From positions 1,502,994 to 1,566,993 of the forward strand of contig NZ_JACHFM010000001.1 in NCBI RefSeq assembly GCF_014201905.1: a stretch of DNA of 64,000 bases, written 5' to 3'. Shown piece after piece: positions 1-64,000 of the stretch; position 1 is the first letter of the stretch, and every line of letters begins with the position of its first letter. The notes under the pieces are model-generated. The model had not been told where the DNA came from and ran no database searches. It worked only from the letters and a program-made list of their open reading frames with translations. The stretch comes from Amaricoccus macauensis. GTDB taxonomy: Bacteria; Pseudomonadota; Alphaproteobacteria; Rhodobacterales; Rhodobacteraceae. The position numbers were made by a program, and so were the translations under genes.

Positions 1-585
1 CTCGGGCTTCGGCTTCTCGACCATGCCACGCACCGGCATCACCGCACCGACCGACTTCTCCACGTCGAGGATCCCATAGGACGACACGCTTTCGGTCGGG
101 ACTTCCATCGCCGCGACCATGTTGCCGCCGCGGTAGTTCTCGATCATCTGCTGGAGGCAGGGCACATCCGCATCAATCACGTCGTCCGGCAGAAGCACCG
201 CGAACGGCTCGTCGCCGATCAGCTTGCGCGCGCACCAGACGGCATGGCCGAGGCCGCGCCGCTCCTGCTGCCGCACGTAGGCGACGGCGCCTGATTCCAT
301 GTCGGTCTGCTTCAGGGCCTCGAGCAGGGCGGTCTTCTTGCCTTCGTGCAAGGCGGCCTCAAGCTCGGGAGCACTGTCAAAATAGTCCTCAAGCGCGCTT
401 TTGCCGCGCGAAGTCACAAAGATGAACTCCCTGATCCCGGCAGCCCGCGCCTCGTCGATCGTGTACTGGATCAATGGCTTATCGACCAGCGGGAGAATTT
501 CCTTGGGCACCGACTTCGTTGCTGGCAGGAACCGGGTACCGAGTCCCGCAACTGGCAACACTGCCTTGGTAACCTTGTTCGTCAT
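1..585 (-). CDS. galU: UTP-glucose-1-phosphate uridylyltransferase, C-terminus off window
   Basis: GalU makes UDP-glucose from UTP and glucose-1-phosphate for surface polysaccharide synthesis in the cytoplasm. The 195 visible residues start at an ATG (MTNKVTKAVLPVAG) and carry the nucleotidyltransferase signature GLGTRFLPATKSVPKEILP near residue 15, then DKPLIQYTIDEA and, further on, the LLPDDVI region. The frame stays open to base 1, so roughly the last third of a typical 290-300 residue protein lies outside the window. It is transcribed leftward. A gap of about 150 bases separates it from kdsB, in which I see no gene. The family call is secure; only the C-terminus is unseen. Confidence 0.95.
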   Translation of the reverse strand, partial: MTNKVTKAVLPVAGLGTRFLPATKSVPKEILPLVDKPLIQYTIDEARAAGIREFIFVTSRGKSALEDYFDSAPELEAALHEGKKTALLEALKQTDMESGAVAYVRQQERRGLGHAVWCARKLIGDEPFAVLLPDDVIDADVPCLQQMIENYRGGNMVAAMEVPTESVSSYGILDVEKSVGAVMPVRGMVEKPKPE

Positions 586-732
586 CACGTCCCCAACTGT
601 CTACTCATCAAGACCACGAACGCCATTGCGGCGGTTCGGTTCCGAACGTCCGTTCGTTGCACTGTAGCCAAGAAGGCCCGAAATTCAATTGCTGACTCGG
701 GTGAGCCTCTCGGCCTTCCGGCTTATACCGGC

Positions 733-1533
733 CTACGCCAGTCCTAACCCCTGCAGGATCGCCTCTATCTTGGGCACATCCGTCGGGTTGTTCAGTTCCC
801 AGAACGGCCGTCCGCGCGCATCGACCTCGACACAGGTGACCGGCACGCCATTTTCCATGAACCGCAACTGCTCGAGTCCTTCCCAGGTCTCGAGCCGACC
901 CACCGGCCAGTCGCCGTAGGCGGCGAGCGCCGCCCGGCGATAGGCATAGACGCCCACATGGTGAAAGACCGGAATATCCTCGTCCGGTCCGAGCGGGCGG
1001 CCGGTATAGGGCAGGACTTCCTTGGAGAAGTAGAGCGCCCGAAGCGCCCGGTCAAAGACCGCGGTCGTGGCGCCCACCCGTCCGTTGCGGCGATCCTCGA
1101 GGAAGCTCGCAAGCGCCTCCGCGTCGGTACGCAGCACCGGCGTCGCGACCTGACAATCGGGGTCCGCCCGCATCGCGTCGACGAGCGCCGATACGAACCA
1201 CGGCGGGGTCAGCGGCGCGTCGCCCTGCAGGTTGACGATCACGTCCCATTCCGGTCCCAGCGCCTCGGCCACCACCGCACAGCGCTCGGTGCCGTTGCGG
1301 CAGCTTTCGGGCGTCATGACCACTTCGGCGCCGAAGGCGCGTGCAGGCCCGGCGATCCGCTCGTCGTCGGTGGCGACCACCACGCGATCGACGCCTTCCA
1401 CCGCCATCGCCGCGTCCCAGCTGCGGCGGATCAGGCTCCGCGCCTCCCCGGTCGCACCGCGAAGCTCGGCAAGCGGCTTGCCGGGGTAGCGGGTCGAGGC
1501 GTAGCGGGCCGGGATAACGACGAGAACTCCCAT
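733..1533 (-). CDS. kdsB: 3-deoxy-manno-octulosonate cytidylyltransferase
   Basis: KdsB activates Kdo with CTP to give CMP-Kdo for lipopolysaccharide core assembly. The 266-residue product starts MGVLVVIPARYASTRYPGKP, the classical N-terminal signature with the nucleotide-binding Arg and Lys. It contains VIVNLQGDAPLTPP with the metal-binding Asp, and WELNNPTDVPKIEAIL near the end. The open frame extends another 66 codons upstream, but those codons lie antisense-frame over cysQ and lack family similarity. The chosen ATG sits 4 bases downstream of the cysQ stop, so the two genes are probably cotranscribed. Length matches the family (about 250-270 residues). Confidence 0.93.
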   Translation of the reverse strand: MGVLVVIPARYASTRYPGKPLAELRGATGEARSLIRRSWDAAMAVEGVDRVVVATDDERIAGPARAFGAEVVMTPESCRNGTERCAVVAEALGPEWDVIVNLQGDAPLTPPWFVSALVDAMRADPDCQVATPVLRTDAEALASFLEDRRNGRVGATTAVFDRALRALYFSKEVLPYTGRPLGPDEDIPVFHHVGVYAYRRAALAAYGDWPVGRLETWEGLEQLRFMENGVPVTCVEVDARGRPFWELNNPTDVPKIEAILQGLGLA

Positions 1534-1537
1534 CAGA

Positions 1538-2332
1538 TCAGCCCGAAACCAGGTCGATGCCGGGAGCGAGGGCGATGAAGAACGGGTTCTCGAAGCCATC
1601 CTTGCCGTAGGCGAGCGGCGTGTGGTCGTCGAAGCGGACGACCTCGCCACCGGCGCCAAGCAGCACCGCCTGCCCCGCGGCCGTGTCCCATTCCATCGTC
1701 CGGCCGAGGCGCGGATAGAGGTCGGCCTCACCCGCCGCCACCAGGCAGAACTTCATCGACGAGCCGGCGGAGCGGAAGTCGGCGACCTGATATTTCGCGA
1801 TGTAGTCGTCCGTCGCCTGATCGCGGTGCGACTTGGACGCGACGACCACGAGGGCGGCCGGATCGGGCTTGCCGACCTTCAGCGCCTTGAGCGCACCCGG
1901 CGTGTCACCGAAGGGCCCGGACTCTTCCTGCGACTGGCCGGAGGCGTCGGTGTAGAACAGCCGGCCCTTGGCGGGGGCGTAGACCACGCCGCGCGTCGGC
2001 ACGCCGTTCTCGATCAGCGCAATGTTCACCGTAAAGTCACCGCGGCGCTGCACGAACTCCTTGGTGCCGTCGAGCGGGTCGACGAGGAAGAACACCGGCG
2101 CCTCGATGCCGTGGCTCTCCGCCTGCTCCTCGGTGACGGCGGGGATTTCGGGGAAAGCTGCCGCCAGGCCCCGGGCGATGAGCGCGTCGGCACGCTCGTC
2201 GGCCTCGGTCACCGGCGACGCATCGGACTTCGCCTTCACTTCGAATTCCGGGCTCTCGTAAACCTGCATGATTTCCGCGCCGGCCTCGAGGGCCAGCGTG
2301 CGGATGGTCGTGACGATACTCGCGTAATCCAT
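1538..2332 (-). CDS. cysQ: 3'(2'),5'-bisphosphate nucleotidase CysQ
   Basis: CysQ hydrolyses 3'-phosphoadenosine 5'-phosphate, a by-product of sulfate assimilation, and belongs to the Mg-dependent inositol monophosphatase superfamily. The 264-residue product shows the metal site: the glutamates of VTEEQ at residues 66-70 and the motif D85-P-L-D88-G-T90. The second signature, MEWDTAAGQAVLLGAGG, lies in the C-terminal third. It precedes kdsB by only a few bases and probably shares its transcript. Inositol monophosphatase is the main alternative, but length, the DGTKEF signature and the C-terminus favour CysQ. Confidence 0.92.
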   Translation of the reverse strand: MDYASIVTTIRTLALEAGAEIMQVYESPEFEVKAKSDASPVTEADERADALIARGLAAAFPEIPAVTEEQAESHGIEAPVFFLVDPLDGTKEFVQRRGDFTVNIALIENGVPTRGVVYAPAKGRLFYTDASGQSQEESGPFGDTPGALKALKVGKPDPAALVVVASKSHRDQATDDYIAKYQVADFRSAGSSMKFCLVAAGEADLYPRLGRTMEWDTAAGQAVLLGAGGEVVRFDDHTPLAYGKDGFENPFFIALAPGIDLVSG

Positions 2333-2446
2333 CGTGTTCCCTCATACTGTCCTGCCGCCTTCGGCAGGGTCACGTGCGCGAGGTATGGACCGCGCTGCCG
2401 GGCTTTGTAAACATGACTGCAAACAGCATCCATCAGGAGAAATCGC

Positions 2447-2836
2447 ATGGGCGATCAGGCGCCGTCGGGCAAACTCGCGCTCCAGACGATCGCGATGCCA
2501 GCGGACACCAATGCGAGCGGCGATATCTTCGGCGGCTGGCTGATGGCGCAGATGGATATCGCCGCGTCGATCCCGGCACGGGCACGGGCGCGCGGCCGGG
2601 TCGCCACCGTCGCGGTCGAGGCCATGAGCTTTCACCAGCCGGTACACGTGGGCGATCTCGTCACGATCTACACCGATATCGTGCGGGAGGGCCGGACCTC
2701 GATGGGCATCGACGTGGAGACCTGGGTCACCCGCTCGCCGGATCAGGAGATCTTCCGTGTGACACAGGCGCATTTCGTCTTCGTCGCGACCGACGGCGCG
2801 GGCAACAAGCGCGCCCTGCCGGAGGCGGCGTCATGA
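2447..2836 (+). CDS. YciA-type acyl-CoA thioesterase
   Basis: This 129-residue single hot-dog-fold protein is of the YciA/acyl-CoA hydrolase type, which cleaves acyl-CoA to free acid and CoA in the cytoplasm. The visible signature is ADTNASGDIFGGWLMAQMD near residues 19-37, holding the catalytic Asp region of this class, followed by AVEAMSFHQPVHVGDLV. A clear AGGAGA ribosome binding site lies upstream of the ATG. Its stop overlaps the start of the next gene by four bases (ATGA), so the two are translationally coupled. It is divergent from cysQ across a gap of about 115 bases. Confidence 0.9.
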   Translation: MGDQAPSGKLALQTIAMPADTNASGDIFGGWLMAQMDIAASIPARARARGRVATVAVEAMSFHQPVHVGDLVTIYTDIVREGRTSMGIDVETWVTRSPDQEIFRVTQAHFVFVATDGAGNKRALPEAAS

Positions 2837-3447
2837 GACACCGCATCGCCGCAGTCGTCTTCATGGCCCTCGCGCTTCCGGCAACCGCCGCCGGGATCCT
2901 GCCGTCACGCTTCGATGTGAGCGGAGTCGCCGGCGGCGACGCGCTCAACGTGCGGGCCGAACCCACGACCTCGGCGCCGGTGATCGCGACGCTCGCCCCG
3001 GACGCCCGCGGCATCGAGGTGGTGGCGACCGATCCGTCCGGCCGCTGGGGCCGTGTCAACGCCGGCGAGGCGTCAGGCTGGGCGTCGCTGCACTACCTCA
3101 GGGAGGAGCCGGACGTCTGGAAGGAGGGGGCACTGCCCGCCGGCTTGCGTTGTTTCGGGACCGAACCGTTCTGGTCGCTCGTCCCCGAGGGTGCGACGGC
3201 GCGCATGGAGAGCCCCGAGGCCTCCGCGAGCTTCGAGCTCAAGACGCTCGACCTCGGCCATCCGTCCAACCAGCGCCGGGCGCTCGTCCTCACGAACCAG
3301 ACCGCCACCGCGACGGCGACCATTACCCCGCAGCTGTGCAGTGACGGCATGTCGGACCGCCTCTTCGGCCTCGAGACGCTCGTGGTCATGCATGGCGAGG
3401 GCGGCCCCCGGCTAGTGACCGGCTGCTGCTCGGTCGCCGGCCGCTGA
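2833..3447 (+). CDS. Exported SH3-domain/COG3650-like protein
   Basis: This is a 204-residue secreted protein. Residues 1-20 look like a signal peptide (MRHRIAAVVFMALALPATAA). Residues about 25-90 form a bacterial SH3-type domain (LNVRAEPTTSAPVIATL, then GRWGRVN and GWASLHYL), commonly a cell-wall or protein binding module. The C-terminal half has CFGTEPFWSL, which resembles the periplasmic COG3650 family, and two conserved-looking cysteines near the end (GCCSVAGR). The specific role is unknown; a cell-envelope function is inferred from export and SH3 content. It is coupled to the YciA thioesterase by a 4-base overlap. Confidence 0.75.
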   Translation: MRHRIAAVVFMALALPATAAGILPSRFDVSGVAGGDALNVRAEPTTSAPVIATLAPDARGIEVVATDPSGRWGRVNAGEASGWASLHYLREEPDVWKEGALPAGLRCFGTEPFWSLVPEGATARMESPEASASFELKTLDLGHPSNQRRALVLTNQTATATATITPQLCSDGMSDRLFGLETLVVMHGEGGPRLVTGCCSVAGR

Positions 3448-3474
3448 GGCTCGCGACCGGCCGGCGTCCGGCGC

Positions 3475-4440
3475 TTACCGCGCCGTCCGATACCGGTCGA
3501 GCGCGACGGCGACAATGATCACCAGACCCTTGATGATGTACTGCCAGATGTCGGACACGCCGACGAGGATCAGGCCGTTCGAGAGCACCGCGATAATCAG
3601 CGCGCCGATCAGCGTCCCCCAGATCGATCCGACACCGCCGACGAAACTGGTGCCACCGAGGATGACGGCGGCGATGGCGTCCAGCTCGTAGGACTGACCG
3701 AGCTGCAATCCGTTGGCGGCGTAGAGCCGCGACAGCGACATGAGCCCGCCGACACCGGACAGCAGCCCCGACATGGCGTAGACGAAGAGCAGCACCAGCG
3801 GCACCTTGATGCCGGCGAGGCGTGCCGCCTCGACATTGCCGCCCACCGCGTAGATCCAGGTGCCGAGCACCGTCCGCCGCAGGATCACCCACGAGACGAC
3901 GATGGCGGCGAAGGCGATGACCGCGAGGACCGGAACGCCGAGAAGCGTGCTGTTGCCGATGAAGGCGAACGGCAGGTTCGAGTTGAAGACGGTGGTGTCG
4001 TTGCCGAGCAGTCGCGCAAGTCCCCTGATCGCCGTCAGCGAGCCGAGGGTGACGATGAAGGGTGGCAGCTTCAGCCACGCGATGATCGCCCCGTTCGCGA
4101 GGCCGCAGAGCAGGCCCACGCCCACCGCCGCCGGAATCCCGAGCATCCCGTAGTCCGGGACGAGAGAAACGATGGCGCCGACCATGGCCGCCGCGGCAAG
4201 GATCGAGCCGACGGAGAGGTCGATGCCGCCGGTCAGCACCACGAACGTCATGCCCGCCGCGAGCACGATGTTGATCGACGCCTGCTGCATCACGATCGAG
4301 AGGTTGCCGAACGAGATGAAGCGACCGCTGATCAGATGAAACCCGATGACGAGCAGGATCAGGACAGGCAGCATCCCGAGCGCGGTCAGGCTGGAGCGCC
4401 ACCGGCGCCCGCCCGCTTCCTTCTGGTCCTGACCGCTCAT
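3475..4440 (-). CDS. Sugar ABC transporter permease (RbsC type)
   Basis: This is a 321-residue inner-membrane permease of the ribose/xylose/autoinducer-2 class, with about ten hydrophobic segments. The family hallmark [20 protein letters not shown] lies around residues 63-82, and [19 protein letters not shown] near residue 240 is the usual C-terminal signature. The start codon overlaps the stop of the ATPase gene (4 bases), giving a binding protein-ATPase-permease operon transcribed leftward. The imported sugar cannot be read from the sequence; the neighbouring kinases and aldolase suggest a sugar or sugar alcohol that is phosphorylated after entry. Confidence 0.92.
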
Positions 4441-5999
4441 GCTTCGCTCCGTTCCCGCTCCGCCGGAATGGTCCCGGTCGAAAGCGTCATGATGTCTTCC
4501 TGTCTGATCGGAGCCTCCGGCGTTGCCGAGACCTCGCCCGCGATGCGGCCCTCGCGCATGACGAGCGCGCGGTCGGAAATTCCGACGAGTTCCGGCAGGT
4601 CGCTCGATATGACGAGGATGCCGAGGCCGCGTTTCGCCAGTCCGTCGATGATGCGATAGATCTCGGATTTCGCGCCCACATCGACCCCCCGCGTCGGCTC
4701 GTCGAGGATCAGCACCCGGGGGTTGGTTTCGAGCAGACGCGCGAGCAGCACCTTCTGCTGGTTGCCGCCTGAGAGGGTACCGACATTGATCCGGGTCCCG
4801 GCGGTGCGGATCGACAGCGCCTTGACCGCGGCGTCCGCCCGCGTCCGCGCTTTCGCGAAGTTCAGCAGACCGCCCGGACCGGCGTCCTCGTCGACGACAC
4901 CGATGTTGACGTTGTCTCCGACCGACATGTCAAGAAAGAGGCCGAGCGCCTTCCGGTCCTCGGTCAGGTAGGCGATGCCGGCGTCGAGCGCCTGCTTCGG
5001 GCTGTGGATGTCGAGCGCCTTGCCATCGAGCCCCACACTGCCGCCGGTGTGCGGGTCGAGACCGTAGATCAGGCGGGCAAGCTCGGTCCGACCGGACCCG
5101 ACGAGGCCGGCCACCCCAAGCACCTCGCCGGCATGCAGATCGAACGAACAGTCATGGACCTTGGCGCCGTCGCCCATCCCGCGCACGGACAGCACCACCG
5201 GGCGCCCGGCACCGGGAACGCTGTGGTCCTTCTTGTAGAACGACGAGAGATCCCGCCCGACCATCATCGAGACGAGGCGGCCGGCAGAGATCTCGTCACG
5301 CTCCAGCGTGCCGATGTAGGCGCTGTCGCGCAACACGCTCACCCGGTCGGAGAGCGCGTAGATCTCCTCCATGCGGTGGCTGATGTAGACGATGCCAAGG
5401 CCCTGAGCCTTGAAGCCGGCAATGATCTCGAACAGCCGGTTGGTCTCGCGCGCGGTCAGCGAGGTGGTGGGCTCGTCCATGACGATGATGCGGGCATTCG
5501 TCGTGAGCGTGCGGGCGATCTCCACGAGCTGCCGCTCGCCGAGGGAGAGCGACGCAACGAGTTGCTCGGGACGGATGCCGGCGCCGAGCCGGTCGAGGTA
5601 GGGCGCGGCCCGCCGCCGCGCGGCGCCACGGTCGAGAAGGCCGAAACGGCTCTCCTCCGCGCCGAGGAACATGTTCTCCGCGACGGTGAGGTTCGGGGCG
5701 AGCGAGAGTTCCTGATAGATCACCGAGATCCCGGCGGCTTTCGAGGCGTGCGGATCACCGCTGGGGATCGCCCGCCCATCGACGAGGATCTCGCCGCCCG
5801 GATCGGCACGATAGGCGCCAGAGAGAATCTTCATCAGTGTCGACTTGCCGGCCCCATTCTCGCCCATGAGGGCGTGGACCTCACCCGCTCGCACGGTCAG
5901 CGAGACCTCGCTCAGCGCCCGCACGGCGCCGAACGTCTTGCTGATGTTGCGCATTTCGAGCAGCGGCGTGCCGGCCGGCGTCGGGGTCGGACTGTCCAT
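4437..5999 (-). CDS. Sugar ABC transporter ATP-binding protein (RbsA/MglA type)
   Basis: This 520-residue ATPase has two fused nucleotide-binding domains, as usual in carbohydrate CUT2 importers. Domain 1 has Walker [10 protein letters not shown] (about residue 47), signature [12 protein letters not shown] and Walker [13 protein letters not shown]. Domain 2 has a degenerate Walker A region ([12 protein letters not shown]), signature [15 protein letters not shown] and [19 protein letters not shown]. One functional and one degenerate ATP site is typical of the family. It lies between the binding-protein gene (gap 65 bases) and the permease gene (overlap). It powers uptake of the same unknown sugar. 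Confidence 0.93.
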
Positions 6000-6064
6000 C
6001 GGTCGATCCGGGGCAGGGGACGGACCGGTGCCTGCGCCGGTCCGTCGGTTCAGTCGGGCCGCCT

Positions 6065-7006
6065 TCAGTTTCCGCCCGTGCTCCAGGCGACGTGGTTCGC
6101 GGCATTCTCCTTGGTCACCAGCGTCGTGTCGAGGAGCGTCACCTGCGGGTCGGGCTTCGTGCCGCCCAGCAGCGCCACCGCCTTCTCGGCCGCTTCCTTC
6201 GCCATGCCGTAGGGGTCCTGCGACGACGACGAGACCAGCAGCGTCCCTGCCGTCTTCAGGCCCTCGACGAAGTCGGGCGAGCCGTCGACGCCGGCGATGA
6301 TCATCTCGCTCCGGCCGAGCTGCTTCGCCGCAAGCTCGGCGCCGATCGCCGTCGGGTCGTTGGCGCCAAAGACCGCGTCGATGTGCTCATACCGGGTGAG
6401 CAGCGACTGCATCACTGCGAGGCCGCCCTCACGCGATGCCTTGCCGTCCTGATCGTCGGACAGGATCTTGATGTCCGGGTGCTTGGCGAAGGCGTCCTTG
6501 CAGCCCTTCACCCGGTCGATGATCGAGGAGACCGGCGGGCCGTTGATGATGACGACGTCGCCCTTTCCGCCCAGCCGCTCGGCGAGGTCGGAGCAGGCGA
6601 GCTCGCCCGCCTGAACGTTGTTCGTCATGACCGTCAGGTCGGAGCCTTCGGCGGAGACGTCCATCGCCGCGACGACGATGCCCGCCGCCTTGGCCTTCTC
6701 CACGAACGGCTTGATCGCCACCACGTCGACGGCGTTCAGCATGATGATCTGCACGCCGGCCGCAATGAAGCTGTCGATCTGCGACGCCTGCTTGTTGAGG
6801 TCGTAGTCGGCGCCCACCGCCGTCACCTCGACATCCGGGTTGCCAGTCTTCAACCCGTCCTCAGCGCCCTTGATGAGCGGCTGAAAGAACGGGTTGCCGA
6901 GCGTGCCGACGGTGATGCCCGCGCGTTCGAGCTTCGCCTGCGCCGATGCCGCACCCGCGGCCAGACACAGGACCATCGCTGCGCCGAGCAGTGTCGCTGG
7001 TTTCAT
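6065..7006 (-). CDS. Periplasmic sugar-binding protein (RbsB type)
   Basis: This is a 313-residue solute-binding protein of the ribose/galactose class. The chosen ATG gives a clean signal peptide ([24 protein letters not shown]) and has AGAGGTAA about 4 bases upstream; the longer open frame starting near 7201 adds a Arg-rich non-signal stretch and is rejected. Mature residues show the family's [52 protein letters not shown] and [15 protein letters not shown]. It is the first gene of the leftward importer operon, and the TGTACGTACA palindromes at 7170-7253 lie in its promoter region. Confidence 0.93.
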
Positions 7007-7169
7007 AAGATTACCTCTGGAGTTGTCGAATCCCGTGCGGGGAGGCGTGCCGCAAGTCTGGTCGGTCATCGGTAGCCTACCCTCCCGAAGTCTGGCCCGG
7101 CTTTCTACCGGCGCCACTGGCCTCGTTTGCTGGGCCGTGCGCTTCCGCCGTGATCGGCGCGCGCCATCT

Positions 7170-7188
7170 TGTACGTACATTCTGTACA
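7170..7188. promoter_or_regulatory. Putative GntR operator (palindrome plus half site)
   Basis: TGTACGTACA at 7170-7179 is a perfect palindrome, followed by a further TGTACA at 7183-7188. It lies about 165 bases upstream of the sugar-binding-protein start and about 90 bases upstream of the divergent GntR gene. The same motif recurs at 7244, 8085 and 12068, always ahead of genes of this locus. Operator function is inferred from that distribution. Confidence 0.65.
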
Positions 7189-7243
7189 ATCGAACTGTCA
7201 AGCGGCCACATCTGCGATTTTCAGTCGCATAGAACTGCCCTAC

Positions 7244-7253
7244 TGTACGTATG
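7244..7253. promoter_or_regulatory. Putative GntR operator, second copy
   Basis: TGTACGTATG is an imperfect copy of the TGTACGTACA palindrome, located 22 bases before the TTG start of the GntR gene. This position would allow autorepression. The two copies here are about 74 bases apart centre to centre, seven helical turns, so looping between them is possible. Confidence 0.55.
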
Positions 7254-7275
7254 TCACAGACAACGGAGACCCGCC

Positions 7276-8037
7276 TTGAGCGACGGGATCGATCGCAGCT
7301 CGCCCGAGCCCTACTATCTTCAGCTCGCGCGCATCCTTCAGGGCCGGATCAGCGACGGCATCTATGCTCCCGGCGCGCAGATCCCCGGGGAATCGGAACT
7401 CTGCCGCACCTACGACCTCGCGCGCTCGACCGTGCGCGAGACGCTGCGGACGCTCGAGCAGCAACGCGCCATCCGGCTGGTGCCACGGCGCGGGGCATTC
7501 GTGACGGACCACAGGGACAACCGCTGGATGCTGCGCGTTGCCCAGGGCTTTCTCGAATCCGAGGCGCATTCCGGCAACGCGGTGATCGAGACCGAGGTCT
7601 TGCGCGCGGTCGTCGAGCCGGTGCCGGCGCGCGCCGCCGTGGCGCTGGAGCTGGCGGAGGGCGAGCCGGTGTTCGCCCTCGAACGGCTGCGCAAGGTGGA
7701 CGGCCTGCCGGCCTTGCACTCGACCAACTGGCTGCCGGTCGATATCGGCGCCCTCCTCGAGTCAAAGCCGGTGTTGCGCGGCGTGGCCTCGCTGAACGCC
7801 ACCCTGCGTGAAGCTGGCGTTCACATCTTCTCCGCCCGGCGCGAGCTGGCCGCGGTCGCTGCATCAAGCGACACCGCGCGGCGGCTGGAACTGCCGAGAA
7901 ACGCTCCGGTCCTTTGCATCACGTCCACGTCTCGGGACGCCGCCGGCCGGCCGTTCGACTACTACGAGTCGCTGGTGCGGAGCGACGCGCTGACCATCTC
8001 GATCAGCGCCGAGGCGGGGGATCTCGGAGGAGACTGA
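7276..8037 (+). CDS. GntR-family regulator with UTRA ligand-binding domain
   Basis: This is a 253-residue HutC-type repressor. The winged-helix part (about residues 8-75) includes PYYLQLARILQGRI and the recognition segment LCRTYDLARSTVRETLRTLE. The rest is a UTRA effector domain (LERLRKVDGLPALHSTNWLP, FDYYESLVRSDA). The chosen start is TTG at 7276, which has GGAG about 9 bases upstream and gives the usual short N-terminus; an in-frame start at 7150 would place the coding region over the operators. It is divergent from the importer operon and upstream of the sugar kinase, so it probably controls both, with a pathway sugar phosphate as effector. Confidence 0.85.
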   Translation: MSDGIDRSSPEPYYLQLARILQGRISDGIYAPGAQIPGESELCRTYDLARSTVRETLRTLEQQRAIRLVPRRGAFVTDHRDNRWMLRVAQGFLESEAHSGNAVIETEVLRAVVEPVPARAAVALELAEGEPVFALERLRKVDGLPALHSTNWLPVDIGALLESKPVLRGVASLNATLREAGVHIFSARRELAAVAASSDTARRLELPRNAPVLCITSTSRDAAGRPFDYYESLVRSDALTISISAEAGDLGGD

Positions 8038-8084
8038 CCGCATCCGCATGTCGCGGTTGCTTTCCCGATCCAGGGTCACTAGCT

Positions 8085-8096
8085 TTGTACGTACAA
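8085..8096. promoter_or_regulatory. Putative GntR operator upstream of FGGY kinase
   Basis: TTGTACGTACAA is a perfect 12-base palindrome and the best copy of the motif. It sits between the GntR stop (8037) and the FGGY kinase start (8225), so the kinase probably has its own repressed promoter here. Confidence 0.68.
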
Positions 8097-8224
8097 TAAG
8101 GACGCGCCCTGGCGGTGCCGCGGCGTCCGCGACATGGGGGGAGACGACGATGCCGTCGGATGCCGAAGGGTCGGGGGAGGACACGTGCGGTCGCGGCATC
8201 CGTTTCTGGCCGCGCCGGTAGCCG

Positions 8225-9538
8225 ATGCTGGTCTGTGGCATCGACATCGGAACGACCAACCTCAAGGTCGCGCTCTTCGAAGACGGGCGGCTGCGCTGGA
8301 TCGGCACGGCGGCCACCCCCCGCACGCGCGACGAGTTCGGGCCCGTCGTGGATGCCGCCGCGCTGGTCCGCGAGATCGAGGCGATGCTGACCCGGGGCTG
8401 GCGCGAGGTCGGCGGGGGCGCCCCGATTGCTGCCATCAGCGCCACTGGCGTCGGCGAGGACGGGCTCTGTGTCGACGCGAAGCTCACGCCGCTCGGCCCA
8501 GCGCTTCCCTGGTTCGATCTCCGCGCCCGCACCGAAGCCGATGACCTCGCCGCGGGCGACGCCGCGACACCACGCGCCGGCATTGTCATCGACCCGACGC
8601 GAACCGCCTCGAAATGGCTATGGACCGCTCGTCACAGGCCCGACGAGATTGCCGCTGCCCGGAGCTGGATCGCGCTTGCGGACTACCCGCTCGCCCGATG
8701 GGCCGGGGCAGCGTTCATGAGCGATACGCTGGCGTCGCGGACCGGATGCTACGACGCGGGCGCGGGCGCGTGGATCGCACCGCTGCTCGACGCCAGCGCC
8801 GCGCCACCGCTGCCGCCGGTCGTCACCGCCGGAACGGTGATCGGCACCGTCCGCAGTCTCGAGTTGCTGCGGAGCGGAGCGGTGGACGACTCGACGCTTC
8901 TCGTCGCGGGTGGCCATGACCATCCGGTCGCCGCCCACGCCATCCACCGTCTCGCGCCCGATGCCCGCGTCGACTCCTTGGGAACCGCCAACGTCGTCTG
9001 CGGCAATGCCCCTCGGTTCGATGTCGTCGCGTTTGACCCGCTGCTCTCGTTCATGGCCTCGACCGAGGGGCCCGGACAGCTCGCTTGCGTCGGCGTCTTC
9101 GACTTCACCGGAACGGTGAACCGCTTCACCGGCGGCATGGACGCGGTGCGCCGGGTCCTTGACCTGCCCGTCATGCCCGGGGCGCCCGCACCTTTGCCAA
9201 CGCCACCATTCGGGAGCGAACGGCAGCTTCTGGAGTGGGCGACACTCAACGCCCGCCGCATGCTGGAGCGCCTCGACCAGTATGGCGTGCCGCAGGGACC
9301 GATCTTCGCCACCGGCGGCTGGAGCCGGTCACGGGCGCTGCTCGAACTCCGCGCGAGCATCTACGGCGCGCCGATCCGTGCCCCGGAGGAAAAGGAGCTC
9401 TCCGTCCGCGGCGCGGCGCTCCTCGCCACCGCGGCAGCGGGAGGCGAGGCGTCATTCGAGACAGCCGTTGCCGTCGTCGAGCCGAACGAGGCATGGCGCC
9501 GGCACTACACCGTGATCTTCGCCGACGTCACCGACTGA
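8225..9538 (+). CDS. FGGY-family carbohydrate kinase
   Basis: This is a 437-residue sugar kinase of the FGGY (xylulose/glycerol kinase) superfamily. The N-terminal phosphate-binding loop is CGIDIGTTNLKVALFEDG (residues 4-21); ISATGVGEDGLCVD near residue 75 and the C-terminal ATP-site segment GPIFATGGWSRSRALLELRASI are present. A stop codon two codons before the ATG fixes the start. It is somewhat shorter than glycerol or xylulose kinases (about 480-500). It is followed by the DhaK-DhaL kinase 29 bases later. It probably phosphorylates the imported sugar or its first oxidation product; the substrate is not identifiable. Confidence 0.9.
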   Translation: MLVCGIDIGTTNLKVALFEDGRLRWIGTAATPRTRDEFGPVVDAAALVREIEAMLTRGWREVGGGAPIAAISATGVGEDGLCVDAKLTPLGPALPWFDLRARTEADDLAAGDAATPRAGIVIDPTRTASKWLWTARHRPDEIAAARSWIALADYPLARWAGAAFMSDTLASRTGCYDAGAGAWIAPLLDASAAPPLPPVVTAGTVIGTVRSLELLRSGAVDDSTLLVAGGHDHPVAAHAIHRLAPDARVDSLGTANVVCGNAPRFDVVAFDPLLSFMASTEGPGQLACVGVFDFTGTVNRFTGGMDAVRRVLDLPVMPGAPAPLPTPPFGSERQLLEWATLNARRMLERLDQYGVPQGPIFATGGWSRSRALLELRASIYGAPIRAPEEKELSVRGAALLATAAAGGEASFETAVAVVEPNEAWRRHYTVIFADVTD

Positions 9539-9567
9539 CCCGGCCGCAGGGATAGGGAGCTTCGCCC

Positions 9568-11184
9568 ATGGCGCAATTCATCAACAGCCGCGAGAGCATC
9601 GTCACCGAGGCGATCGACGGGCTCGTCCGCACCTCCGGCGGCAGGCTCGCGCGCCTCGACGGCTACCCACACGTTCGAGTCGTCATCCGCGCCGACTGGC
9701 AGCGCGATCGCGTGGCGCTGGTCTCGGGCGGCGGATCCGGACACGAGCCGAGCCATGCGGGTTTCGTCGGACGCGGCCTGCTGACCGCCGCGGTCTGTGG
9801 CGACGTCTTCGCCTCGCCGTCCGTCGATGCGGTGCTTGCAGGGATCCTCGCCGTCACCGGCGAGGCCGGGTGCCTGCTCATCGTCAAGAACTACACCGGC
9901 GACCGGCTGAACTTCGGCCTCGCCGCCGAACGCGCCCGCGCCCTTGGCCGGCGGGTCGCCATGGTGATCGTCGATGACGACATCGCGCTGCCCGATCTGC
10001 CACAGGCCCGGGGCCTCGCGGGCACGCTCTTCGTCCACAAGATCGCCGGAGCCGCCGCCGAGGCCGGGCAGGGCCTCGACGCCGTCGCTGCTCTCGCCGG
10101 CCGGGTGATCGCCGGCCTCAGGAGTATCGGCATGTCGCTCGATACCTGCACCGTCCCGGGCTCGCCGAAGGAGGACCGGATCCCGCCCGGCAAGGCCGAG
10201 CTTGGCCTCGGCATCCACGGCGAGCCCGGAGTCGATCAGGTGGGCTTCTCCGGTGCCCGCGACGCCATCGCGCGGGTGGCCGAAAAGCTCGCGGCGACCA
10301 TGGACGACGCGCCGCAAGTGCTGCTGATGAACAACCTCGGCGGCACCTCGGCGCTGGAAATGGCGGTCCTCACCCATGAGCTGACCCGCTCGGCGCTCGC
10401 CGGCCGGATCAGCCACATCGTCGGTCCCGCCGCGATGATGACCTCTCTCGACATGCAGGGCTTCTCCCTCTCGGTTCTGCCCGCAACGGCGGAGTTCCTC
10501 GCCGGCCTTGAGACATCCGTCCCGGTCGCCGCCTGGCCCGGCGTCACCACGGTCGGCGCGCTTTCCGTCCTGCCGATGCCCGAGAACACCGCACCGCCGG
10601 CCGCGCCCGCATCCGCCGATCCTGTGGCGCGTCAGCTCATCGTTACCGCCTGCGAGACCCTGCTGGCCGCGGCGCCGGACCTGAATGCCCTCGACGCGAA
10701 ATCCGGCGACGGTGATACCGGCTCGACGCTGGCCGGTGCGGCGCGGGCGCTTCTCGACGGGCTCGACGGCCTGCCGCTCGCGGACCCGGCCGCGCTCTGT
10801 GGCGCCATCAGTCAGACGCTGTCGCAATCCATGGGCGGCTCGTCGGGCGTGCTGCTCGCGATCTTCTTCTCCGCGGCCGCCGAATCTGCCAGCGAGGGGG
10901 TCCCGGCCGCGCTCCGCGCCGGCCTTGCCCGGATGCAGGAAGTCGGCGGCGCCCGTCCCGGCGATCGCACGATGATCGATGCCCTCGCCCCCGCCCTCGA
11001 TGCGCTCGACGCGGGGCTTGCCGCCGCCGCCGCCGCCGCGCGCGATGGCGCCGACCGGACGGCCGGCATGGACCGCGCCCGCTCCGGCCGCGCCGCCTAT
11101 GTCGGTGCCGCGCAACTCGCGGGCCACGTCGATCCCGGTGCCGAGGCGGTGGCCCGCCTCTTCGAGGCGCTGGCAGGACGATAG
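9568..11184 (+). CDS. DhaK-DhaL fused dihydroxyacetone-type kinase
   Basis: This 538-residue ATP-dependent kinase joins a DhaK domain (about residues 1-330) to a DhaL domain (about 345-538). DhaK has SGGGSGHEPSHAGFVG and the His in GLGIHGEPG, the residue that in dihydroxyacetone kinases binds the substrate covalently as a hemiaminal. DhaL has DAKSGDGDTGSTLAGAARAL, whose Asp residues coordinate Mg-ATP, and SMGGSSGVLLAIFFSA. Known substrates of the family are dihydroxyacetone, tetruloses such as erythrulose, and related ketoses. It follows the FGGY kinase in the same direction with a good ribosome binding site and probably acts later in the same pathway. Confidence 0.9.
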   Translation: MAQFINSRESIVTEAIDGLVRTSGGRLARLDGYPHVRVVIRADWQRDRVALVSGGGSGHEPSHAGFVGRGLLTAAVCGDVFASPSVDAVLAGILAVTGEAGCLLIVKNYTGDRLNFGLAAERARALGRRVAMVIVDDDIALPDLPQARGLAGTLFVHKIAGAAAEAGQGLDAVAALAGRVIAGLRSIGMSLDTCTVPGSPKEDRIPPGKAELGLGIHGEPGVDQVGFSGARDAIARVAEKLAATMDDAPQVLLMNNLGGTSALEMAVLTHELTRSALAGRISHIVGPAAMMTSLDMQGFSLSVLPATAEFLAGLETSVPVAAWPGVTTVGALSVLPMPENTAPPAAPASADPVARQLIVTACETLLAAAPDLNALDAKSGDGDTGSTLAGAARALLDGLDGLPLADPAALCGAISQTLSQSMGGSSGVLLAIFFSAAAESASEGVPAALRAGLARMQEVGGARPGDRTMIDALAPALDALDAGLAAAAAAARDGADRTAGMDRARSGRAAYVGAAQLAGHVDPGAEAVARLFEALAGR

Positions 11185-11202
11185 GGCCGCCAGAGACGCA
11201 AA

Positions 11203-11228
11203 AGCGCCGCGGCCTCACCCGCGGCGCT
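11203..11228. terminator. Hairpin between convergent genes
   Basis: AGCGCCGCGG at 11203-11212 pairs perfectly with CCGCGGCGCT at 11219-11228 across a 6-base loop. It lies between the stops of the rightward kinase and the leftward aldolase and could end both transcripts. The loop is preceded by AAAA on the plus strand, giving a U-rich tail for the leftward transcript. Confidence 0.65.
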
Positions 11229-11252
11229 CGCGTTCCGGCAGCGGATCCCGCG

Positions 11253-12032
11253 TCAGTCGTCGAAGCGGACGCTGCGGGTAAGTTTCGCGATGTCGGCGAG
11301 GGTCTTCTCGGCGGCGCTGCGCTCGCGCTGCCAGATGTTGCGGCCGACAATGACGCCTCGGGCACCGGAGCGGATCGTACCGGCGATCGCCTCCACCGTC
11401 TCGCCCGGTTCGCCGGTGAGTGGCCCGCCGGCGATCACGAGCGGAACCTGCAACTCCTCGACGAGCCGCCTGGTGCGCTCCTCGCCCGGGAAAGCGATCT
11501 TGATGATGTGCGCTCCGAGATCGTAGCAGATCCGCGCGACCTTCTCCTCGGCGACGATGACCTCTTCGGAGCGCGGCGCACCGATCAGCACCGGTTCCAG
11601 CACCAGCGGGATATCCCAGCGGTCACAGGCAGCGATCACCTCGCCGGCGCGGGTGCACATGGCCACGCGCTCGGCTTTCGACATGTTCCACGGGAACAGC
11701 ATCTTTACCGCGTCAACGCCAAGGCGCACGGCCTCTTCAACCGTGGTGATGAGGCCGTGCGAGCCACCGTCGGGCTCGCGGAAGTCGTAGTAGGTGTCGA
11801 TGGCCATCACGCGCGTCAGGTGCGGCCGGGCCGCGAAGAACCGCTCCGTCTGCTTCACCTGCCCGGGCGTCATCATGAATCCCGTCACATCGTGGTCGGC
11901 CCAGGCCGGGAACGGCGCCGATGGTGTCTCAAGGCCCTCGATCCGGTCGAAGATCAGCCCGTGGTCCACCGGCATGATGATCGCGACCCGGTTGCTCGGC
12001 AGCGTGCGTCGCAGACGGTATTCCATCGACAT
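11253..12032 (-). CDS. Class I aldolase, DeoC/LsrF/DhnA-type
   Basis: This 259-residue TIM-barrel protein belongs to the DeoC/LacD/LsrF aldolase group that uses a Schiff-base lysine. Visible landmarks are IIMPVDHGLIF at the N-terminus, DAVKMLFPW in the middle, HIIKIAFPG (probable catalytic Lys) and VIAGGPLTGEPGE with GARGVIVGRNIWQ (phosphate-binding end of the barrel). The open frame begins at 12068, but that start overlaps the putative operator and has no ribosome binding site. The ATG at 12032 has GGGGA 9 bases upstream and gives the family-like N-terminus MSMEYRLRR. It is convergent with the DhaKL kinase and probably cleaves or forms a phosphorylated sugar in the same pathway. Confidence 0.82.
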   Translation of the reverse strand: MSMEYRLRRTLPSNRVAIIMPVDHGLIFDRIEGLETPSAPFPAWADHDVTGFMMTPGQVKQTERFFAARPHLTRVMAIDTYYDFREPDGGSHGLITTVEEAVRLGVDAVKMLFPWNMSKAERVAMCTRAGEVIAACDRWDIPLVLEPVLIGAPRSEEVIVAEEKVARICYDLGAHIIKIAFPGEERTRRLVEELQVPLVIAGGPLTGEPGETVEAIAGTIRSGARGVIVGRNIWQRERSAAEKTLADIAKLTRSVRFDD

Positions 12033-12067
12033 GTGAGCCGTATCCCCGATCAGAACTTTGTCCATCA

Positions 12068-12077
12068 TGTACGGACA
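12068..12077. promoter_or_regulatory. Putative GntR operator upstream of aldolase
   Basis: TGTACGGACA (flanked by AA) matches the TGTACGTACA palindrome at nine of ten positions. It is about 36 bases upstream of the chosen aldolase start and in the gap shared with the divergent second GntR gene. It extends the regulon to the aldolase. Confidence 0.55.
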
Positions 12078-12248
12078 ATACCGACGTCATGCATCGTGCC
12101 TCGGCTTCGTGTCAACCCCGGAGAGGCCGACACCGCGACCGACGGTCCCATGCCTCACATCGTGTTCGGGCACGATTTCGTCTTGATCGCCGCACCACAA
12201 CGCGAGCATGGCCATATCGGCAGCGGCTGATGCTCCGCGCCGCCGGAC

Positions 12249-12277
12249 GTCACCGCACTGTCACCGCACTGTCACCG
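12249..12277. repeat. Tandem 11-base direct repeat
   Basis: GTCACCGCACT occurs twice head to tail (12249-12259 and 12260-12270) and is followed by a partial third copy GTCACCG. The spacing of one helical turn, in the promoter region of the second GntR gene, is compatible with binding sites for a regulator. It may also be chance. Confidence 0.45.
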
Positions 12278-12343
12278 ACCCGCGCCATCATGCCGGCTTT
12301 CCATTCCTGGCAAGAGCAGGGCGAAGACGTCTTGGACGGACCG

Positions 12344-13168
12344 ATGACCGAACCGCGTTTCAGCACGTCACCCCTGTTCGAGGGAGTCGATCCCCACAGC
12401 GACCTTCCGCTGTTCCTTCAGGTCGTCGACGCGTTCGAGACCGCGCTTCGCACCGGACGCATCAGACCCGCGCAGAAACTGCCGACCGAGGTCGAACTCG
12501 GCGCGCAGTTCGGCGTGTCGCGCAAGACCCTTCGCCGAGCCACCGGGCATCTGGAAAAGCTCGGGCTGATCCAACGGACGCAAGGCGTTGGAACCATCGT
12601 GACCGAGGAGGCCCGTGTCGACGAGATGAGCGCCCGTCGCTCGCTCCAGGTCGAACGCGCCTCGACCCGCCGCACGCCGGAAACCCGGCTCCTCTGTCAG
12701 CAGCGGGTGAGCGTGGACGTCGAGCTGTCGCGCCGCACCGGCTTCCACGTCGGCACCGAGCTCCTCCACCTGCGGCGGTTGCGGCTCGTCGATGGCAAGC
12801 CTCAGGCGATTCTCGAAAACCTCGTTCCGACCCGGCTCGTGCCGGAGTTCGGTGAGCGGGAGCTCAACGGGGGCTTTCTGGAGCTGCTGCGGCGGCAGGG
12901 GATCAGGAGCGAGCTGATCCGCCGGGACGTCGATGCGATGATGCCGAGCGCCGATCAGGCCGCGGCCCTCGGGATCGACGTCGCGACGCCCTTCCTCTGC
13001 GAACGGATCTCGAACCTCGATGCAGAGGGCGAGATATTCAACCTCAGCACGAATTACCTGCATCCGGTGAACTGCCGGATGACAACACTGGCGCACCCGG
13101 AGCGTGACGTGGCGCCCGCCCAGCCGCGCAGCACGGAGGTCACACGCGGCCCGGTGCCTGGGGAATAG
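12344..13168 (+). CDS. GntR-family regulator with UTRA domain (second copy)
   Basis: This is a 274-residue HutC-type regulator. The winged helix (about residues 22-90) contains PLFLQVVDAFETALRTGRI, KLPTEVELGAQFGVSRKTLRRA and LIQRTQGVGTIV; the C-terminal UTRA domain includes LHLRRLRLVDGKPQAILENL. The open frame reaches back to 12089, but the ATG at 12344 gives a normal N-terminus just ahead of the DNA-binding domain. It is divergent from the aldolase gene across about 310 bases holding an operator-like palindrome and an 11-base tandem repeat. Together with the regulator at 7276 the locus has two related repressors; which one binds the TGTACGTACA motif is unresolved. Confidence 0.8.
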   Translation: MTEPRFSTSPLFEGVDPHSDLPLFLQVVDAFETALRTGRIRPAQKLPTEVELGAQFGVSRKTLRRATGHLEKLGLIQRTQGVGTIVTEEARVDEMSARRSLQVERASTRRTPETRLLCQQRVSVDVELSRRTGFHVGTELLHLRRLRLVDGKPQAILENLVPTRLVPEFGERELNGGFLELLRRQGIRSELIRRDVDAMMPSADQAAALGIDVATPFLCERISNLDAEGEIFNLSTNYLHPVNCRMTTLAHPERDVAPAQPRSTEVTRGPVPGE

Positions 13169-13272
13169 CTGCCCAATCGAGCCATCTCGCGCCGCAAATC
13201 GGCGACCTTCGATCACGGGATCGCAGTCTGGCGATTGTCCGCGCCGGCCGGGCCGGGCAGGATGGCGGGGTC

Positions 13273-14187
13273 ATGACCCTGCGCTTCACCCTGCGGCAGC
13301 TCGAATACTTCGTCGCCGTCGGACAGGCCGGCAGTATCGCCGCGGCGTCGGAGGCGGTGAACGTCTCGCCGCCGTCGATCTCGGCGGCGATCTCCCAGCT
13401 CGAACGTGAGTTCGGGATCCAGCTCTTCATCCGCCAGCACGCGCAGGGGCTGTCGCTCACCCCCGGCGGACGCCGGTTCTTTGCCGAGGCAAAGCTGGTG
13501 CTCGAAGCCGCCGACGGCCTGCACGACCTCGCCGCGGACATCGCCCACGCCCCGCGCGGCCCGATCGGCATCGGCTGCTTCGCGACGCTGGCGCCGCTCA
13601 TCATCGCGGGCCTGCGCCGCAGCTTCGAGGCGGCATTTCCCGAGGCCGCCGTCACCCAGGCCGAAGGCGATCAGGAGCGGCTTTTCGGGATGCTCCGCCG
13701 GGCCGAGATCGACGTCGCCCTGACCTATGACCTCGAAATCCCGCAGGACGTCCGCTTCCTGCCACTCGTCAGCGTCGCGCCCCATGTCCTGCTCGCCACC
13801 GGGCACCCGCTCGCCAACCTTCCCGAGGTGGAGCTTGATCGGCTGACCGACGAACCCATGGTCCTGCTCGACCTGCCGCTCAGCCGCGAATACTTCCTGT
13901 CGCTCTTTGCGGCGGCGGGCCTGCGGCCACGCATAACCGAGCGGACGCGCGACATGGCGGTGGTGCGGAGCCTCGTCGCCCATGGCTATGGCTACGCGCT
14001 CGCGAACGTCCACGCCGGGAACGAGCGGGCGCTCGACGGCACGCCACTCGTGCGGGTGCCGCTGGCCGGCGCCCACCGCGTGATGGCGATGGGAACAGCG
14101 ACGATGCGCGGCGAGCACAAGACCCGTCTCGTCGCGGCCTTCGAGACGCATTGCCGCGAACGGCTGCCGGCGATGGAGTGGGGCTAG
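13273..14187 (+). CDS. LysR-family transcriptional regulator
   Basis: This is a 304-residue LysR-type regulator. The N-terminal helix-turn-helix is clear: LRQLEYFVAVGQAGSIAAASEAVNVSPPSISAAI within residues 6-40, followed by LEREFGIQLFIR. The remaining part is a periplasmic-binding-protein-like effector domain. Length is normal for the family. It is not divergent from an obvious target: the GntR gene lies upstream in the same direction and recQ is convergent with a 6-base gap. Its regulon cannot be inferred. Confidence 0.88.
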   Translation: MTLRFTLRQLEYFVAVGQAGSIAAASEAVNVSPPSISAAISQLEREFGIQLFIRQHAQGLSLTPGGRRFFAEAKLVLEAADGLHDLAADIAHAPRGPIGIGCFATLAPLIIAGLRRSFEAAFPEAAVTQAEGDQERLFGMLRRAEIDVALTYDLEIPQDVRFLPLVSVAPHVLLATGHPLANLPEVELDRLTDEPMVLLDLPLSREYFLSLFAAAGLRPRITERTRDMAVVRSLVAHGYGYALANVHAGNERALDGTPLVRVPLAGAHRVMAMGTATMRGEHKTRLVAAFETHCRERLPAMEWG

Positions 14188-14193
14188 GCAGTC

Positions 14194-16244
<2,051 letters not shown>

Positions 16245-16248
<4 letters not shown>

Positions 16249-16808
16249 GGGCCGGTCAACTTGTAGAGGAAGATCATGGTATCCCCATACTGGCGCCGGT
16301 CGCGAAGGGTCAAGCCGGGCGGCGGCGGCGGCATGGCACCTTCCTCCCAGACAATCGTCGCGCCCGGCGCAATCCATCCGCCCGCGAGGGCCGCGTCGAT
16401 CGCCTGCTCCCCAAGACCGCGACCGTAAGGCGGATCGAGAAAGACGAGGCTCGCAGGCTCGCCGGGGTTCGCCCCGAGCCGTGTGGCATCGCGCGGCAGG
16501 ACACGGGCCAGGTCGCCGGCCCGCAGGCGCGCGAGGTTCGCCTCCAACAGCTTCAGCGCCGGCCGTCCCTGCTCGACGAACACCGCGAAGGCCGCGCCCC
16601 GCGACAGCGCCTCGAGCCCGAGCGCGCCAGTCCCGGCGAAGAGATCGAGCACGCGGGCGCCTTCAAGAGGCGCATGGTCCCCGTGGGCGAGCAGGTTGAA
16701 CAGGCTCTCGCGCACCCGGTCGGACGTGGGGCGGAGGCGGGCCGCCTCGTCGCCGGCGCCGACCGGGGCAAGCGCGGTGCCGCGCCAGCGGCCGGAGATG
16801 ATGCGCAT
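16245..16808 (-). CDS. rsmD: 16S rRNA (guanine-966-N2)-methyltransferase
   Basis: RsmD methylates G966 of 16S rRNA in the small ribosomal subunit. The 187-residue product begins MRIISGRWRGTALAP, the typical RsmD start. It shows the SAM-binding motif VLDLFAGTGALGLEALSRGA (residues 53-72) and the catalytic LDPPYG at 124-129. PTSDRVRESLFNLL near residue 28 is also characteristic. It is upstream of and overlapping recQ, so both are probably translated from one leftward transcript. Confidence 0.95.
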
Positions 16809-16932
16809 CGGGTGCTCCTTGTCCGATCGCCTGTAGCGTCAGGCCGGAGGCCGCGCAATCGACGGTCTGCTCGCCATCGAGAAGAACGCGTGATAGCCTT
16901 TGGGGAAGACGCGGAACCCGGCGGGCTGCAGC

Positions 16933-17814
16933 GTGCAGGACGTGTTCGTACAAATTGCCGCCTATCGCGACCCGCAAGTCTGGCCGACGATTGCGAGCCT
17001 CTTCGAGACTGCGCGCCATCCGGAGCGGCTTCGGGTGCGAGTGTGTTGGCAGCGAGCGCCAGATGATCCGCCGCCAGGGCTCGATCCACGTTGGAGCGTG
17101 GAAATCGACGAGGTGCCGCACACGCTCAGCGACGGTGCCAACTGGGCGAGGCGACGTGTGCAGCGTCAGTGGGCGGGAGAGCGATACTCCCTGATCATCG
17201 ACTCGCACTTGCGTTTCGCGCTCGACTGGGACTGCAAGCTCGCGGCCATGCTGGAGGGCTGCCGGTCCAGGGGCTCGGAGAGGCCATTGATCACCGGTTA
17301 TCCGCCCGACTTCGATCCTGCCACGTATCCGAGAGGCAGATCGTGGCGGCCGCTCAAGATCTATCGGGAAGGCTACATTGCCGGCATGCTCCTGCACTTC
17401 GCAGGACATGAGATCGCCCTGCCATCCTGGCTCGGCGCGCCGGTGCCGGCGGAGTTTCTCGCGCTGGGACTGCTGTTCAGCGACGGGCGGTTCAACATCG
17501 AGGTGCCGCTCGACCCTGCGATCTACTTCTTCGGGGACGAGATCACGACGGGCGTGCGGGCCTGGTGCCGCGGCTACGACTTCTTTCACCCGCATCGGGT
17601 TGTCGCCTGGCACGTCTACGCCCGCAAGACCAGACGATGCCACTGGGAGGACCACGCCGACTGGAGCGAGCGGGATCGTCGCTCTCTCGCGCAGACGCGA
17701 CGCGTTCTGACAGGAGCGGGAAGCGCGGGATGCGAGACTGGCCGGAAGCGGTCACTCCAGTCCTACGAGCGACGGATCGGCGTTCCGCTCGTTCTTCCGG
17801 GTGAGCACGCATGA
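16933..17814 (+). CDS. Skp1-GlcNAc-transferase-like glycosyltransferase (PF11397 type)
   Basis: The product of about 293 residues resembles the GT-A enzymes of the Glycosyltransferase (GlcNAc) family, founded by Dictyostelium Gnt1, which adds GlcNAc to hydroxyproline of Skp1. Visible landmarks are FVQIAAYRDP at the N-terminus, LIIDSHLRFALDWD with the metal-binding D-x-H near residue 90, YIAGMLLHFAG, FNIEVPLDPAIYFFGDEI and WCRGYDFFHPHR. There is no signal peptide or membrane segment, so it is probably cytoplasmic. The start is uncertain: TTG 16900, GTG 16933 and GTG 16942 are all in frame; GCGGG 7 bases ahead of 16933 decided it. Its stop overlaps the hydroxylase start (ATGA). That a PF11397-type enzyme is paired with a prolyl hydroxylase mirrors the eukaryotic Skp1 pathway. 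Confidence 0.78.
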   Translation: MQDVFVQIAAYRDPQVWPTIASLFETARHPERLRVRVCWQRAPDDPPPGLDPRWSVEIDEVPHTLSDGANWARRRVQRQWAGERYSLIIDSHLRFALDWDCKLAAMLEGCRSRGSERPLITGYPPDFDPATYPRGRSWRPLKIYREGYIAGMLLHFAGHEIALPSWLGAPVPAEFLALGLLFSDGRFNIEVPLDPAIYFFGDEITTGVRAWCRGYDFFHPHRVVAWHVYARKTRRCHWEDHADWSERDRRSLAQTRRVLTGAGSAGCETGRKRSLQSYERRIGVPLVLPGEHA

Positions 17815-18425
17815 ATGGACCCGTTGAGGTCATCGACGAGTTTCTGAGCAGTGACGAGTGCGCCCGCCTCGCGGCCGCTGCCCCGGCGAACTGCTGGCGG
17901 CCAAGCCTCTCGGGTCTGCCGGATGCGCGAAGCGTCCTCTCGGCACGCGGAGGTCGGCACAGCGACTCGGTCGGAGAGGGAGACCTCGATGCGGCAGGGC
18001 AGGAACTGCTGCCGGCCATCGAGGCGCGGTTGGCGGACCGGTGCCACGCACTGGTGGACCGCTTCGAGCCATGGCAAATGAGCCGGTACCGCCGAGGCGA
18101 CTTCTTCGACTACCATCTCGACTGCGGTGCCTTCGGGACACATGCGAGCGGAGAGCGCGAGCGAACCTTCCTTCTTGTCGTGCAGGCTCCCGCCCGTGGT
18201 GGAGCCACGCATTTCCGAGCGCTCGGGGTCAGCGTCCGGCCGATCGCCGGAAGGCTGATCGCGTGGCGCAATTTTCTGCCGTCGGGGCGGTGCAATCATG
18301 GTATGATCCACTCGGGTCGACCAGTCTGGCAGGGACAGAAGATCATCCTGACCACCTGGCAACACGAGCGCCCCTTTCCGAGGGGTGCAAGCGGAAGGGG
18401 CTCGGAGCATGAAGCATCCCAATGA
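17811..18425 (+). CDS. Prolyl-4-hydroxylase-like Fe(II)/2-oxoglutarate dioxygenase
   Basis: This is a 204-residue P4H-family dioxygenase. The Fe(II) ligands are H102-x-D104 (FDYHLDCG) and distal H167 (MIHSGRPV), and K177 (WQGQKIILTTW), ten residues after the histidine, would bind the 2-oxoglutarate carboxylate. RYRRGDFFDYH and the HSGRPV...GQK spacing are typical of prolyl hydroxylases rather than AlkB or PhyH. No signal peptide is present, so it is cytoplasmic like PHD2, Dictyostelium PhyA and the Pseudomonas PPHD. It overlaps the upstream glycosyltransferase by 4 bases and the downstream small gene by 17. A protein or peptide proline is the inferred substrate. Confidence 0.82.
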   Translation: MNGPVEVIDEFLSSDECARLAAAAPANCWRPSLSGLPDARSVLSARGGRHSDSVGEGDLDAAGQELLPAIEARLADRCHALVDRFEPWQMSRYRRGDFFDYHLDCGAFGTHASGERERTFLLVVQAPARGGATHFRALGVSVRPIAGRLIAWRNFLPSGRCNHGMIHSGRPVWQGQKIILTTWQHERPFPRGASGRGSEHEASQ

Positions 18426-18687
18426 TGGCATCGTCCGTGAGATCGTCGAGCGGTACGGCGACACGCTCGATCTGCGCTCGAGTCCGTACCTGATTGTCGA
18501 GATCATCCAGCAGTACGGGCCTCAGATCGCTGGAAATCCCGCGGCCGATTGCCTGCCCCCGGGAGGGCCGCCGCCACGCGGAGGACTCGATCCTGACGAT
18601 TTGATGCGCGACCTGCGTGCCGCGTTGGCAGAAGTCGAGCGATTGGCCACGGGGCTGCATCAGTCGCTGCCACGTTCGGCACCCTAG
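18409..18687 (+). CDS. Small protein with proline-rich linker, candidate modification substrate
   Basis: This 92-residue protein is of no family I recognise. Residues 1-45 look helical (GIVREIVERYGDTL, then SSPYLIVEIIQQYGPQI). Residues 48-59 are CLPPGGPPPRGG, with a lone Cys and five prolines. Residues 60-85 form a probable amphipathic helix (DPDDLMRDLRAALAEVERL). GAAGGGG, 8 bases before the ATG, is a good ribosome binding site, and the start lies inside the end of the hydroxylase gene, so translation is coupled. Its place behind a prolyl hydroxylase and a GlcNAc-transferase-like enzyme makes the PP-rich linker an obvious candidate target. That role is inference; it could instead be an adaptor or partner. 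Confidence 0.68.
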   Translation: MKHPNDGIVREIVERYGDTLDLRSSPYLIVEIIQQYGPQIAGNPAADCLPPGGPPPRGGLDPDDLMRDLRAALAEVERLATGLHQSLPRSAP

Positions 18688-18991
18688 GTTCCGCAGCCAG
18701 CAGCATTTCTCCTGGTTGGCATCCGCGATCCCGGCTCTGCCGGTGGTCGCGGCTGGGGTGGGGCCGTGTCGCTCAGCGGCGGCTGCGCCGCAAATCACCT
18801 GAGCAGGCTAGCAGGCTCTTCGCGGAGCGCGACATCGGGCGGCCAGCCGCTCCACCGCCGGCCTGCACCGATCCTCCACGGCGCGGACGTCTGCAATGCC
18901 CGGGAGCATTGCTTTCCCGTTTGGCTTTCCCGGGCAGGTTGGCCCGTCTATATGTCCCCCGACACGTCCGGCAACCGGGAAAGGGACCGTG
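18688..18991. other. Intergenic region without a supported gene
   Basis: These 304 bases hold no open frame I can support. They contain a GC-rich hairpin (GCGGCG...CGCCGC near 18777) and the hairpin listed at 18893. The right end must hold the peroxiredoxin promoter, whose elements I cannot define. Confidence 0.5.
18893..18912 (+). terminator. Weak hairpin after the hydroxylase operon
   Basis: GCAATGC at 18893-18899 pairs with GCATTGC at 18906-18912 over a 6-base loop and is followed by TTTCCC. The stem is short and the U tract brief, and it lies 200 bases past the operon end, so termination is only possible. Confidence 0.3.
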
Positions 18992-19480
18992 ATGACGATT
19001 GCGATGGGTGAGAAGCTGCCCGAGGCGACGCTGCTCGAGATGACCGACGCAGGACTTGCGCCAGTCAGCGTGAGCGAGCTCACCAGCGGGCGGAACGTGG
19101 TGATCTTCGGTTTGCCCGGCGCCTACACCGGAACCTGCTCGACGAAGCATCTGCCGAGTTTCATGCGCGTCGCCGACCAGCTTCGGGCGAAGGGCGTCGA
19201 CGACATCGTCTGCGTCTCGGTGAATGACCCGTTCGTCATGAAGGCGTGGGGCGAGGGCGCGGGGGCCGACAAGGCCGGGATCCGGATGCTGGCCGACGCT
19301 GCCTCGGAACTGACCGGCGCGCTCGGCCTCCGCTTCAGCCGCGCGGAAGCGGGCTTCTACGACCGTTCCAAGCGCTACGCGATGTACGTGGTCGACGGCG
19401 AGGTGAAGGTGCTGAACCTCGAGGCCAACCCCGGCGAGTGCGACATCTCCGGTGGCGAGACCATGCTGGCGGCGATCTGA
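18992..19480 (+). CDS. Peroxiredoxin, Prx5/redoxin type
   Basis: This is a 162-residue thiol peroxidase of the Prx5 class, reducing hydrogen peroxide and organic peroxides in the cytoplasm. The peroxidatic cysteine is Cys49 in [35 protein letters not shown] and [12 protein letters not shown] are typical of bacterial Prx5 proteins, many of which use glutathione or glutaredoxin. The ATG at 18992 is preceded by GGGAAAGGGA. It is monocistronic or leads into ynfA, whose likely start is 5 bases after its stop. Confidence 0.92.
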
Positions 19481-19485
19481 CCGGG

Positions 19486-19809
19486 GTGGCGGCGCTCGCG
19501 ATCTACGCGGCCGCCGCGCTCGCGGAAATCGCCGGGTGCTTCGCGGTCTGGATGTGGCTCCGGCAGGGGCACTCCGCGCTCTGGCTTGTCCCCGGCGTCG
19601 TTTCCCTCGTCGCGTTCGCGGCGCTGCTCGCGGCGAGTCCGGCCGATCACGCCGGGCGCGCCTACGCCGCCTATGGCGGCGTCTACGTCGCGGCCTCGCT
19701 CCTCTGGCTCTGGGCGGTAGAGGGAGCGCGGCCGGACCGCTGGGACCTGACCGGCGGTCTCATCTGCCTCGCCGGCGCCGCCGTGGTCCTTTGGGGACCC
19801 AGAGCATGA
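19486..19809 (+). CDS. YnfA-family (UPF0060) membrane protein
   Basis: This 107-residue inner-membrane protein has four hydrophobic segments, matching the size of the YnfA family (about 108 residues). Landmarks are [41 protein letters not shown] and the C-terminal [22 protein letters not shown] longer in-frame open frame begins within the peroxiredoxin gene; the GTG at 19486 gives the correct family length. YnfA members have been linked to small-molecule efflux resembling SMR transporters, but the role here is unknown. Confidence 0.85.
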
Positions 19810-19993
19810 AATAGTGCGCTCTTTTCGCGTCTGACCCTTGCGTGAATCGGACTTCATGGCTTGAAGGAGGATGGGGACGGATGCCGCGTGGCACGCCGCG
19901 CGAGGTGCAATCCGTCCCGTCTGTGAAACGATTCAACAGACGCGACGCCCACAGCCAGACATGCAGAGGGCCAGACGCGCAGAGGGACTGGGA

Positions 19994-20917
19994 ATGACCG
20001 CAGCGGTACAACCGATGTCGGGTCACGCGAAGGCAGTGACGCTCGGGATCGCCCTGATGGCCGGCGGCTATTTCGTCTTCGCCCTCAATGACGCGCTCGG
20101 CAAGTACCTGGTCGCGACCTTCGGCGTGGCGCAGCTCGTGGCGATTCGCTCCGTTGGCAGCTTCCTCATCCTCGGGCCGATGCTCTGGCGCGCGGGCGTG
20201 AACCCGTTCCGCAACGTCGATCGGCCGGCACTGCAAATCGCGCGCGTGGTGTTCGCCACGCTCGACACCGGGCTCTTCTACGCCGCCTGCGTCTGGATGC
20301 CGCTTGCCGACGTGATGACGTTCTACATGGCCGGACCGATCTATACGCTGCTCGCCGCGCGACTGCTCCTTGGCGAACAGATCGGCTGGCGGCGATGGAG
20401 CGCCATTGCGGTCGGCTTCGTCGGCGTCCTGATCGCTCTCAAGCCCTCGACGGCCACCCTGACGGGTCCGGCGCTGATCGCGCTTATCGGCAGCGTCTGC
20501 TATTCGCTGGCGCTCGTCCTCAACCGGATGCTGGCCGGAACCAGTGGCACGGCCCTGGGGACGTTCCAGACCATCGGCGCGCTGGTGGCCGCCGGTGCGC
20601 TCGCGGTCTTCGACTGGCGGCCGCTCACCGGATCGGGCGTGTTCTGGATGATGTTCCTCGGGGTGGTGGCGATCACCGCGCACCTGATGATCATCCGGGC
20701 CATGAAGCTCGCGCCGGTCGCGGTTCTGGCGCCGTTCCAGTACACGCTGCTGCTCTGGGGCATCGTCATGGGCTGGGCGATCTTCGGCGACGTTCCGGGC
20801 TGGAACGTGCTCGCCGGCGCCGCGGTGATCGTCGCGGCGGGCCTCTTCATCTTCTACCGGGAGCAGACCCTGAAGCCCGAGGTGACGGCGGCAGAGCTGA
20901 CGGCGAACTCGCCCTGA
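19994..20917 (+). CDS. EamA/RhaT-family DMT transporter
   Basis: This 307-residue inner-membrane protein of the drug/metabolite transporter superfamily has about ten hydrophobic helices arranged as two EamA repeats. Landmarks are YFVFALNDALGKYLVATFGVAQ in the first helix pair, FYMAGPIYTLLAARLLLGEQ closing the first repeat, and LLLWGIVMGWAIFGDVPGWNVLAGAAVIVAAG closing the second. The ATG at 19994 is preceded by AGGGA. The exported compound cannot be inferred. It is convergent with map, with 16 bases between the stops. Confidence 0.88.
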   Translation: MTAAVQPMSGHAKAVTLGIALMAGGYFVFALNDALGKYLVATFGVAQLVAIRSVGSFLILGPMLWRAGVNPFRNVDRPALQIARVVFATLDTGLFYAACVWMPLADVMTFYMAGPIYTLLAARLLLGEQIGWRRWSAIAVGFVGVLIALKPSTATLTGPALIALIGSVCYSLALVLNRMLAGTSGTALGTFQTIGALVAAGALAVFDWRPLTGSGVFWMMFLGVVAITAHLMIIRAMKLAPVAVLAPFQYTLLLWGIVMGWAIFGDVPGWNVLAGAAVIVAAGLFIFYREQTLKPEVTAAELTANSP

Positions 20918-20933
20918 GCCCCCCGCCCGGAGC

Positions 20934-21800
20934 TCAGTCCGCCTTGCGATCCCACGTCGGGTGGAAACGGTCCGTCGGCGAGAGCGTGAAGATCTCGCAG
21001 CCGGTCTCGGTGACACCCACTGCGTGCTCGAACTGCGCCGAGAGCGAGCGGTCCCTGGTCACGGCAGTCCAGTCGTCGTCGAGGATCTTCGTCTCCGGCC
21101 GGCCGAGGTTGATCATCGGCTCGATGGTGAAGAACATCCCCGGCTCCAGCACCGGCCCGGACCCCCAGCGGCCATAGTGCAGCACGTTCGGCGTGGCGTG
21201 GAACACCCGGCCGATGCCGTGACCGCAGAAGTCACGGACCACCGAGCAGCGATGGCCCTCGGCAAAGCGCTGGATCGCGGCACCGATGTCACCGAAGGTA
21301 TTGCCGGGCACGACCTGGGCGATCCCCTCCATCAAGGCGTCGTGGGTGATGTCGATCAGCCGCTCGGACTTGCGGGCCGGCTTGCCCGCCACATACATCC
21401 GACTCGAGTCGCCGAACCAGCCGTCGACGATGACCGTGACGTCGATGTTCAGGATGTCACCGTCCTTCAGGAACGGCGAAGGGGCGCCCTGCGTGCGCAC
21501 GTTTGACGGGATCCCGTGGCAGACCACGTGGTTGATCGAGATGCAGCTGGCGTGCTGATAGCCCTTGTAGCCGACGGTGGCCGAGGTGGCGCCCGCGGCG
21601 CGGATCATCTCGTGGATCTGCGAGTCGAGCTCGCCCGTGCTCACCCCCGGCATGACGGCCGGGGCAATCCTGTCGAGGATGTCCGCCACCAGACGCCCGG
21701 CAACACGCATCCCGGCAAAATCTTCGGGATTGTGCAAGCGAATGCCGTCCTTGTTCAGGCGGCCAGTCAACATCTGATCCAAAGCGGACACTCCGAGCAT
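20934..21800 (-). CDS. map: Type I methionine aminopeptidase
   Basis: Map removes the initiator methionine from nascent proteins and uses a dinuclear metal centre. The 288-residue product shows SISINHVVCHGIP, ILNIDVTVIVDGWFGDSSRMY (two metal-binding Asp), DFCGHGIGRVFHATPNV (metal His) and MFFTIEPMINLG (metal Glu), in the normal order. The usual length is 260-275, so the first 9-10 residues may be extra; an internal ATG (MLTGRLNKDGIRLHN) is a possible start. It forms a leftward pair with sfsA (gap of about 50 bases). Confidence 0.94.
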   Translation of the reverse strand: MLGVSALDQMLTGRLNKDGIRLHNPEDFAGMRVAGRLVADILDRIAPAVMPGVSTGELDSQIHEMIRAAGATSATVGYKGYQHASCISINHVVCHGIPSNVRTQGAPSPFLKDGDILNIDVTVIVDGWFGDSSRMYVAGKPARKSERLIDITHDALMEGIAQVVPGNTFGDIGAAIQRFAEGHRCSVVRDFCGHGIGRVFHATPNVLHYGRWGSGPVLEPGMFFTIEPMINLGRPETKILDDDWTAVTRDRSLSAQFEHAVGVTETGCEIFTLSPTDRFHPTWDRKAD

Positions 21801-21850
21801 GATCCACTGATGTAGATCTCCGCTCGTAGTTTTGCAAATGGCCGAGGCAA

Positions 21851-22555
21851 TTATGCCAGCGCCGGCAGCGGCTGATCCAGCGTGATCCCCAACCTGTCAA
21901 TTCGGGTGGTGTGCACCAGCACTTCCACGCCCTGCGCCCGCGCGGCCGCATAGGCGGCGGCATAGGCCGGATCGAGATCGCCGGAGACCGCGAACCGGTC
22001 GCAGTCCGTCCGCTGCACCACGTAGAGCATGACGGCGCGATGGCCCTCGGCCACCATCGCGGCGAGATCGGCGAGATGGCGCGCGCCCCGGGCGGTGACG
22101 CTGTCGGGAAACTCGGCGAGGCGTCCCGTCCGGCGCAGGTGGACGTTCTTCACCTCGACATAGGCGTCAGGGCGCCCCTCCGCCGAGAGCAGGAAGTCGA
22201 CCCGGCTCTTCGTGGCATAACGCACCTCCGGGCGGATCCGCTGATAGCCGGTCAGTCCCGGGATGCGATCCTCGGCCAGCGCCTCGGCGACGATGCGGTT
22301 CGGCAGGCTGGTGTCGATGCCCGCGAGATGGCCGTCCGGCAGCTCCACGAGCCGCCACGACCAGGCCAGCGCCCGGCGGGGATCAGGGACATGCTCGAGC
22401 CAGACGGTAACGCCCGGATCCTTCAGGCCGAGCATGGCACCGGGGTTGGCGCAATGCGCGGTTACAGCGCGGCCGTCGTCGAGGATGACGTCAGCCAGAA
22501 AGCGTTTATACCGCTGCACGAGGCGGCCGCGAACGAGGGGGGTGGCAAAGCGCAT
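21851..22555 (-). CDS. sfsA: SfsA family protein (sugar fermentation stimulation homologue)
   Basis: This 234-residue SfsA-family protein is thought to be a nuclease-like DNA-binding protein of uncertain physiological role. Landmarks are RLVQRYKRFLADVILDDG, TAHCANPGAMLGL, SRVDFLLS, YVEVKNVHL (Glu and Lys of the nuclease-like core) and PDSVTARGARHLADL. The open frame extends to 22720, but the ATG at 22555 yields MRFATPLVRGRLVQRYKRF, the usual N-terminus. It is divergent from the molybdopterin-binding-domain gene, with 52 bases between starts. Confidence 0.92.
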   Translation of the reverse strand: MRFATPLVRGRLVQRYKRFLADVILDDGRAVTAHCANPGAMLGLKDPGVTVWLEHVPDPRRALAWSWRLVELPDGHLAGIDTSLPNRIVAEALAEDRIPGLTGYQRIRPEVRYATKSRVDFLLSAEGRPDAYVEVKNVHLRRTGRLAEFPDSVTARGARHLADLAAMVAEGHRAVMLYVVQRTDCDRFAVSGDLDPAYAAAYAAARAQGVEVLVHTTRIDRLGITLDQPLPALA

Positions 22556-22607
22556 GACGCTCCCTTGGCGCAAGGCTCGCCCGAGAACAAGCGCAAGGAC
22601 GACCCCG

Positions 22608-23339
22608 ATGCCCAATCCTACGGCCGCGATGCTGACGATCGGCGACGAGATCCTCTCGGGCCGGACCCGGGACGCGAACATGCCGCATCTGGCGCTGAAG
22701 CTCGGGGAGAAGGGCATCACGCTGGCGGAGGCGCGGGTGGTGCCGGACGTGGCCGAGGAGATTTCCGGCGCGGTGAACGCGCTCCGGGCGCGCTACGATC
22801 ATGTCTTCACCTCGGGCGGCATCGGGCCGACGCACGACGACATCACCGCCGACTGCGTGGCCGCAGCCTTCGGGGTGGGCATCGACGTGCGCGAGGACGC
22901 CCGGGCGATCCTCGCGACGAACTACGCGAACCCGGATGTCGACCTGAACCCCGCACGGCTGCGCATGGCGCGCATCCCGGACGGCGCAACGCTGATCGAC
23001 AACCCGGTCTCGAAGGCCCCGGGGTTCTCCATCGGCAACGTCCACGTCATGGCGGGCGTGCCCGCCGTCTTCGAGGCGATGGTGGCGAGCCTCCTGCCGA
23101 AGCTGACCGGCGGGGCGCCGCTCCTCAGCGAGACCGTGCAGGTCATGCGGCCCGAAGGCGTTCTGGCGGGGCCGCTCGGGGCGATCGCCACCGCGCACCC
23201 GGAGGTGTCGATCGGCTGCTACCCCTTCAGCCGGGAAGGGGTCTTCGGAGCGACCCTCGTGGCGCGCAGCACCGACGCCCCGGCCCTCGCCCGCGTGGCC
23301 GAGGCGCTTCGGGCACTGAAGGCCGCGATCGAGGCCTGA
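22608..23339 (+). CDS. CinA-type/molybdopterin-binding domain protein
   Basis: This 243-residue protein has the MoCF/MoaB-Mog fold found in the N-terminal half of CinA. Landmarks are AMLTIGDEILSGRTRDANM, VFTSGGIGPTHDDITADCVAAAF and VHVMAGVPAVFEAM. The C-terminal CinA amidase domain is absent, as in many alphaproteobacterial stand-alone versions. The activity may be nucleotide pyrophosphatase-like (COG1058), but is not certain. AAGGAC precedes the ATG at 22608; the open frame upstream of that point overlaps sfsA and is ignored. Confidence 0.88.
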   Translation: MPNPTAAMLTIGDEILSGRTRDANMPHLALKLGEKGITLAEARVVPDVAEEISGAVNALRARYDHVFTSGGIGPTHDDITADCVAAAFGVGIDVREDARAILATNYANPDVDLNPARLRMARIPDGATLIDNPVSKAPGFSIGNVHVMAGVPAVFEAMVASLLPKLTGGAPLLSETVQVMRPEGVLAGPLGAIATAHPEVSIGCYPFSREGVFGATLVARSTDAPALARVAEALRALKAAIEA

Positions 23340-23468
23340 GCACACGTATTACGACGGCCCCCACCAGCCCGTTGCCGCAACCCGGAAAAGCTGTCTGAAT
23401 GACCGGCGGCGCCCATGGGGAAAACCGGAGCGCCTGCCGGAACGACCGGCCAACAGGGGAGATGAAAA

Positions 23469-24440
23469 ATGATCGCTCGGACCGGGGCCATCGGCCTTCT
23501 CGCCGCGACGCTGATCGCCAGCGCGGCCGTCGCGGCGGACAAGGTAACGGTGGCCTATTTCCTCGAATGGCCGACCGCCAACCAGGTCGCGCAGGTCGAC
23601 AAGACCTATGACAAGGAGCTCGGCGTCGAGGTCGAATGGCGTGCCTTCGGCAACGGCAACGAGATGACCCAGGCGATGGTCTCGGGTGACGTGGATATCG
23701 CCTACAGCCAGGGCTTCGTGCCGTTCGTCGTCGGCGTGACCAGTGGCGCGCCGCTGAAGCTTGTGGGGATCGCGGTCACCTATGCCGAGAACGATCTCTG
23801 CATCGTGCGTGATGATGCCGGCATCACCAAGGACAACGCCAGGGAGCTCGAGGGCAAGAAGGTGGCGACTCCGACCGGCAACGTCACGCACTACAAGCTG
23901 CTTCGCACCCTGACCCACCTCGGCGTCGATCCGGCGAAGGTCGACATCGTGCAGATGAACGGCGCCGACGCCGCAGTGGCGCTCGTCCGTGGCGACGTGG
24001 TGATGGCCTGCGCCTTCGGCGGCCCGATCGACCGGATGCGGACCGTCGGCAAGCCGCTGATGACCGGCGCCGAACAGGAAGCGGTCGGCATCAACACCTT
24101 CGACATCGTCTCGGCGACCGACAGCTTCGCGGCCGAGCACCCGGACCTCCTGAGAAAGTTCCTCGCGGTGACCGACGCGGCCAACGCCGCTTACGCCAAG
24201 GATCCGAGCGCCGTCTACGAGGTGGTCTCCGGCGCCGCCGGCATGGACCTCGACGCTACCAAGGCGATGATGGCGAACTTCAGCTTCCCGTCGAACGAGG
24301 AACAGCTCTCCGCGAACTGGCTCGGGGGCGGCGTGCAAGAGGCCGCGAAGGGCGTGGCGGACGTGATGACGGCGACGGGCAATCTCGACAAGCCCCTCGA
24401 CGACTACTCGAAGTTCGTCGATCCAAGCTTCCTGAAGTAA
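23469..24440 (+). CDS. TauA-type ABC transporter substrate-binding protein
   Basis: This is a 323-residue periplasmic protein with a signal peptide (MIARTGAIGLLAATLIASAAVAA) and the NitT/TauT binding-protein fold. Landmarks are VAYFLEWPTANQVA, EMTQAMVSGDVDIAYSQG, LEGKKVATPTGNVTHYKL and ADAAVALVRGDVVMACAFGG. It heads a four-gene rightward operon with the ATPase, permease and a DUF1349 protein. Taurine is a plausible substrate because a probable taurine catabolic pair, aminotransferase and xsc, lies at 61.6-64 kb; the sequence alone does not exclude other sulfonates or amines. Confidence 0.85.
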   Translation: MIARTGAIGLLAATLIASAAVAADKVTVAYFLEWPTANQVAQVDKTYDKELGVEVEWRAFGNGNEMTQAMVSGDVDIAYSQGFVPFVVGVTSGAPLKLVGIAVTYAENDLCIVRDDAGITKDNARELEGKKVATPTGNVTHYKLLRTLTHLGVDPAKVDIVQMNGADAAVALVRGDVVMACAFGGPIDRMRTVGKPLMTGAEQEAVGINTFDIVSATDSFAAEHPDLLRKFLAVTDAANAAYAKDPSAVYEVVSGAAGMDLDATKAMMANFSFPSNEEQLSANWLGGGVQEAAKGVADVMTATGNLDKPLDDYSKFVDPSFLK

Positions 24441-24449
24441 GCCGCCACC

Positions 24450-25256
24450 GTGGCCGGCATTCGCATCGAGGACCTCTCGATGGTCTACACGCTGCCGGGG
24501 GGCGGCAGCGTGCGGGCGCTCGAACACGTGGCGCTCGACATCCCGGAAGGCCAGATGGTCGCGATCCTCGGGCCCTCGGGGTGCGGCAAGACCACGCTCC
24601 TGAACATCGTTGCCGGGTTCCTGAAGCCCACCTCCGGGGCAGTGGTGGTGGGTGGCCGGAGGGTGACCGGCCCCGGCGCCGAGCGCGGCATGGTGTTCCA
24701 GCAGGGTGCGCTCTTCGAGTGGATGTCCGTCGCGGAGAACGTGGGCTTCGGCCCGCGCATGGCCGGACGCGCCCGGCGCGAGGCCGACGCCCTGGTCGCC
24801 GAACTTCTCCGCCGGGTGGGCCTCGGGGGGTTCGCCGACACACCGGTCTACCGGCTGTCGGGCGGGATGCAGCAACGGGTGGCGCTCGCCCGCTGTCTCG
24901 CGAACGATCCGGGCGTCATCCTGATGGACGAGCCGCTGGGCGCCCTCGACGCGCTCACCCGCGAGAGGATGCAGGGTCTCGTGCTCCGGCTCTGGAAAGA
25001 GACGGGCAAGACGATCGTGCTCATCACCCACTCCGTCGAGGAGGCGCTCTTCCTCGGCGAGCGGCTGATCGTCATGGCGCCACGGCCGGGGCGCGTCATC
25101 CGCGACATGGCCTTGCCGTTTGCCGAGATGGCGCTCCGGACCGAGGCCCGGACGGTGAAGGCTTCCGCCGACTTCGTGCAGGTGCGCGAGGAGGTGCTTT
25201 CGATGATCTGGAGCATGGAGGAAGAGATCATGGGCGGGGCGCAGGATGTCACATGA
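24450..25256 (+). CDS. TauB-type ABC transporter ATP-binding protein
   Basis: This 268-residue ATPase powers the TauABC-type importer. It shows Walker A LGPSGCGKTTLLNIV (about residue 41), signature YRLSGGMQQRVALARCLA, Walker B VILMDEPLGALDALTRERM and the switch His in IVLITHSVEEAL. The start is GTG, 9 bases after the binding-protein stop. Its last 11 bases overlap the permease gene, so it sits in the middle of a tightly coupled operon. Confidence 0.92.
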   Translation: MAGIRIEDLSMVYTLPGGGSVRALEHVALDIPEGQMVAILGPSGCGKTTLLNIVAGFLKPTSGAVVVGGRRVTGPGAERGMVFQQGALFEWMSVAENVGFGPRMAGRARREADALVAELLRRVGLGGFADTPVYRLSGGMQQRVALARCLANDPGVILMDEPLGALDALTRERMQGLVLRLWKETGKTIVLITHSVEEALFLGERLIVMAPRPGRVIRDMALPFAEMALRTEARTVKASADFVQVREEVLSMIWSMEEEIMGGAQDVT

Positions 25257-26106
25257 ACCCGGCCGCCTCGCGATCTGGCTCGGCCTCGCCGACGGACCGC
25301 TGACACAGGCAAAGACCGTGCGTTTCGGCGACGCGAGTGCCATCCGTTCGGGACGGATCTGGTCGATCCTGATTGTCGTCGTTCTCGTCGGGCTCTGGGC
25401 GATCGCCTCGCGCCACGGCTGGATCCCCGCGTTCTACTGGCCGCCGATCGGCGCCACATGGGACCGGCTGGTCAGGCTCGCCACCGAAGGTTTCCGCAAT
25501 GTGCCGCTCTGGGAGCATGTGGGCATCAGCGTGTTTCGCGTGCTCTCGGGTGTCTTCTTCGGCGCGCTCATCGGGATCCCCCTCGGCTTCGCCATGGGGC
25601 TCTCGTCGGTGGCGCGCGGGCTCTTCGACCCGGTCGTCGAGTTCATGCGGCCGATCCCGCCGCTTGCGCTCATCCCGCTCATCATCCTGTGGTTCGGCAT
25701 CGGCGAGGTGGCGAAGATCGTCCTCCTGTTCCTCGCGGCACTCTTCATCATGACGCTGGCGGCCCGCGCCGGCGTCTCGGGCGTCGCGATCACCAAGGTC
25801 CACGCCGCCTACTCGCTCGGGGCATCGCGGATGCAGATTCTGCGGCACGTGATCCTGCCAAACGCTCTGCCGGAGATCTTCACCGGGCTTCGCACCTCGA
25901 TGGGCGTCTGCTGGAGCACCGTGGTCGCGGCGGAACTCGTCGCCGCTGACAGGGGGCTTGGCTCGATGATCATGATCGCCAAGAACTTCCTGCAAACCGA
26001 CACGGTGGTGATCGGCATCGTCCTCATCGGCCTCATCGGCTACGGCATCGAGCTGCTCATGCGCTGGACCGAACGGCGGCTGGTGCCGTGGAAGACCGGG
26101 GCATGA
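25246..26106 (+). CDS. TauC-type ABC transporter permease
   Basis: This 286-residue inner-membrane permease of the NitT/TauT class has a cytoplasmic N-terminus of about 40 residues and about six hydrophobic helices. RPIPPLALIPLIILWFGIGE is the class signature, and the EAA-type coupling loop appears as KVHAAYSLGASRMQILRHVILPNALPEI. Its start overlaps the ATPase by 11 bases and its stop overlaps the DUF1349 gene by 4, showing translational coupling through the operon. Confidence 0.92.
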   Translation: MSHEPGRLAIWLGLADGPLTQAKTVRFGDASAIRSGRIWSILIVVVLVGLWAIASRHGWIPAFYWPPIGATWDRLVRLATEGFRNVPLWEHVGISVFRVLSGVFFGALIGIPLGFAMGLSSVARGLFDPVVEFMRPIPPLALIPLIILWFGIGEVAKIVLLFLAALFIMTLAARAGVSGVAITKVHAAYSLGASRMQILRHVILPNALPEIFTGLRTSMGVCWSTVVAAELVAADRGLGSMIMIAKNFLQTDTVVIGIVLIGLIGYGIELLMRWTERRLVPWKTGA

Positions 26107-26669
26107 CCGGCATGGAATGGCTGAACGAGCCCCCGGCATGGCGGGAGGAAGCGGACGCGCTCCACGTCACGACCGGCGGGCGCACGGATTTCTGGCGGCG
26201 GACGCACTACGGCTTCATCCGTGACGATGGTCACGCCCGGCTGGCCCACGCCGAGGGAGATTTCGCGGCGGAGGTGACGTTCCGGGGCGCGTACTCCGAA
26301 CTCTACGATCAGGCCGGGCTGATGCTCCGCCTCGATGCCGAGACCTGGATCAAGGCCGGGATCGAGTTCGTCGGCGGACGCCGGATGTTGAGTGTGGTCG
26401 TGACACGCGAGGTGTCCGACTGGTCGACAATGCCATGCCCGAGCGACGCCGACTGGATCCGCCTGCGACTGACGCGGATCGGATCAGCCGTGCATGTCCA
26501 TTGGGCGGAGGCGATCGAACCCGCATCCTGGCGGATGCTGCGCCTCGCGTTCTTTCCCCTGGGTCAGGCAGGCGTCGGGCCCATGTGCTGCTCGCCGCAG
26601 AGGGCCGGCTTCGAGGCGTCATTTCGCGGCTTCGCGATCTCGCCGCCCGAGACCCCGGAAGAGGGATGA
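26103..26669 (+). CDS. DUF1349-like concanavalin-fold protein
   Basis: This is a 188-residue cytoplasmic protein similar to DUF1349/YesU-type beta-sandwich proteins. Landmarks are WLNEPPAWREEADALHVTTG, TDFWRRTHYGFIRDDGH, YDQAGLMLRLDAETWIKAGI and the C-terminal GPMCCSPQRAGFEASFRGF. The family usually looks like a carbohydrate-binding or lectin-like fold without known activity. The start ATG overlaps the permease stop, so it belongs to the importer operon, which is an unusual setting for it. A convergent hairpin follows its stop. Confidence 0.75.
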   Translation: MTGMEWLNEPPAWREEADALHVTTGGRTDFWRRTHYGFIRDDGHARLAHAEGDFAAEVTFRGAYSELYDQAGLMLRLDAETWIKAGIEFVGGRRMLSVVVTREVSDWSTMPCPSDADWIRLRLTRIGSAVHVHWAEAIEPASWRMLRLAFFPLGQAGVGPMCCSPQRAGFEASFRGFAISPPETPEEG

Positions 26670-26671
26670 CG

Positions 26672-26713
26672 CACCTTGCGCCCGGTCGGGGGGATCCCGC
26701 CGGGCGCAAGGTG
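26672..26713 (+). terminator. Long perfect hairpin after DUF1349 gene
   Basis: CACCTTGCGCCCGG at 26672-26685 pairs perfectly with CCGGGCGCAAGGTG at 26700-26713, a 14-base stem over a 14-base loop. It starts 2 bases after the stop codon of the importer operon. The downstream bases are A-rich, not T-rich, so it is not a classical rightward terminator but would protect the 3' end. Confidence 0.6.
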
Positions 26714-26743
26714 AAAAAGGACCGGTCCCGGACAGGGGCCGGT
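26714..26743 (-). terminator. Intrinsic terminator of the minCDE operon
   Basis: On the minus strand ACCGGCCCC (26743-26735) pairs with GGGACCGGT (26729-26721), with one G-U pair and a 5-base loop, and is followed by CCTTTTT down to 26714. It lies just past the minE stop at 26749 and fits a Rho-independent terminator for the leftward min transcript. Confidence 0.75.
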
Positions 26744-26748
26744 CGGGA

Positions 26749-27030
26749 TCAGGCCGCGCCGCGCGCCTCGGCGCCGCTCTTGCCGGGCAGCTCGATATTG
26801 ATCTCGAGCGTCGAAAGCTCCTCGCCGCGCTCAAGCTTGATGTCGACGCCCTCGTCGCCCACCCGCATGTAGCGCTGGATCACCTCGAGGATGTCGCGCT
26901 GGAGCATCGGCAGATACTCCGGGCTCGACCGGTCGGTGCGCTCATGGGAGAGCAGGATCTGCAGCCGTTCCTTGGCGGAGTCGGCCGAGGTGAGGTTTCG
27001 GGGTCGCCGGAAAAAGTTGAGCATGCTCAT
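26749..27030 (-). CDS. minE: Cell division topological specificity factor MinE
   Basis: MinE drives MinCD oscillation by stimulating the MinD ATPase at the membrane. The 93-residue product begins MSMLNFFRRPRNLTSADSA with the N-terminal membrane/MinD-binding segment, then AKERLQILLSHERTD and QRDILEVIQRYMRV, the conserved anti-MinCD and dimer parts. An upstream in-frame GTG adds only five residues. It is the last gene of the minC-minD-minE operon, 11 bases after minD, and is followed by an intrinsic terminator. Confidence 0.95.
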   Translation of the reverse strand: MSMLNFFRRPRNLTSADSAKERLQILLSHERTDRSSPEYLPMLQRDILEVIQRYMRVGDEGVDIKLERGEELSTLEINIELPGKSGAEARGAA

Positions 27031-27041
27031 GCCGTCACCCC

Positions 27042-27854
27042 TCACGCCGTCCGCCGCAGGAGCCGCTGGAACAGGCCCTGACGTTCGGGCTGGATCTTCA
27101 TTTCCAGCTGCTCGCCGATCAGACGCGACACGGCGTCCTCATAGGCCTTCCCGGCATTCGACTTGGTGTCGAATGTGACGGGCGTGCCGACGTTGGACGC
27201 CTTCAGGACCGCGGTGCTCTCGGGGATGATGCCGAGGAGCGGGATCGACAGGATCTCGAGGATGTCATCGACCTTCATCATCTCGCCACGGGCGACACGC
27301 GCCGGGTCGTAGCGGGTCAGCAGCAGGTGCGACTTGACCTCGCCCTCGCCCTTCTCGGCGCGGTTGGTCTTGGCCGACAGCAGGCCGAGCACGCGGTCGC
27401 TGTCACGAACCGACGAGACTTCCGGGTTGGTCACGACGACGGCCTCGTCGGCGTAGTACATCGCGAGATGCGCGCCGCGCTCGATGCCCGCCGGGCTGTC
27501 GCAGATGATGTAATCGAACTGTTCGCGCAGTTCGTTCAGCACCTTCTCGACACCCTCCTTGGTCAGCGCGTCCTTGTCACGCGTCTGCGAGGTGGGCAGG
27601 ATCGACAGGTTTTCGAGGCGACGGTCGGTGATCAGCGCCTGCTTGATCTTCGCATCGCCCTGAATGACGTTGATGAAGTCGAACACCACCCGGCGCTCGC
27701 ACCCCATGATCATGTCGAGATTGCGCAGACCCACGTCGAAATCGATGACGACGGTCTTCTTCCCGCGCATCGCGAGACCTGCGCCGATGGCGGCAGTGGA
27801 GGTCGTCTTGCCGACGCCGCCCTTACCGGAAGTGACTACGATGATCTTGGCCAA
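27042..27854 (-). CDS. minD: Septum site-determining ATPase MinD
   Basis: MinD is the membrane-associated ATPase of the division-site selection system. The 270-residue product has the deviant Walker A SGKGGVGKTTSTAAIG (about residues 9-24), VVIDFDVGLRNLDMIMG, ICDSPAGIE and the C-terminal amphipathic membrane anchor GLFQRLLRRTA. The chosen start is TTG at 27854 (LAKIIVVTSGKGG) with GGGAG about 8 bases upstream; the open frame extends 16 codons further, but those residues are not family-like. Confidence 0.95.
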   Translation of the reverse strand: MAKIIVVTSGKGGVGKTTSTAAIGAGLAMRGKKTVVIDFDVGLRNLDMIMGCERRVVFDFINVIQGDAKIKQALITDRRLENLSILPTSQTRDKDALTKEGVEKVLNELREQFDYIICDSPAGIERGAHLAMYYADEAVVVTNPEVSSVRDSDRVLGLLSAKTNRAEKGEGEVKSHLLLTRYDPARVARGEMMKVDDILEILSIPLLGIIPESTAVLKASNVGTPVTFDTKSNAGKAYEDAVSRLIGEQLEMKIQPERQGLFQRLLRRTA

Positions 27855-27882
27855 ACGATGCTCCCTTATTCGATGCTGCGGG

Positions 27883-28635
27883 TTATTTGAGAGGCTCGAC
27901 ACACAGCGTGTCGTCCTTGAGGAATGCCTGGATCCGGGTCTGGCGCAGGGCCGGCCCGAGGTCGTCGCTGGTGCGGTAGAGGCCGGCGATGGCGATGAGC
28001 TCGGCCTCGAGGTTCTGGCAGAAGATCCGTGCGGTCCGGTCGCCGTTCACGCCCGCCAGCGCGCGGCCCCTCAGCGGCCCGTAGATGTGAATGTTGCCAT
28101 GCGCGATGAGTTCGGCACCCGAGCTGACCGGCGCCATGACGATGAGATCACCGCGGTCGGCGAAGATGCGCTGGCCAGAGCGGACCGGCTCGGTGATCAG
28201 CAGCGTTGCGGCAGGCTCGACGGACGTCACCGCCTTGAGCTCGGCCGGAGCGGCACGCGCAGCCCCGCGCTCGAGCGAGGCCTCGCGGCCACCCTGCAGC
28301 GTGATGAGGCCGGCGCCGAAGGCGGCATTGCCCTGCTCGGGGGTCGCGCCCTGAATGCCCACGGCAAAGAGCTTGCGGGCTCGGAGCTGATGGACGAGCT
28401 TCACGAACTCGGCCTTCTCGCCAAGATCGGCGGCATGCTCCACGTCGAGGACGAGCGGCGCGTTGACGAAGAAATGCGGCGCCTGACGCATCAGCGTATC
28501 GAGCGCCTCGAAGAAGCCCGCGTCGGGCGGGCCGGCCATGCGCAGCACCACCGCCGTGAACGATCGGCCGCGAACCTGCAGCGGGGTGGTTGCGACGCTA
28601 ACCTGGGTCCCTGGCTTGGGATTCACGGATTGCAC
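27883..28635 (-). CDS. minC: Septum site-determining protein MinC
   Basis: MinC inhibits FtsZ assembly away from midcell and is recruited by MinD. The 250-residue product has an N-terminal FtsZ-inhibiting domain (FTAVVLRMAGPPDAGFFEALDTL) and the C-terminal beta-helix, MinD-binding domain, with QRIFADRGDLIVMAPVSSGAELIAHGNIH and YGPLRGRALAGVNGD. It starts with GTG and is the first gene of the leftward operon. About 240 bases separate it from the divergent rph, holding the promoters of both; that gap is noticeably AT-rich near 28690-28780. Confidence 0.94.
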   Translation of the reverse strand: MQSVNPKPGTQVSVATTPLQVRGRSFTAVVLRMAGPPDAGFFEALDTLMRQAPHFFVNAPLVLDVEHAADLGEKAEFVKLVHQLRARKLFAVGIQGATPEQGNAAFGAGLITLQGGREASLERGAARAAPAELKAVTSVEPAATLLITEPVRSGQRIFADRGDLIVMAPVSSGAELIAHGNIHIYGPLRGRALAGVNGDRTARIFCQNLEAELIAIAGLYRTSDDLGPALRQTRIQAFLKDDTLCVEPLK

Positions 28636-28873
28636 GGGCTGGCCTGTATCAATGATGCGACATCTCGGTGGGATGTTTCTTGAACCCCATCATATTGTGT
28701 TTCTGGCGACCTGCAACCTCAAGATCGCAGCCTTTATAGGTGATTCTCACTGGGCTATTCAATCAAAGGTTGTCCTGGTGTGAAACTCTGCCTTGATGGC
28801 TCCGGCGTCGGCTGGACGCCGGTCGGTCCCCGCGATAAGGACGCGGGCCGAAGGCCCGAAGGAGAACCCACCC

Positions 28874-29587
28874 ATGCGCCCATCCGGCCGCGCCACCGAT
28901 GCGCTTCGCCAGGTCACGATCGAGACAGGCGTCTCCCGACACGCGGAAGGATCCTGCCTGATCCGCATGGGCGACACCCACGTCCTCTGCACTGCCAGCG
29001 TCGAGGAGTCCGTCCCGCCGTTCCTGCGCAAGTCGGGACTTGGCTGGGTGACGGCCGAATACGGCATGCTGCCGCGCTCGACCACCACCCGGAGCCGGCG
29101 CGAGGCATCGGCCGGCAAGCAGTCCGGCCGGACCCAGGAAATTCAGCGACTGATCGGCCGGTCCCTGCGCGCGGCGGTCGATCGTCCGGCGCTCGGCGAA
29201 CGCCAGATCACCGTTGACTGCGACGTGCTGCAGGCCGACGGCGGCACACGCTGCGCGTCGATCACCGGCGGCTGGATCGCACTCCGCCTCGCGGTGAACA
29301 CACTCCTGAAGGCCGGGACGATCAAGAGTGACCCGCTGACCGCCCATGTGGCCGCGGTGAGCTGCGGCATCTACGGCGGCCAGCCGGTGCTCGATCTCGA
29401 CTATGCCGAGGACAGCGTGGCGGGCACTGACGCGAATTTTGTCATGACCGAAAACGGCGGCCTGATCGAAGTGCAGGGCAGCGCCGAAGGCGCGACCTTC
29501 AGCCGCGCGGAACTCGACGCGCTGATGAACCACGCCGAGAAGGGCATCGCCGAACTGGTCGCCGCGCAGAAGGCTGCCATCGCGTGA
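28874..29587 (+). CDS. rph: Ribonuclease PH
   Basis: RNase PH trims tRNA 3' ends using phosphate as co-substrate. The 237-residue product begins [19 protein letters not shown], a typical RNase PH start, and contains [27 protein letters not shown] with [36 protein letters not shown] and [21 protein letters not shown]. Its stop overlaps the GTG start of the following rdgB gene (GTGA), giving an rph-rdgB/ridA-hemW operon, a combination common in alphaproteobacteria. GGAGAA lies upstream of the ATG. Confidence 0.95.
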
Positions 29588-30582
29588 CGAGGAAGCTGTT
29601 GCCCGGCAAGCTCGTCGTCGCGACCCACAACGCCGGCAAGCTTGAGGAATTCCGCGGGCTGCTTGCCGGCTACCCGGTCGAACTGGTCTCCGGCGGCGAG
29701 CTTGGGCTTCCCGAGCCGGCCGAGACCGAGACGAGCTTTCTTGGAAACGCCCGGATCAAGGCGCACGCAGCGGCCTCCGCCAGCGGCCTTCCGGCGCTGG
29801 CCGACGACTCCGGGATCGAGATCGACGCGCTCGACGGCGCGCCGGGGGTCTACACCGCCGACTGGGCCGAGGGTCCGGGCGGTCGGGATTTCGTGCGGGC
29901 GATGACCCGGGCGCACGACGCGCTGGTGGCGAGCGGTCAGCCGGAACCCTGGACCGCTCGCTTCCGCTCGACGTTGGTGCTGGCATGGCCCGACGGTCAT
30001 GAAGAGTCGTTCGAGGGACGCATCGAGGGACGTTGCGTCTGGCCGTTGCGTGGCGCCGGTGGCCACGGCTACGACCCGGTGTTCCAGCCGGACGGTTTCG
30101 AGGTCACGCTGGGCGAACTTTCCCTCGACGAGAAGAACCGTATCAGCCACCGTGCCGATGCCGTCCGCCGCTTCGCGGCAGCGTGTCTCTCGAGGAGCCG
30201 AAGCGTGCGCAGGCAGATATCCAGTGGGTCGCCCTTTGAAGCCCGGTTCGGCTATTCACGGGCCATCGCGCAAGGGGACTGGTGTTTCGTGTCCGGCTCC
30301 ACGGGGTACGACCCGGAGACAGGTACGCTGCCGACCGACGCTGGCGATCAGGCCCGTGCGGCGTTCAGGACGATCGAGGCCGCGCTGACGGAAGCCGGCT
30401 TCAGCCTCACGGACGTGGTCCGCGTCCAGTATACCGTGACCGACCGCGCGCATTTTCCGGCGCTGGAGCCGGTGGTCAGCACGGCTTTCGGTGACGCACG
30501 ACCCGCCGCGACCATGGTCTTCGCCGATCTTCTCAATCCCGACATGAAGGTCGAAATCGAGGTCACGGCATTCCGGGGATGA
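29584..30582 (+). CDS. rdgB: RdgB (XTP/dITP pyrophosphatase) fused in frame to a RidA-like domain
   Basis: This is one 332-residue open frame with two modules. Residues 1-205 are RdgB/HAM1, which removes non-canonical purine nucleotides ([44 protein letters not shown] with [14 protein letters not shown]). Residues 208-332 are a RidA/Rid-family enamine deaminase ([40 protein letters not shown], the Arg in RPAATM and VEIEVTAF). A GTG at 30205 with AGGAG 7 bases upstream begins the RidA part at its canonical point, so RidA may also be made separately. Start GTG overlaps the rph stop; the stop overlaps hemW (ATGA). A true fusion versus a lost stop cannot be told from one genome. Confidence 0.88.
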
Positions 30583-31769
30583 GCGTGTCCACGGCTCCGG
30601 TTGCTCCGGCAGCATCCACCGACTGGCAACACGGCGGTTTCGGCATCTATGTCCACTGGCCGTTTTGCGCGGCCAAGTGCCCGTACTGCGACTTCAACAG
30701 TCACGTCCGCAACCAGATCGATACCGCCCTCTGGACCAGCGCGCTTGTGACCGAGATCGAGCGCGCCGCGGCCGAAGTGCCCGGTCGACGCGTCGAGAGT
30801 GTCTTCTTCGGCGGCGGCACGCCGAGCCTGATGCCACCCGACACAGTCGGCGCGGTGATCTCGGCGATTGATCGCGGCTGGGGCATCGCGGAAGACGTCG
30901 AGATCACCCTTGAAGCCAATCCGACGTCAGTTGAAGCCGAACGGTTCCGCGGCTTTCGCGACGCCGGCGTGAATCGGCTGTCCATGGGCATCCAGTCACT
31001 CCATGACGTTGACCTGCGGGCGCTTGGCCGCCGCCACACCGCAGCGGAGGCGCTGAAGGCGTTTGACATCGCCCGGACGAGCTTCACCCGTGTCAGCTTC
31101 GATCTGATCTATGCCCGCCAACGTCAGACGGTGGCGGACTGGGAGAGCGAGCTTCGGATGGCCCTCGACCTCGCCGTCGATCATCTTTCGCTCTATCAGC
31201 TCACGATTGAACCCGGCACCCGATTTGGTGAGCTCGCGGCACGGGGCAATCTGCGTGATCTGCCCACCGACGGGAACGCGGCCGAGATGTATGCCATCAC
31301 CCAGGATATTTGCCGGGATGCGGGCATGCCGGCCTATGAGGTCTCAAATCACGCCCGAAAAGGGGCAGAGAGCCGGCACAATCTGGTCTATTGGCGATAT
31401 GGTGACTATCTCGGCATCGGACCCGGCGCCCACGGGCGCGTGACACTCGGGCCGACTCGTTGGGCGACCGAGGCGGTCCGATTGCCCGAAGCCTATCTTG
31501 ACGCGATCAATACCAGCGGAACCGGCATCATCCTGCGTGAGCCGGTGGAACCGGCCGACCAGGCGGTCGAAATGCTGATGATGGGACTACGTCTCGCCGA
31601 AGGCGTCGACGCAGGCCGGTACGCCGCGCTTGCCGGCAAGCCACTCCCGGCCGATCGGCTGGGCGAACTCTGTGATCTCGGATTGCTCCGCCCCATCGAC
31701 GGCCGGGTCATTGCGACTCCGGATGGCCGTCGATTGCTGAACGCGGTTCTGCGCCGGCTCCTCGCCTGA
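30579..31769 (+). CDS. hemW: Radical SAM heme chaperone HemW
   Basis: HemW is a radical-SAM protein once annotated as anaerobic coproporphyrinogen III oxidase and now regarded as a heme chaperone. The 396-residue product contains the cluster motif C30-x3-C34-x2-C37 (PFCAAKCPYCDFNSH), FGGGTPSLM, ITLEANPTSVE, RLSMGIQSLHDVDLRALGR and the C-terminal HemN domain. The extra cysteine after the cluster motif that marks HemN proper is replaced by Phe (CDF), as in HemW. It is the last gene of the rph operon and convergent with parB (6 bases between stops). Confidence 0.92.
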   Translation: MSVSTAPVAPAASTDWQHGGFGIYVHWPFCAAKCPYCDFNSHVRNQIDTALWTSALVTEIERAAAEVPGRRVESVFFGGGTPSLMPPDTVGAVISAIDRGWGIAEDVEITLEANPTSVEAERFRGFRDAGVNRLSMGIQSLHDVDLRALGRRHTAAEALKAFDIARTSFTRVSFDLIYARQRQTVADWESELRMALDLAVDHLSLYQLTIEPGTRFGELAARGNLRDLPTDGNAAEMYAITQDICRDAGMPAYEVSNHARKGAESRHNLVYWRYGDYLGIGPGAHGRVTLGPTRWATEAVRLPEAYLDAINTSGTGIILREPVEPADQAVEMLMMGLRLAEGVDAGRYAALAGKPLPADRLGELCDLGLLRPIDGRVIATPDGRRLLNAVLRRLLA

Positions 31770-31775
31770 CCCCGA

Positions 31776-32663
31776 CTATTGCGACAGGAGCTGGCAGAGA
31801 CCGTCAAGTTCTTCAAGCGTGCCGTAGCGGATCCGGAGCTCCCCGGACTTGGACCCCGGGCGATGGTCGATCGTCACCTTCAGCCGTAGCGCCGCAGTCA
31901 GATCTTCCTCCAGCGCACGCGTGTCCGCATCCTTTGCCGCTGCGTGTCGCTGGACCTGCGCGGACGCGCCTGGAGTAGTGGTCGACGCTGCGGCTCGGGC
32001 GAGCGCCTCCGCCTGTCGGACCGAAAGGCCCTTTTCAACAATCTGGCGCGCCAGTGGCTCCGGCGAGGGGATTGTCACCAGCGCTCGGGCATGACCCGCG
32101 GTCAGTTTGCCCTCCCGCAGCAAGTCGAGCACGGGTTCGGGCAGCGTGAGCAGCCGCAGGAGATTTGCGATGTGGCTCCGGCTCTTGCCAAGTGCTTCGC
32201 CAAGCCGCTCCTGCGTATGGCCGAACCGATCCATCAGCTGGCGGTATCCGAAGGCTTCCTCCAGTGGGTTCAGGTCTGCCCGCTGGATGTTCTCAATGAT
32301 CGCGAGCTCGAGAACTTCCGTGTCATCCAGATTCCGGATCACCGCTGGCAGGTTATGGATCCCGGCGCGCTGTGCCGCGCGCCACCGACGCTCACCAGCG
32401 ACGATCTCCCACGTCTCGGGTTCCACGGGGTGCGGCCGCAGGATAAGCGGCTGGATGACGCCCTTCTCGCGGATCGATGCGGTAAGTTCTTCGAGTTCGC
32501 GCTCGTCGAAATCCCGCCGCGGCTGTGCCGGGTTCGGACGGATCCGTTCGATTGGGACACTCGAGTCGGCGGGGATCCGGCGTGGTGCTTCTTCAGCAGG
32601 TGCCGGACCAACGTCCGCGAGGAGGGCAGAGAGGCCTCGGCCGAGGCCCTTGCGCGGTTCCAT
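31776..32663 (-). CDS. parB: Chromosome partitioning protein ParB
   Basis: ParB binds parS, spreads as a CTP-dependent clamp and loads the segregation machinery. The 295-residue product begins MEPRKGLGRGLSALLADV. It carries RPNPAQPRRDFDERELEEL, the CTP-binding ERRWRAAQRAG, ENIQRADLNPLEEA, the HTH segment LGEALGKSRSHIANLLRLL and a C-terminal dimer domain. The open frame extends 28 codons upstream, but the ATG at 32663 gives the canonical start. Its two likely binding sites lie at 34049 and 35948 in the same gene cluster. Confidence 0.95.
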   Translation of the reverse strand: MEPRKGLGRGLSALLADVGPAPAEEAPRRIPADSSVPIERIRPNPAQPRRDFDERELEELTASIREKGVIQPLILRPHPVEPETWEIVAGERRWRAAQRAGIHNLPAVIRNLDDTEVLELAIIENIQRADLNPLEEAFGYRQLMDRFGHTQERLGEALGKSRSHIANLLRLLTLPEPVLDLLREGKLTAGHARALVTIPSPEPLARQIVEKGLSVRQAEALARAAASTTTPGASAQVQRHAAAKDADTRALEEDLTAALRLKVTIDHRPGSKSGELRIRYGTLEELDGLCQLLSQ

Positions 32664-32676
32664 GAATTCGGTCTCC

Positions 32677-33486
32677 TCAGACGACTTCGGCGAGTGGTTT
32701 GCGGCCCATGCGGGCGAGCAATTCGCCGGCGAGTTGCTGGTAGGCAATGCTGCCTGCGCTGGTCCGATCGTAGATCAATGCCGGAACTGCATGGGAGGGC
32801 GCCTCACTCAGCCTGACATTGCGGGGAATTACCGTGTCGTAGACCAGTGTCCCGAGGTTGGCCCGGACGTCTGTCGCGACTTGTCCCGAAAGGTTGTTCC
32901 GACGGTCATACATCGTGAGGACGATGCCTTGGATCCGAAGCCTCGGGTTCGACGACTGCCGGACGCTTTGAACCGTGCGCATCAACTGGGAAAGACCTTC
33001 CAAGGCGAAGAACTCGCACTGGAGTGGCACGAGGACGGAATCCGCAGCAACCAGCGCATTGATTGTCAATAGGTTGAGCGACGGCGGGCAATCGATCAGG
33101 ATATAGTCCTGTCCCAGTACCGTATCGCTGTCGGTCGACAAAGCTCTCTGCATCTTGTGGAGCCTGGCCGGGTCCGTCACCATATCTACGTCAGCTGAGC
33201 TCAGATCTGGCGTTGCCGGGATGATCGTGAGCCCGGGTATCATTGTGGGATAGACCTGAATTGCAAGGTCTTCACTGAAGAGCAGGTCGTAGGACGTGAA
33301 GTCCCGCAGCGCCGCGGGGATACCAAACCCGGTGGAAGCGTTACCTTGCGCGTCGAGGTCGATGACAAGCACCCGGTGGCCAAGGGCGGCCAGTGCCGTT
33401 CCGAGGTTGATTGCCGTCGTGGTCTTGCCGACGCCACCCTTCTGATTTGCAATTGCGAGGATATGGGGCTCGCGCAACTCAGACAC
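32677..33486 (-). CDS. parA: Chromosome partitioning ATPase ParA
   Basis: ParA is the ATPase that moves ParB-parS complexes. The 269-residue product has the deviant Walker A ANQKGGVGKTTTAINLG near residue 11, VLVIDLDAQGNASTGFG, DYILIDCPPSLNLLTINAL and VILTMYD-like switch residues (GIVLTMYDRRNNLS). I chose GTG at 33486, which has GGAG about 11 bases upstream and an 8-base overlap with rsmG; an ATG at 33519 would overlap rsmG by 41 bases. It is followed 13 bases later by parB. Confidence 0.94.
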   Translation of the reverse strand: MSELREPHILAIANQKGGVGKTTTAINLGTALAALGHRVLVIDLDAQGNASTGFGIPAALRDFTSYDLLFSEDLAIQVYPTMIPGLTIIPATPDLSSADVDMVTDPARLHKMQRALSTDSDTVLGQDYILIDCPPSLNLLTINALVAADSVLVPLQCEFFALEGLSQLMRTVQSVRQSSNPRLRIQGIVLTMYDRRNNLSGQVATDVRANLGTLVYDTVIPRNVRLSEAPSHAVPALIYDRTSAGSIAYQQLAGELLARMGRKPLAEVV

Positions 33487-34105
33487 GGTCAAGATCTCCG
33501 ATTTCGACGATTGCTGCATTCGGATCCGTCAGACTCCGATGCAGACGGGGATTGAAGCGCCAACTCTCCTGTGCTTCCTCGACCTCCTTATGCACCGTCC
33601 GGCCCTTGTGAAACAAGCCGATACCGTCAGGCTTCCGGTGCTTTTCGGTCATTTCCAGCAAGTTCGTGAGCGAGGTGAGGGCGCGTGCGGATATGACATC
33701 TGCGGATTGTGGAGGCAGTGCCTCGATCCGCTCTGTCACGACGTGGGCAGGCAAATCTGCTTCGCGGATAACTGACTGGAGGAACGCGCATTTCCTCGCA
33801 TCGGACTCGATCAGACGGAACTCTGTGCCCGGGTGGTCTGTGGCGAACGCCGCGATGACGAGGCCCGGGAAGCCTGCGCCGGAACCAAGGTCGAGCCAGA
33901 GCCCCTTGGTCAGTGGTTGGATCGACCAGAGTTGTGCTGAATCGGCGATATGGCGGTGCCAAACCTGTTCGAGGGTGTCCTTTGACACGAGGTTTATTTT
34001 TGGGGACCATTTTTTGAGGAGTGCCACGTGAATGTCGAGGCGCGCCATTGTTTCACGTGAAACATTGAACGTCCGTTCAACGTCTTCCCGGCGGAGCGAC
34101 GTCAT
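33479..34105 (-). CDS. rsmG: 16S rRNA (guanine-527-N7)-methyltransferase
   Basis: RsmG (GidB) methylates G527 of 16S rRNA. The 208-residue product shows [24 protein letters not shown], the SAM site [36 protein letters not shown] and [15 protein letters not shown]. It overlaps mnmG by 4 bases upstream and parA by 8 bases downstream. Codons 14-19 (Asn-Val-Ser-Arg-Glu-Thr) embed a perfect parS palindrome. The nucleotide composition is visibly less GC-rich than that of genes farther from the origin. Confidence 0.95.
34049..34064. other. parS site inside rsmG
   Basis: TGTTTCACGTGAAACA is the perfect 16-base palindrome known as the parS centromere-like sequence bound by chromosomal ParB. It lies within codons 14-19 of rsmG, 1.4 kb from parB and about 5.3 kb from the putative oriC. 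Confidence 0.93.
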
Positions 34106-35964
34106 TGTCTGCCCGATCGGATGTGTAGCAGGATCTGATTGAGGGCCACGGGTGTCATTCCTTCAATCCGGCCCGCTTGCGCAAGGGTTGCCGGCCGCGA
34201 TCGCTCCAATTTCGCCCGGAGCTCATTCGAGAGTCCACCGAGCGCATCATACCCCATGGTCTCTGGAATGCGCACCGCCTCATCTCGCCGAAGTCTCTCT
34301 GCGTCCATAGCCTGTCGAGCAAGATATGGCGCGTATCTGGCTTCAATTGCCAGCTGGCGCAAGATCGGCGGGGCAACTTTTGAAAGTTCTCCTAACCCGA
34401 AAACCGCGTCGGGATCGACGTTCGCATGACCCAGGATATCGAACAGGGAACGCCTTACCCCGTCCAAATTCAGTCCGAATCCTAACCGGGATGCTTCTGT
34501 TGGCGTCATGGTGTGGGATACTGCCGAGGCGCGCGCCCGATCGAGAAGTATCGCCTTTGCCTCGTACGCGGTCCGACGCGATACACCAACGCATCCCAAC
34601 TCGACCCCCTTCGGGGTCAATCTCTGATCCGCATTGTCTGCCCGCAGATGCAGGCGAAACTCCGCGCGAGAGGTGAACATTCGGTATGGTTCCGACACCC
34701 CTCGCGTGATGAGATCATCAATCATGACCCCGAGGTAGGATTCGTCCCTGGTAAAGACCGCACTATCCAGGTCGAGCGCCCTCCCAGCCGCGTTCAACCC
34801 CGCAACCAGACCCTGCCCGGCGGCCTCCTCGTAGCCTGTTGTCCCGTTGATCTGGCCAGCCAAAAAGAGGCCCGTCCAATCTCGGGTTTCCAATGTCGGT
34901 CGCAGGTCGCGTGGATCCACGTAGTCGTACTCGATCGCATAGCCCGGGCGGAGGATGCGGCAACGCTCCAACCCTTCGATGCTCTGGACGAGCTCGACCT
35001 GAACATCCTCGGGCATCGATGTAGAGATCCCGTTCGGATAGATCGTCGGATCGTCCAGCCCTTCCGGTTCCAGGAATATCTGATGCGACGCCTTTTCGGC
35101 AAACCGAACGATCTTGTCCTCGATTGAGGGGCAGTATCTCGGTCCAACTCCATTGATTTGCCCGCCAAAGAGTGCCGATTTCGTGAGATTTCGATCAATC
35201 AGGGCGTGGGTTCTGGCATTCGTCGCGGTGATTCCACACGAGACCTGCCGACAAGACATCTCCTCGGTCAAGAACGACAGGAAAACCGGGGCCGCATCAG
35301 CCTCTTGTTGTCCAACGCGGGTCCAGTCAATGGTTCTGCCATCGAGACGAGGAGGGGTCCCTGTCTTGAGGCGCCCGAGAGTGACTCCAAGTTCGTCCAT
35401 ACGCTCGGCCAGCCGGACCGACGCCGGATCACCCTGTCGGCCTGCCGGGATCGTTCGTTGACCGATATGTATGACCCCACGCAAGAATGTCCCGGTGGTC
35501 AGGACAACGGCACCGGCGGTGATCTGGCTTCCGTCCGCAAGGGTGCATCCCGTGACGATGCGGTTCTTTACCAGCAGATCGACGGCTTCTCCTTCGATCA
35601 CGCTCATACGCGGTTCGGTTTTGATAATGTTCTGTATCGCCGCTCGGTAAAGCGCGCGGTCTGATTGAGTTCTCGGCCCCTGGACCGCTGGCCCCTTGCT
35701 TCGATTGAGCAGGCGATACTGGATTGCGGAGGCGTCGGCAGCGCGACCCATGGCGCCGTCGAGCGCATCAATTTCCCGAACGATGTGCCCCTTGCCCAAT
35801 CCACCGATCGCCGGATTGCAGGACATTTCTCCAAGTCGGTCAAAGCGATGCGTTATGAGGACAGTGTCCGCTCCGCGTCGGGCGGCCGCAAGGGCCGCTT
35901 CCGTTCCGGCGTGGCCGCCGCCGATCACGATCACGTCGAAATTTCGATGTTTCACGTGAAACAT
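34102..35964 (-). CDS. mnmG: tRNA U34 carboxymethylaminomethyl-modifying enzyme MnmG
   Basis: MnmG (GidA) is the FAD/NADH partner of MnmE in wobble-uridine modification. The 620-residue product begins [29 protein letters not shown], containing the FAD-binding GxGxxG motif, and has [70 protein letters not shown] and a typical C-terminal domain. The first codons (MFHVKH) are forced by a parS palindrome at 35948-35963 that overlaps the start codon. It lies 4 bases downstream of the mnmE stop and overlaps rsmG. Confidence 0.96.
35948..35963. other. parS site at the mnmG start
   Basis: TGTTTCACGTGAAACA is a second perfect parS. It covers codons 1-6 of mnmG and includes two bases of the ATG, so the encoded MFHVKH is a by-product of the site. 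ParB binding here could affect mnmG expression. Confidence 0.93.
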
Positions 35965-35968
35965 CTCC

Positions 35969-37255
35969 TTACTTGCCGAGACAGAAACTCGAAAAAATCA
36001 CGTCCAGTACCGCCTCTACATCCACGCGCCCGACCAGAAAATCAAGCGATGCAAGCGCCAGACGCAGCTCCTCCGCCGCCAATTCTACGTCGCCGAGCCG
36101 CAAACAACCCCTCCCACGCTCCAAGGCTGCGAGAGCACGTTCAGTCGCCTGTCTCTGCCTCGCATGCGAAATAGCACCGCCGCCCGTCACTCGTAACGAG
36201 AGCACATCCGAAATTCGACCAAGCAGATCATCGACCCCCTTGCCGGTCGCTCCGGAGACCCCCGGCTCATCATGAAGATCGGCCTTCCCGCGAACGACGA
36301 TATCGTCCGCCTCGCAAGCCACTCCCAGAACAGCCAGATCTGAATCATCCTCAACCAGAAAGACGCGAAGGTCCGCCGCGCGGGCTCGAAGCCGCGCCCG
36401 CTCGACGCCGGCCGCCTCGATGCCCTCGGCATCGCGCAAACCCGCCATATCGAGCACCGTCACCGGAAGCCCGCGCAGATCAAGACGAACCTCGAGAATA
36501 TCTCGCGTGGTCCCGGCCTGGTCTGACACCAGCGCGACGTCACGCCGGGCCAGCCGGTTCAACAGGGTCGATTTCCCCGCATTCGGCAAACCGACCAACG
36601 CCACGTCGAAGCCCTCGCGAAGCCGCTCACTCGCGACTGCACCATCCAGCTCGCGGCGCATCTCATCCAATGGACCAACGAGATCCCGCATGGCAACTTC
36701 GACGAGATCGTCCGGAAGTTCTTCATCGGAGAAATCAATTGTTGCTTCAACCAGCGCCAACGTCCGAAGCACGGCACCGCGCCACTCGCCGACCAGCGCA
36801 GACAATCCGCCATCCAACAACCCGACGGCTTGCCGACGTTGCGCGGAGGTCTCCGCAGCCAGCAGGTCGCCCAGTCCTTCGACCTGTGCCAGGTCGAGCC
36901 GATTGTTCATGAGGGCGCGACGTGAGAATTCCCCGGGTGCGGCGAGACGCAGGCCCTCAAAACCGGCGAGCGTCGCAAGCAGCGCCCGAATGACAGCGCC
37001 GCTTCCGTGGGTCTGAAGTTCGACGCAATCTTCGCCGGTGAAACTGCCCGGTCCGGGGAACCCCAGAACGATTGCCTGGTCGAGCCGGTCTCCCGATTGA
37101 GGATCGCGCAGCCAGCGCAGCGATGCCCGACGCGGAGCGACAATCGCTCCCGTCAGACGCTCGGCCACTTCGAAAGCCATAGGCCCGGAGATGCGGACCA
37201 TCGCCACCGCAGACTTCCCAGGTACTGTTGCCGGCGCAAAAATAGTATCCGACAT
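35969..37255 (-). CDS. mnmE: tRNA-modification GTPase MnmE
   Basis: MnmE (TrmE) is the potassium-dependent GTPase working with MnmG. The 428-residue product starts [25 protein letters not shown]. It contains the GTP-binding domain with P-loop [15 protein letters not shown], switch segment [13 protein letters not shown] and DMAGLRD, and ends in FSSFCLGK, the Cys-x-Gly-Lys tail needed for modification chemistry. The G4 motif (NKxD) is not obvious in the translation ([12 protein letters not shown] has a GKAD variant). It sits between rho and mnmG, 4 bases from the latter. Confidence 0.94.
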
Positions 37256-37280
37256 GAATACCTGGAGTATACGTTGCGTT

Positions 37281-38564
<1,284 letters not shown>

Positions 38565-38690
38565 CAGGATACTCAATCCGCCTCAGAGTGGGGATATTTG
38601 GGGAGGGGAAGCTGCCGGATGCTGCTGGAAGATCCGCTGGTGTTGATCCCCTTGTCACAAGTGGGGAGCATTGTCAAATGGCGCAAGGCC

Positions 38691-39146
38691 TCAGAATGGC
38701 CTGACTATGACCATGATCAGAATAACCGCAAGCGCAAGCGCGGGGATCTCGTTCAACATCCGCCAGCGGCGCGACGAAACCCGGTTTTCTCCCTTGATGA
38801 AGTCCTTGCGACGTCTGCCCAGCCAGTGATGAAACCATGTGAGAATGCTGACCATGGTCAGCTTGACGTAGATCCAGCCGTCGCTCGTCCAGCTTACCAG
38901 CCCGGGGGTCAGCGCCAGCGCTATGCCGAATATCCAGGTCGCCGTCATCGCCGGATTCATGATTCCCCGGAACAGCCGGCGCTCCATGGTCTCGAACACC
39001 CGGCCGATCTCGGTTCCGCTGCCTCCGCTCTCGGCGTGGTAGACAAAGAGCCGTGGCAGATAGAGCAGGCCCGCCATCCAGCTTACCACCGCGAAAACAT
39101 GGAGAACTTTGGTCCATGGATAGAGGCTTGTCAGGAAATCCCACAC
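38691..39146 (-). CDS. hemJ: Protoporphyrinogen IX oxidase HemJ
   Basis: HemJ (UPF0093) oxidises protoporphyrinogen IX to protoporphyrin IX in heme synthesis at the inner membrane. The 151-residue product has four hydrophobic helices; conserved landmarks are WTKVLHVFAVVSWMAGLLYLPRLFVYH with the heme-ligand His, WIYVKLTMVSILTWFHHWLG and RWRMLNEIPALALAVILIMVI. It starts with GTG. It is the closest gene on the left of the putative replication origin and is transcribed away from it. Confidence 0.93.
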   Translation of the reverse strand: MWDFLTSLYPWTKVLHVFAVVSWMAGLLYLPRLFVYHAESGGSGTEIGRVFETMERRLFRGIMNPAMTATWIFGIALALTPGLVSWTSDGWIYVKLTMVSILTWFHHWLGRRRKDFIKGENRVSSRRWRMLNEIPALALAVILIMVIVRPF

Positions 39147-39317
39147 GGGTCGGCGACTTTCGGGCTGATGTCGTTCCCCAATCGCCTAACACTCCCCCGA
39201 CGGTCGGGAAAGCCCAGCCTCCCTTTCTTATCTTGATTAAGATTCTTGGATCTTTGGAAGGAGAAGGCAGGAGTGGGATTATCGGGGATTATCGTTGGTC
39301 CACGATTTCCCACAGGG

Positions 39318-39345
39318 TTTTCCACAGATACGGCGTTTTTCCACA
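39318..39345 (+). promoter_or_regulatory. Pair of DnaA boxes
   Basis: TTTTCCACA occurs at 39318-39326 and again at 39337-39345, 19 bases apart in the same orientation. Each differs from the consensus TTATCCACA by one base. They border the AT-rich segment on its left. Confidence 0.7.
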
Positions 39346-39508
39346 AGCGCCTACGATTCAATCTATGGTTGAAAACCGGGAATCTTTATTAGTTAATTTC
39401 AATAACTTGCAATATGACGTTGGGGCGATCCACAGGTTCCGGTTCGCGCAAACAGACCGATTTTCGTGCCAGTGTTTCAAGTTATCCCGTGTACCGGGCG
39501 GTTCAGTG

Positions 39509-39560
39509 ATCCCGCGGGATCCCCTGTGGGCGGGATCCCTCCGAACAGGATCCCGCGGGT
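39509..39560. repeat. GGATCCCGCGGG palindromic repeats in the origin region
   Basis: ATCCCGCGGGAT at 39509-39520 is a perfect palindrome. A second copy of its core, ATCCCGCGGGT, is at 39550-39560, and GGGATCCC occurs between them around 39533. The cluster separates the AT-rich segment from the right-hand DnaA box. Its function is unknown; it may bind an origin protein or form hairpins. Confidence 0.6.
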
Positions 39561-39604
39561 ACGATCCTCGATATCCCAAGGGCCCACCCGCGGCGATACA
39601 GGAG

Positions 39605-39613
39605 TTATCCACG
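39605..39613 (+). promoter_or_regulatory. DnaA box
   Basis: TTATCCACG differs from the consensus TTATCCACA at the last base only. It lies on the right side of the AT-rich segment, about 95 bases before maf. Confidence 0.65.
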
Positions 39614-39706
39614 GATCCATCCAGAGGAATTTTTGCCTGCGATCGTGACGCTGACGGATCCACCGGGCTTGCGCCGGTTCCATCGTCGCGGCAAAAGTCG
39701 GCGGAG

Positions 39707-40333
39707 ATGTCCCTCGGTACCGTTCCCTCTGCTCCGCCCGGCTCCCTGATTCTCGCCTCACGCTCGGAAGCTCGGGCGCGGATGTTGCGAGAGGCGGGCG
39801 TGACCGCCGAGGCCGTGTCCGCTGCCATCGACGAAGCGGCGGTGAAGGCGGGGATGCTCGCGGAGAGTGCGCCACCCCGGGACGTCGCGGACATGCTCGC
39901 CGAACTGAAGGCCCGGCGTGTGGCCGGGCGCCACCCTGATCGCCTGGTGCTCGGTGCCGATCAGGTGCTGGTGCTCGACGGTGTGATCTTCGACAAGCCG
40001 GCCGATCGTACCGCCGCGCGGGCACAGCTCGCCGCGTTGCGCGGCAAGAAGCACGAACTCCTCTCCGCTGCGGTGATCTTCGAAGCCGGAGCGCCGGTCT
40101 GGCGCCACGTGGGCCGCGCCGTCCTGACCATGCGGTCATTCAGCGACACCTTCCTTGAGGAATACCTGGACGCAGAGGGTGCCCTCGCGTTCGACTCCGT
40201 CGGCGGATACCGCATCGAAGCCCGCGGCGCGCAGCTCTTCTCCCACGTTGCCGGCGATCTCTTCACCATCATGGGCCTGCCTCTGCTCGAGGTACTCGGC
40301 TTTCTCAGAACCCGGGGAATCTGCACAGAATGA
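39707..40333 (+). CDS. Maf-family nucleoside triphosphate pyrophosphatase
   Basis: Maf proteins hydrolyse dTTP/UTP or modified nucleotides. The 208-residue product has LILASRSEARARMLREAGV (the S/R-S-R substrate loop), VLGADQVLVLDGVIFDKP, and FDSVGGYRIEARGAQLFSHVAGD with a typical C-terminal GLPLLEVLGFL. A longer open frame reaches back across the origin region, but those codons read through DnaA boxes and are rejected. It is the first gene to the right of the putative oriC and overlaps aroE by 4 bases. Which Maf subfamily it belongs to is not settled. Confidence 0.9.
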   Translation: MSLGTVPSAPPGSLILASRSEARARMLREAGVTAEAVSAAIDEAAVKAGMLAESAPPRDVADMLAELKARRVAGRHPDRLVLGADQVLVLDGVIFDKPADRTAARAQLAALRGKKHELLSAAVIFEAGAPVWRHVGRAVLTMRSFSDTFLEEYLDAEGALAFDSVGGYRIEARGAQLFSHVAGDLFTIMGLPLLEVLGFLRTRGICTE

Positions 40334-41160
40334 CAGATGAGCCACGCCTGGCCGCCGTTACCGGCTGGCCGATCGCCCATTCGCGCTCGCCGCTCGTGCA
40401 CGGGCACTGGCTGCGACGCTACGGCATCAGGGGTCACTACATCCCGGTTGCCCTGGCACCAGAGGCCTTCGCCGAAGGCTTCTCCGCCATGCCAAAGCTC
40501 GGATTTCGCGGAACGAACGTGACGATCCCCCACAAGGAAATGGCGCTCGCCCTCGCAACCGACGTTTCAGACGAAGCGCGCGCGATCGGTGCGGCCAACA
40601 CCATCACATTCCGCGAGGACGGCTCGATCCACGCCGACAACACTGACGGATACGGCTTTCTTGCAAACCTGCGCGATGCCGCACCGGCCTGGGACGCCGC
40701 CGCCGGTCCTGCGCTCGTGCTCGGGGCAGGGGGCGCGTCGCGGGCCATCGTCCATGCCCTGCGCGGTGCCGGCGCCCCGGAAGTCTGGATTGCCAACCGC
40801 ACCGCTGCCCGGGCCGAGGCGGTCGCCGATCACTTTGGCGAGGGGATCCGCGTCCTCGACTGGGAGCGGGCCGAGGCGGTCGCCGGAGACGCCGCGACCA
40901 TCGTCAACACCACCTCGCTTGGCATGAAACCCGGTGAGCCGATGCCGGTCGCACTCGACCGGCTGTCCTCGGGCGTACTCGTCACCGACGTGGTCTATGG
41001 TGCCGAGCCAACCGCTTTCGTCGCCGCCGCTCGCGCCCGCGGGCTGATGGCCGTCGATGGCCTTGGCATGCTGCTGCATCAGGCGGTCCCGGGGTTCGAG
41101 CGGTGGTTCGGCGTCCGGCCAGAGGTCGATGCCGAGCTGCGCGCGGCCGTTTTGGCATGA
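40330..41160 (+). CDS. aroE: Shikimate dehydrogenase (NADP)
   Basis: AroE reduces 3-dehydroshikimate to shikimate in aromatic amino-acid synthesis. The 276-residue product contains VTGWPIAHSRSPLVHGHWL, GTNVTIPHKEMAL with the catalytic Lys, AANTITFREDGSIHADNTDGYG, the NADP site LVLGAGGASRAIVHAL with NRTAARAE, and VTDVVYGAEPT. It overlaps maf (ATGA) and coaE (ATGA), in a maf-aroE-coaE-dnaQ operon typical of alphaproteobacteria near the origin. Confidence 0.95.
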   Translation: MTDEPRLAAVTGWPIAHSRSPLVHGHWLRRYGIRGHYIPVALAPEAFAEGFSAMPKLGFRGTNVTIPHKEMALALATDVSDEARAIGAANTITFREDGSIHADNTDGYGFLANLRDAAPAWDAAAGPALVLGAGGASRAIVHALRGAGAPEVWIANRTAARAEAVADHFGEGIRVLDWERAEAVAGDAATIVNTTSLGMKPGEPMPVALDRLSSGVLVTDVVYGAEPTAFVAAARARGLMAVDGLGMLLHQAVPGFERWFGVRPEVDAELRAAVLA

Positions 41161-41762
41161 ACCGCCCCTGGCGTCTCGGCCTGACAGGCTCGATCGGCAT
41201 GGGGAAATCCACCACGGCCGGCCTCTTTCGCGAAGAGGGAGTGCCGGTCTGGGATGCCGACGCCTCGGTCCATGAACTCTACGCCAAAGGCGGCGGCGCC
41301 GTTGCCGCAATCGCCGGGCTCGCTCCGGACGCGGTCATCGACGGTGAAGTCCGGCGGGAGCGCCTGCGGGACGCGATCGCCGCAGACCCTGCGCTGCTCG
41401 ACCGGATCGAGGCGGCGGTGCATCCGCTGGTCGCCGCCGACCGCCTGGGGTTTCTGGCGGGCCATCAGGATGAGCCGGTCGTCGTCCTCGATATCCCGCT
41501 GCTGTTCGAAGGCGGCAGCGCAGACGTGGTCGACGAAATCCTCGTCGTCAGCGCCCCGGCGGAGGTCCAGCGGGCGCGCGTCCTTGCAAGGCCCGGAATG
41601 GACATCGCAAGCTTCGAGCGCATCCTCGCCCGCCAGCTTCCCGATGCGGAGAAGCGGGCGCGCGCGACTTACGTGATCGACACGAGCCGTGGCGTCGAAG
41701 CCGCCCGGGCCGATGTGGCCGCACTGCTCGACCGGATCAGGAAGGAACACCGCCATGCGTGA
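41157..41762 (+). CDS. coaE: Dephospho-CoA kinase
   Basis: CoaE performs the last step of coenzyme A synthesis, phosphorylating dephospho-CoA. The 201-residue product has the P-loop LTGSIGMGKSTTAGLF near residue 9, VPVWDADASVHELY, VLDIPLLFEGG and the lid segment ILARQLPDAEKRARATYVIDT. The start overlaps the aroE stop, and the open frame reaching 41103 is internal to aroE. Its last 8 bases overlap dnaQ. Confidence 0.94.
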   Translation: MNRPWRLGLTGSIGMGKSTTAGLFREEGVPVWDADASVHELYAKGGGAVAAIAGLAPDAVIDGEVRRERLRDAIAADPALLDRIEAAVHPLVAADRLGFLAGHQDEPVVVLDIPLLFEGGSADVVDEILVVSAPAEVQRARVLARPGMDIASFERILARQLPDAEKRARATYVIDTSRGVEAARADVAALLDRIRKEHRHA

Positions 41763-42438
41763 GGTCGTCCTCGACACCGAGACCACCGGCCTCGATCCGT
41801 TCTCCGGCGACCGGCTCGTCGAGCTTGGCGCGGTCGAGCTCCTGAACCACATGCCGACTGGCCGGACCTATCACGCCTATCTCAACCCGCAACGCGACGT
41901 GCCGGCCGAGGCGGTGGCGGTGCACGGGCTGACGGCGGAGTTTCTCAGCGACAAGCCGCTTTTCGGCGCGGTGGCGGCAGAGTTCGTGGCGTTTCTCGGC
42001 GATGCGCGGCTGGTGATCCACAATGCCGCCTTCGACATGAAGTTCCTGAATGCCGAGCTCGGATGGGCCGGATTCGCGACCATGCCGTTTTCGCGCGCCA
42101 TCGACACGCTCGACCTCGCACGGCGGCGGTTTCCCGGCGCGAACAACACGCTGGACGCGCTTTGCCGCCGGTTCGGCGTCGACAACTCCAGCCGCGAGAA
42201 ACACGGCGCGCTGCTCGACTCCGAACTGCTGGCCGAGGTCTATCTCGAGCTCAAGGGCGGGCGGCAACCTGACTTCGCGCTGAGTGTCGTCGCGAGCCGC
42301 AGCGGGACGACCGCGGCGGTCTGGGTCCCGCCGGCGCGGCCACGCCCGCTCGCACCGCGCGTGACCCCGGCCGAGGCCGAGGCCCACGCGGCTTTCCTTG
42401 CCGAACTGGGGTCCGCGGCCCTCTGGAATACGCCCTGA
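41755..42438 (+). CDS. dnaQ: DNA polymerase III epsilon subunit (3'-5' exonuclease)
   Basis: DnaQ is the proofreading exonuclease of the replicative polymerase. The 227-residue product has Exo I VVLDTETTGLDP, the YLNPQRDVPAEAVAVHGL segment, Exo II LVIHNAAFDMKFL and Exo III-epsilon HGALLDSELLAEVYLEL with its His-Asp pair. It ends with a shorter polymerase-binding tail (VTPAEAEAHAAFLAEL). It is the final gene of the maf operon and convergent with secB, 4 bases from its stop. Confidence 0.94.
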   Translation: MREVVLDTETTGLDPFSGDRLVELGAVELLNHMPTGRTYHAYLNPQRDVPAEAVAVHGLTAEFLSDKPLFGAVAAEFVAFLGDARLVIHNAAFDMKFLNAELGWAGFATMPFSRAIDTLDLARRRFPGANNTLDALCRRFGVDNSSREKHGALLDSELLAEVYLELKGGRQPDFALSVVASRSGTTAAVWVPPARPRPLAPRVTPAEAEAHAAFLAELGSAALWNTP

Positions 42439-42442
42439 AGCG

Positions 42443-42937
42443 TCAGGCCTGCGCCGGAGCGGAGTCCGGTGCCGCTTCTGCCTGCCGGCGTGCCACCTCC
42501 GCACGATAGAGCGCGAGGAAATCCACCTGATCGAGGTTCATCGGCGGGTAGCCACCGTCGCGCGTCACGTCGCTGACGATCCGGCGAACGAAGGGAAACA
42601 TCAGCCGCGGGCATTCGATCATCAGGAGCGGATGGATCTGCTCCTGCGGCACGTTCTGCACCTGAAAGATGCCGCCGTAATCAAGCTCGAGGATGAAGAT
42701 CGGCGTCTGGGCGATCTCGGACTCGACCTTGACCTTCAACGTCACTTCATAGTGCTCGGCGGCCCTCTGCTGGGCGTCGATGCCAAACTGGATCTTGATG
42801 TCCGGCTTGCCCTCTGACGAGACAAAACCTTTCTGGGCCGCGATATTCTCGAACGAGAGATCGCGGACATACTGCGTCAGGTTCTGCATTCGCGGGGTGG
42901 CGGGGGCGGCGGCTTCACCGGTTGCTTCGTCGGCCAT
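42443..42937 (-). CDS. secB: Protein-export chaperone SecB
   Basis: SecB is a tetrameric chaperone that keeps preproteins unfolded and delivers them to SecA. The 164-residue product has an Ala-rich N-terminus (MADEATGEAAAPATPRMQNL), VRDLSFENIAAQ, VTLKVKVESEIAQTPIFILELDYGGIF and PLLMIECPRLMFPFVRRIVSDVTRDGGYPPMNLDQVDF, all diagnostic. It is leftward and alone; fxsA follows 76 bases upstream in the same orientation. Confidence 0.96.
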   Translation of the reverse strand: MADEATGEAAAPATPRMQNLTQYVRDLSFENIAAQKGFVSSEGKPDIKIQFGIDAQQRAAEHYEVTLKVKVESEIAQTPIFILELDYGGIFQVQNVPQEQIHPLLMIECPRLMFPFVRRIVSDVTRDGGYPPMNLDQVDFLALYRAEVARRQAEAAPDSAPAQA

Positions 42938-43013
42938 GATGTCAGGATCCCTCTCCGGTCGGGCGGCGGTCTAGCATGCCGTCCGAGTCCCCACAACGCT
43001 ACGCTGGTGTTGT

Positions 43014-43496
43014 TCAGCGGGGCCGGGTCCAGCCCGAGGGCGGTTGTTGCCGGTTGACCAGACCCTCGTCGTCGAGAATCTCGTATTCCGCCTCAATCGG
43101 CTCGGCCCAGGCCTGCTGCGGACGTCGCCGCATCGCTCCGGTGGCGCGAACCGTCACCTTCGATGCACCCCAACGGATCAGAAGCGACCGGATCGGCGGC
43201 ACCAGAAGCAGGAGCGCGACCGCGTCGCTGAAAAATCCGGGAATGATGAGCAGAATGCCGGCGATGACCTTGAGCGCGGAGTGCGCCAGACGGTCGCCAT
43301 CGCCCCGGCCGTTCTCCAGATCACGGCTCAGCTGATCGAGGGTGTTCAGGCCCTGCTGACGGATGATCGCCACACCGACGATCCCCGCCAGGAATACGAG
43401 CGAGATGGTCGGAAGGACGCCGATAAGCCCGCCCACCTGGATGAAAAGGACAATCTCCACGATCGGCAACAGGAGAAAAATCAGAAAGGGCCACAT
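43014..43496 (-). CDS. FxsA-family membrane protein
   Basis: This 160-residue inner-membrane protein of the FxsA family has two to four hydrophobic segments: MWPFLIFLLLPIVEIVLFIQVGG at the N-terminus, VLPTISLVFLAGIVGVAII, and ALKVIAGILLIIPGFFSDAVALLLLVPPIR. The charged C-terminal tail is predicted cytoplasmic. E. coli FxsA was found to relieve phage T7 exclusion; the normal role is unknown. The ATG at 43496 gives the family N-terminus. It is divergent from the tim44 gene. Confidence 0.88.
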   Translation of the reverse strand: MWPFLIFLLLPIVEIVLFIQVGGLIGVLPTISLVFLAGIVGVAIIRQQGLNTLDQLSRDLENGRGDGDRLAHSALKVIAGILLIIPGFFSDAVALLLLVPPIRSLLIRWGASKVTVRATGAMRRRPQQAWAEPIEAEYEILDDEGLVNRQQPPSGWTRPR

Positions 43497-43619
43497 CTTC
43501 CGCGATTCCGTCTTGCAGCTTTCCGGGGCCGAACATGGACTCCGGCCCACCCAATCCTTACATAGGTCTGGTACCGGTCGGACGCCATCTCCGGGGTCGG
43601 AAAAGTGGAAGGTTGATCG

Positions 43620-44285
43620 ATGGGCTCGCAGATGATTCAGATTATAATTCTCGCTGCTATTGCACTGTTCCTCATCCTGCGGCTTCGCAACGTGCTGGGA
43701 ACCCGCGAAGGCTTCGAGAAGCCCCAGGAAACCAGCACGCCTGTGCCGCAGCGGCGCAGTCCCCGTCCGTTCGATGTGATCGATGGCGGGACCGTCGACC
43801 CGGACATTGCCGACGTTATCGATCCGACAAGTCCCAGCGGCCAGGCGCTCATCGAGATGAAGCGGGTGGACCGCACGTTCTCGGTGTCGGACTTCTCCCA
43901 TGGCGCGCGCTCGGCCTACGAAATGATCGTGATGGCCTATGAAAACGGCGACCTCGAGACGCTGCGGCGGTTCCTCTCGCCGGAGGTCTTCGGGCCGTTC
44001 GAGGCCGCGATCGCCCAGCGAAACGCCAAGGGTTACACCGTCGAGGCGACTTTCGCCGGCGTCCGAGAGGTGAAGCTCGTTGATGCGCACTACGATGCGA
44101 TCAGTCACGAGGGCGACATAACGATGCGTTTCACGGGCGAGCTGACCTCGGTGGTCCGCGACCCGGAAGGTCGTATCGTCGAGGGTGCTCCGGGCGAGCT
44201 GAAGCAGCAGCGCGACGTCTGGACCTTCTCGCGCGACATGACGTCCGAGAATCCGAACTGGCAGCTGACCGGAACCGGCGGCTGA
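43620..44285 (+). CDS. Tim44-domain (TimA-like) inner membrane protein
   Basis: This 221-residue protein has one N-terminal membrane anchor (MIQIIILAAIALFLILRLRNVLG) and a Tim44-like domain: FSVSDFSHGARSAYEMIVMAYENGDLETLRRFLSPEVF, VREVKLVDAHYDAI and ITMRFTGELTSVVRDPEGR, ending in VWTFSRDMTSENPNWQLTGTG. Alphaproteobacterial homologues are considered relatives of the mitochondrial import motor subunit; their bacterial function is not well defined. The secB/fxsA/tim44/smr neighbourhood is common in the Rhodobacterales. Confidence 0.88.
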   Translation: MGSQMIQIIILAAIALFLILRLRNVLGTREGFEKPQETSTPVPQRRSPRPFDVIDGGTVDPDIADVIDPTSPSGQALIEMKRVDRTFSVSDFSHGARSAYEMIVMAYENGDLETLRRFLSPEVFGPFEAAIAQRNAKGYTVEATFAGVREVKLVDAHYDAISHEGDITMRFTGELTSVVRDPEGRIVEGAPGELKQQRDVWTFSRDMTSENPNWQLTGTGG

Positions 44286-44309
44286 CCGGCCGCGGTCCGT
44301 CCTCTTGTC

Positions 44310-44918
44310 ATGGCTCGGCGCAGACGGCTGTCCAGTGAGGAGCGTGCGCTGTGGGATCGCGTCGCCGCTTCGGCGATTCCCCTGCATCCCGACCGTGCGC
44401 CATCAGAGCCGCTGAGCGAGGCGGTCGCCGGCGGCTTGCCCGGGCTTCCTGCCGGACTGCAACCGCCCGAGGCCCCGCGCGCCCTGCCGGCGCCGGTGCG
44501 CCGGCCCGCGCCCGAACCATCGCTGCGGTTCGATCTCGTGTCCGATCCGCGTCACTCGCTTGGCACCGGGGCCCCGCGGATGGACCGGCGCCGGTTCGAC
44601 AAGATGCGCCGCGGCCGGCTTGAGCCCGAAGACCGCCTCGACCTGCACGGGATGACGCTGGAGCGGGCACATCCGGCCCTCACGCGGTTCGTGCTCGGTG
44701 CGTACGCGCGTGAGTTGCGGCTCGTGCTGGTGATCACCGGCAAGGGGCGGAGTGACGAGTCGGCGATCGCTCCGCACCGCCACGGCATCCTCCGCCACAG
44801 CGTCCCGCATTGGCTGGCCATGCCACCGCTCGTTGGTTCTGTGCTCGATGTGGTGCCTGCGCATCAGCGACATGGCGGCGGCGGCGCATATTACGTATAC
44901 CTGCGTCGACGTCGATGA
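44310..44918 (+). CDS. Smr-domain protein
   Basis: This is a 202-residue protein with a C-terminal Smr (small MutS-related) domain, a nuclease-type fold. Landmarks are FDKMRRGRLEPEDRLDLHGMTLERAH (the LDLHG motif near residue 112), LVLVITGKGRSDESAI (TGKG near residue 147) and VLDVVPAHQRHGGGGAYYVYLRRRR. The first 90 residues are Pro- and Ala-rich and probably disordered. It follows tim44 by 24 bases. In many relatives an mltA gene lies between tim44 and smr; none is present here. Confidence 0.9.
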   Translation: MARRRRLSSEERALWDRVAASAIPLHPDRAPSEPLSEAVAGGLPGLPAGLQPPEAPRALPAPVRRPAPEPSLRFDLVSDPRHSLGTGAPRMDRRRFDKMRRGRLEPEDRLDLHGMTLERAHPALTRFVLGAYARELRLVLVITGKGRSDESAIAPHRHGILRHSVPHWLAMPPLVGSVLDVVPAHQRHGGGGAYYVYLRRRR

Positions 44919-44999
44919 GTACGTAAGGAGAACTGGCGCCTGGCCGCGACCGAATATAGGAACTGGTGTCTCAGGGCTGGGGGGGCCTGACGGACGGCA

Positions 45000-46703
45000 A
45001 TGCTGGGATTCAGGCCAAAACTCACGCTGACGCAGCGGCTTCTGGCGCTGGTCGCCATGGCGGCCGTTCCGGCGCTCGCCGGCCTCGTATACCTCATCAT
45101 CGCCATCCATCAGGAGCGCAAGCACGAAGTCCGCGACCTGGCGTTCCGCTCCAGCCAGATCACCAGTCTGGAAGTCGAGAGGATCGTCTCCGGCACGAAC
45201 GGCATCCTGCAGGCGCTGGCGCTCGCGTCCGACGTGGTCGGCGGTGACGTCACGGCCTGTTCCGACTACCTCGACAGTCTGACCAGTCGACTCCCCCAGT
45301 TCCGTGGCTTCGATGTGGTCGCGCTCGACGGATCCATGGTCTGCGGCAGCTCCGACCTGCCGATCCGGCAGGAGGATGTGCTCAGTTCCTCCTGGTTCCA
45401 GGACGCGAAGGCCAGCGGGGCATTCTCGGTCGGGGTCTACGGCGGGGCCCAGCCGGGCGAAGTCGGGTATCTCCCGCTCGCCCTTCCGGTTCTGCGCGCG
45501 GGGCACCCGACCCTGATCCTGCTGGCCGGCATCGACCTCGACTGGCTCGCCGCGCGGCTGGGGGATCGGATTTCAACCGAGGGTGGCGCCGTGGTGATCG
45601 CCGACCGCAACGGGACCATCCTCGCGCGCCAGCCCGAGCACGACCGCTACGTCGGCGAACGCATGCGAGATCCATTCCCATCGCTCATCCGCCTCGGAAC
45701 CCCCGGGGTCATCGAGTCCCGAAGCGGCGATGGTGTCGGGCGCATCGTCGGCTACCAACCGCCCGCGGCCAACGGCATCGGCCTCTATGTCGGCACCGGC
45801 ATCTCCACGAAAAACGCCTTCGACCCGATCTTCGCCTCCACGTGGCGCAGCATCGCAATAGCGGCGATCGGCGTCCTTGCCGCCGCCGTCATCGTCTGGT
45901 GGCTTGGCAACCGCCTCCTGAGGGCGCCCTTGCTCCGCATCCTCACCACCGTCGAAAGCTGGCGCGCGGGCGACGAGACCGCGCGCACCGGCATCGCCCG
46001 CGACGGCAGCGAAATCTCGTTCCTCGCCGCGGCGACGGACGAATACATGGACGCGGTTCTTGCCGACCGCGCGGCGCGGAGACTGGCCGAAGACCACCGG
46101 ACGCTGTTGCTCCGCGAGATGAGCCACCGCATCAAGAACGTCCTCGCGACGGTCCAGGCGATCGCCAACCAGACCTTCCGCGACGGCGCCGGACCCGACA
46201 GCCTCCGCGCATTCGGCCAGCGCCTGAGCGCCATGGCCGCAACCCATGACCTGCTGATCTCATCGCACTGGCAGAGCACCGACCTGCGCGCCGCGGTCGA
46301 GGCGGCCATCGGGCCCTTCGCCGGCGAAACCGAGGAATCCCGCTTCCGCCTCAATGGCCCGAGAGTGGAAATCACCGCGAAGGGCGCGTTCTCCCTCTCC
46401 ATGGCGCTGCACGAGCTCTGTACCAACGCCGCCAAATACGGCGCACTCTCAGCACCCGGCGGTTACGTCACGATCGACTGGACACTGCGCGAGTCCACCG
46501 ACGGCCGACGCTTCCGGTTGAGCTGGAAGGAGCACGGCGGCCCGCCGAGCTCCGAGCCGACGCGCATCGGCTTCGGCACACGTCTCGTCCGCGCGGTGTT
46601 CACCTCGGAGTTCGACGCCCACACCGCGCTTGAGTTCCCCCAGTCCGGCGTCAGCTTCGACCTCGATGCCGACGCCGACCAGATCCTCGCGAAAACCCGC
46701 TAG
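45000..46703 (+). CDS. HWE-family sensor histidine kinase
   Basis: This is a 567-residue membrane sensor kinase. A first membrane helix (residues about 15-37) precedes a periplasmic Cache-like sensor region; a second helix (IAIAAIGVLAAAVIVWWLG, about 280-300) leads to the cytoplasmic kinase. The phosphoacceptor is H376 in REMSHRIKNVLATVQAIANQT, the ATPase N box is HELCTNAAKYGAL, and WKEHGGP supplies the WxE motif that names the HWE family. No response regulator is adjacent, so it is an orphan kinase. In alphaproteobacteria such kinases often feed the PhyR general stress response, which is only a suggestion here. Confidence 0.88.
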   Translation: MLGFRPKLTLTQRLLALVAMAAVPALAGLVYLIIAIHQERKHEVRDLAFRSSQITSLEVERIVSGTNGILQALALASDVVGGDVTACSDYLDSLTSRLPQFRGFDVVALDGSMVCGSSDLPIRQEDVLSSSWFQDAKASGAFSVGVYGGAQPGEVGYLPLALPVLRAGHPTLILLAGIDLDWLAARLGDRISTEGGAVVIADRNGTILARQPEHDRYVGERMRDPFPSLIRLGTPGVIESRSGDGVGRIVGYQPPAANGIGLYVGTGISTKNAFDPIFASTWRSIAIAAIGVLAAAVIVWWLGNRLLRAPLLRILTTVESWRAGDETARTGIARDGSEISFLAAATDEYMDAVLADRAARRLAEDHRTLLLREMSHRIKNVLATVQAIANQTFRDGAGPDSLRAFGQRLSAMAATHDLLISSHWQSTDLRAAVEAAIGPFAGETEESRFRLNGPRVEITAKGAFSLSMALHELCTNAAKYGALSAPGGYVTIDWTLRESTDGRRFRLSWKEHGGPPSSEPTRIGFGTRLVRAVFTSEFDAHTALEFPQSGVSFDLDADADQILAKTR

Positions 46704-46714
46704 CGGCACCCAAC

Positions 46715-46730
46715 CGGGCGAACCCGCCCG
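46715..46730. terminator. Short hairpin between convergent genes
   Basis: CGGGCG at 46715-46720 pairs with CGCCCG at 46725-46730 over a 4-base loop, between the stops of the kinase gene and the leftward DUF2934 gene. No U tract follows on either strand. Confidence 0.3.
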
Positions 46731-46743
46731 ATCCGCGTCGCCC

Positions 46744-47091
46744 TCAGGCCTCCGGAGTCGTCTTGCGGCGGCGCGGTGCGCGCGGCTTCGCCGGCGCGGT
46801 CCCGTCCGCCGCTGCGGCATCGACCGCCTTGGGCTTGCGTGCGCGGGTGGCTTTCGGTTTCGGCAGGCTGTCCGCGGGGATCTCCGTCGCCATGACCTCG
46901 GTCGCCGGATTGACCGGGAGCGGATTGTCCTCAAGCGAACTCTGAGGAATCGGCTCGATCACCGGTTCCGCGACGTCTTGCTGGGCCTGATGCCAGTGCG
47001 CGACATCACGTCCTTCCGGCCGGCCTTCGGCCTCCCACAATTCATAGGCTTTCCGCGCGATATCCGCGTCAGTCTGTGTCTTCCCATTCAT
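46744..47091 (-). CDS. DUF2934-domain protein with basic tail
   Basis: This is a 115-residue protein. The N-terminal segment (ADIARKAYELWEAEGRPEGRDVAHWHQAQQD) matches the short DUF2934 motif of many alphaproteobacterial small proteins, whose role is unknown. The C-terminal 40 residues are rich in Lys, Arg, Pro and Ala (KPKATRARKPKAVDAAAA, RAPRRRKTTPEA), like the tails of histone-like proteins, so nucleic-acid contact is possible. It lies in a group of small leftward and rightward genes after the HWE kinase that have the look of stress or stationary-phase genes. Confidence 0.75.
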   Translation of the reverse strand: MNGKTQTDADIARKAYELWEAEGRPEGRDVAHWHQAQQDVAEPVIEPIPQSSLEDNPLPVNPATEVMATEIPADSLPKPKATRARKPKAVDAAAADGTAPAKPRAPRRRKTTPEA

Positions 47092-47164
47092 CGTCGCCTC
47101 ACCAGAAAATGCCGGGACCCGCCGCAGGTTTGCGCAAATCCCGGGTCGAGCCAAGAGGCGCTTC

Positions 47165-47446
47165 TCACACGCGGGGCGCGTCCTCCAGTGTCACCTGAGG
47201 ACGAAGAACGTCCCCTCTCTCGATCGCCACCCGATCACCCACTTCGGAGATGATCAGGAAGTTGCCGCTCGCGCTCAGCGCTGCCGTCTGGTCGGTCGGA
47301 TCCGACCGAACCGGTTGCCAGAGCACCGAGAGAATGCGCGCGCCCTCCCGGCTCAGTTCGTCGAGGCGGGCACGCAGAACCTCATTGTCGTCGGGACATG
47401 ACTCGACGGTGTGATGCATTTTGGGCCTCCGATCCGTTTCAGCCAT
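47165..47446 (-). CDS. Small conserved-looking hypothetical protein
   Basis: This 93-residue protein is of unknown family. The sequence MAETDRRPKMHHTVESCPDD leads to NEVLRARLDELSREGARILSVLWQP and SASGNFLIISEVGDRV, suggesting one helix followed by beta strands with no membrane segment. The ATG at 47446 has GAAGG about 8 bases upstream; an internal ATG (MHHTVESC) is also possible, and the open frame extends to 47506. Codon usage is like that of neighbouring genes. No function can be given. Confidence 0.55.
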   Translation of the reverse strand: MAETDRRPKMHHTVESCPDDNEVLRARLDELSREGARILSVLWQPVRSDPTDQTAALSASGNFLIISEVGDRVAIERGDVLRPQVTLEDAPRV

Positions 47447-47564
47447 CTGATGGCCTTCAAGATAGACCGAACGCCCACGCCGGCCACGAGTTGCGTCCGC
47501 GACCATGTCGCAACCTTTTCCCGCCCCGGCGGTTCGGAAGGTGAGACCGCATGGAGGATCCGGG

Positions 47565-47759
47565 ATGCCAGCAAAATCCGCCGCTCAGCAGAAGGCCGCA
47601 GGCGCGGCCCTGTCGGCCAAGCGCGGTGACACACCGAAGAGTGAACTCAAGGGTGCCGCGCGCGAGATGGAAGAATCGATGACCGAGAAGGAACTGGAGG
47701 ACTTCGCCAGCACGAAACGCAAGGGCAAACCCGAACACGTCAAGGACGGCTCGTCCTGA
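47565..47759 (+). CDS. DUF3008-type small hydrophilic protein
   Basis: This is a 64-residue, highly charged protein: MPAKSAAQQKAAGAALSAKR, then SELKGAAREMEESMTEKELEDFASTKRKGKPEHV. It matches the general pattern of DUF3008 proteins, small hydrophilic proteins frequent in alphaproteobacteria. No hydrophobic core is visible, so it is probably disordered or helical. It is convergent with the helicase gene (4 bases between stops) and divergent from the hypothetical gene at 47165. Confidence 0.75.
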   Translation: MPAKSAAQQKAAGAALSAKRGDTPKSELKGAAREMEESMTEKELEDFASTKRKGKPEHVKDGSS

Positions 47760-47763
47760 GGCC

Positions 47764-49842
47764 CTAGCCCCACATCGCCCGCATCCGCGAGGCAAGATCT
47801 ACCGTCGCGCCCGTGGCCAGGGCCGGCGCGGCGGTCGCTGTGGCGACCGGGATGCGCGCCACCTCGAAATGCCCGAGCAACCGGTCGGGGATGAACCGTG
47901 TCCGCGAGGCATAGACGTGCCGGTCGCCCCGTTTCGACTGTCCGTGCACATAGAACCGCTGCGGCACGATGACCGTCAGCTCGTCGCGGGCCCGGGTCAT
48001 CGCCACGTAGAACAGCCGGCGCTCCTCGTTGATCTCGGCGCTGGTGCCGGTCGCGAGATCGGACGGAATGCACCCGTCGACACCGTTCAGCACATGCACC
48101 CGCCGCCACTCCTGCCCCTTGGCGGAATGGATCGTCGACAGGATCAGATAGTCCTCGTCCCGGTGCGGCGGCCCGGACTCATCACTCGTCGCCGACGGCG
48201 GATCGAGGGTGATCTCCGTCAGGAACCGCGTCCGGTCCCCGAATCCCGCCGCGATCGCCTCGAGCTGCAACAGATCGGCGCGCCGGGGCGCCGCGTCATC
48301 ATGCCGCCGTTCGAGATGCGGCTCGTACCATTGCCGCACCGCCTCGAGCTCACCCGGCCAGCCGAGCTTGCCGGGGCGCACCTGCCGGAAGAGCGCGACG
48401 AACTCCTGCCACTGCGCATTCGCCCGGGCCGGGACGCGCACCGCCGATAGCGCCTCGTCCGGGTCCGCCGCGTCGGCAAGCGTATCGAGCACCGTGGTCG
48501 CCGTCGCCGCGCCGATTCCCGGGATCAGCTGCAACACGCGAAAGCCCGAGACCCGGTCACGCGGGTTCTGCACCAGCCGCAGGGTCGCGAGCACGTCCTT
48601 CACATGCGCCGCGTCGAGAAACTTCAGGCCGCCGAACTTCACGAACGGTATATTGCGCCGGACAAGCTCCACCTCCAGCGGCCCGGAATGGTGCGCCGTG
48701 CGGAACAGCACCGCCTGTTCCCTGAGCGCGAGCCCCTCTTCCCGCGCCGCCAGCACGTCACGGCAGATGAGATCGACCTGACAGGCCTCGTCCCAGACCG
48801 TGGCGAGCCGCGGCCGCGGCCCCGCCGGCCGGTCACTCCGCAGCTCCTTGCGAAAGCCCTCCGTCGCCTCGCCGATAACCGCGTTCGCCGCCGCGAGGAT
48901 TTCCGGCGTCGAGCGGTAGTTCTGCTCCAGCGTCACCACCGTCGCGCGCGGGCTGAAGGCATCGGGGAAATCGAGAATGTTGCGCACTTCCGCCGCGCGG
49001 AAGGCGTAGATCGACTGCGCGTCATCGCCCACCACCGTCAGCCCGTCGCCGTTCGGCCGAAGCGCCAGCAGGATGCCGGACTGCAACCGGTTGGTGTCCT
49101 GATACTCGTCTACCAGCACGTGATCAAAGCGCCCGCCGATCTCCGCCGCCAGCCCCGCTTCCTGCATCAGCCCGTGCCAATAGAGCAGCAGGTCGTCGTA
49201 ATCGAGCACGGCACTCGCCTGCTTTGCCTCCACATAGGTCGCGAACAGCGACTTCAGCTCGCCATGCCACTCGGCACACCAGGGAAACGCATCGCGCAGC
49301 ACCTCGTCGAGCGGCGCCCGGGCGTTGACCGCGCGCGAGTAGATCGCGAGGCAGGTGGATTTTGCCGGAAATCGCCGCGGTCCCCCGGCCACGCCGAGCC
49401 GGTGCCGCGCCAGCGCCATCAGGTCGGCGGAGTCCTCCCGGTCATGGATGGTGAACCCGGGATCGAGCCCGATCGCCGGCGCGTATTCCCGGAGCAGCCG
49501 CGCGCCCATGGCGTGAAACGTCCCGGCCCAGGTCAGGCCGCGCGCCAGCACCTCGGCGGTCGGCCCCATGGTCTCCACGGCCAGCCGCTCGGCCCGGCGC
49601 ACCATCTCGGCCGCCGCGCGCCGCGAGAAGGTCATGAGCAGGATCCGCCGCGGATCCGCGCCCGAGCGCACCAGATGTGCCAGCCGGTGCACCAGCGTGT
49701 GCGTCTTGCCGGTACCGGCACCGGCAATGACGAGAAGCGGCCCGGCAACCCCGCCGCCGCCATGCACCACCGCCGCCCGCTGTGCCGGATTGAGCCGTTC
49801 GAGCGGGTCGGAATCAGTCCTGAGGGCAGTGGCCGTGGTCAT
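47764..49842 (-). CDS. UvrD/PcrA-family ATP-dependent DNA helicase
   Basis: This is a 692-residue superfamily 1A helicase. It shows the Q motif LNPAQRAAVVHG, Walker A VIAGAGTGKTHTLVHRLAHLV near residue 37, FDHVLVDEYQDTNRLQ (Walker B), VVGDDAQSIYAFRAAEV, TLEQNYRSTPEILAAAN, LSTIHSAKGQEWRRVHVL and FYVAMTRARDELTV. It is shorter than E. coli UvrD (720) and seems to be an accessory paralogue rather than the main mismatch-repair helicase. The ATG at 49842 gives MTTATALRTDSDPLERLNPAQ; the open frame to 49953 is not family-like. Confidence 0.9.
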   Translation of the reverse strand: MTTATALRTDSDPLERLNPAQRAAVVHGGGGVAGPLLVIAGAGTGKTHTLVHRLAHLVRSGADPRRILLMTFSRRAAAEMVRRAERLAVETMGPTAEVLARGLTWAGTFHAMGARLLREYAPAIGLDPGFTIHDREDSADLMALARHRLGVAGGPRRFPAKSTCLAIYSRAVNARAPLDEVLRDAFPWCAEWHGELKSLFATYVEAKQASAVLDYDDLLLYWHGLMQEAGLAAEIGGRFDHVLVDEYQDTNRLQSGILLALRPNGDGLTVVGDDAQSIYAFRAAEVRNILDFPDAFSPRATVVTLEQNYRSTPEILAAANAVIGEATEGFRKELRSDRPAGPRPRLATVWDEACQVDLICRDVLAAREEGLALREQAVLFRTAHHSGPLEVELVRRNIPFVKFGGLKFLDAAHVKDVLATLRLVQNPRDRVSGFRVLQLIPGIGAATATTVLDTLADAADPDEALSAVRVPARANAQWQEFVALFRQVRPGKLGWPGELEAVRQWYEPHLERRHDDAAPRRADLLQLEAIAAGFGDRTRFLTEITLDPPSATSDESGPPHRDEDYLILSTIHSAKGQEWRRVHVLNGVDGCIPSDLATGTSAEINEERRLFYVAMTRARDELTVIVPQRFYVHGQSKRGDRHVYASRTRFIPDRLLGHFEVARIPVATATAAPALATGATVDLASRMRAMWG

Positions 49843-50014
49843 GTGGGCATCAAGCCTTGTTTCTGATTCGTTCGCAAGCCTCATCAACGTTACCAGCCCG
49901 CCGGAAGCCTGCCCGAGCGGCCAGCTTTTGCCGGGGCCGGGCACCTGCGACACTGCCCGCCAGCACCTTCAGGCAACCAGCATCAGCCTACCCGTTCCAG
50001 CGAGGTCTACCGCC

Positions 50015-50887
50015 ATGCCCGAGTCGAACCCGCTCGCCGATCTCTCCCGCGCCACGTCCGCCGCGGTCGCCGCCGCCGCGCGCCACGTCGTCGCCGTCCG
50101 TGACGGCCAGGGCCGCCCGTTGAGCGGCATCATCTGGGACGGCGGCCGGATCGTCTCTGCCGAGGAGTGCCTCGGCGGCGATGACCCGGCCGCCGTCCTG
50201 TTACCCGACGGGCGGGAGCTTTCCGCCGAGATCGCCGGGCGGGATCCCACGACCGACGTCGCGGTCCTCAAGGCGGAAACCGGCGATGCCCCTGCCCTTG
50301 AACCCGCCGGGCTTCCCGAGGTCGGCGCGCTCACCCTCGTCGTCGGGCGCGGCGCGGACGGTCCGCTGGCGGCACTCGCCATGGTCGCGGCCACCGGCCC
50401 GGCCTGGACCTCGGCGGCTGGTGGCAGGATCGACGGGCTCGTCCGGCTCGGGCTCCTCCTGCCCTATGCACTGGAAGGTGGCGCGGTGATTGATGCCGAA
50501 GGCCGGCTCCTCGGGCTCGCGGTCGCCGATCCGCGCCGCCGCGGGCTCGTCATCCCGACGGCGACCATTGCCCGCTCGGTCGAGACGCTCGCCGCGCGTG
50601 GCCACGTCGGCCGCGGCCACCTCGGTCTGGCGCTGCGCCCGCTCGGCTCCACGCCGGGCCTGATGGTGGTCGAGGTCAGCGCCGCCGGGCCGGCCGCCGC
50701 CGCGGGCTTCCTTCTTGGCGATATTGTCACCACATGGGAGGGCGAGCCGGTCGGCAGCATGCGAGGGATCTCGCGCCGGCTCGGGCCCGACTCGGTTGGC
50801 AAGGACGTGCGGCTCGGCATCATTCGTGCCGGTGCGCCGCACGAAGTCCGCGTGACGATCGGCGAGCGGCGGCACATCGAGGGGTAG
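50015..50887 (+). CDS. HtrA-like PDZ protein lacking the catalytic triad
   Basis: This 290-residue protein has the two-domain layout of DegP/HtrA: a trypsin-like domain (about residues 25-185) and one PDZ domain (about 195-285, GHLGLALRPLGSTPGLMVVEVS, GDIVTTWEGEPVGSM). Aligned by eye, the catalytic His is missing (IVSAEECLGG), Asp81 is kept (DPTTDVAVLK) and the GNSGG serine motif reads A-L-E-G-G at 152-156. It has no signal peptide, so it is probably cytoplasmic and not a protease. It is followed after 4 bases by a LuxR-type regulator, suggesting a sensor or partner role. Divergent from the helicase gene. Confidence 0.8.
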   Translation: MPESNPLADLSRATSAAVAAAARHVVAVRDGQGRPLSGIIWDGGRIVSAEECLGGDDPAAVLLPDGRELSAEIAGRDPTTDVAVLKAETGDAPALEPAGLPEVGALTLVVGRGADGPLAALAMVAATGPAWTSAAGGRIDGLVRLGLLLPYALEGGAVIDAEGRLLGLAVADPRRRGLVIPTATIARSVETLAARGHVGRGHLGLALRPLGSTPGLMVVEVSAAGPAAAAGFLLGDIVTTWEGEPVGSMRGISRRLGPDSVGKDVRLGIIRAGAPHEVRVTIGERRHIEG

Positions 50888-50891
50888 GACA

Positions 50892-51392
50892 ATGTGGTCG
50901 GGAGGTTCGGCACTCAGGCGCTACGCGGTGCGGCTCGATGTGGCCGACGCCGATCTCGCGGACGCGCTCGCCGAGGCCATGGCCGCCACGCCCTCGCTCT
51001 ACCCGGTGTCCTCGGGCGACCGGCCCGACGTGACCGTCACCGACCGCAGCGCGCCGGCCGCCTCGCGCCCGCTCCTGCGGCTGGTCGGCGGCCCGCTGCC
51101 GGAGGACGCGCCGGTCGATCTCGTGCTCTCTGCCGCGCACGTGATGGCGGCTGGTCTGCGGGTCGAGACCGACGCCCGGCGCGACGCGCCGCCACCGCAT
51201 CTCAGCCCGCGCGAGCGCGAAGTCCTTGTCCACCTCGCCGACGGCGCCTCCAACAAGCTGATCGCCCGGGAGCTCGGCATCACCGAGCGCACGGCGAAAT
51301 TCCACGTGGCGGCGGTGCTCACCCGCCTGCACGCGCGGAACCGTTCCGAGGCCGTGAGCATTGCCCTGAGAGAGGGCCTGATCGCGCTCTGA
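50892..51392 (+). CDS. LuxR-type regulator with divergent N-terminus
   Basis: This 166-residue protein ends in a clear LuxR/NarL helix-turn-helix: LSPREREVLVHLADGASNKLIARELGITERTAKFH within residues about 102-140. The N-terminal 95 residues (YAVRLDVADADLADALAEAM, VDLVLSAAHVMAAGL) may be a shrunken receiver domain, but no phosphoacceptor Asp with the usual surroundings is evident. It is in the same operon as the HtrA-like protein, 4 bases downstream, so the two probably work together, perhaps with the PDZ protein controlling the regulator. Confidence 0.82.
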   Translation: MWSGGSALRRYAVRLDVADADLADALAEAMAATPSLYPVSSGDRPDVTVTDRSAPAASRPLLRLVGGPLPEDAPVDLVLSAAHVMAAGLRVETDARRDAPPPHLSPREREVLVHLADGASNKLIARELGITERTAKFHVAAVLTRLHARNRSEAVSIALREGLIAL

Positions 51393-51641
51393 CCGGCGGC
51401 GATTGGCCACCGGCCGAGGCCCCACGTCTCGCCGACAGCGCGAGCAGCCGCGAGGGCAAACTCGTGGCGGATGCAGGGACCGGAAGAAGCGGCCGGCTTT
51501 CACAGTTGGCCGACGCTATTTTGTTGTTCCAACGTCAAAGATCCCCTGTAACATCTGCCCGGACGCCGGGCCGCCGCCCAACGAAGCGCGCGGTATCCGG
51601 CGATGCTCCCCCAACGGGGGCACTACCAACAGGGGGCTAGA

Positions 51642-52748
51642 ATGCTGAATCCGAGACCCGCATCCGTGCTGGCCGCGCTGACGCTCGCGACCACTGCCGC
51701 GGTCCTGCCGGCGCAGGCGGAGGTCCCGCAGGCGCTGATTGACGCTGCCAAGGCCGAGGGCACGCTCACCACGATCGCCCTGCCGCACGACTGGTGCAAC
51801 TACGGCGGCGTGATCGAGGGCTTCAAGGCGAAGTACGGCATCGCCGTCAACGAGCTCAATCCCGACGCCGGGTCCGCCGACGAACTCGAGGCGATCCGCG
51901 CCAACAAGGACAACACCGGCCCGCAGGCACCCGACGTGATCGACGTCGGCTTCTCCTTTGGCCCGGCGGCCGTGAAGGACGGCCTGCTCCAGCCCTACAA
52001 GGTCTCCACCTGGGACGAGATCCCCGACAACGTGAAGGACCCTGAGGGCCTGTGGTACGGCGACTACTACGGCGTGCTCTCCTTCGCGGTGAACACCGAC
52101 ATCGTCACCGACCCGCCGAAGGACTGGGCGGACCTCCTGAAGCCCGAGTTCGCCAACTCCGTCGCCCTCGCCGGTGACCCGCGCGCCTCGAACCAGGCGA
52201 TCCTCGGCGTCTACGCTGCCGGCCTCGCCGCCGGTGGTGCCGCCGGTGCCGACGCCGGCGAAAAGGGCCTCGCCTACTTTGCCGAGATGAACAAGGCCGG
52301 CAACTTCGTGCCGGTGATCGGCAAGTCCGGCACGCTGGCGCAGGGCGCGACCCCGGTCGTCGTCTGGTGGGACTACAACGCCCTCTCCGGCCGCGACGCG
52401 CTGAACGGCAACCCGCCGGTCGAGGTCATCGTCCCGGAATCGGGCGTCGTCGCCGGCGTCTACGCGCAGGGCATCTCCGCCTATGCGCCGCATCCGAACG
52501 CCGCGAAGCTCTGGATGGAATATCTCTACTCCGACGAGGGCCAGCTGAAGTGGCTCGAGGGCTACTGCCACCCGATCCGCTTCAACGCCATGGCCAAGGC
52601 CGGGACCATCCCGCAGGAGCTTCTCGACAAGCTCCCGCCGGCCGCCGCCTATGAAAAGGCGGTGTTCCCGACCCTCGAAGAGCAGGAAGCGATGAAAACC
52701 GCGATCACCGGCGGCTGGGACAAGGTCGTCGGCGCCAACGTCCAATAG
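51642..52748 (+). CDS. ABC transporter extracellular solute-binding protein (PotD-like operon)
   Basis: This is a 368-residue periplasmic binding protein with a signal peptide (MLNPRPASVLAALTLATTAAVLPAQAE). The mature part looks like the iron/polyamine-type class: VPQALIDAAKAEGTLTTIALPHDWCNYG, APDVIDVGFSFGPAAVKDG, WYGDYYGVLSFAVNTD, AQGATPVVVWWDYNAL and HPNAAKLWMEYLYSDEGQLKWLEGYCHPIRF. AGGGGG lies ahead of the ATG. It is the first gene of a rightward operon with two permeases, an ATPase and an aldolase. The substrate is unknown; the aldolase suggests a carboxylated carbon source as much as a polyamine. Confidence 0.88.
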   Translation: MLNPRPASVLAALTLATTAAVLPAQAEVPQALIDAAKAEGTLTTIALPHDWCNYGGVIEGFKAKYGIAVNELNPDAGSADELEAIRANKDNTGPQAPDVIDVGFSFGPAAVKDGLLQPYKVSTWDEIPDNVKDPEGLWYGDYYGVLSFAVNTDIVTDPPKDWADLLKPEFANSVALAGDPRASNQAILGVYAAGLAAGGAAGADAGEKGLAYFAEMNKAGNFVPVIGKSGTLAQGATPVVVWWDYNALSGRDALNGNPPVEVIVPESGVVAGVYAQGISAYAPHPNAAKLWMEYLYSDEGQLKWLEGYCHPIRFNAMAKAGTIPQELLDKLPPAAAYEKAVFPTLEEQEAMKTAITGGWDKVVGANVQ

Positions 52749-52754
52749 CAGAGA

Positions 52755-53618
52755 ATGGCAGCCCCGGCCCCCACGGCGCGCTCCTGGGCATGGCTCGGGA
52801 TGCTGCCCTTCACGCTCTTCGCGCTCATGTTCCTGCTGGTGCCGACCATGTTCATCGTGGTCGGCGCCTTCCGCGCCGAAGGCGGCGGCTTCACACTCGA
52901 CCATGTGATGAACCTCTTCACGCCGTCGATCCTCGCCGCCTTCTCGATTTCGATCCGCATCAGCCTCGCCTCGGCGTTCCTCGGCTGCGTCATCGGCTTC
53001 GCGGTCGCCTGTTCGATCACCGTCGGCGGCCTGCCCGGCTGGATCCGCGGCCCGCTGCTCACCTTCTCGGGCGTTGCCTCGAACTTCGCGGGGGTGCCGC
53101 TCGCCTTCGCCTTCCTCGCCACCCTCGGCCGCCTCGGGCTCGTGACGGTGTTCCTGCGCGAGTGGTTCGGCATCAACATCTACGCCCTCGGCTTCAACCT
53201 GCTGTCGTTCTGGGGCCTGACGCTCACCTACCTCTTCTTCCAGATTCCGCTGATGATCCTCATCGTCACCCCGGCGCTCGATGGCCTGCGCCGCGAGTGG
53301 CGCGAGGCGGCGGAGGTCCTCGGGGCCTCCCGCGCGCAATACTGGTGGATGGTCGCCTTCCCGATCCTCTGGCCGACGCTGCTCGGCACGCTGGCGCTGC
53401 TCTTCGCCAACGCCTTCGGTGCCGTTGCCACGGCCTATGCGCTGACCGGCTCGTCGCTCTCGATCGTGCCGATCGTGCTCTTCGCCCAGATCCGCGGCGA
53501 CGTGCTGCAGGACCCGCACATCGGTTACGCGCTCGCCTTCGGCATGATCGTCGTCACCGGTATCGGCAACGCCTTCTACATCTGGATGCGCAGCCGCGCG
53601 GAAAGGTGGATCAAATGA
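52755..53618 (+). CDS. ABC transporter permease 1 (PotB type)
   Basis: This is a 287-residue inner-membrane permease with about six hydrophobic helices. An N-terminal helix (LGMLPFTLFALMFLLVPTMFIVVGAF) precedes a core with ISLASAFLGCVIGFAVACSI, FSGVASNFAGVPLAFAFLATLG and the EAA-type loop LRREWREAAEVLGASRAQYWWMVAFPILWPTLLGTL. It is 6 bases after the binding-protein stop and overlaps the second permease by 4 bases. Confidence 0.9.
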   Translation: MAAPAPTARSWAWLGMLPFTLFALMFLLVPTMFIVVGAFRAEGGGFTLDHVMNLFTPSILAAFSISIRISLASAFLGCVIGFAVACSITVGGLPGWIRGPLLTFSGVASNFAGVPLAFAFLATLGRLGLVTVFLREWFGINIYALGFNLLSFWGLTLTYLFFQIPLMILIVTPALDGLRREWREAAEVLGASRAQYWWMVAFPILWPTLLGTLALLFANAFGAVATAYALTGSSLSIVPIVLFAQIRGDVLQDPHIGYALAFGMIVVTGIGNAFYIWMRSRAERWIK

Positions 53619-54403
53619 AGCCGAGCCGCATCTGGGCGTGGCTGGCGCTCGCCGTCGGCGCGCTCTACTTCGCGCTGCCGCTGATCGGCACCATCGAGTT
53701 CTCGCTCAGGATGCGCCGCGGCGTCTACAGCTTCGACGCCTATCGCGCGGTGCTGAGCGACCCGCAGTTTCGCGCCACGTTCTCGTTCTCGGTGTTCATG
53801 GCGCTGATGACGATCGTGCTCGGCGTGCTGGTCATCGCGCCGACCGCCTACTGGGTGCGCCTGAAGCTGCCGCGCTGGCGGCCGATCGTGGAGTTCATCA
53901 CCCTCCTGCCGCTTGTCGTGCCGCCCATCGTGCTCGTCTTCGGCTATATCCGCCTTTACAATACCTCGTCGTGGCTGCCGCTCACCGGCACGGCCGGCGG
54001 CACCAACCTGCTGCTCCTCGCCGGTTACACCGTGCTCGCCCTGCCCTACATGTACCGCGCGGTCGACACCGGGCTTCGCACCATCGACGTGGCGACCCTC
54101 ACCGAAGCGGCCCAGAGCCTTGGCGCCGGCTGGATCACCATCATGGCCCGCATCATCCTGCCCAACATCATGGTGGCGATCCTCTCGGGCGCCTTCCTCA
54201 CCTTCGCCATCGTCATCGGCGAGTTCGTCCTCGCCGCGCTGCTGAACCGCCCGGCCTTCGGTCCGTACCTCCAGGTCCTCGGCGCCAACCGGGCCTATGA
54301 GCCGGCGGCGCTCGCGGTCATCACCTTCGCCATCACGTGGGCGTGCATGGGGCTGATCCAGCTCGTCACACGCCTGCAAAAGCACACACAGGTTCCCCGG
54401 TAG
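53615..54403 (+). CDS. ABC transporter permease 2 (PotC type)
   Basis: This is a 262-residue inner-membrane permease, partner of the preceding one. Landmarks are IWAWLALAVGALYFALPLIGTIEFSL, FITLLPLVVPPIVLVFGYIRLY and the coupling loop DVATLTEAAQSLGAGWITIMARIILPNIMVAILSG. The start overlaps the previous stop (ATGA) and the ATPase gene begins 3 bases after its stop, so all are cotranscribed. Confidence 0.9.
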   Translation: MKPSRIWAWLALAVGALYFALPLIGTIEFSLRMRRGVYSFDAYRAVLSDPQFRATFSFSVFMALMTIVLGVLVIAPTAYWVRLKLPRWRPIVEFITLLPLVVPPIVLVFGYIRLYNTSSWLPLTGTAGGTNLLLLAGYTVLALPYMYRAVDTGLRTIDVATLTEAAQSLGAGWITIMARIILPNIMVAILSGAFLTFAIVIGEFVLAALLNRPAFGPYLQVLGANRAYEPAALAVITFAITWACMGLIQLVTRLQKHTQVPR

Positions 54404-54406
54404 CCC

Positions 54407-55465
54407 ATGGCATTCCTCGACATCACCCGGCTCGAGAAGTTCTACGGCACCACCCACGTGGTGAAGGACTTCAACCTCGCCGTGGAAAAGGGCGAGTTCA
54501 TCTCGTTCCTCGGCCCCTCGGGCTGCGGCAAGACCACGACGCTGCGCATGGTCGCGGGCTTCGAGACGCCAAGCTCGGGCTCGATCCGCATCGACGGCCG
54601 CGACGTGGTCAACCTCCGGCCGAACCAGCGCAACATCGGCATGGTCTTCCAGGCCTACGCGCTCTTCCCGAACCTCACCGTCGCGCAGAACATCGGCTTC
54701 GGCCTCAAGGTCGCAGGCCGCCCGCGCGCCGAGATCGACGAGCGGGTCCGGGAGATGCTCGGCATCATCCACCTGCCCGAGCTCGGAGGCCGCTTCCCGT
54801 TCCAGCTTTCCGGCGGCCAGCAGCAACGCGTGGCGCTCGCCCGCGCGCTCGCCATCCGCCCGAAGCTCCTGCTCCTCGACGAGCCGCTGTCCGCGCTCGA
54901 CGCCAAGATCCGCGTCTCGCTCCGGCAGGAAATCCGCGCCATCCAGAAGAAGCTCGGCATCACCACGATCTACGTGACCCACGATCAGGAAGAAGCCCTG
55001 TCGATGTCCGACCGCATCGTGGTGATGAACGCCGGCGTCGCCGAGCAGGTGGGCGACCCCTTCACCATCTACAACCGCCCGGCGACCCGCTTCGTCGCGG
55101 GCTTCGTCGGCACGCTGAACGCGCTCGATGCCATCGTCACCGATCCCGCCACCGGCAGCATCACCCTCGACGGCCAGCCGATCCGCCTGAACCGCCCGAT
55201 CGACGCGGCGGCGGGCGCCAGCATCGGCCTGGCGCTGCGCCCGGAAACCCTCGCCCTCGGCCCCCGGCCGGAAACCGACGGCAGCCTGCGCGGCACCGTG
55301 CGCGACGTGCAGTTCCTCGGCTCCGTCCTCAGGGTCCGCGTCGCCCTCGACGGGCAGGTGGTGGCGCTCGACTCCTTCAACACCGCCGCCCTCCGCCCGC
55401 CCGCCGTCGGCGACGCAGTGGAGGTAAGCTTCGCAACGGCTGACGTCCTCGTTTCAGACGGCTAA
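54407..55465 (+). CDS. ABC transporter ATP-binding protein (PotA type)
   Basis: This 352-residue ATPase has an N-terminal nucleotide-binding domain and a C-terminal TOBE-type regulatory domain. Landmarks are Walker A LGPSGCGKTTTLRMVAG near residue 37, signature FQLSGGQQQRVALARALA, Walker B LLLLDEPLSALDAKIR and YVTHDQEEALSMSDRIVVM; the C-terminal region contains LRPETLALG. It belongs to the importer operon, followed 34 bases later by the aldolase gene. Confidence 0.93.
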   Translation: MAFLDITRLEKFYGTTHVVKDFNLAVEKGEFISFLGPSGCGKTTTLRMVAGFETPSSGSIRIDGRDVVNLRPNQRNIGMVFQAYALFPNLTVAQNIGFGLKVAGRPRAEIDERVREMLGIIHLPELGGRFPFQLSGGQQQRVALARALAIRPKLLLLDEPLSALDAKIRVSLRQEIRAIQKKLGITTIYVTHDQEEALSMSDRIVVMNAGVAEQVGDPFTIYNRPATRFVAGFVGTLNALDAIVTDPATGSITLDGQPIRLNRPIDAAAGASIGLALRPETLALGPRPETDGSLRGTVRDVQFLGSVLRVRVALDGQVVALDSFNTAALRPPAVGDAVEVSFATADVLVSDG

Positions 55466-55499
55466 GCTCCCCCCAAAACCCGAAGGGAGGGACGAAAAG

Positions 55500-56285
55500 A
55501 TGATCGAGAACGCGCTCAAGTCGCGGTGGGCTGCCGGTCAGGCCACGCTGAACGGCTGGCTTTCGGTGGGCAACGCCTTCACGGCCGAGATCATGGCGGC
55601 GCAGGGCTACGACAGCCTGACGATCGACATGCAGCACGGGGCGCTCGACTACGCCGCCGTCCTGCCGATGCTTCAGGCGATGCGTGCCTCGGGTGTCGTG
55701 CCGCTCGTGCGGGTGCCGTGGCTCGAACCCGGCGTCATCATGAAGGCGCTCGACGCCGGCGCCTACGGTATCATCTGCCCAATGGTGAGCACCGCGGATC
55801 AGGCGGCGGCGCTGGTACGCGCGATGCGGTACCCGCCGCTCGGCGAGCGCAGCTTTGGCCCGACGCGTGCGATCTACGCCGCCGGGGACGGTTACGCCGC
55901 CGAGGCGAACGGCCAGATTCTTGCCCTCGCCATGGTCGAGACCGCCGAGGCGATGGAAAATCTCGACGCCATCGCCGCGACGCCGGGGCTCGACGGCATC
56001 TATGTCGGCCCCTCGGACCTCTCGCTCGGCCTTTCCGGTGGCCGCATCCAGCCCGGACCCGACCGGGAGGAGCCGGAGGTGATCGAGGCGTTCCATCGCA
56101 TCGTCGCCGCCTGCCGCAAGAACGGCATCCGAGCGGGCCTGCACTGCATGACCCCCGACTACGCCGCCCGCGCCGTCGCCTGGGGCTTCGACATGACCAC
56201 CGTCTCCGGCGACTCCCGCCTCCTGGCGCTCGCCGCCGGCGAAAGCGTCGCGCGCTTCCGCGCCTCGCTCAAGTCCGCCGCCTGA
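55500..56285 (+). CDS. HpcH/HpaI-family class II pyruvate aldolase
   Basis: This is a 261-residue metal-dependent aldolase of the 4-hydroxy-2-oxo-heptane-1,7-dioate family. Landmarks are GWLSVGNAFTAEIMAAQGYDS, TIDMQHGALDY with the catalytic His, LVRVPWLEPGVIMKALDAGAYGIICPMV with the substrate Arg, ILALAMVETAEAMENLDAI (metal Glu) and GIYVGPSDLSLGL (metal Asp). These enzymes split or join pyruvate and an aldehyde. AAGGGAGGG precedes the ATG. Its place at the end of the importer operon suggests that it acts on the imported compound or a product of it. Confidence 0.9.
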   Translation: MIENALKSRWAAGQATLNGWLSVGNAFTAEIMAAQGYDSLTIDMQHGALDYAAVLPMLQAMRASGVVPLVRVPWLEPGVIMKALDAGAYGIICPMVSTADQAAALVRAMRYPPLGERSFGPTRAIYAAGDGYAAEANGQILALAMVETAEAMENLDAIAATPGLDGIYVGPSDLSLGLSGGRIQPGPDREEPEVIEAFHRIVAACRKNGIRAGLHCMTPDYAARAVAWGFDMTTVSGDSRLLALAAGESVARFRASLKSAA

Positions 56286-56723
56286 GCGGGCCGGCGCCCG
56301 AAACCTCCCGCGGGACCGTCATGATCGGTCAGAACCCGAGCGGCCCCGCGCCGCGGCAAGCGGCGCCATGAACCGGCCGGTGGATCACTCCGGCCGCCGG
56401 GATCAGAGGCGCACGCTCGCCGCCACGGACACCCGGATCGCGGGCGCGAGAGCCGTCAGTTTCTCCTGATTCCACAGGGGCAAAGGCCGATCCACACCGG
56501 TCGCGGCTCCGATCAGCGGGGATGGCGATCCGTGCGGCGACAGGTCGCAACGGCCGCCCGAGCGGCCTGCGATCCACCTGTTCCGGCACGAGAAAACCAC
56601 GTCCGACCGCTACGCCAGCCAGTCCAAATTGCGATGTAATTCTCAATTTTCTCCGGCCGCCGGCTTCAATGCACGGTCGCAATCGATCATCATCGCGCAA
56701 GGATCGGACGAGGGAGATGTGAT
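56286..56723. other. Intergenic region before the cbb3 operon
   Basis: These 438 bases hold no gene I can support. A short hairpin CGGGC-CGGC-GCCCG at 56287-56300 follows the aldolase stop and may end that operon. The cbb3 promoter should lie at the right end, where GC falls (about 56620-56710). I looked for an FNR box (TTGAT-N4-ATCAA) and found no good match. Confidence 0.5.
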
Positions 56724-58379
56724 GTGGTCGCCGCACTGACTGTCGGCACGCGCGTTCTTGCACTGGTGATCCTCGGCATCGGCGCGATCGTCGGCCTCGC
56801 CATGGCAGTGGCCGGCGCCGGACAGGCCTTCGGGGTCCATGGCTGGATCGTCCTCATCTACTGCCTGGTGATCGCCTGGCGCGTCATGCTGCAACTCGAC
56901 GCGCCCGAGCCGTCCCCGTCGCGACTGCGGTCCTACTACGACGACCCGATCAAGATGGGCGTCGTCCTGACGATGGCCTGGGCCATCGTCGGCATGGGGT
57001 TCGGCGTCTGGGTCGCCTACCTGCTGGCCTACCCGGACCTGAGGTACGACGCGGCCTGGACCGGGTTCGGCCGCCTGCGCCCGGTCCACACCACAGGCAT
57101 CATCTTCGGCTTCGGCGGCACCGCGCTCATCACCACCTCGTTCCACGTCATGCAACGCACCAGCCGGGCGCGGCTCGCGGGCGAGTTCACCCCGTGGTTC
57201 GTGCTGCTCGGCTACCAGCTCTTCGTGATCCTCGCGATCTCCGGCTATCTCATGGGCATCAACCAGTCCAAGGAGTACGCCGAAGCCGAATGGTACGCCG
57301 ATCTCTGGCTCCTCGTGGTCTGGATCACCTACTTCACCCTCTACATCCGCACCCTCGCCCGCAGGGCCGAGCCGCACATCTACGTGGCCAACTGGTACTA
57401 TCTCTCCTTCATCCTGATCGTCGGGGTGCTGCACATCTTCAACAACGTGGCGCTTCCGGTGTCCTGGAGCGGGTCGCGCAGCTACATTCTATGGTCAGGC
57501 GTGCAGGACGCCATGATGCAATGGTGGTACGGGCACAATGCCGTCGCGTTCTTCCTGACCTCCGGCTTCCTCGGGATGCTCTACTACTACCTCCCGAAGC
57601 GGGCGGCCCGGCCGATATATTCCTACCGCCTGTCGATACTGTCGTTCTGGGGCATCACGTTCTTCTACGTCTGGGTCGGCTCCCACCACCTGCACTACAC
57701 CGCGCTGCCGCAATGGGTGCAGACGCTCGGCATGACGTTCTCCATCATGCTGCTCGTCCCCTCTTGGGCGACGGCCGCGAACGCGCTGCTCACGCTGAAC
57801 GGCGCATGGCACAAGGTGCGCGACGACGCGACGTTGCGCTTCATGATGGTCGCCGCGATCTTCTACGGGATGGCGACGTTCGAGGGCTCGTTCCTCGCGA
57901 TCCGCGGCGTGAACGCGCTCTCGCACTACACCGACTGGACGATCGCCCACGTGCACGTGGGCACGCTCGGCTGGAACGCGATCCTGATCTTCGGGGCGAT
58001 CTATGCGCTGGTGCCGGTGATCTGGCGCCGCGAGCGGATGTGGTCGCCGCGGCTCGTCGAGTGGCACTTCTGGCTCGCCGTGGCAGGGACCGTCATCTAC
58101 GTCTTCTCCATGTGGAACTCCGGCATCCTGCAGGGGCTCATGTGGCGCACCTACAACGACGCCGGAACACTCCAGTATTCGTTCATCGACACGGTCATGG
58201 CGATGCACCCCTACTACATGGGCCGCGCCGTGGGCGGGACGATCTACATGATCGGAATGCTCATCGGCTGCGTGAACATCTGGATGACGATCCGCAAGGC
58301 GCCCGAGGCCGGCTACCTCCGGGATATGCCGAAGACGCCCGCGGGCGATGCGGACGATCGTCGCGTTCCGGCGGAGTAG
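56724..58379 (+). CDS. ccoN: cbb3-type cytochrome c oxidase subunit I
   Basis: CcoN is the catalytic subunit, holding heme b and the heme b3-CuB centre that reduces oxygen with high affinity. The 551-residue product is highly hydrophobic (about 12-14 helices). Visible ligand regions are [46 protein letters not shown] (CuB His and cross-linked Tyr region), [20 protein letters not shown] and [19 protein letters not shown]. It starts at GTG and heads the operon ccoNOQP. The N-terminal 70 residues, with two extra helices, are typical of long CcoN forms. Confidence 0.95.
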
Positions 58380-58383
58380 GCCC

Positions 58384-59196
58384 ATGTTACGGAAGCTGAC
58401 CGCCCTCCTCGAGAAGATCGTCTCGCCCTTCGGGCGGCTCTATCACCTGATCTTCCGCGCGATGTACCGCATCGAGCGCTATTCGCTCGGGCTCGCCTTC
58501 GCGATCATCATCGTGGGCGGCATCGGCGGAGCGGTCGAGATCGCGCCGCTCTTCACCATCAACGAGACGGTGGAGGACGCACCCGACATGCGCGTCTATA
58601 CCCCGCTCGAGCAGGCGGGGCGCGACATCTACCTGCGTGAAGGCTGCTACACCTGCCACAGCCAGATGATCCGCACCCTGAAGGACGAGGTAGACCGCTA
58701 CGGCGCCTATTCTCTCGCGGTCGAGTCGAAGTACGACCACCCGATGCTCTGGGGCTCGAAGCGCACCGGGCCGGATCTGGCGAGGCTGGGCGGCAAGTAC
58801 TCCGACGACTGGCACGTCGCCCACCTCCGCAATCCTCGCGACGTGGAGCCGGCCTCGATCATGCCGGCCTATCGCTGGATGGAGGGCCGCGAGGTCGAGC
58901 TCGCCGATCTCCCCGCCCGGCTTGCGACCCTGCGTGACGTGGGCGTGCCCTACACCGACGCGCAGATCGAGAACGCGGTCCGGGACGCGCGCGGCCAGGC
59001 CACCCCCGACGGCCCGGATGCCGAGGGGGTTGTCGAGCGGTACGGCGAGGCCACGAACGTCCGGAACTTCGACGGCGAGGGCGGTGGGCCGACCGAGATG
59101 GACGCACTGGTCGCCTACCTGCAGGTCCTCGGCACGCTGGTCGATCCCGCGACGATCGCCGCGGCGCAGGCGCAGGTCGGGTCGAAGGGGGAATGA
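58384..59196 (+). CDS. ccoO: cbb3-type cytochrome c oxidase subunit II (monoheme)
   Basis: CcoO is a membrane-anchored monoheme cytochrome c passing electrons toward CcoN. The 270-residue product has one membrane helix ([25 protein letters not shown], about residues 33-57) and the heme c motif CYTCH at 88-92 ([13 protein letters not shown]); the axial Met is probably in [10 protein letters not shown]. It starts 5 bases after the ccoN stop. Confidence 0.95.
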
Positions 59197-59200
59197 GCCC

Positions 59201-59371
59201 ATGGACGTCAGTCACGACACGCTCGTGGTCATCGCCAAGACGGTCGGGCTCTTCCTGCTGATCGCAATGTTTCTGGCTGCGGTCGTCTACGCCTTCTGGC
59301 CCTCCAAGAAGGCGAAGTTCGATCGCGCCGCCCGCAGTGTGCTCGATGACGAGGATGGGCCATGTCGGTAG
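59201..59371 (+). CDS. ccoQ: cbb3-type oxidase subunit CcoQ
   Basis: This 56-residue one-helix membrane protein (VVIAKTVGLFLLIAMFLAAVVYAFWPSKKAKFDRAA) fits CcoQ, the small subunit that stabilises the complex. The tail VLDDEDGP is usual. The ATG is 5 bases after the ccoO stop, and the end overlaps ccoP by 10 bases. It is short and identified mainly by position, hydropathy and the FWPSKKAKFD pattern. Confidence 0.88.
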   Translation: MDVSHDTLVVIAKTVGLFLLIAMFLAAVVYAFWPSKKAKFDRAARSVLDDEDGPCR

Positions 59372-60234
59372 ATGAACGCGACCCGCTGACCGGGCACCGG
59401 ACCACCGGCCACGAGTGGAACGGCATCACCGAACTCAACACGCGCGTGCCGCGGGCGGTCTGGTGGGCCATCGGCCTCACCCACGCATGGGCAGTCCTGA
59501 TGTGGTTCCTGCTGCCGTCGTGGCCGCTCGTGACCACCTACACCAAGGGGCTCCTCGGCGTCGATCAGCGCCAGCTCGTCGCCGGTCAGCTGGCGGCGGC
59601 GGCACGCGACCACGACCAGTGGATGTCGCGGATCGCCAGCGAGGACCTCCCCACCATTCGCGGCGACAAGGAACTCATGGCAACCGTCGCGGAGGTGGCG
59701 CCGGCGCTCTGGGGCGACAACTGCCAGGCATGTCACGGCCGTGTGGCGACCGGCGGGCCGGGCTTCCCTGATCTCGTCGACAAGTCGTGGCTCTGGGGCG
59801 GCGACGACGACGCGGTGCTGGAGACGATCCGCGTCGGTGTCAATTCGGCCCATCCCGACACGCGGACCTCGCAGATGCTGGCGTTCGGGGCGGGCGGGAT
59901 GCTGACGCGCGACGAGATCAGAACCGTTGCGACCTATGTCCAGTCGCTGTCGGGGCTCGCGACGCCGGACGACGCCACCAGGCAGGCGGGCGCGCAGCTC
60001 TTCGCCGACAACTGCGCAAGCTGCCACGGCGACGACGGCACGGGCGACACGAGCCTCGGCGCGCCGAACCTCACGGACGCCTTCTGGCTCTACGGCTCGG
60101 ACTCCGAGACGCTCTTCCGCACGATCTACGGCGGCCGTCACGGCTGGATGCCGACTTGGGAAAGCCGGCTCTCCGAGGCGCAGCGCAAGATCCTGGCGCT
60201 CTACGTGCTGAACGTGCTGCCGGAAAAGCAATGA
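59362..60234 (+). CDS. ccoP: cbb3-type cytochrome c oxidase subunit III (diheme)
   Basis: CcoP is the diheme cytochrome c subunit that accepts electrons from the soluble donor. The 290-residue product has an N-terminal conserved segment (GHEWNGITELNTRVPRAVWW), one membrane helix (AIGLTHAWAVLMWFLLPSWPLV) and two heme motifs, CQACH at 121-125 and CASCH at 218-222. It starts inside ccoQ and ends overlapping a small membrane-protein gene by 4 bases. Confidence 0.95.
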   Translation: MSVDERDPLTGHRTTGHEWNGITELNTRVPRAVWWAIGLTHAWAVLMWFLLPSWPLVTTYTKGLLGVDQRQLVAGQLAAAARDHDQWMSRIASEDLPTIRGDKELMATVAEVAPALWGDNCQACHGRVATGGPGFPDLVDKSWLWGGDDDAVLETIRVGVNSAHPDTRTSQMLAFGAGGMLTRDEIRTVATYVQSLSGLATPDDATRQAGAQLFADNCASCHGDDGTGDTSLGAPNLTDAFWLYGSDSETLFRTIYGGRHGWMPTWESRLSEAQRKILALYVLNVLPEKQ

Positions 60235-60434
60235 GCATGGACGCTCCCGTCCGCCTCGGCCGGAAGGGCCGCTGGACCATGGCCGGCATCGCATTCGCGA
60301 TCGTCGCCATCTTCGCGGCGGCAAACACCCACCTCGTCTACGTCTCGCTCAGCAGCGAGCCCGATTGCGTGCCTCACCTCAAGGCCCCGGACCACGGCGG
60401 CAAGACCTTCCGCGCCGCCGGCTCGGCCTGTTGA
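60231..60434 (+). CDS. Small membrane protein of the cbb3 operon
   Basis: This 67-residue protein has one membrane helix (MAGIAFAIVAIFAAANTHLVYVSL, about residues 17-40) and a short periplasmic tail with SSEPDCVPHLKAPDHGG and a terminal Cys. The start overlaps the ccoP stop (ATGA), so it is translated with the oxidase. It is far too small for CcoH (FixH) or CcoG and takes their usual place in the operon. The two cysteines and the CVPH segment suggest an assembly or metal/heme handling role, which is only inference. Confidence 0.75.
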   Translation: MSMDAPVRLGRKGRWTMAGIAFAIVAIFAAANTHLVYVSLSSEPDCVPHLKAPDHGGKTFRAAGSAC

Positions 60435-60445
60435 CGGAGCTGCCG

Positions 60446-61270
60446 ATGGAAGCCGAAATCCTGCCGAAGATCGTGCCGCCGCTGCCCCGGCCCAACCTGA
60501 AGGCCCTGCACTTGCCGCGGCGCATCGCCTTCGACTGGCTGCGCGCCGGCTGGAAGGATCTCGTGACCAATCCCCTGCCGAGCCTGCTCTACGGCTTCCT
60601 CGTGTTCCTTGTGTCCCTCCTGGTGGTCTGGGGGCTGTTTCAGGCCGACATCGACTATTTCCTTCCGGCCACGCTCAGCGGCTTCATGGTGATCGGCCCG
60701 CTGATCGCGGCCGGCCTCTACGAGAAAAGCCGCCGGCTGGAGACGGGCGAGCGCACCCGCTTCTGGCAGATGATCTGCGTACGGCTCGCCTCGGGGTATC
60801 AGACGCTCTTCCTCGGGCTGATCCTGCTCCTGCTCTTCCTGCTGTGGCAGCGCGCCGCGGTCCTGCTTTTCGCCCTCCACATCGGCGTGCGGCCCTTTCC
60901 GGGGGTTCACGAAATCCTTCCCATGCTCTTCACCACGTGGTTCGGCTGGTCGCTGATGATCTCGGGCATCTTCGTCGGCGGCATCTTCGCCGCGTTCGCG
61001 TTTTCGGTCAGCGTCTTCTCGGTTCCGATGATGCTCGAGGAGCACACCGACGCGCTGAGCGCGATGGGGATCAGCATGTCGCTCGTCTGGAACAACCTTG
61101 CCGTGTTGCTGGCGTGGGCCGCGATCGTCGTCGGTCTTTTCGTGCTGTCGGTGCTCACCGGCTTCCTCGGGCTGATCGTCATCTTCCCGCTGCTCGGCCA
61201 TGCCACCTGGCATGCCTATCGCGCCATTCGGACCACCCGGGGCGAGCGGGTATTCTTCCTCGGGACGTGA
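60446..61270 (+). CDS. DUF2189-family integral membrane protein
   Basis: This 274-residue inner-membrane protein has about six hydrophobic helices and a short basic N-terminus (LKALHLPRRIAFDWLRAGWKDL). LPATLSGFMVIGPLIAAGLYEKSRRLETGE and FSVSVFSVPMMLEEHTDALSAMGISMSLVWNN are typical of DUF2189 proteins, which often accompany cytochrome oxidase genes in alphaproteobacteria. Function is unknown. It lies 11 bases downstream of the small membrane-protein gene and 25 bases before ccoS. Confidence 0.85.
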   Translation: MEAEILPKIVPPLPRPNLKALHLPRRIAFDWLRAGWKDLVTNPLPSLLYGFLVFLVSLLVVWGLFQADIDYFLPATLSGFMVIGPLIAAGLYEKSRRLETGERTRFWQMICVRLASGYQTLFLGLILLLLFLLWQRAAVLLFALHIGVRPFPGVHEILPMLFTTWFGWSLMISGIFVGGIFAAFAFSVSVFSVPMMLEEHTDALSAMGISMSLVWNNLAVLLAWAAIVVGLFVLSVLTGFLGLIVIFPLLGHATWHAYRAIRTTRGERVFFLGT

Positions 61271-61295
61271 CGCCCATGTCGCCGGTCATGCGACC

Positions 61296-61517
61296 ATGAG
61301 CGCCCTCGCGATCCTCATCCCGACGAGCCTCGGGCTCGGCCTCTTCGGCCTCGTCTGCTTCGTCTGGAGCCTCCGCTCGAACCAGTACCAGGATCTCGAG
61401 GGCGCCGCCGAGCGCATCCTGCTCGATGACGAGCCCGGCGCGGCGCCGACGGAGCCGCGTGGCGCATCCGTCGGGGAAATGGGCGATCCGCGTTCACCTT
61501 CGGCCGACGAAGGGTGA
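61296..61517 (+). CDS. ccoS: cbb3 oxidase assembly protein CcoS
   Basis: CcoS is a one-helix membrane protein needed to insert cofactors into the cbb3 complex. The 73-residue product starts MSALAILIPTSLGLGLFGLVCFVWSL and continues RSNQYQDLEGAAERILLDDE, matching CcoS closely. It is the last gene of the operon; ccoG, ccoH and ccoI, usually between ccoP and ccoS, are absent and may be elsewhere in the genome. Confidence 0.9.
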   Translation: MSALAILIPTSLGLGLFGLVCFVWSLRSNQYQDLEGAAERILLDDEPGAAPTEPRGASVGEMGDPRSPSADEG

Positions 61518-61526
61518 GATCGCCCC

Positions 61527-61538
61527 ACCTGCGCAGGT
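61527..61538. terminator. Palindrome between convergent genes
   Basis: ACCTGCGCAGGT is a perfect 12-base palindrome between the ccoS stop and the stop of the leftward aminotransferase; with flanking bases (CCACC...GGTGG) a larger stem is possible. No U tract follows. Confidence 0.3.
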
Positions 61539-61561
61539 CGCGCGGGTGGCCGTCTCCCGCC

Positions 61562-62887
61562 TCAGACGCTCTCGATCGTCTTTCGGATGCAGCCGACGAT
61601 CTCGTCCACGTCCGCCCGGGTCGCGACGAATGACGGTGCGACGATCGCCGTGTCGCCGGTCCACTTCACGTGGCAGCCGTTCCAGAACAGCCGCTTCTGA
61701 AGCTCGTTGCCCCGAAGCCCCGGCTTGCCCGGCTCGGGATGCACCTCCACCCCGGCGATCAGCCCGTGTCCCCGCAGGTCGCGCACCACGTCGAGATCCT
61801 TCAGCGACCAGATCGCATCGAGGAAGTACGGCGAAAGCTCCGCCGCCTTCTCGAAGAGCCCCTCCCGCTCGTAGATCTCGAGCGTCGCCAGCCCCGCCGC
61901 GCAGGCCGCCGGATGGCCCGAGTAGGTATAGCCGTGAAAGAACTCGATGGCGTTCTCCGGCGCGGCCCCGGTGATCGTCTCGTAAATCTCGTCCCGCGCC
62001 GCGACCGCCCCCATGGGGATCGCCCCGTTGGTGATCGCCTTCGCCATGGTGATGATATCGGGCGTCACGCCAAAGGTCTGCGCCGCGAACGCTTTCCCCG
62101 TCCGCCCGAACCCGGTGATCACCTCGTCGAACACCAAGAGGATCCCGTGCCTGTCGCAGATCGCCCGCAGCCGTTCGAGATAGCCCTTCGGCGGCACCAG
62201 CACCCCCGTCGACCCGGCGATCGGCTCGACGAACACCGCCGCGATGGTGCCCGCCCCATAGGCCTCGCAGAACCGCTGCAGATCGTCGGCCAGCTCCGCG
62301 CCCGTCTCCGGCTGCCCCCGCGTGAACGCCTGCGCCTCGTCCCAGGTGTGCCGCAGCATCACCACGTTCGGCATGACCACCGGGAAGGTCTCGCGGTTCC
62401 TCACCATGCCGGCGAGCGAGGTGCCCCCCATGTTCACACCATGATACGCCCGCTCGCGGCTCACGAACCGCAGCCGCTGGCTTTCGCCCCGAGCCCGGTG
62501 ATAGGCCATCACCATCTTCAGCGCCGTATCGATCGCCTCGGAGCCCGAGTTCACGAAGAAGACGTGGTTCATCGGCTCGGGCAGCAGTTCCGCTACCTTG
62601 TCCGCCAGCGCGAACGCGCCCGGATGCCCCATCTGGAACGGCGGCGTGTAGTCGTTCTCCAGCATCTGGCGATAGACCGCCTCGGCGATCTCCTTCCGCC
62701 CGTGCCCGGCCGCCACGTTGAAGAGCCCGGACGACCCGTCGATCAACGGCTCGCCGTTCTGGTTCCAGAGCCGCACGCCTTCGGATCTCTGCACCAGCCG
62801 GGGGGATGCCTTGAACTCACGGTTGGCCGTGAACGGCATCCACTGCGCCTCATAGGCCTGGTTCGAGAGTGGTTTCACCACGTTCAT
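61562..62887 (-). CDS. Class III aminotransferase, probable taurine- or omega-amino acid:pyruvate transaminase
   Basis: This is a 441-residue PLP enzyme of the omega-amino acid:pyruvate class. Landmarks are YEAQWMPFTANREF, HVFFVNSGSEAIDTALKM, RERAYHGVNMGGTSLAG, LLVFDEVITGFGRTGKAFAAQTFGV and ITMAKAITNGAIPMGAV, whose Lys binds PLP. FFHGYTYSGHPAACAAGLA is also typical. Family members act on beta-alanine, gamma-aminobutyrate, taurine or related amines. It is divergent from xsc, whose substrate sulfoacetaldehyde would be the product of taurine transamination, so taurine is the most likely substrate. Confidence 0.88.
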   Translation of the reverse strand: MNVVKPLSNQAYEAQWMPFTANREFKASPRLVQRSEGVRLWNQNGEPLIDGSSGLFNVAAGHGRKEIAEAVYRQMLENDYTPPFQMGHPGAFALADKVAELLPEPMNHVFFVNSGSEAIDTALKMVMAYHRARGESQRLRFVSRERAYHGVNMGGTSLAGMVRNRETFPVVMPNVVMLRHTWDEAQAFTRGQPETGAELADDLQRFCEAYGAGTIAAVFVEPIAGSTGVLVPPKGYLERLRAICDRHGILLVFDEVITGFGRTGKAFAAQTFGVTPDIITMAKAITNGAIPMGAVAARDEIYETITGAAPENAIEFFHGYTYSGHPAACAAGLATLEIYEREGLFEKAAELSPYFLDAIWSLKDLDVVRDLRGHGLIAGVEVHPEPGKPGLRGNELQKRLFWNGCHVKWTGDTAIVAPSFVATRADVDEIVGCIRKTIESV

Positions 62888-62994
62888 CTCGTTTTACCTC
62901 CCTGGGAATCCCTCCTCACAGTAACCCATCGGCGCACAGGTTGAAGGGGGCGGAACCCGGGGCTAGGGTCCGCGAAAAGACAAGGGAGGTGACG

Positions 62995-64000
62995 ATGCGC
63001 ATGACGACCGAGGAAGCCTTCGTGAAGGTCCTGCAGATGCACGGCATCGCGCATGCCTTCGGGATCATCGGCTCGGCGATGATGCCGATTTCCGACCTCT
63101 TTCCCGCGGCCGGCATCACCTTCTGGGACTGCGCCCACGAAGGCAGCGCCGGCATGATGGCCGATGGCTTCACCCGTGCGTCCGGCAGGATGTCGATGGC
63201 CGTCGCCCAGAACGGCCCCGGCATCACCAACTTCGTCACCGCGATCAAGACCGCCTACTGGAACCACACCCCGCTCCTCCTCGTCACGCCGCAGGCCGCG
63301 AACCGCACCATCGGTCAGGGCGGCTTTCAGGAGGTGGAGCAGATGGCTCTCTTCCGTGACATGGTCGCCTATCAGGAAGAGGTGCGCGATCCCGTCCGTA
63401 TCGCCGAGGTGCTGAACCGGGTCATCGAGCAGGCCCGCCGCCGCTCCGGCCCGGCCCAGATCAACGTACCCCGCGACTTCTGGACCCGCGAGATCGACAT
63501 CGACCTGCCCGAGACGATCCGCATCGAACGCCCCGGTGGCGGCGCGGGGGCGATCGCCGAGGCGGCGAGGCTTCTGACGGAGGCGCGTTTCCCGGTGATC
63601 CTGAACGGCGCGGGCGTCGTGCTCGCCGGCGCCATTCCTGCGTCCGCCGCCCTCGCCGAGCAGCTCTCCGCCCCGGTTTGCTGCGGCTACCAGCACAACG
63701 ATGCCTTCACCGGCAGCCACCCGCTCTCTGTCGGGCCGCTCGGCTACAACGGCTCGAAGGCCGCCATGGAGCTGATCTCCCGGGCCGACGTCGTCCTTGC
63801 CCTCGGCACCCGGCTCAATCCGTTCTCGACGCTGCCGGGCTACGGCATCGACTACTGGCCAAAGGCCGCGAAGGTCATTCAGGTCGACATCAACGCCGAC
63901 CGCATCGGCCTCACCAAGCCGGTGAGTGTCGCAATTCAGGGGGACGCCGGCCTCGTCGCCCTGCAACTCCTCGAGGCGCTGGGAGCCGGTGCCGGCGACA
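62995..64000 (+). CDS. xsc: Sulfoacetaldehyde acetyltransferase, C-terminus off window
   Basis: Xsc is a thiamine-diphosphate enzyme converting sulfoacetaldehyde and phosphate into acetyl phosphate and sulfite. The 335 visible residues begin MRMTTEEAFVKVLQMHGIAHAF, with GIIGSAMMPISDLFP, ITFWDCAHEGSAGMMADGFTRASG (catalytic Glu), SMAVAQNGPGITNFVTAIKTAYWN and VLALGTRLNPFSTLPGYGIDYWP, all characteristic. A strong ribosome binding site AAGGGAGGT (62982-62990) precedes the ATG. The frame is open to the last base; the full protein would be nearly 600 residues. It is divergent from the aminotransferase, with 107 bases between starts. Confidence 0.93.
   Translation, partial: MRMTTEEAFVKVLQMHGIAHAFGIIGSAMMPISDLFPAAGITFWDCAHEGSAGMMADGFTRASGRMSMAVAQNGPGITNFVTAIKTAYWNHTPLLLVTPQAANRTIGQGGFQEVEQMALFRDMVAYQEEVRDPVRIAEVLNRVIEQARRRSGPAQINVPRDFWTREIDIDLPETIRIERPGGGAGAIAEAARLLTEARFPVILNGAGVVLAGAIPASAALAEQLSAPVCCGYQHNDAFTGSHPLSVGPLGYNGSKAAMELISRADVVLALGTRLNPFSTLPGYGIDYWPKAAKVIQVDINADRIGLTKPVSVAIQGDAGLVALQLLEALGAGAGD

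Follow-up and report, generated by a model that had tools for sequence, protein, structure and literature searches.

A three-gene cassette in Amaricoccus macauensis as a candidate mobile system for proline hydroxylation and hydroxyproline glycosylation of its own small protein

Within a 64,000-nucleotide stretch of the Amaricoccus macauensis genome (hereafter, the window), we analyzed three overlapping genes encoding a GT60/PF11397 glycosyltransferase (GT), a P4H-type 2OG-Fe(II) oxygenase and a small proline-rich protein. Our best reading, to which we assign a probability of about 0.6, is that the trio forms a mobile, self-contained and horizontally transferred cassette, whose enzymes, judging from sequence comparison and structural models, would first hydroxylate prolines in the cassette's own small protein and next glycosylate the resulting hydroxyprolines.

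All three genes lie on the forward strand. The GT gene (16933-17814, 293 aa) begins with a GTG; a TTG at 16900 is a possible alternative start, and the homologue starts lie close to the GTG position. It overlaps the P4H gene (17811-18425, 204 aa) by 4 nt (ATGA), and the P4H gene overlaps the small-protein gene (18409-18687, 92 aa) by 17 nt, so the three overlapping same-strand genes described in an earlier sequence-only reading of this DNA are real, with their coordinates and overlaps confirmed in the window. The trio is flanked by rsmD on the reverse strand (16245-16808) and by a peroxiredoxin-like gene on the forward strand (from 18992), both named from a reading of their translations.

An HMM check placed the glycosyltransferase in PF11397, as the earlier reading had proposed, with a Pfam score of 184.8 bits against a cut-off of 21; Gnt1 of the protist Skp1 pathway belongs to the same family. 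The metal motif D90-S91-H92 was invariant in two alignments of 12 and 14 GT60s, and over 103 GT rows the D-x-H pattern was retained in 99 (DSH in 90, DAH in six, DGH in three), the remaining four not matching the pattern. Foldseek searches with the AF2 model of the GT (pLDDT 89.6) returned polypeptide GalNAc-transferases as the top matches and the nearest solved fold: GalNAc-T2 aligned with an E-value of 2.7e-11, a TM score of 0.63 by query, 14% identity and an rmsd of 7.1, and identity to the GalNAc-transferase rows in the Foldseek listing was 11-18%. These enzymes adopt a GT-A fold, act on proline-containing peptides and share the DXH metal motif with the trio GT. They also carry a lectin domain, which is absent from the 293-residue cassette enzyme; the latter differs from them further in its linkage to a P4H. 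The GT of the trio is the only PF11397 gene in its genome. Six genomes out of 385 in the window's class have the family, and 27 out of 369 in the phylum gave a GT60 match.

The assignment of the dioxygenase to the P4H type also held: PF13640 scored 37.3 bits against a cut-off of 27, and the catalytic residues H102, D104, H167 and K177 are all present and invariant across the eight of eight aligned trio hydroxylases. A sequence search of the PDB gave ten matches at E ≤ 1, nine of them P4Hs (for example P4HA2, and bacterial and algal P4Hs) and the tenth an aminotransferase. No chain was named as a HIF-/Skp1-type PHD, and on these matches and chain names, by which the P4H and PHD types were told apart, the Skp1-type hydroxylase envisaged earlier was not borne out. 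The trio enzyme shares its catalytic residues and sequence family with collagen-type and plant/algal P4Hs and with bacterial P4Hs in the PDB (3itq, 5hv0, 5iax). Known P4Hs target PPG or poly-Pro-like sequences; the trio P4H differs from them in sitting in an operon with a GT60 and a seemingly dedicated small protein.

The small protein matched no family in Pfam, PHROGs or NCBIfam (E ≤ 1) or in PADLOC (E ≤ 0.1), and by sequence it is a new family. Its AF2 model (mean pLDDT 70.7, pTM 0.37) contains helices at residues 6-16, 27-40 and 62-86. The first two make up an N-terminal two-helix motif, IVxxxYGxxLDLxxxPxLIVEII (18424..18528, forward strand), which is a conserved block of the family and possibly an enzyme-docking element. 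The Pro/Gly linker NPAADCLPPGGPPPRGGLDP (18535..18594, forward strand) is predicted to be disordered, with pLDDT under 50 at residues 43-56, and is proposed here as the putative site of hydroxylation and glycosylation. The third helix (18592..18666, forward strand) corresponds to an aligned C-terminal block in the family. Poly-Pro length varies between near-identical mycobacterial small proteins (9 vs. 6 Pro), and the cyanobacterial member has five prolines in total.

A GT60-alignment scan of a species-genome collection found 259 relatives; the best 80 of the 259 were kept as loci, in which the first detection used the window's own P4H and small-protein sequences. The trio was found side by side in 9 of the 80 loci, from Cyanobacteria, Actinomycetota and a proteobacterial MAG: cyanobacterium FACHB-502 (L057), the proteobacterial MAG (L058), an Actinomycetales MAG (L059), Mycolicibacterium stellerae (L060), Rhodococcus (L065), Arthrobacter (L069) and three mycobacterial loci (L071-L073) with the small-protein gene upstream of the GT. 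The window's P4H matched ten loci at E ≤ 8.4e-20, counting the larger piece of a fragmented gene in L054 (Rhizobium lusitanum), and the small protein matched nine at E 1.7e-10 to 7.6e-3, the three mycobacterial ones being weak alone. Since nine other loci carry the same trio, the grouping is more than chance. The sequence-only reading had named a lack of trio conservation in related genomes as one refuting outcome; this survey supports conservation for distant taxa, but not for the closest genomes sampled, where 0 of 10 from the same genus had a match to the P4H or the small protein.

Because these same loci supplied the seeds of the P4H and partner-protein profiles, later matches on those seeds are by construction. 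Over 1.06 Mb of searched flank, 16 loci gave a P4H-profile match, and in 15 of them it adjoined the GT, being less than 300 bp away or overlapping it as a stop-to-stop frame; in L080 the match lay 6.9 kb from the GT. Five loci (L118, L125, L130, L131 and L132) have a P4H beside the GT and no detected partner protein, and the other 60 of the 80 gave no P4H by the two profiles used, L061 among them ending at the GT. A 2OG oxygenase was present in all 13 partner-protein loci. Over eight loci, pairwise distances of the three trio proteins correlated with r of 0.84-0.88, and 0-1 of 2000 permutations gave values as high. In quick trees supported by SH-aLRT only, the ten trio GTs, four GTs of a second cassette form described below, L054 and L061 formed one 16-member clade among 103 GT sequences (SH-aLRT 100), and the ten trio P4Hs formed one clade among 29 sequences (SH-aLRT 100), the window's branch being long. 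A two-motif scan, with motifs written after the family was known, picked out ten of the 8027 frames between 60 and 300 aa long; all ten are partner proteins, and three members were missed.

Single-sequence searches found the small protein in its own genome only among 61 related genomes, and found no relative in plasmids (likewise with the relative from L069) or in viral and genome contigs. Matches at E ≤ 0.1 in 58 of 398 phylum genomes, including its own (best other E 0.0019), were scattered pieces and were taken as chance. With the profile, the window's genome alone matched among 240 genomes of the class; among 369 phylum genomes the window and G483 matched, the latter being rejected as a poly-Pro frame. 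A second match in the window's own genome was also rejected, as it runs antisense to a galU-like gene (named by eye). A viral scan with the profile returned nothing, and single-sequence viral scans with the window's P4H and GT found no relatives. Among 30 loci fetched from the phylum's GT60 genomes, the small protein was present in the window's only, and a P4H-profile match in the window's and L231 only. We examined 15 of 26 plasmid and phage homologue records (P4H plasmid 5 of 15, GT plasmid 8 of 8, phage 2 of 3; L014, L052 and L053 have no annotation over the stretch): none had a small-protein relative, and the ten GT plasmid/phage records had no P4H-profile match. The 80 viral GT60 loci likewise had no P4H-profile match at E ≤ 0.01.

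Several features of the loci bear on mobility. The cyanobacterial cassette is flanked by two IS240-type elements in inverted orientation that are 75% alike. In the Rhizobium lusitanum locus, where the GT frame is open and 64% identical, the P4H is broken into pieces, after which comes part of an IS240-type transposase gene (PF13610, IS6 family), and the small protein was not found in the locus. In the window, GC3 of the trio is 0.71-0.77 versus 0.85-0.89 for rsmD, recQ and the peroxiredoxin gene. Six of the ten same-genus rsmD stretches include the peroxiredoxin start and no trio genes, with an rsmD-peroxiredoxin gap of 143 bp in G009, 461 bp in G007 and about 1.3 kb in four others.

A second, repeat-type form was found in 4 of the 80 loci: L055 and L056 (Nitrospira), L068 (Paracoccus) and L064 (Nocardioides). 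It combines a GT60 with a larger protein carrying several PPDGGxPEPGVPPxGP-type repeats and an oxygenase in which PF13640 is fused with a JmjC/Cupin_8 domain; domains were assigned by Pfam in L055 and L064 and by profile in L056 and L068, and the L056 oxygenase gene runs off its contig. The GT and repeat-protein genes of L055 are separated by a flavin oxidoreductase gene. With a profile made only from three repeat-type partners, the window's small protein was matched at E 3e-4 to 2e-3; in the reverse direction, the small-protein profile gave E-values of 8e-4 and 1e-3 for the Nitrospira repeat proteins. This weak cross-detection suggests that the two partner forms may be related, and shared Pro/Gly composition could contribute to it. 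The three repeat-type loci that are not truncated each encode a large protein beside the cassette: a subtilase in L064 and L068, and a protease-like secreted protein (named by eye) in L055.

Fusions tie hydroxylation to GT60 independently of gene neighbourhood. In one genome of the window's class (L231:484-3108, reverse strand), PF13640, PF11397 and TTL domains share a single frame of 875 aa; because TTL-type ligases attach amino acids, this fusion protein may carry out a third modification. In another (L020), a GT60 is followed by a 2OG oxygenase domain scoring 24.6 bits against a Pfam cut-off of 27 (E 5e-5).

Taken as a mechanism, the preferred reading would run as follows. The small protein is probably the dedicated substrate of both enzymes, one of the two roles (substrate or adaptor) put forward for it from sequence and one which its disordered Pro/Gly-rich linker, the same gene company across phyla and the larger tandem-repeat counterpart all favour. 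Its N-terminal helical motif may present it to the enzymes. The P4H, by its class, would hydroxylate prolines of the exposed linker using O2, Fe(II) and 2-oxoglutarate; the GT60, going by its family and predicted fold, would add a sugar, most likely an N-acetylhexosamine, to the new hydroxyproline, with hydroxylation presumably preceding glycosylation. The second form would scale this scheme up, with a same-clade GT60, a P4H-JmjC fusion and a putative substrate bearing several repeats. Our best guess is that the modified small protein would serve as a stiffened and glycosylated spacer between two interaction modules. Counting against this reading are the Ser/Thr/Tyr residues in nine linkers (see below), the five-proline cyanobacterial member, the GT60-P4H loci lacking a partner, the Rhizobium lusitanum locus, and the restriction of the small protein to the window's locus among the 30 phylum loci.

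Linkage of the trio would be compatible, too, with an adaptor or inhibitor role of the small protein, and conservation cannot separate a substrate from an adaptor. We regard it as unlikely, if the least so of the alternatives, that the small protein serves the two enzymes as an adaptor or activator (an obligate subunit) and that what they modify is a host or surface protein whose gene lies elsewhere. The conserved N-terminal motif and C-terminal helix do resemble interaction modules, and some GT60-P4H pairs occur without the small protein. However, the presence of the cassette in several phyla makes a common host substrate unlikely, and the enlargement of the Pro-rich tract to tandem repeats in the second form is what would be expected of a modified substrate.

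Composition of the linkers bears on whether the two enzymes might instead act in parallel, the P4H on prolines and the GT60 on Ser/Thr of the same protein, as mucin-type GalNAc-transferases do. In each of the nine other trio linkers, 2-4 Ser/Thr/Tyr were counted in 30 residues, making Ser/Thr glycosylation possible there; PTS follows the Pro tract in 4 of 10 (L059, L060, L065 and L069), and PSS occurs in L058. A nearest fold among polypeptide GalNAc-transferases and the PT/PS-repeat proteins beside some GT60 loci point the same way. The window linker, by contrast, is free of Ser, Thr and Tyr over the 30 residues counted, and could therefore carry an O-linked sugar only on a residue that had been hydroxylated. 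The family alignment has a nearly conserved P-G-G and no conserved Ser/Thr column. On balance, parallel action seems to us rather improbable.

Of the known systems, the Skp1 pathway of Dictyostelium and Toxoplasma (PhyA, then Gnt1), with which the cassette shares a P4H-superfamily enzyme, is the one that the cassette would work most like (PMC7864055, PMC9485057); glycosylation there depends on hydroxyproline (PMC7864055). The cassette partner is a new small Pro-rich protein and not Skp1, and the cassette consists of mobile bacterial genes with no further glycosyltransferase in the three-gene unit. With a putative substrate that is not Skp1, and a hydroxylase whose PDB sequence matches are P4Hs with no PHD among the chain names, the cassette is not counted as a member of that pathway. 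A role as an O2 or 2-oxoglutarate sensing switch by analogy with the protist system is suggested by enzyme class, as P4H-type chemistry uses O2 and 2OG, and by the likeness to the two-step Skp1 modification (PMC7864055). We nevertheless consider it very unlikely: the small protein has no Skp1 relative in Pfam or the PDB (its four PDB matches at E ≤ 10 carry other names), the three-gene unit was not seen to include a sensor or regulator gene, the PDB sequence matches of the hydroxylase are P4Hs and not PHDs, and poly-Pro tracts suggest a structural, multi-site modification. Pseudomonas PPHD, a bacterial protein prolyl hydroxylase acting on EF-Tu, differs from the trio P4H in being PHD-type, in its EF-Tu substrate and in that the passages on it in PMC7864055 mention no glycosylation step. 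Least probable of all is a RiPP-like pathway in which the small protein would be processed to release a modified peptide for export: although a small precursor-like ORF with a conserved N-terminal block, a variable core and adjacent tailoring enzymes recalls one, no common transporter or protease was seen in seven trio-type loci (unannotated frames, by eye) and the family has a C-terminal helix block after the core.

Other GT60 neighbourhoods contain mucin-like tracts. At analyst-chosen thresholds, 8 of 80 cellular loci have a PT/PS-repeat frame within 1.5 kb of the GT60 (226 kb), compared with 6 such frames across the 783 kb lying farther out. The PTPTPS-type tract frames are in L070, L075, L083, L091, L092, L093, L102 and L125, of which one (L125) has a P4H, and the L075 tract protein carries a Por_Secre_tail (secretion-sorting tail). 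In the viral GT60 loci L134-L213 (IMG/VR), a P/S/T-rich repeat frame occurred within 1.5 kb in 37 of 80, with 45 frames in 233 kb near the GT60 versus 47 in 825 kb farther out, a comparison of near and far flanks of GT60 phages at looser thresholds. This pattern in sequence suggests that phages with a GT60 may glycosylate mucin-like virion proteins. On Burkholderia and Paraburkholderia plasmids (L046, L047), the GT60 gene lies within a type VI secretion island, with a 'fimbrial protein' gene on one side and an RHS gene on the other, and on an Azospirillum plasmid (L015) the GT60 adjoins a gene for DUF4255, a family known from contractile injection systems. GT60s fused to methyltransferase domains were found in L021 and L257 (Pfam) and in L232 and L236 (by eye), L232 coming after an HlyD-like gene (by eye).

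Overall, judged partly from models, GT60s appear to be O-glycosyltransferases acting on Pro-rich tracts of polypeptides, and their cassette clade would have gained a P4H and a Pro/Gly-rich partner; we suggest this role for the PF11397 enzymes of bacteria and phages, which have been little described. Hydroxyproline glycosylation is known in plants, algae and some protists, and we found no bacterial GT60-P4H system in the open-access literature searched by title and abstract. A further-reaching but improbable reading is that bacteria hold mobile hydroxyproline-O-glycosylation cassettes with their own substrates, in which O2/2OG-gated modification of the two-module small protein acts as a switch, and which are a counterpart, perhaps a source, of the protist Skp1 pathway. 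If the main reading is true, a 1.8-kb bacterial cassette with a dedicated substrate would be a minimal, genetically tractable system for hydroxyproline glycosylation. It might then be used to produce Hyp-O-glycosylated proteins in E. coli, and would make it possible to ask whether the protist pathway has roots in bacteria.
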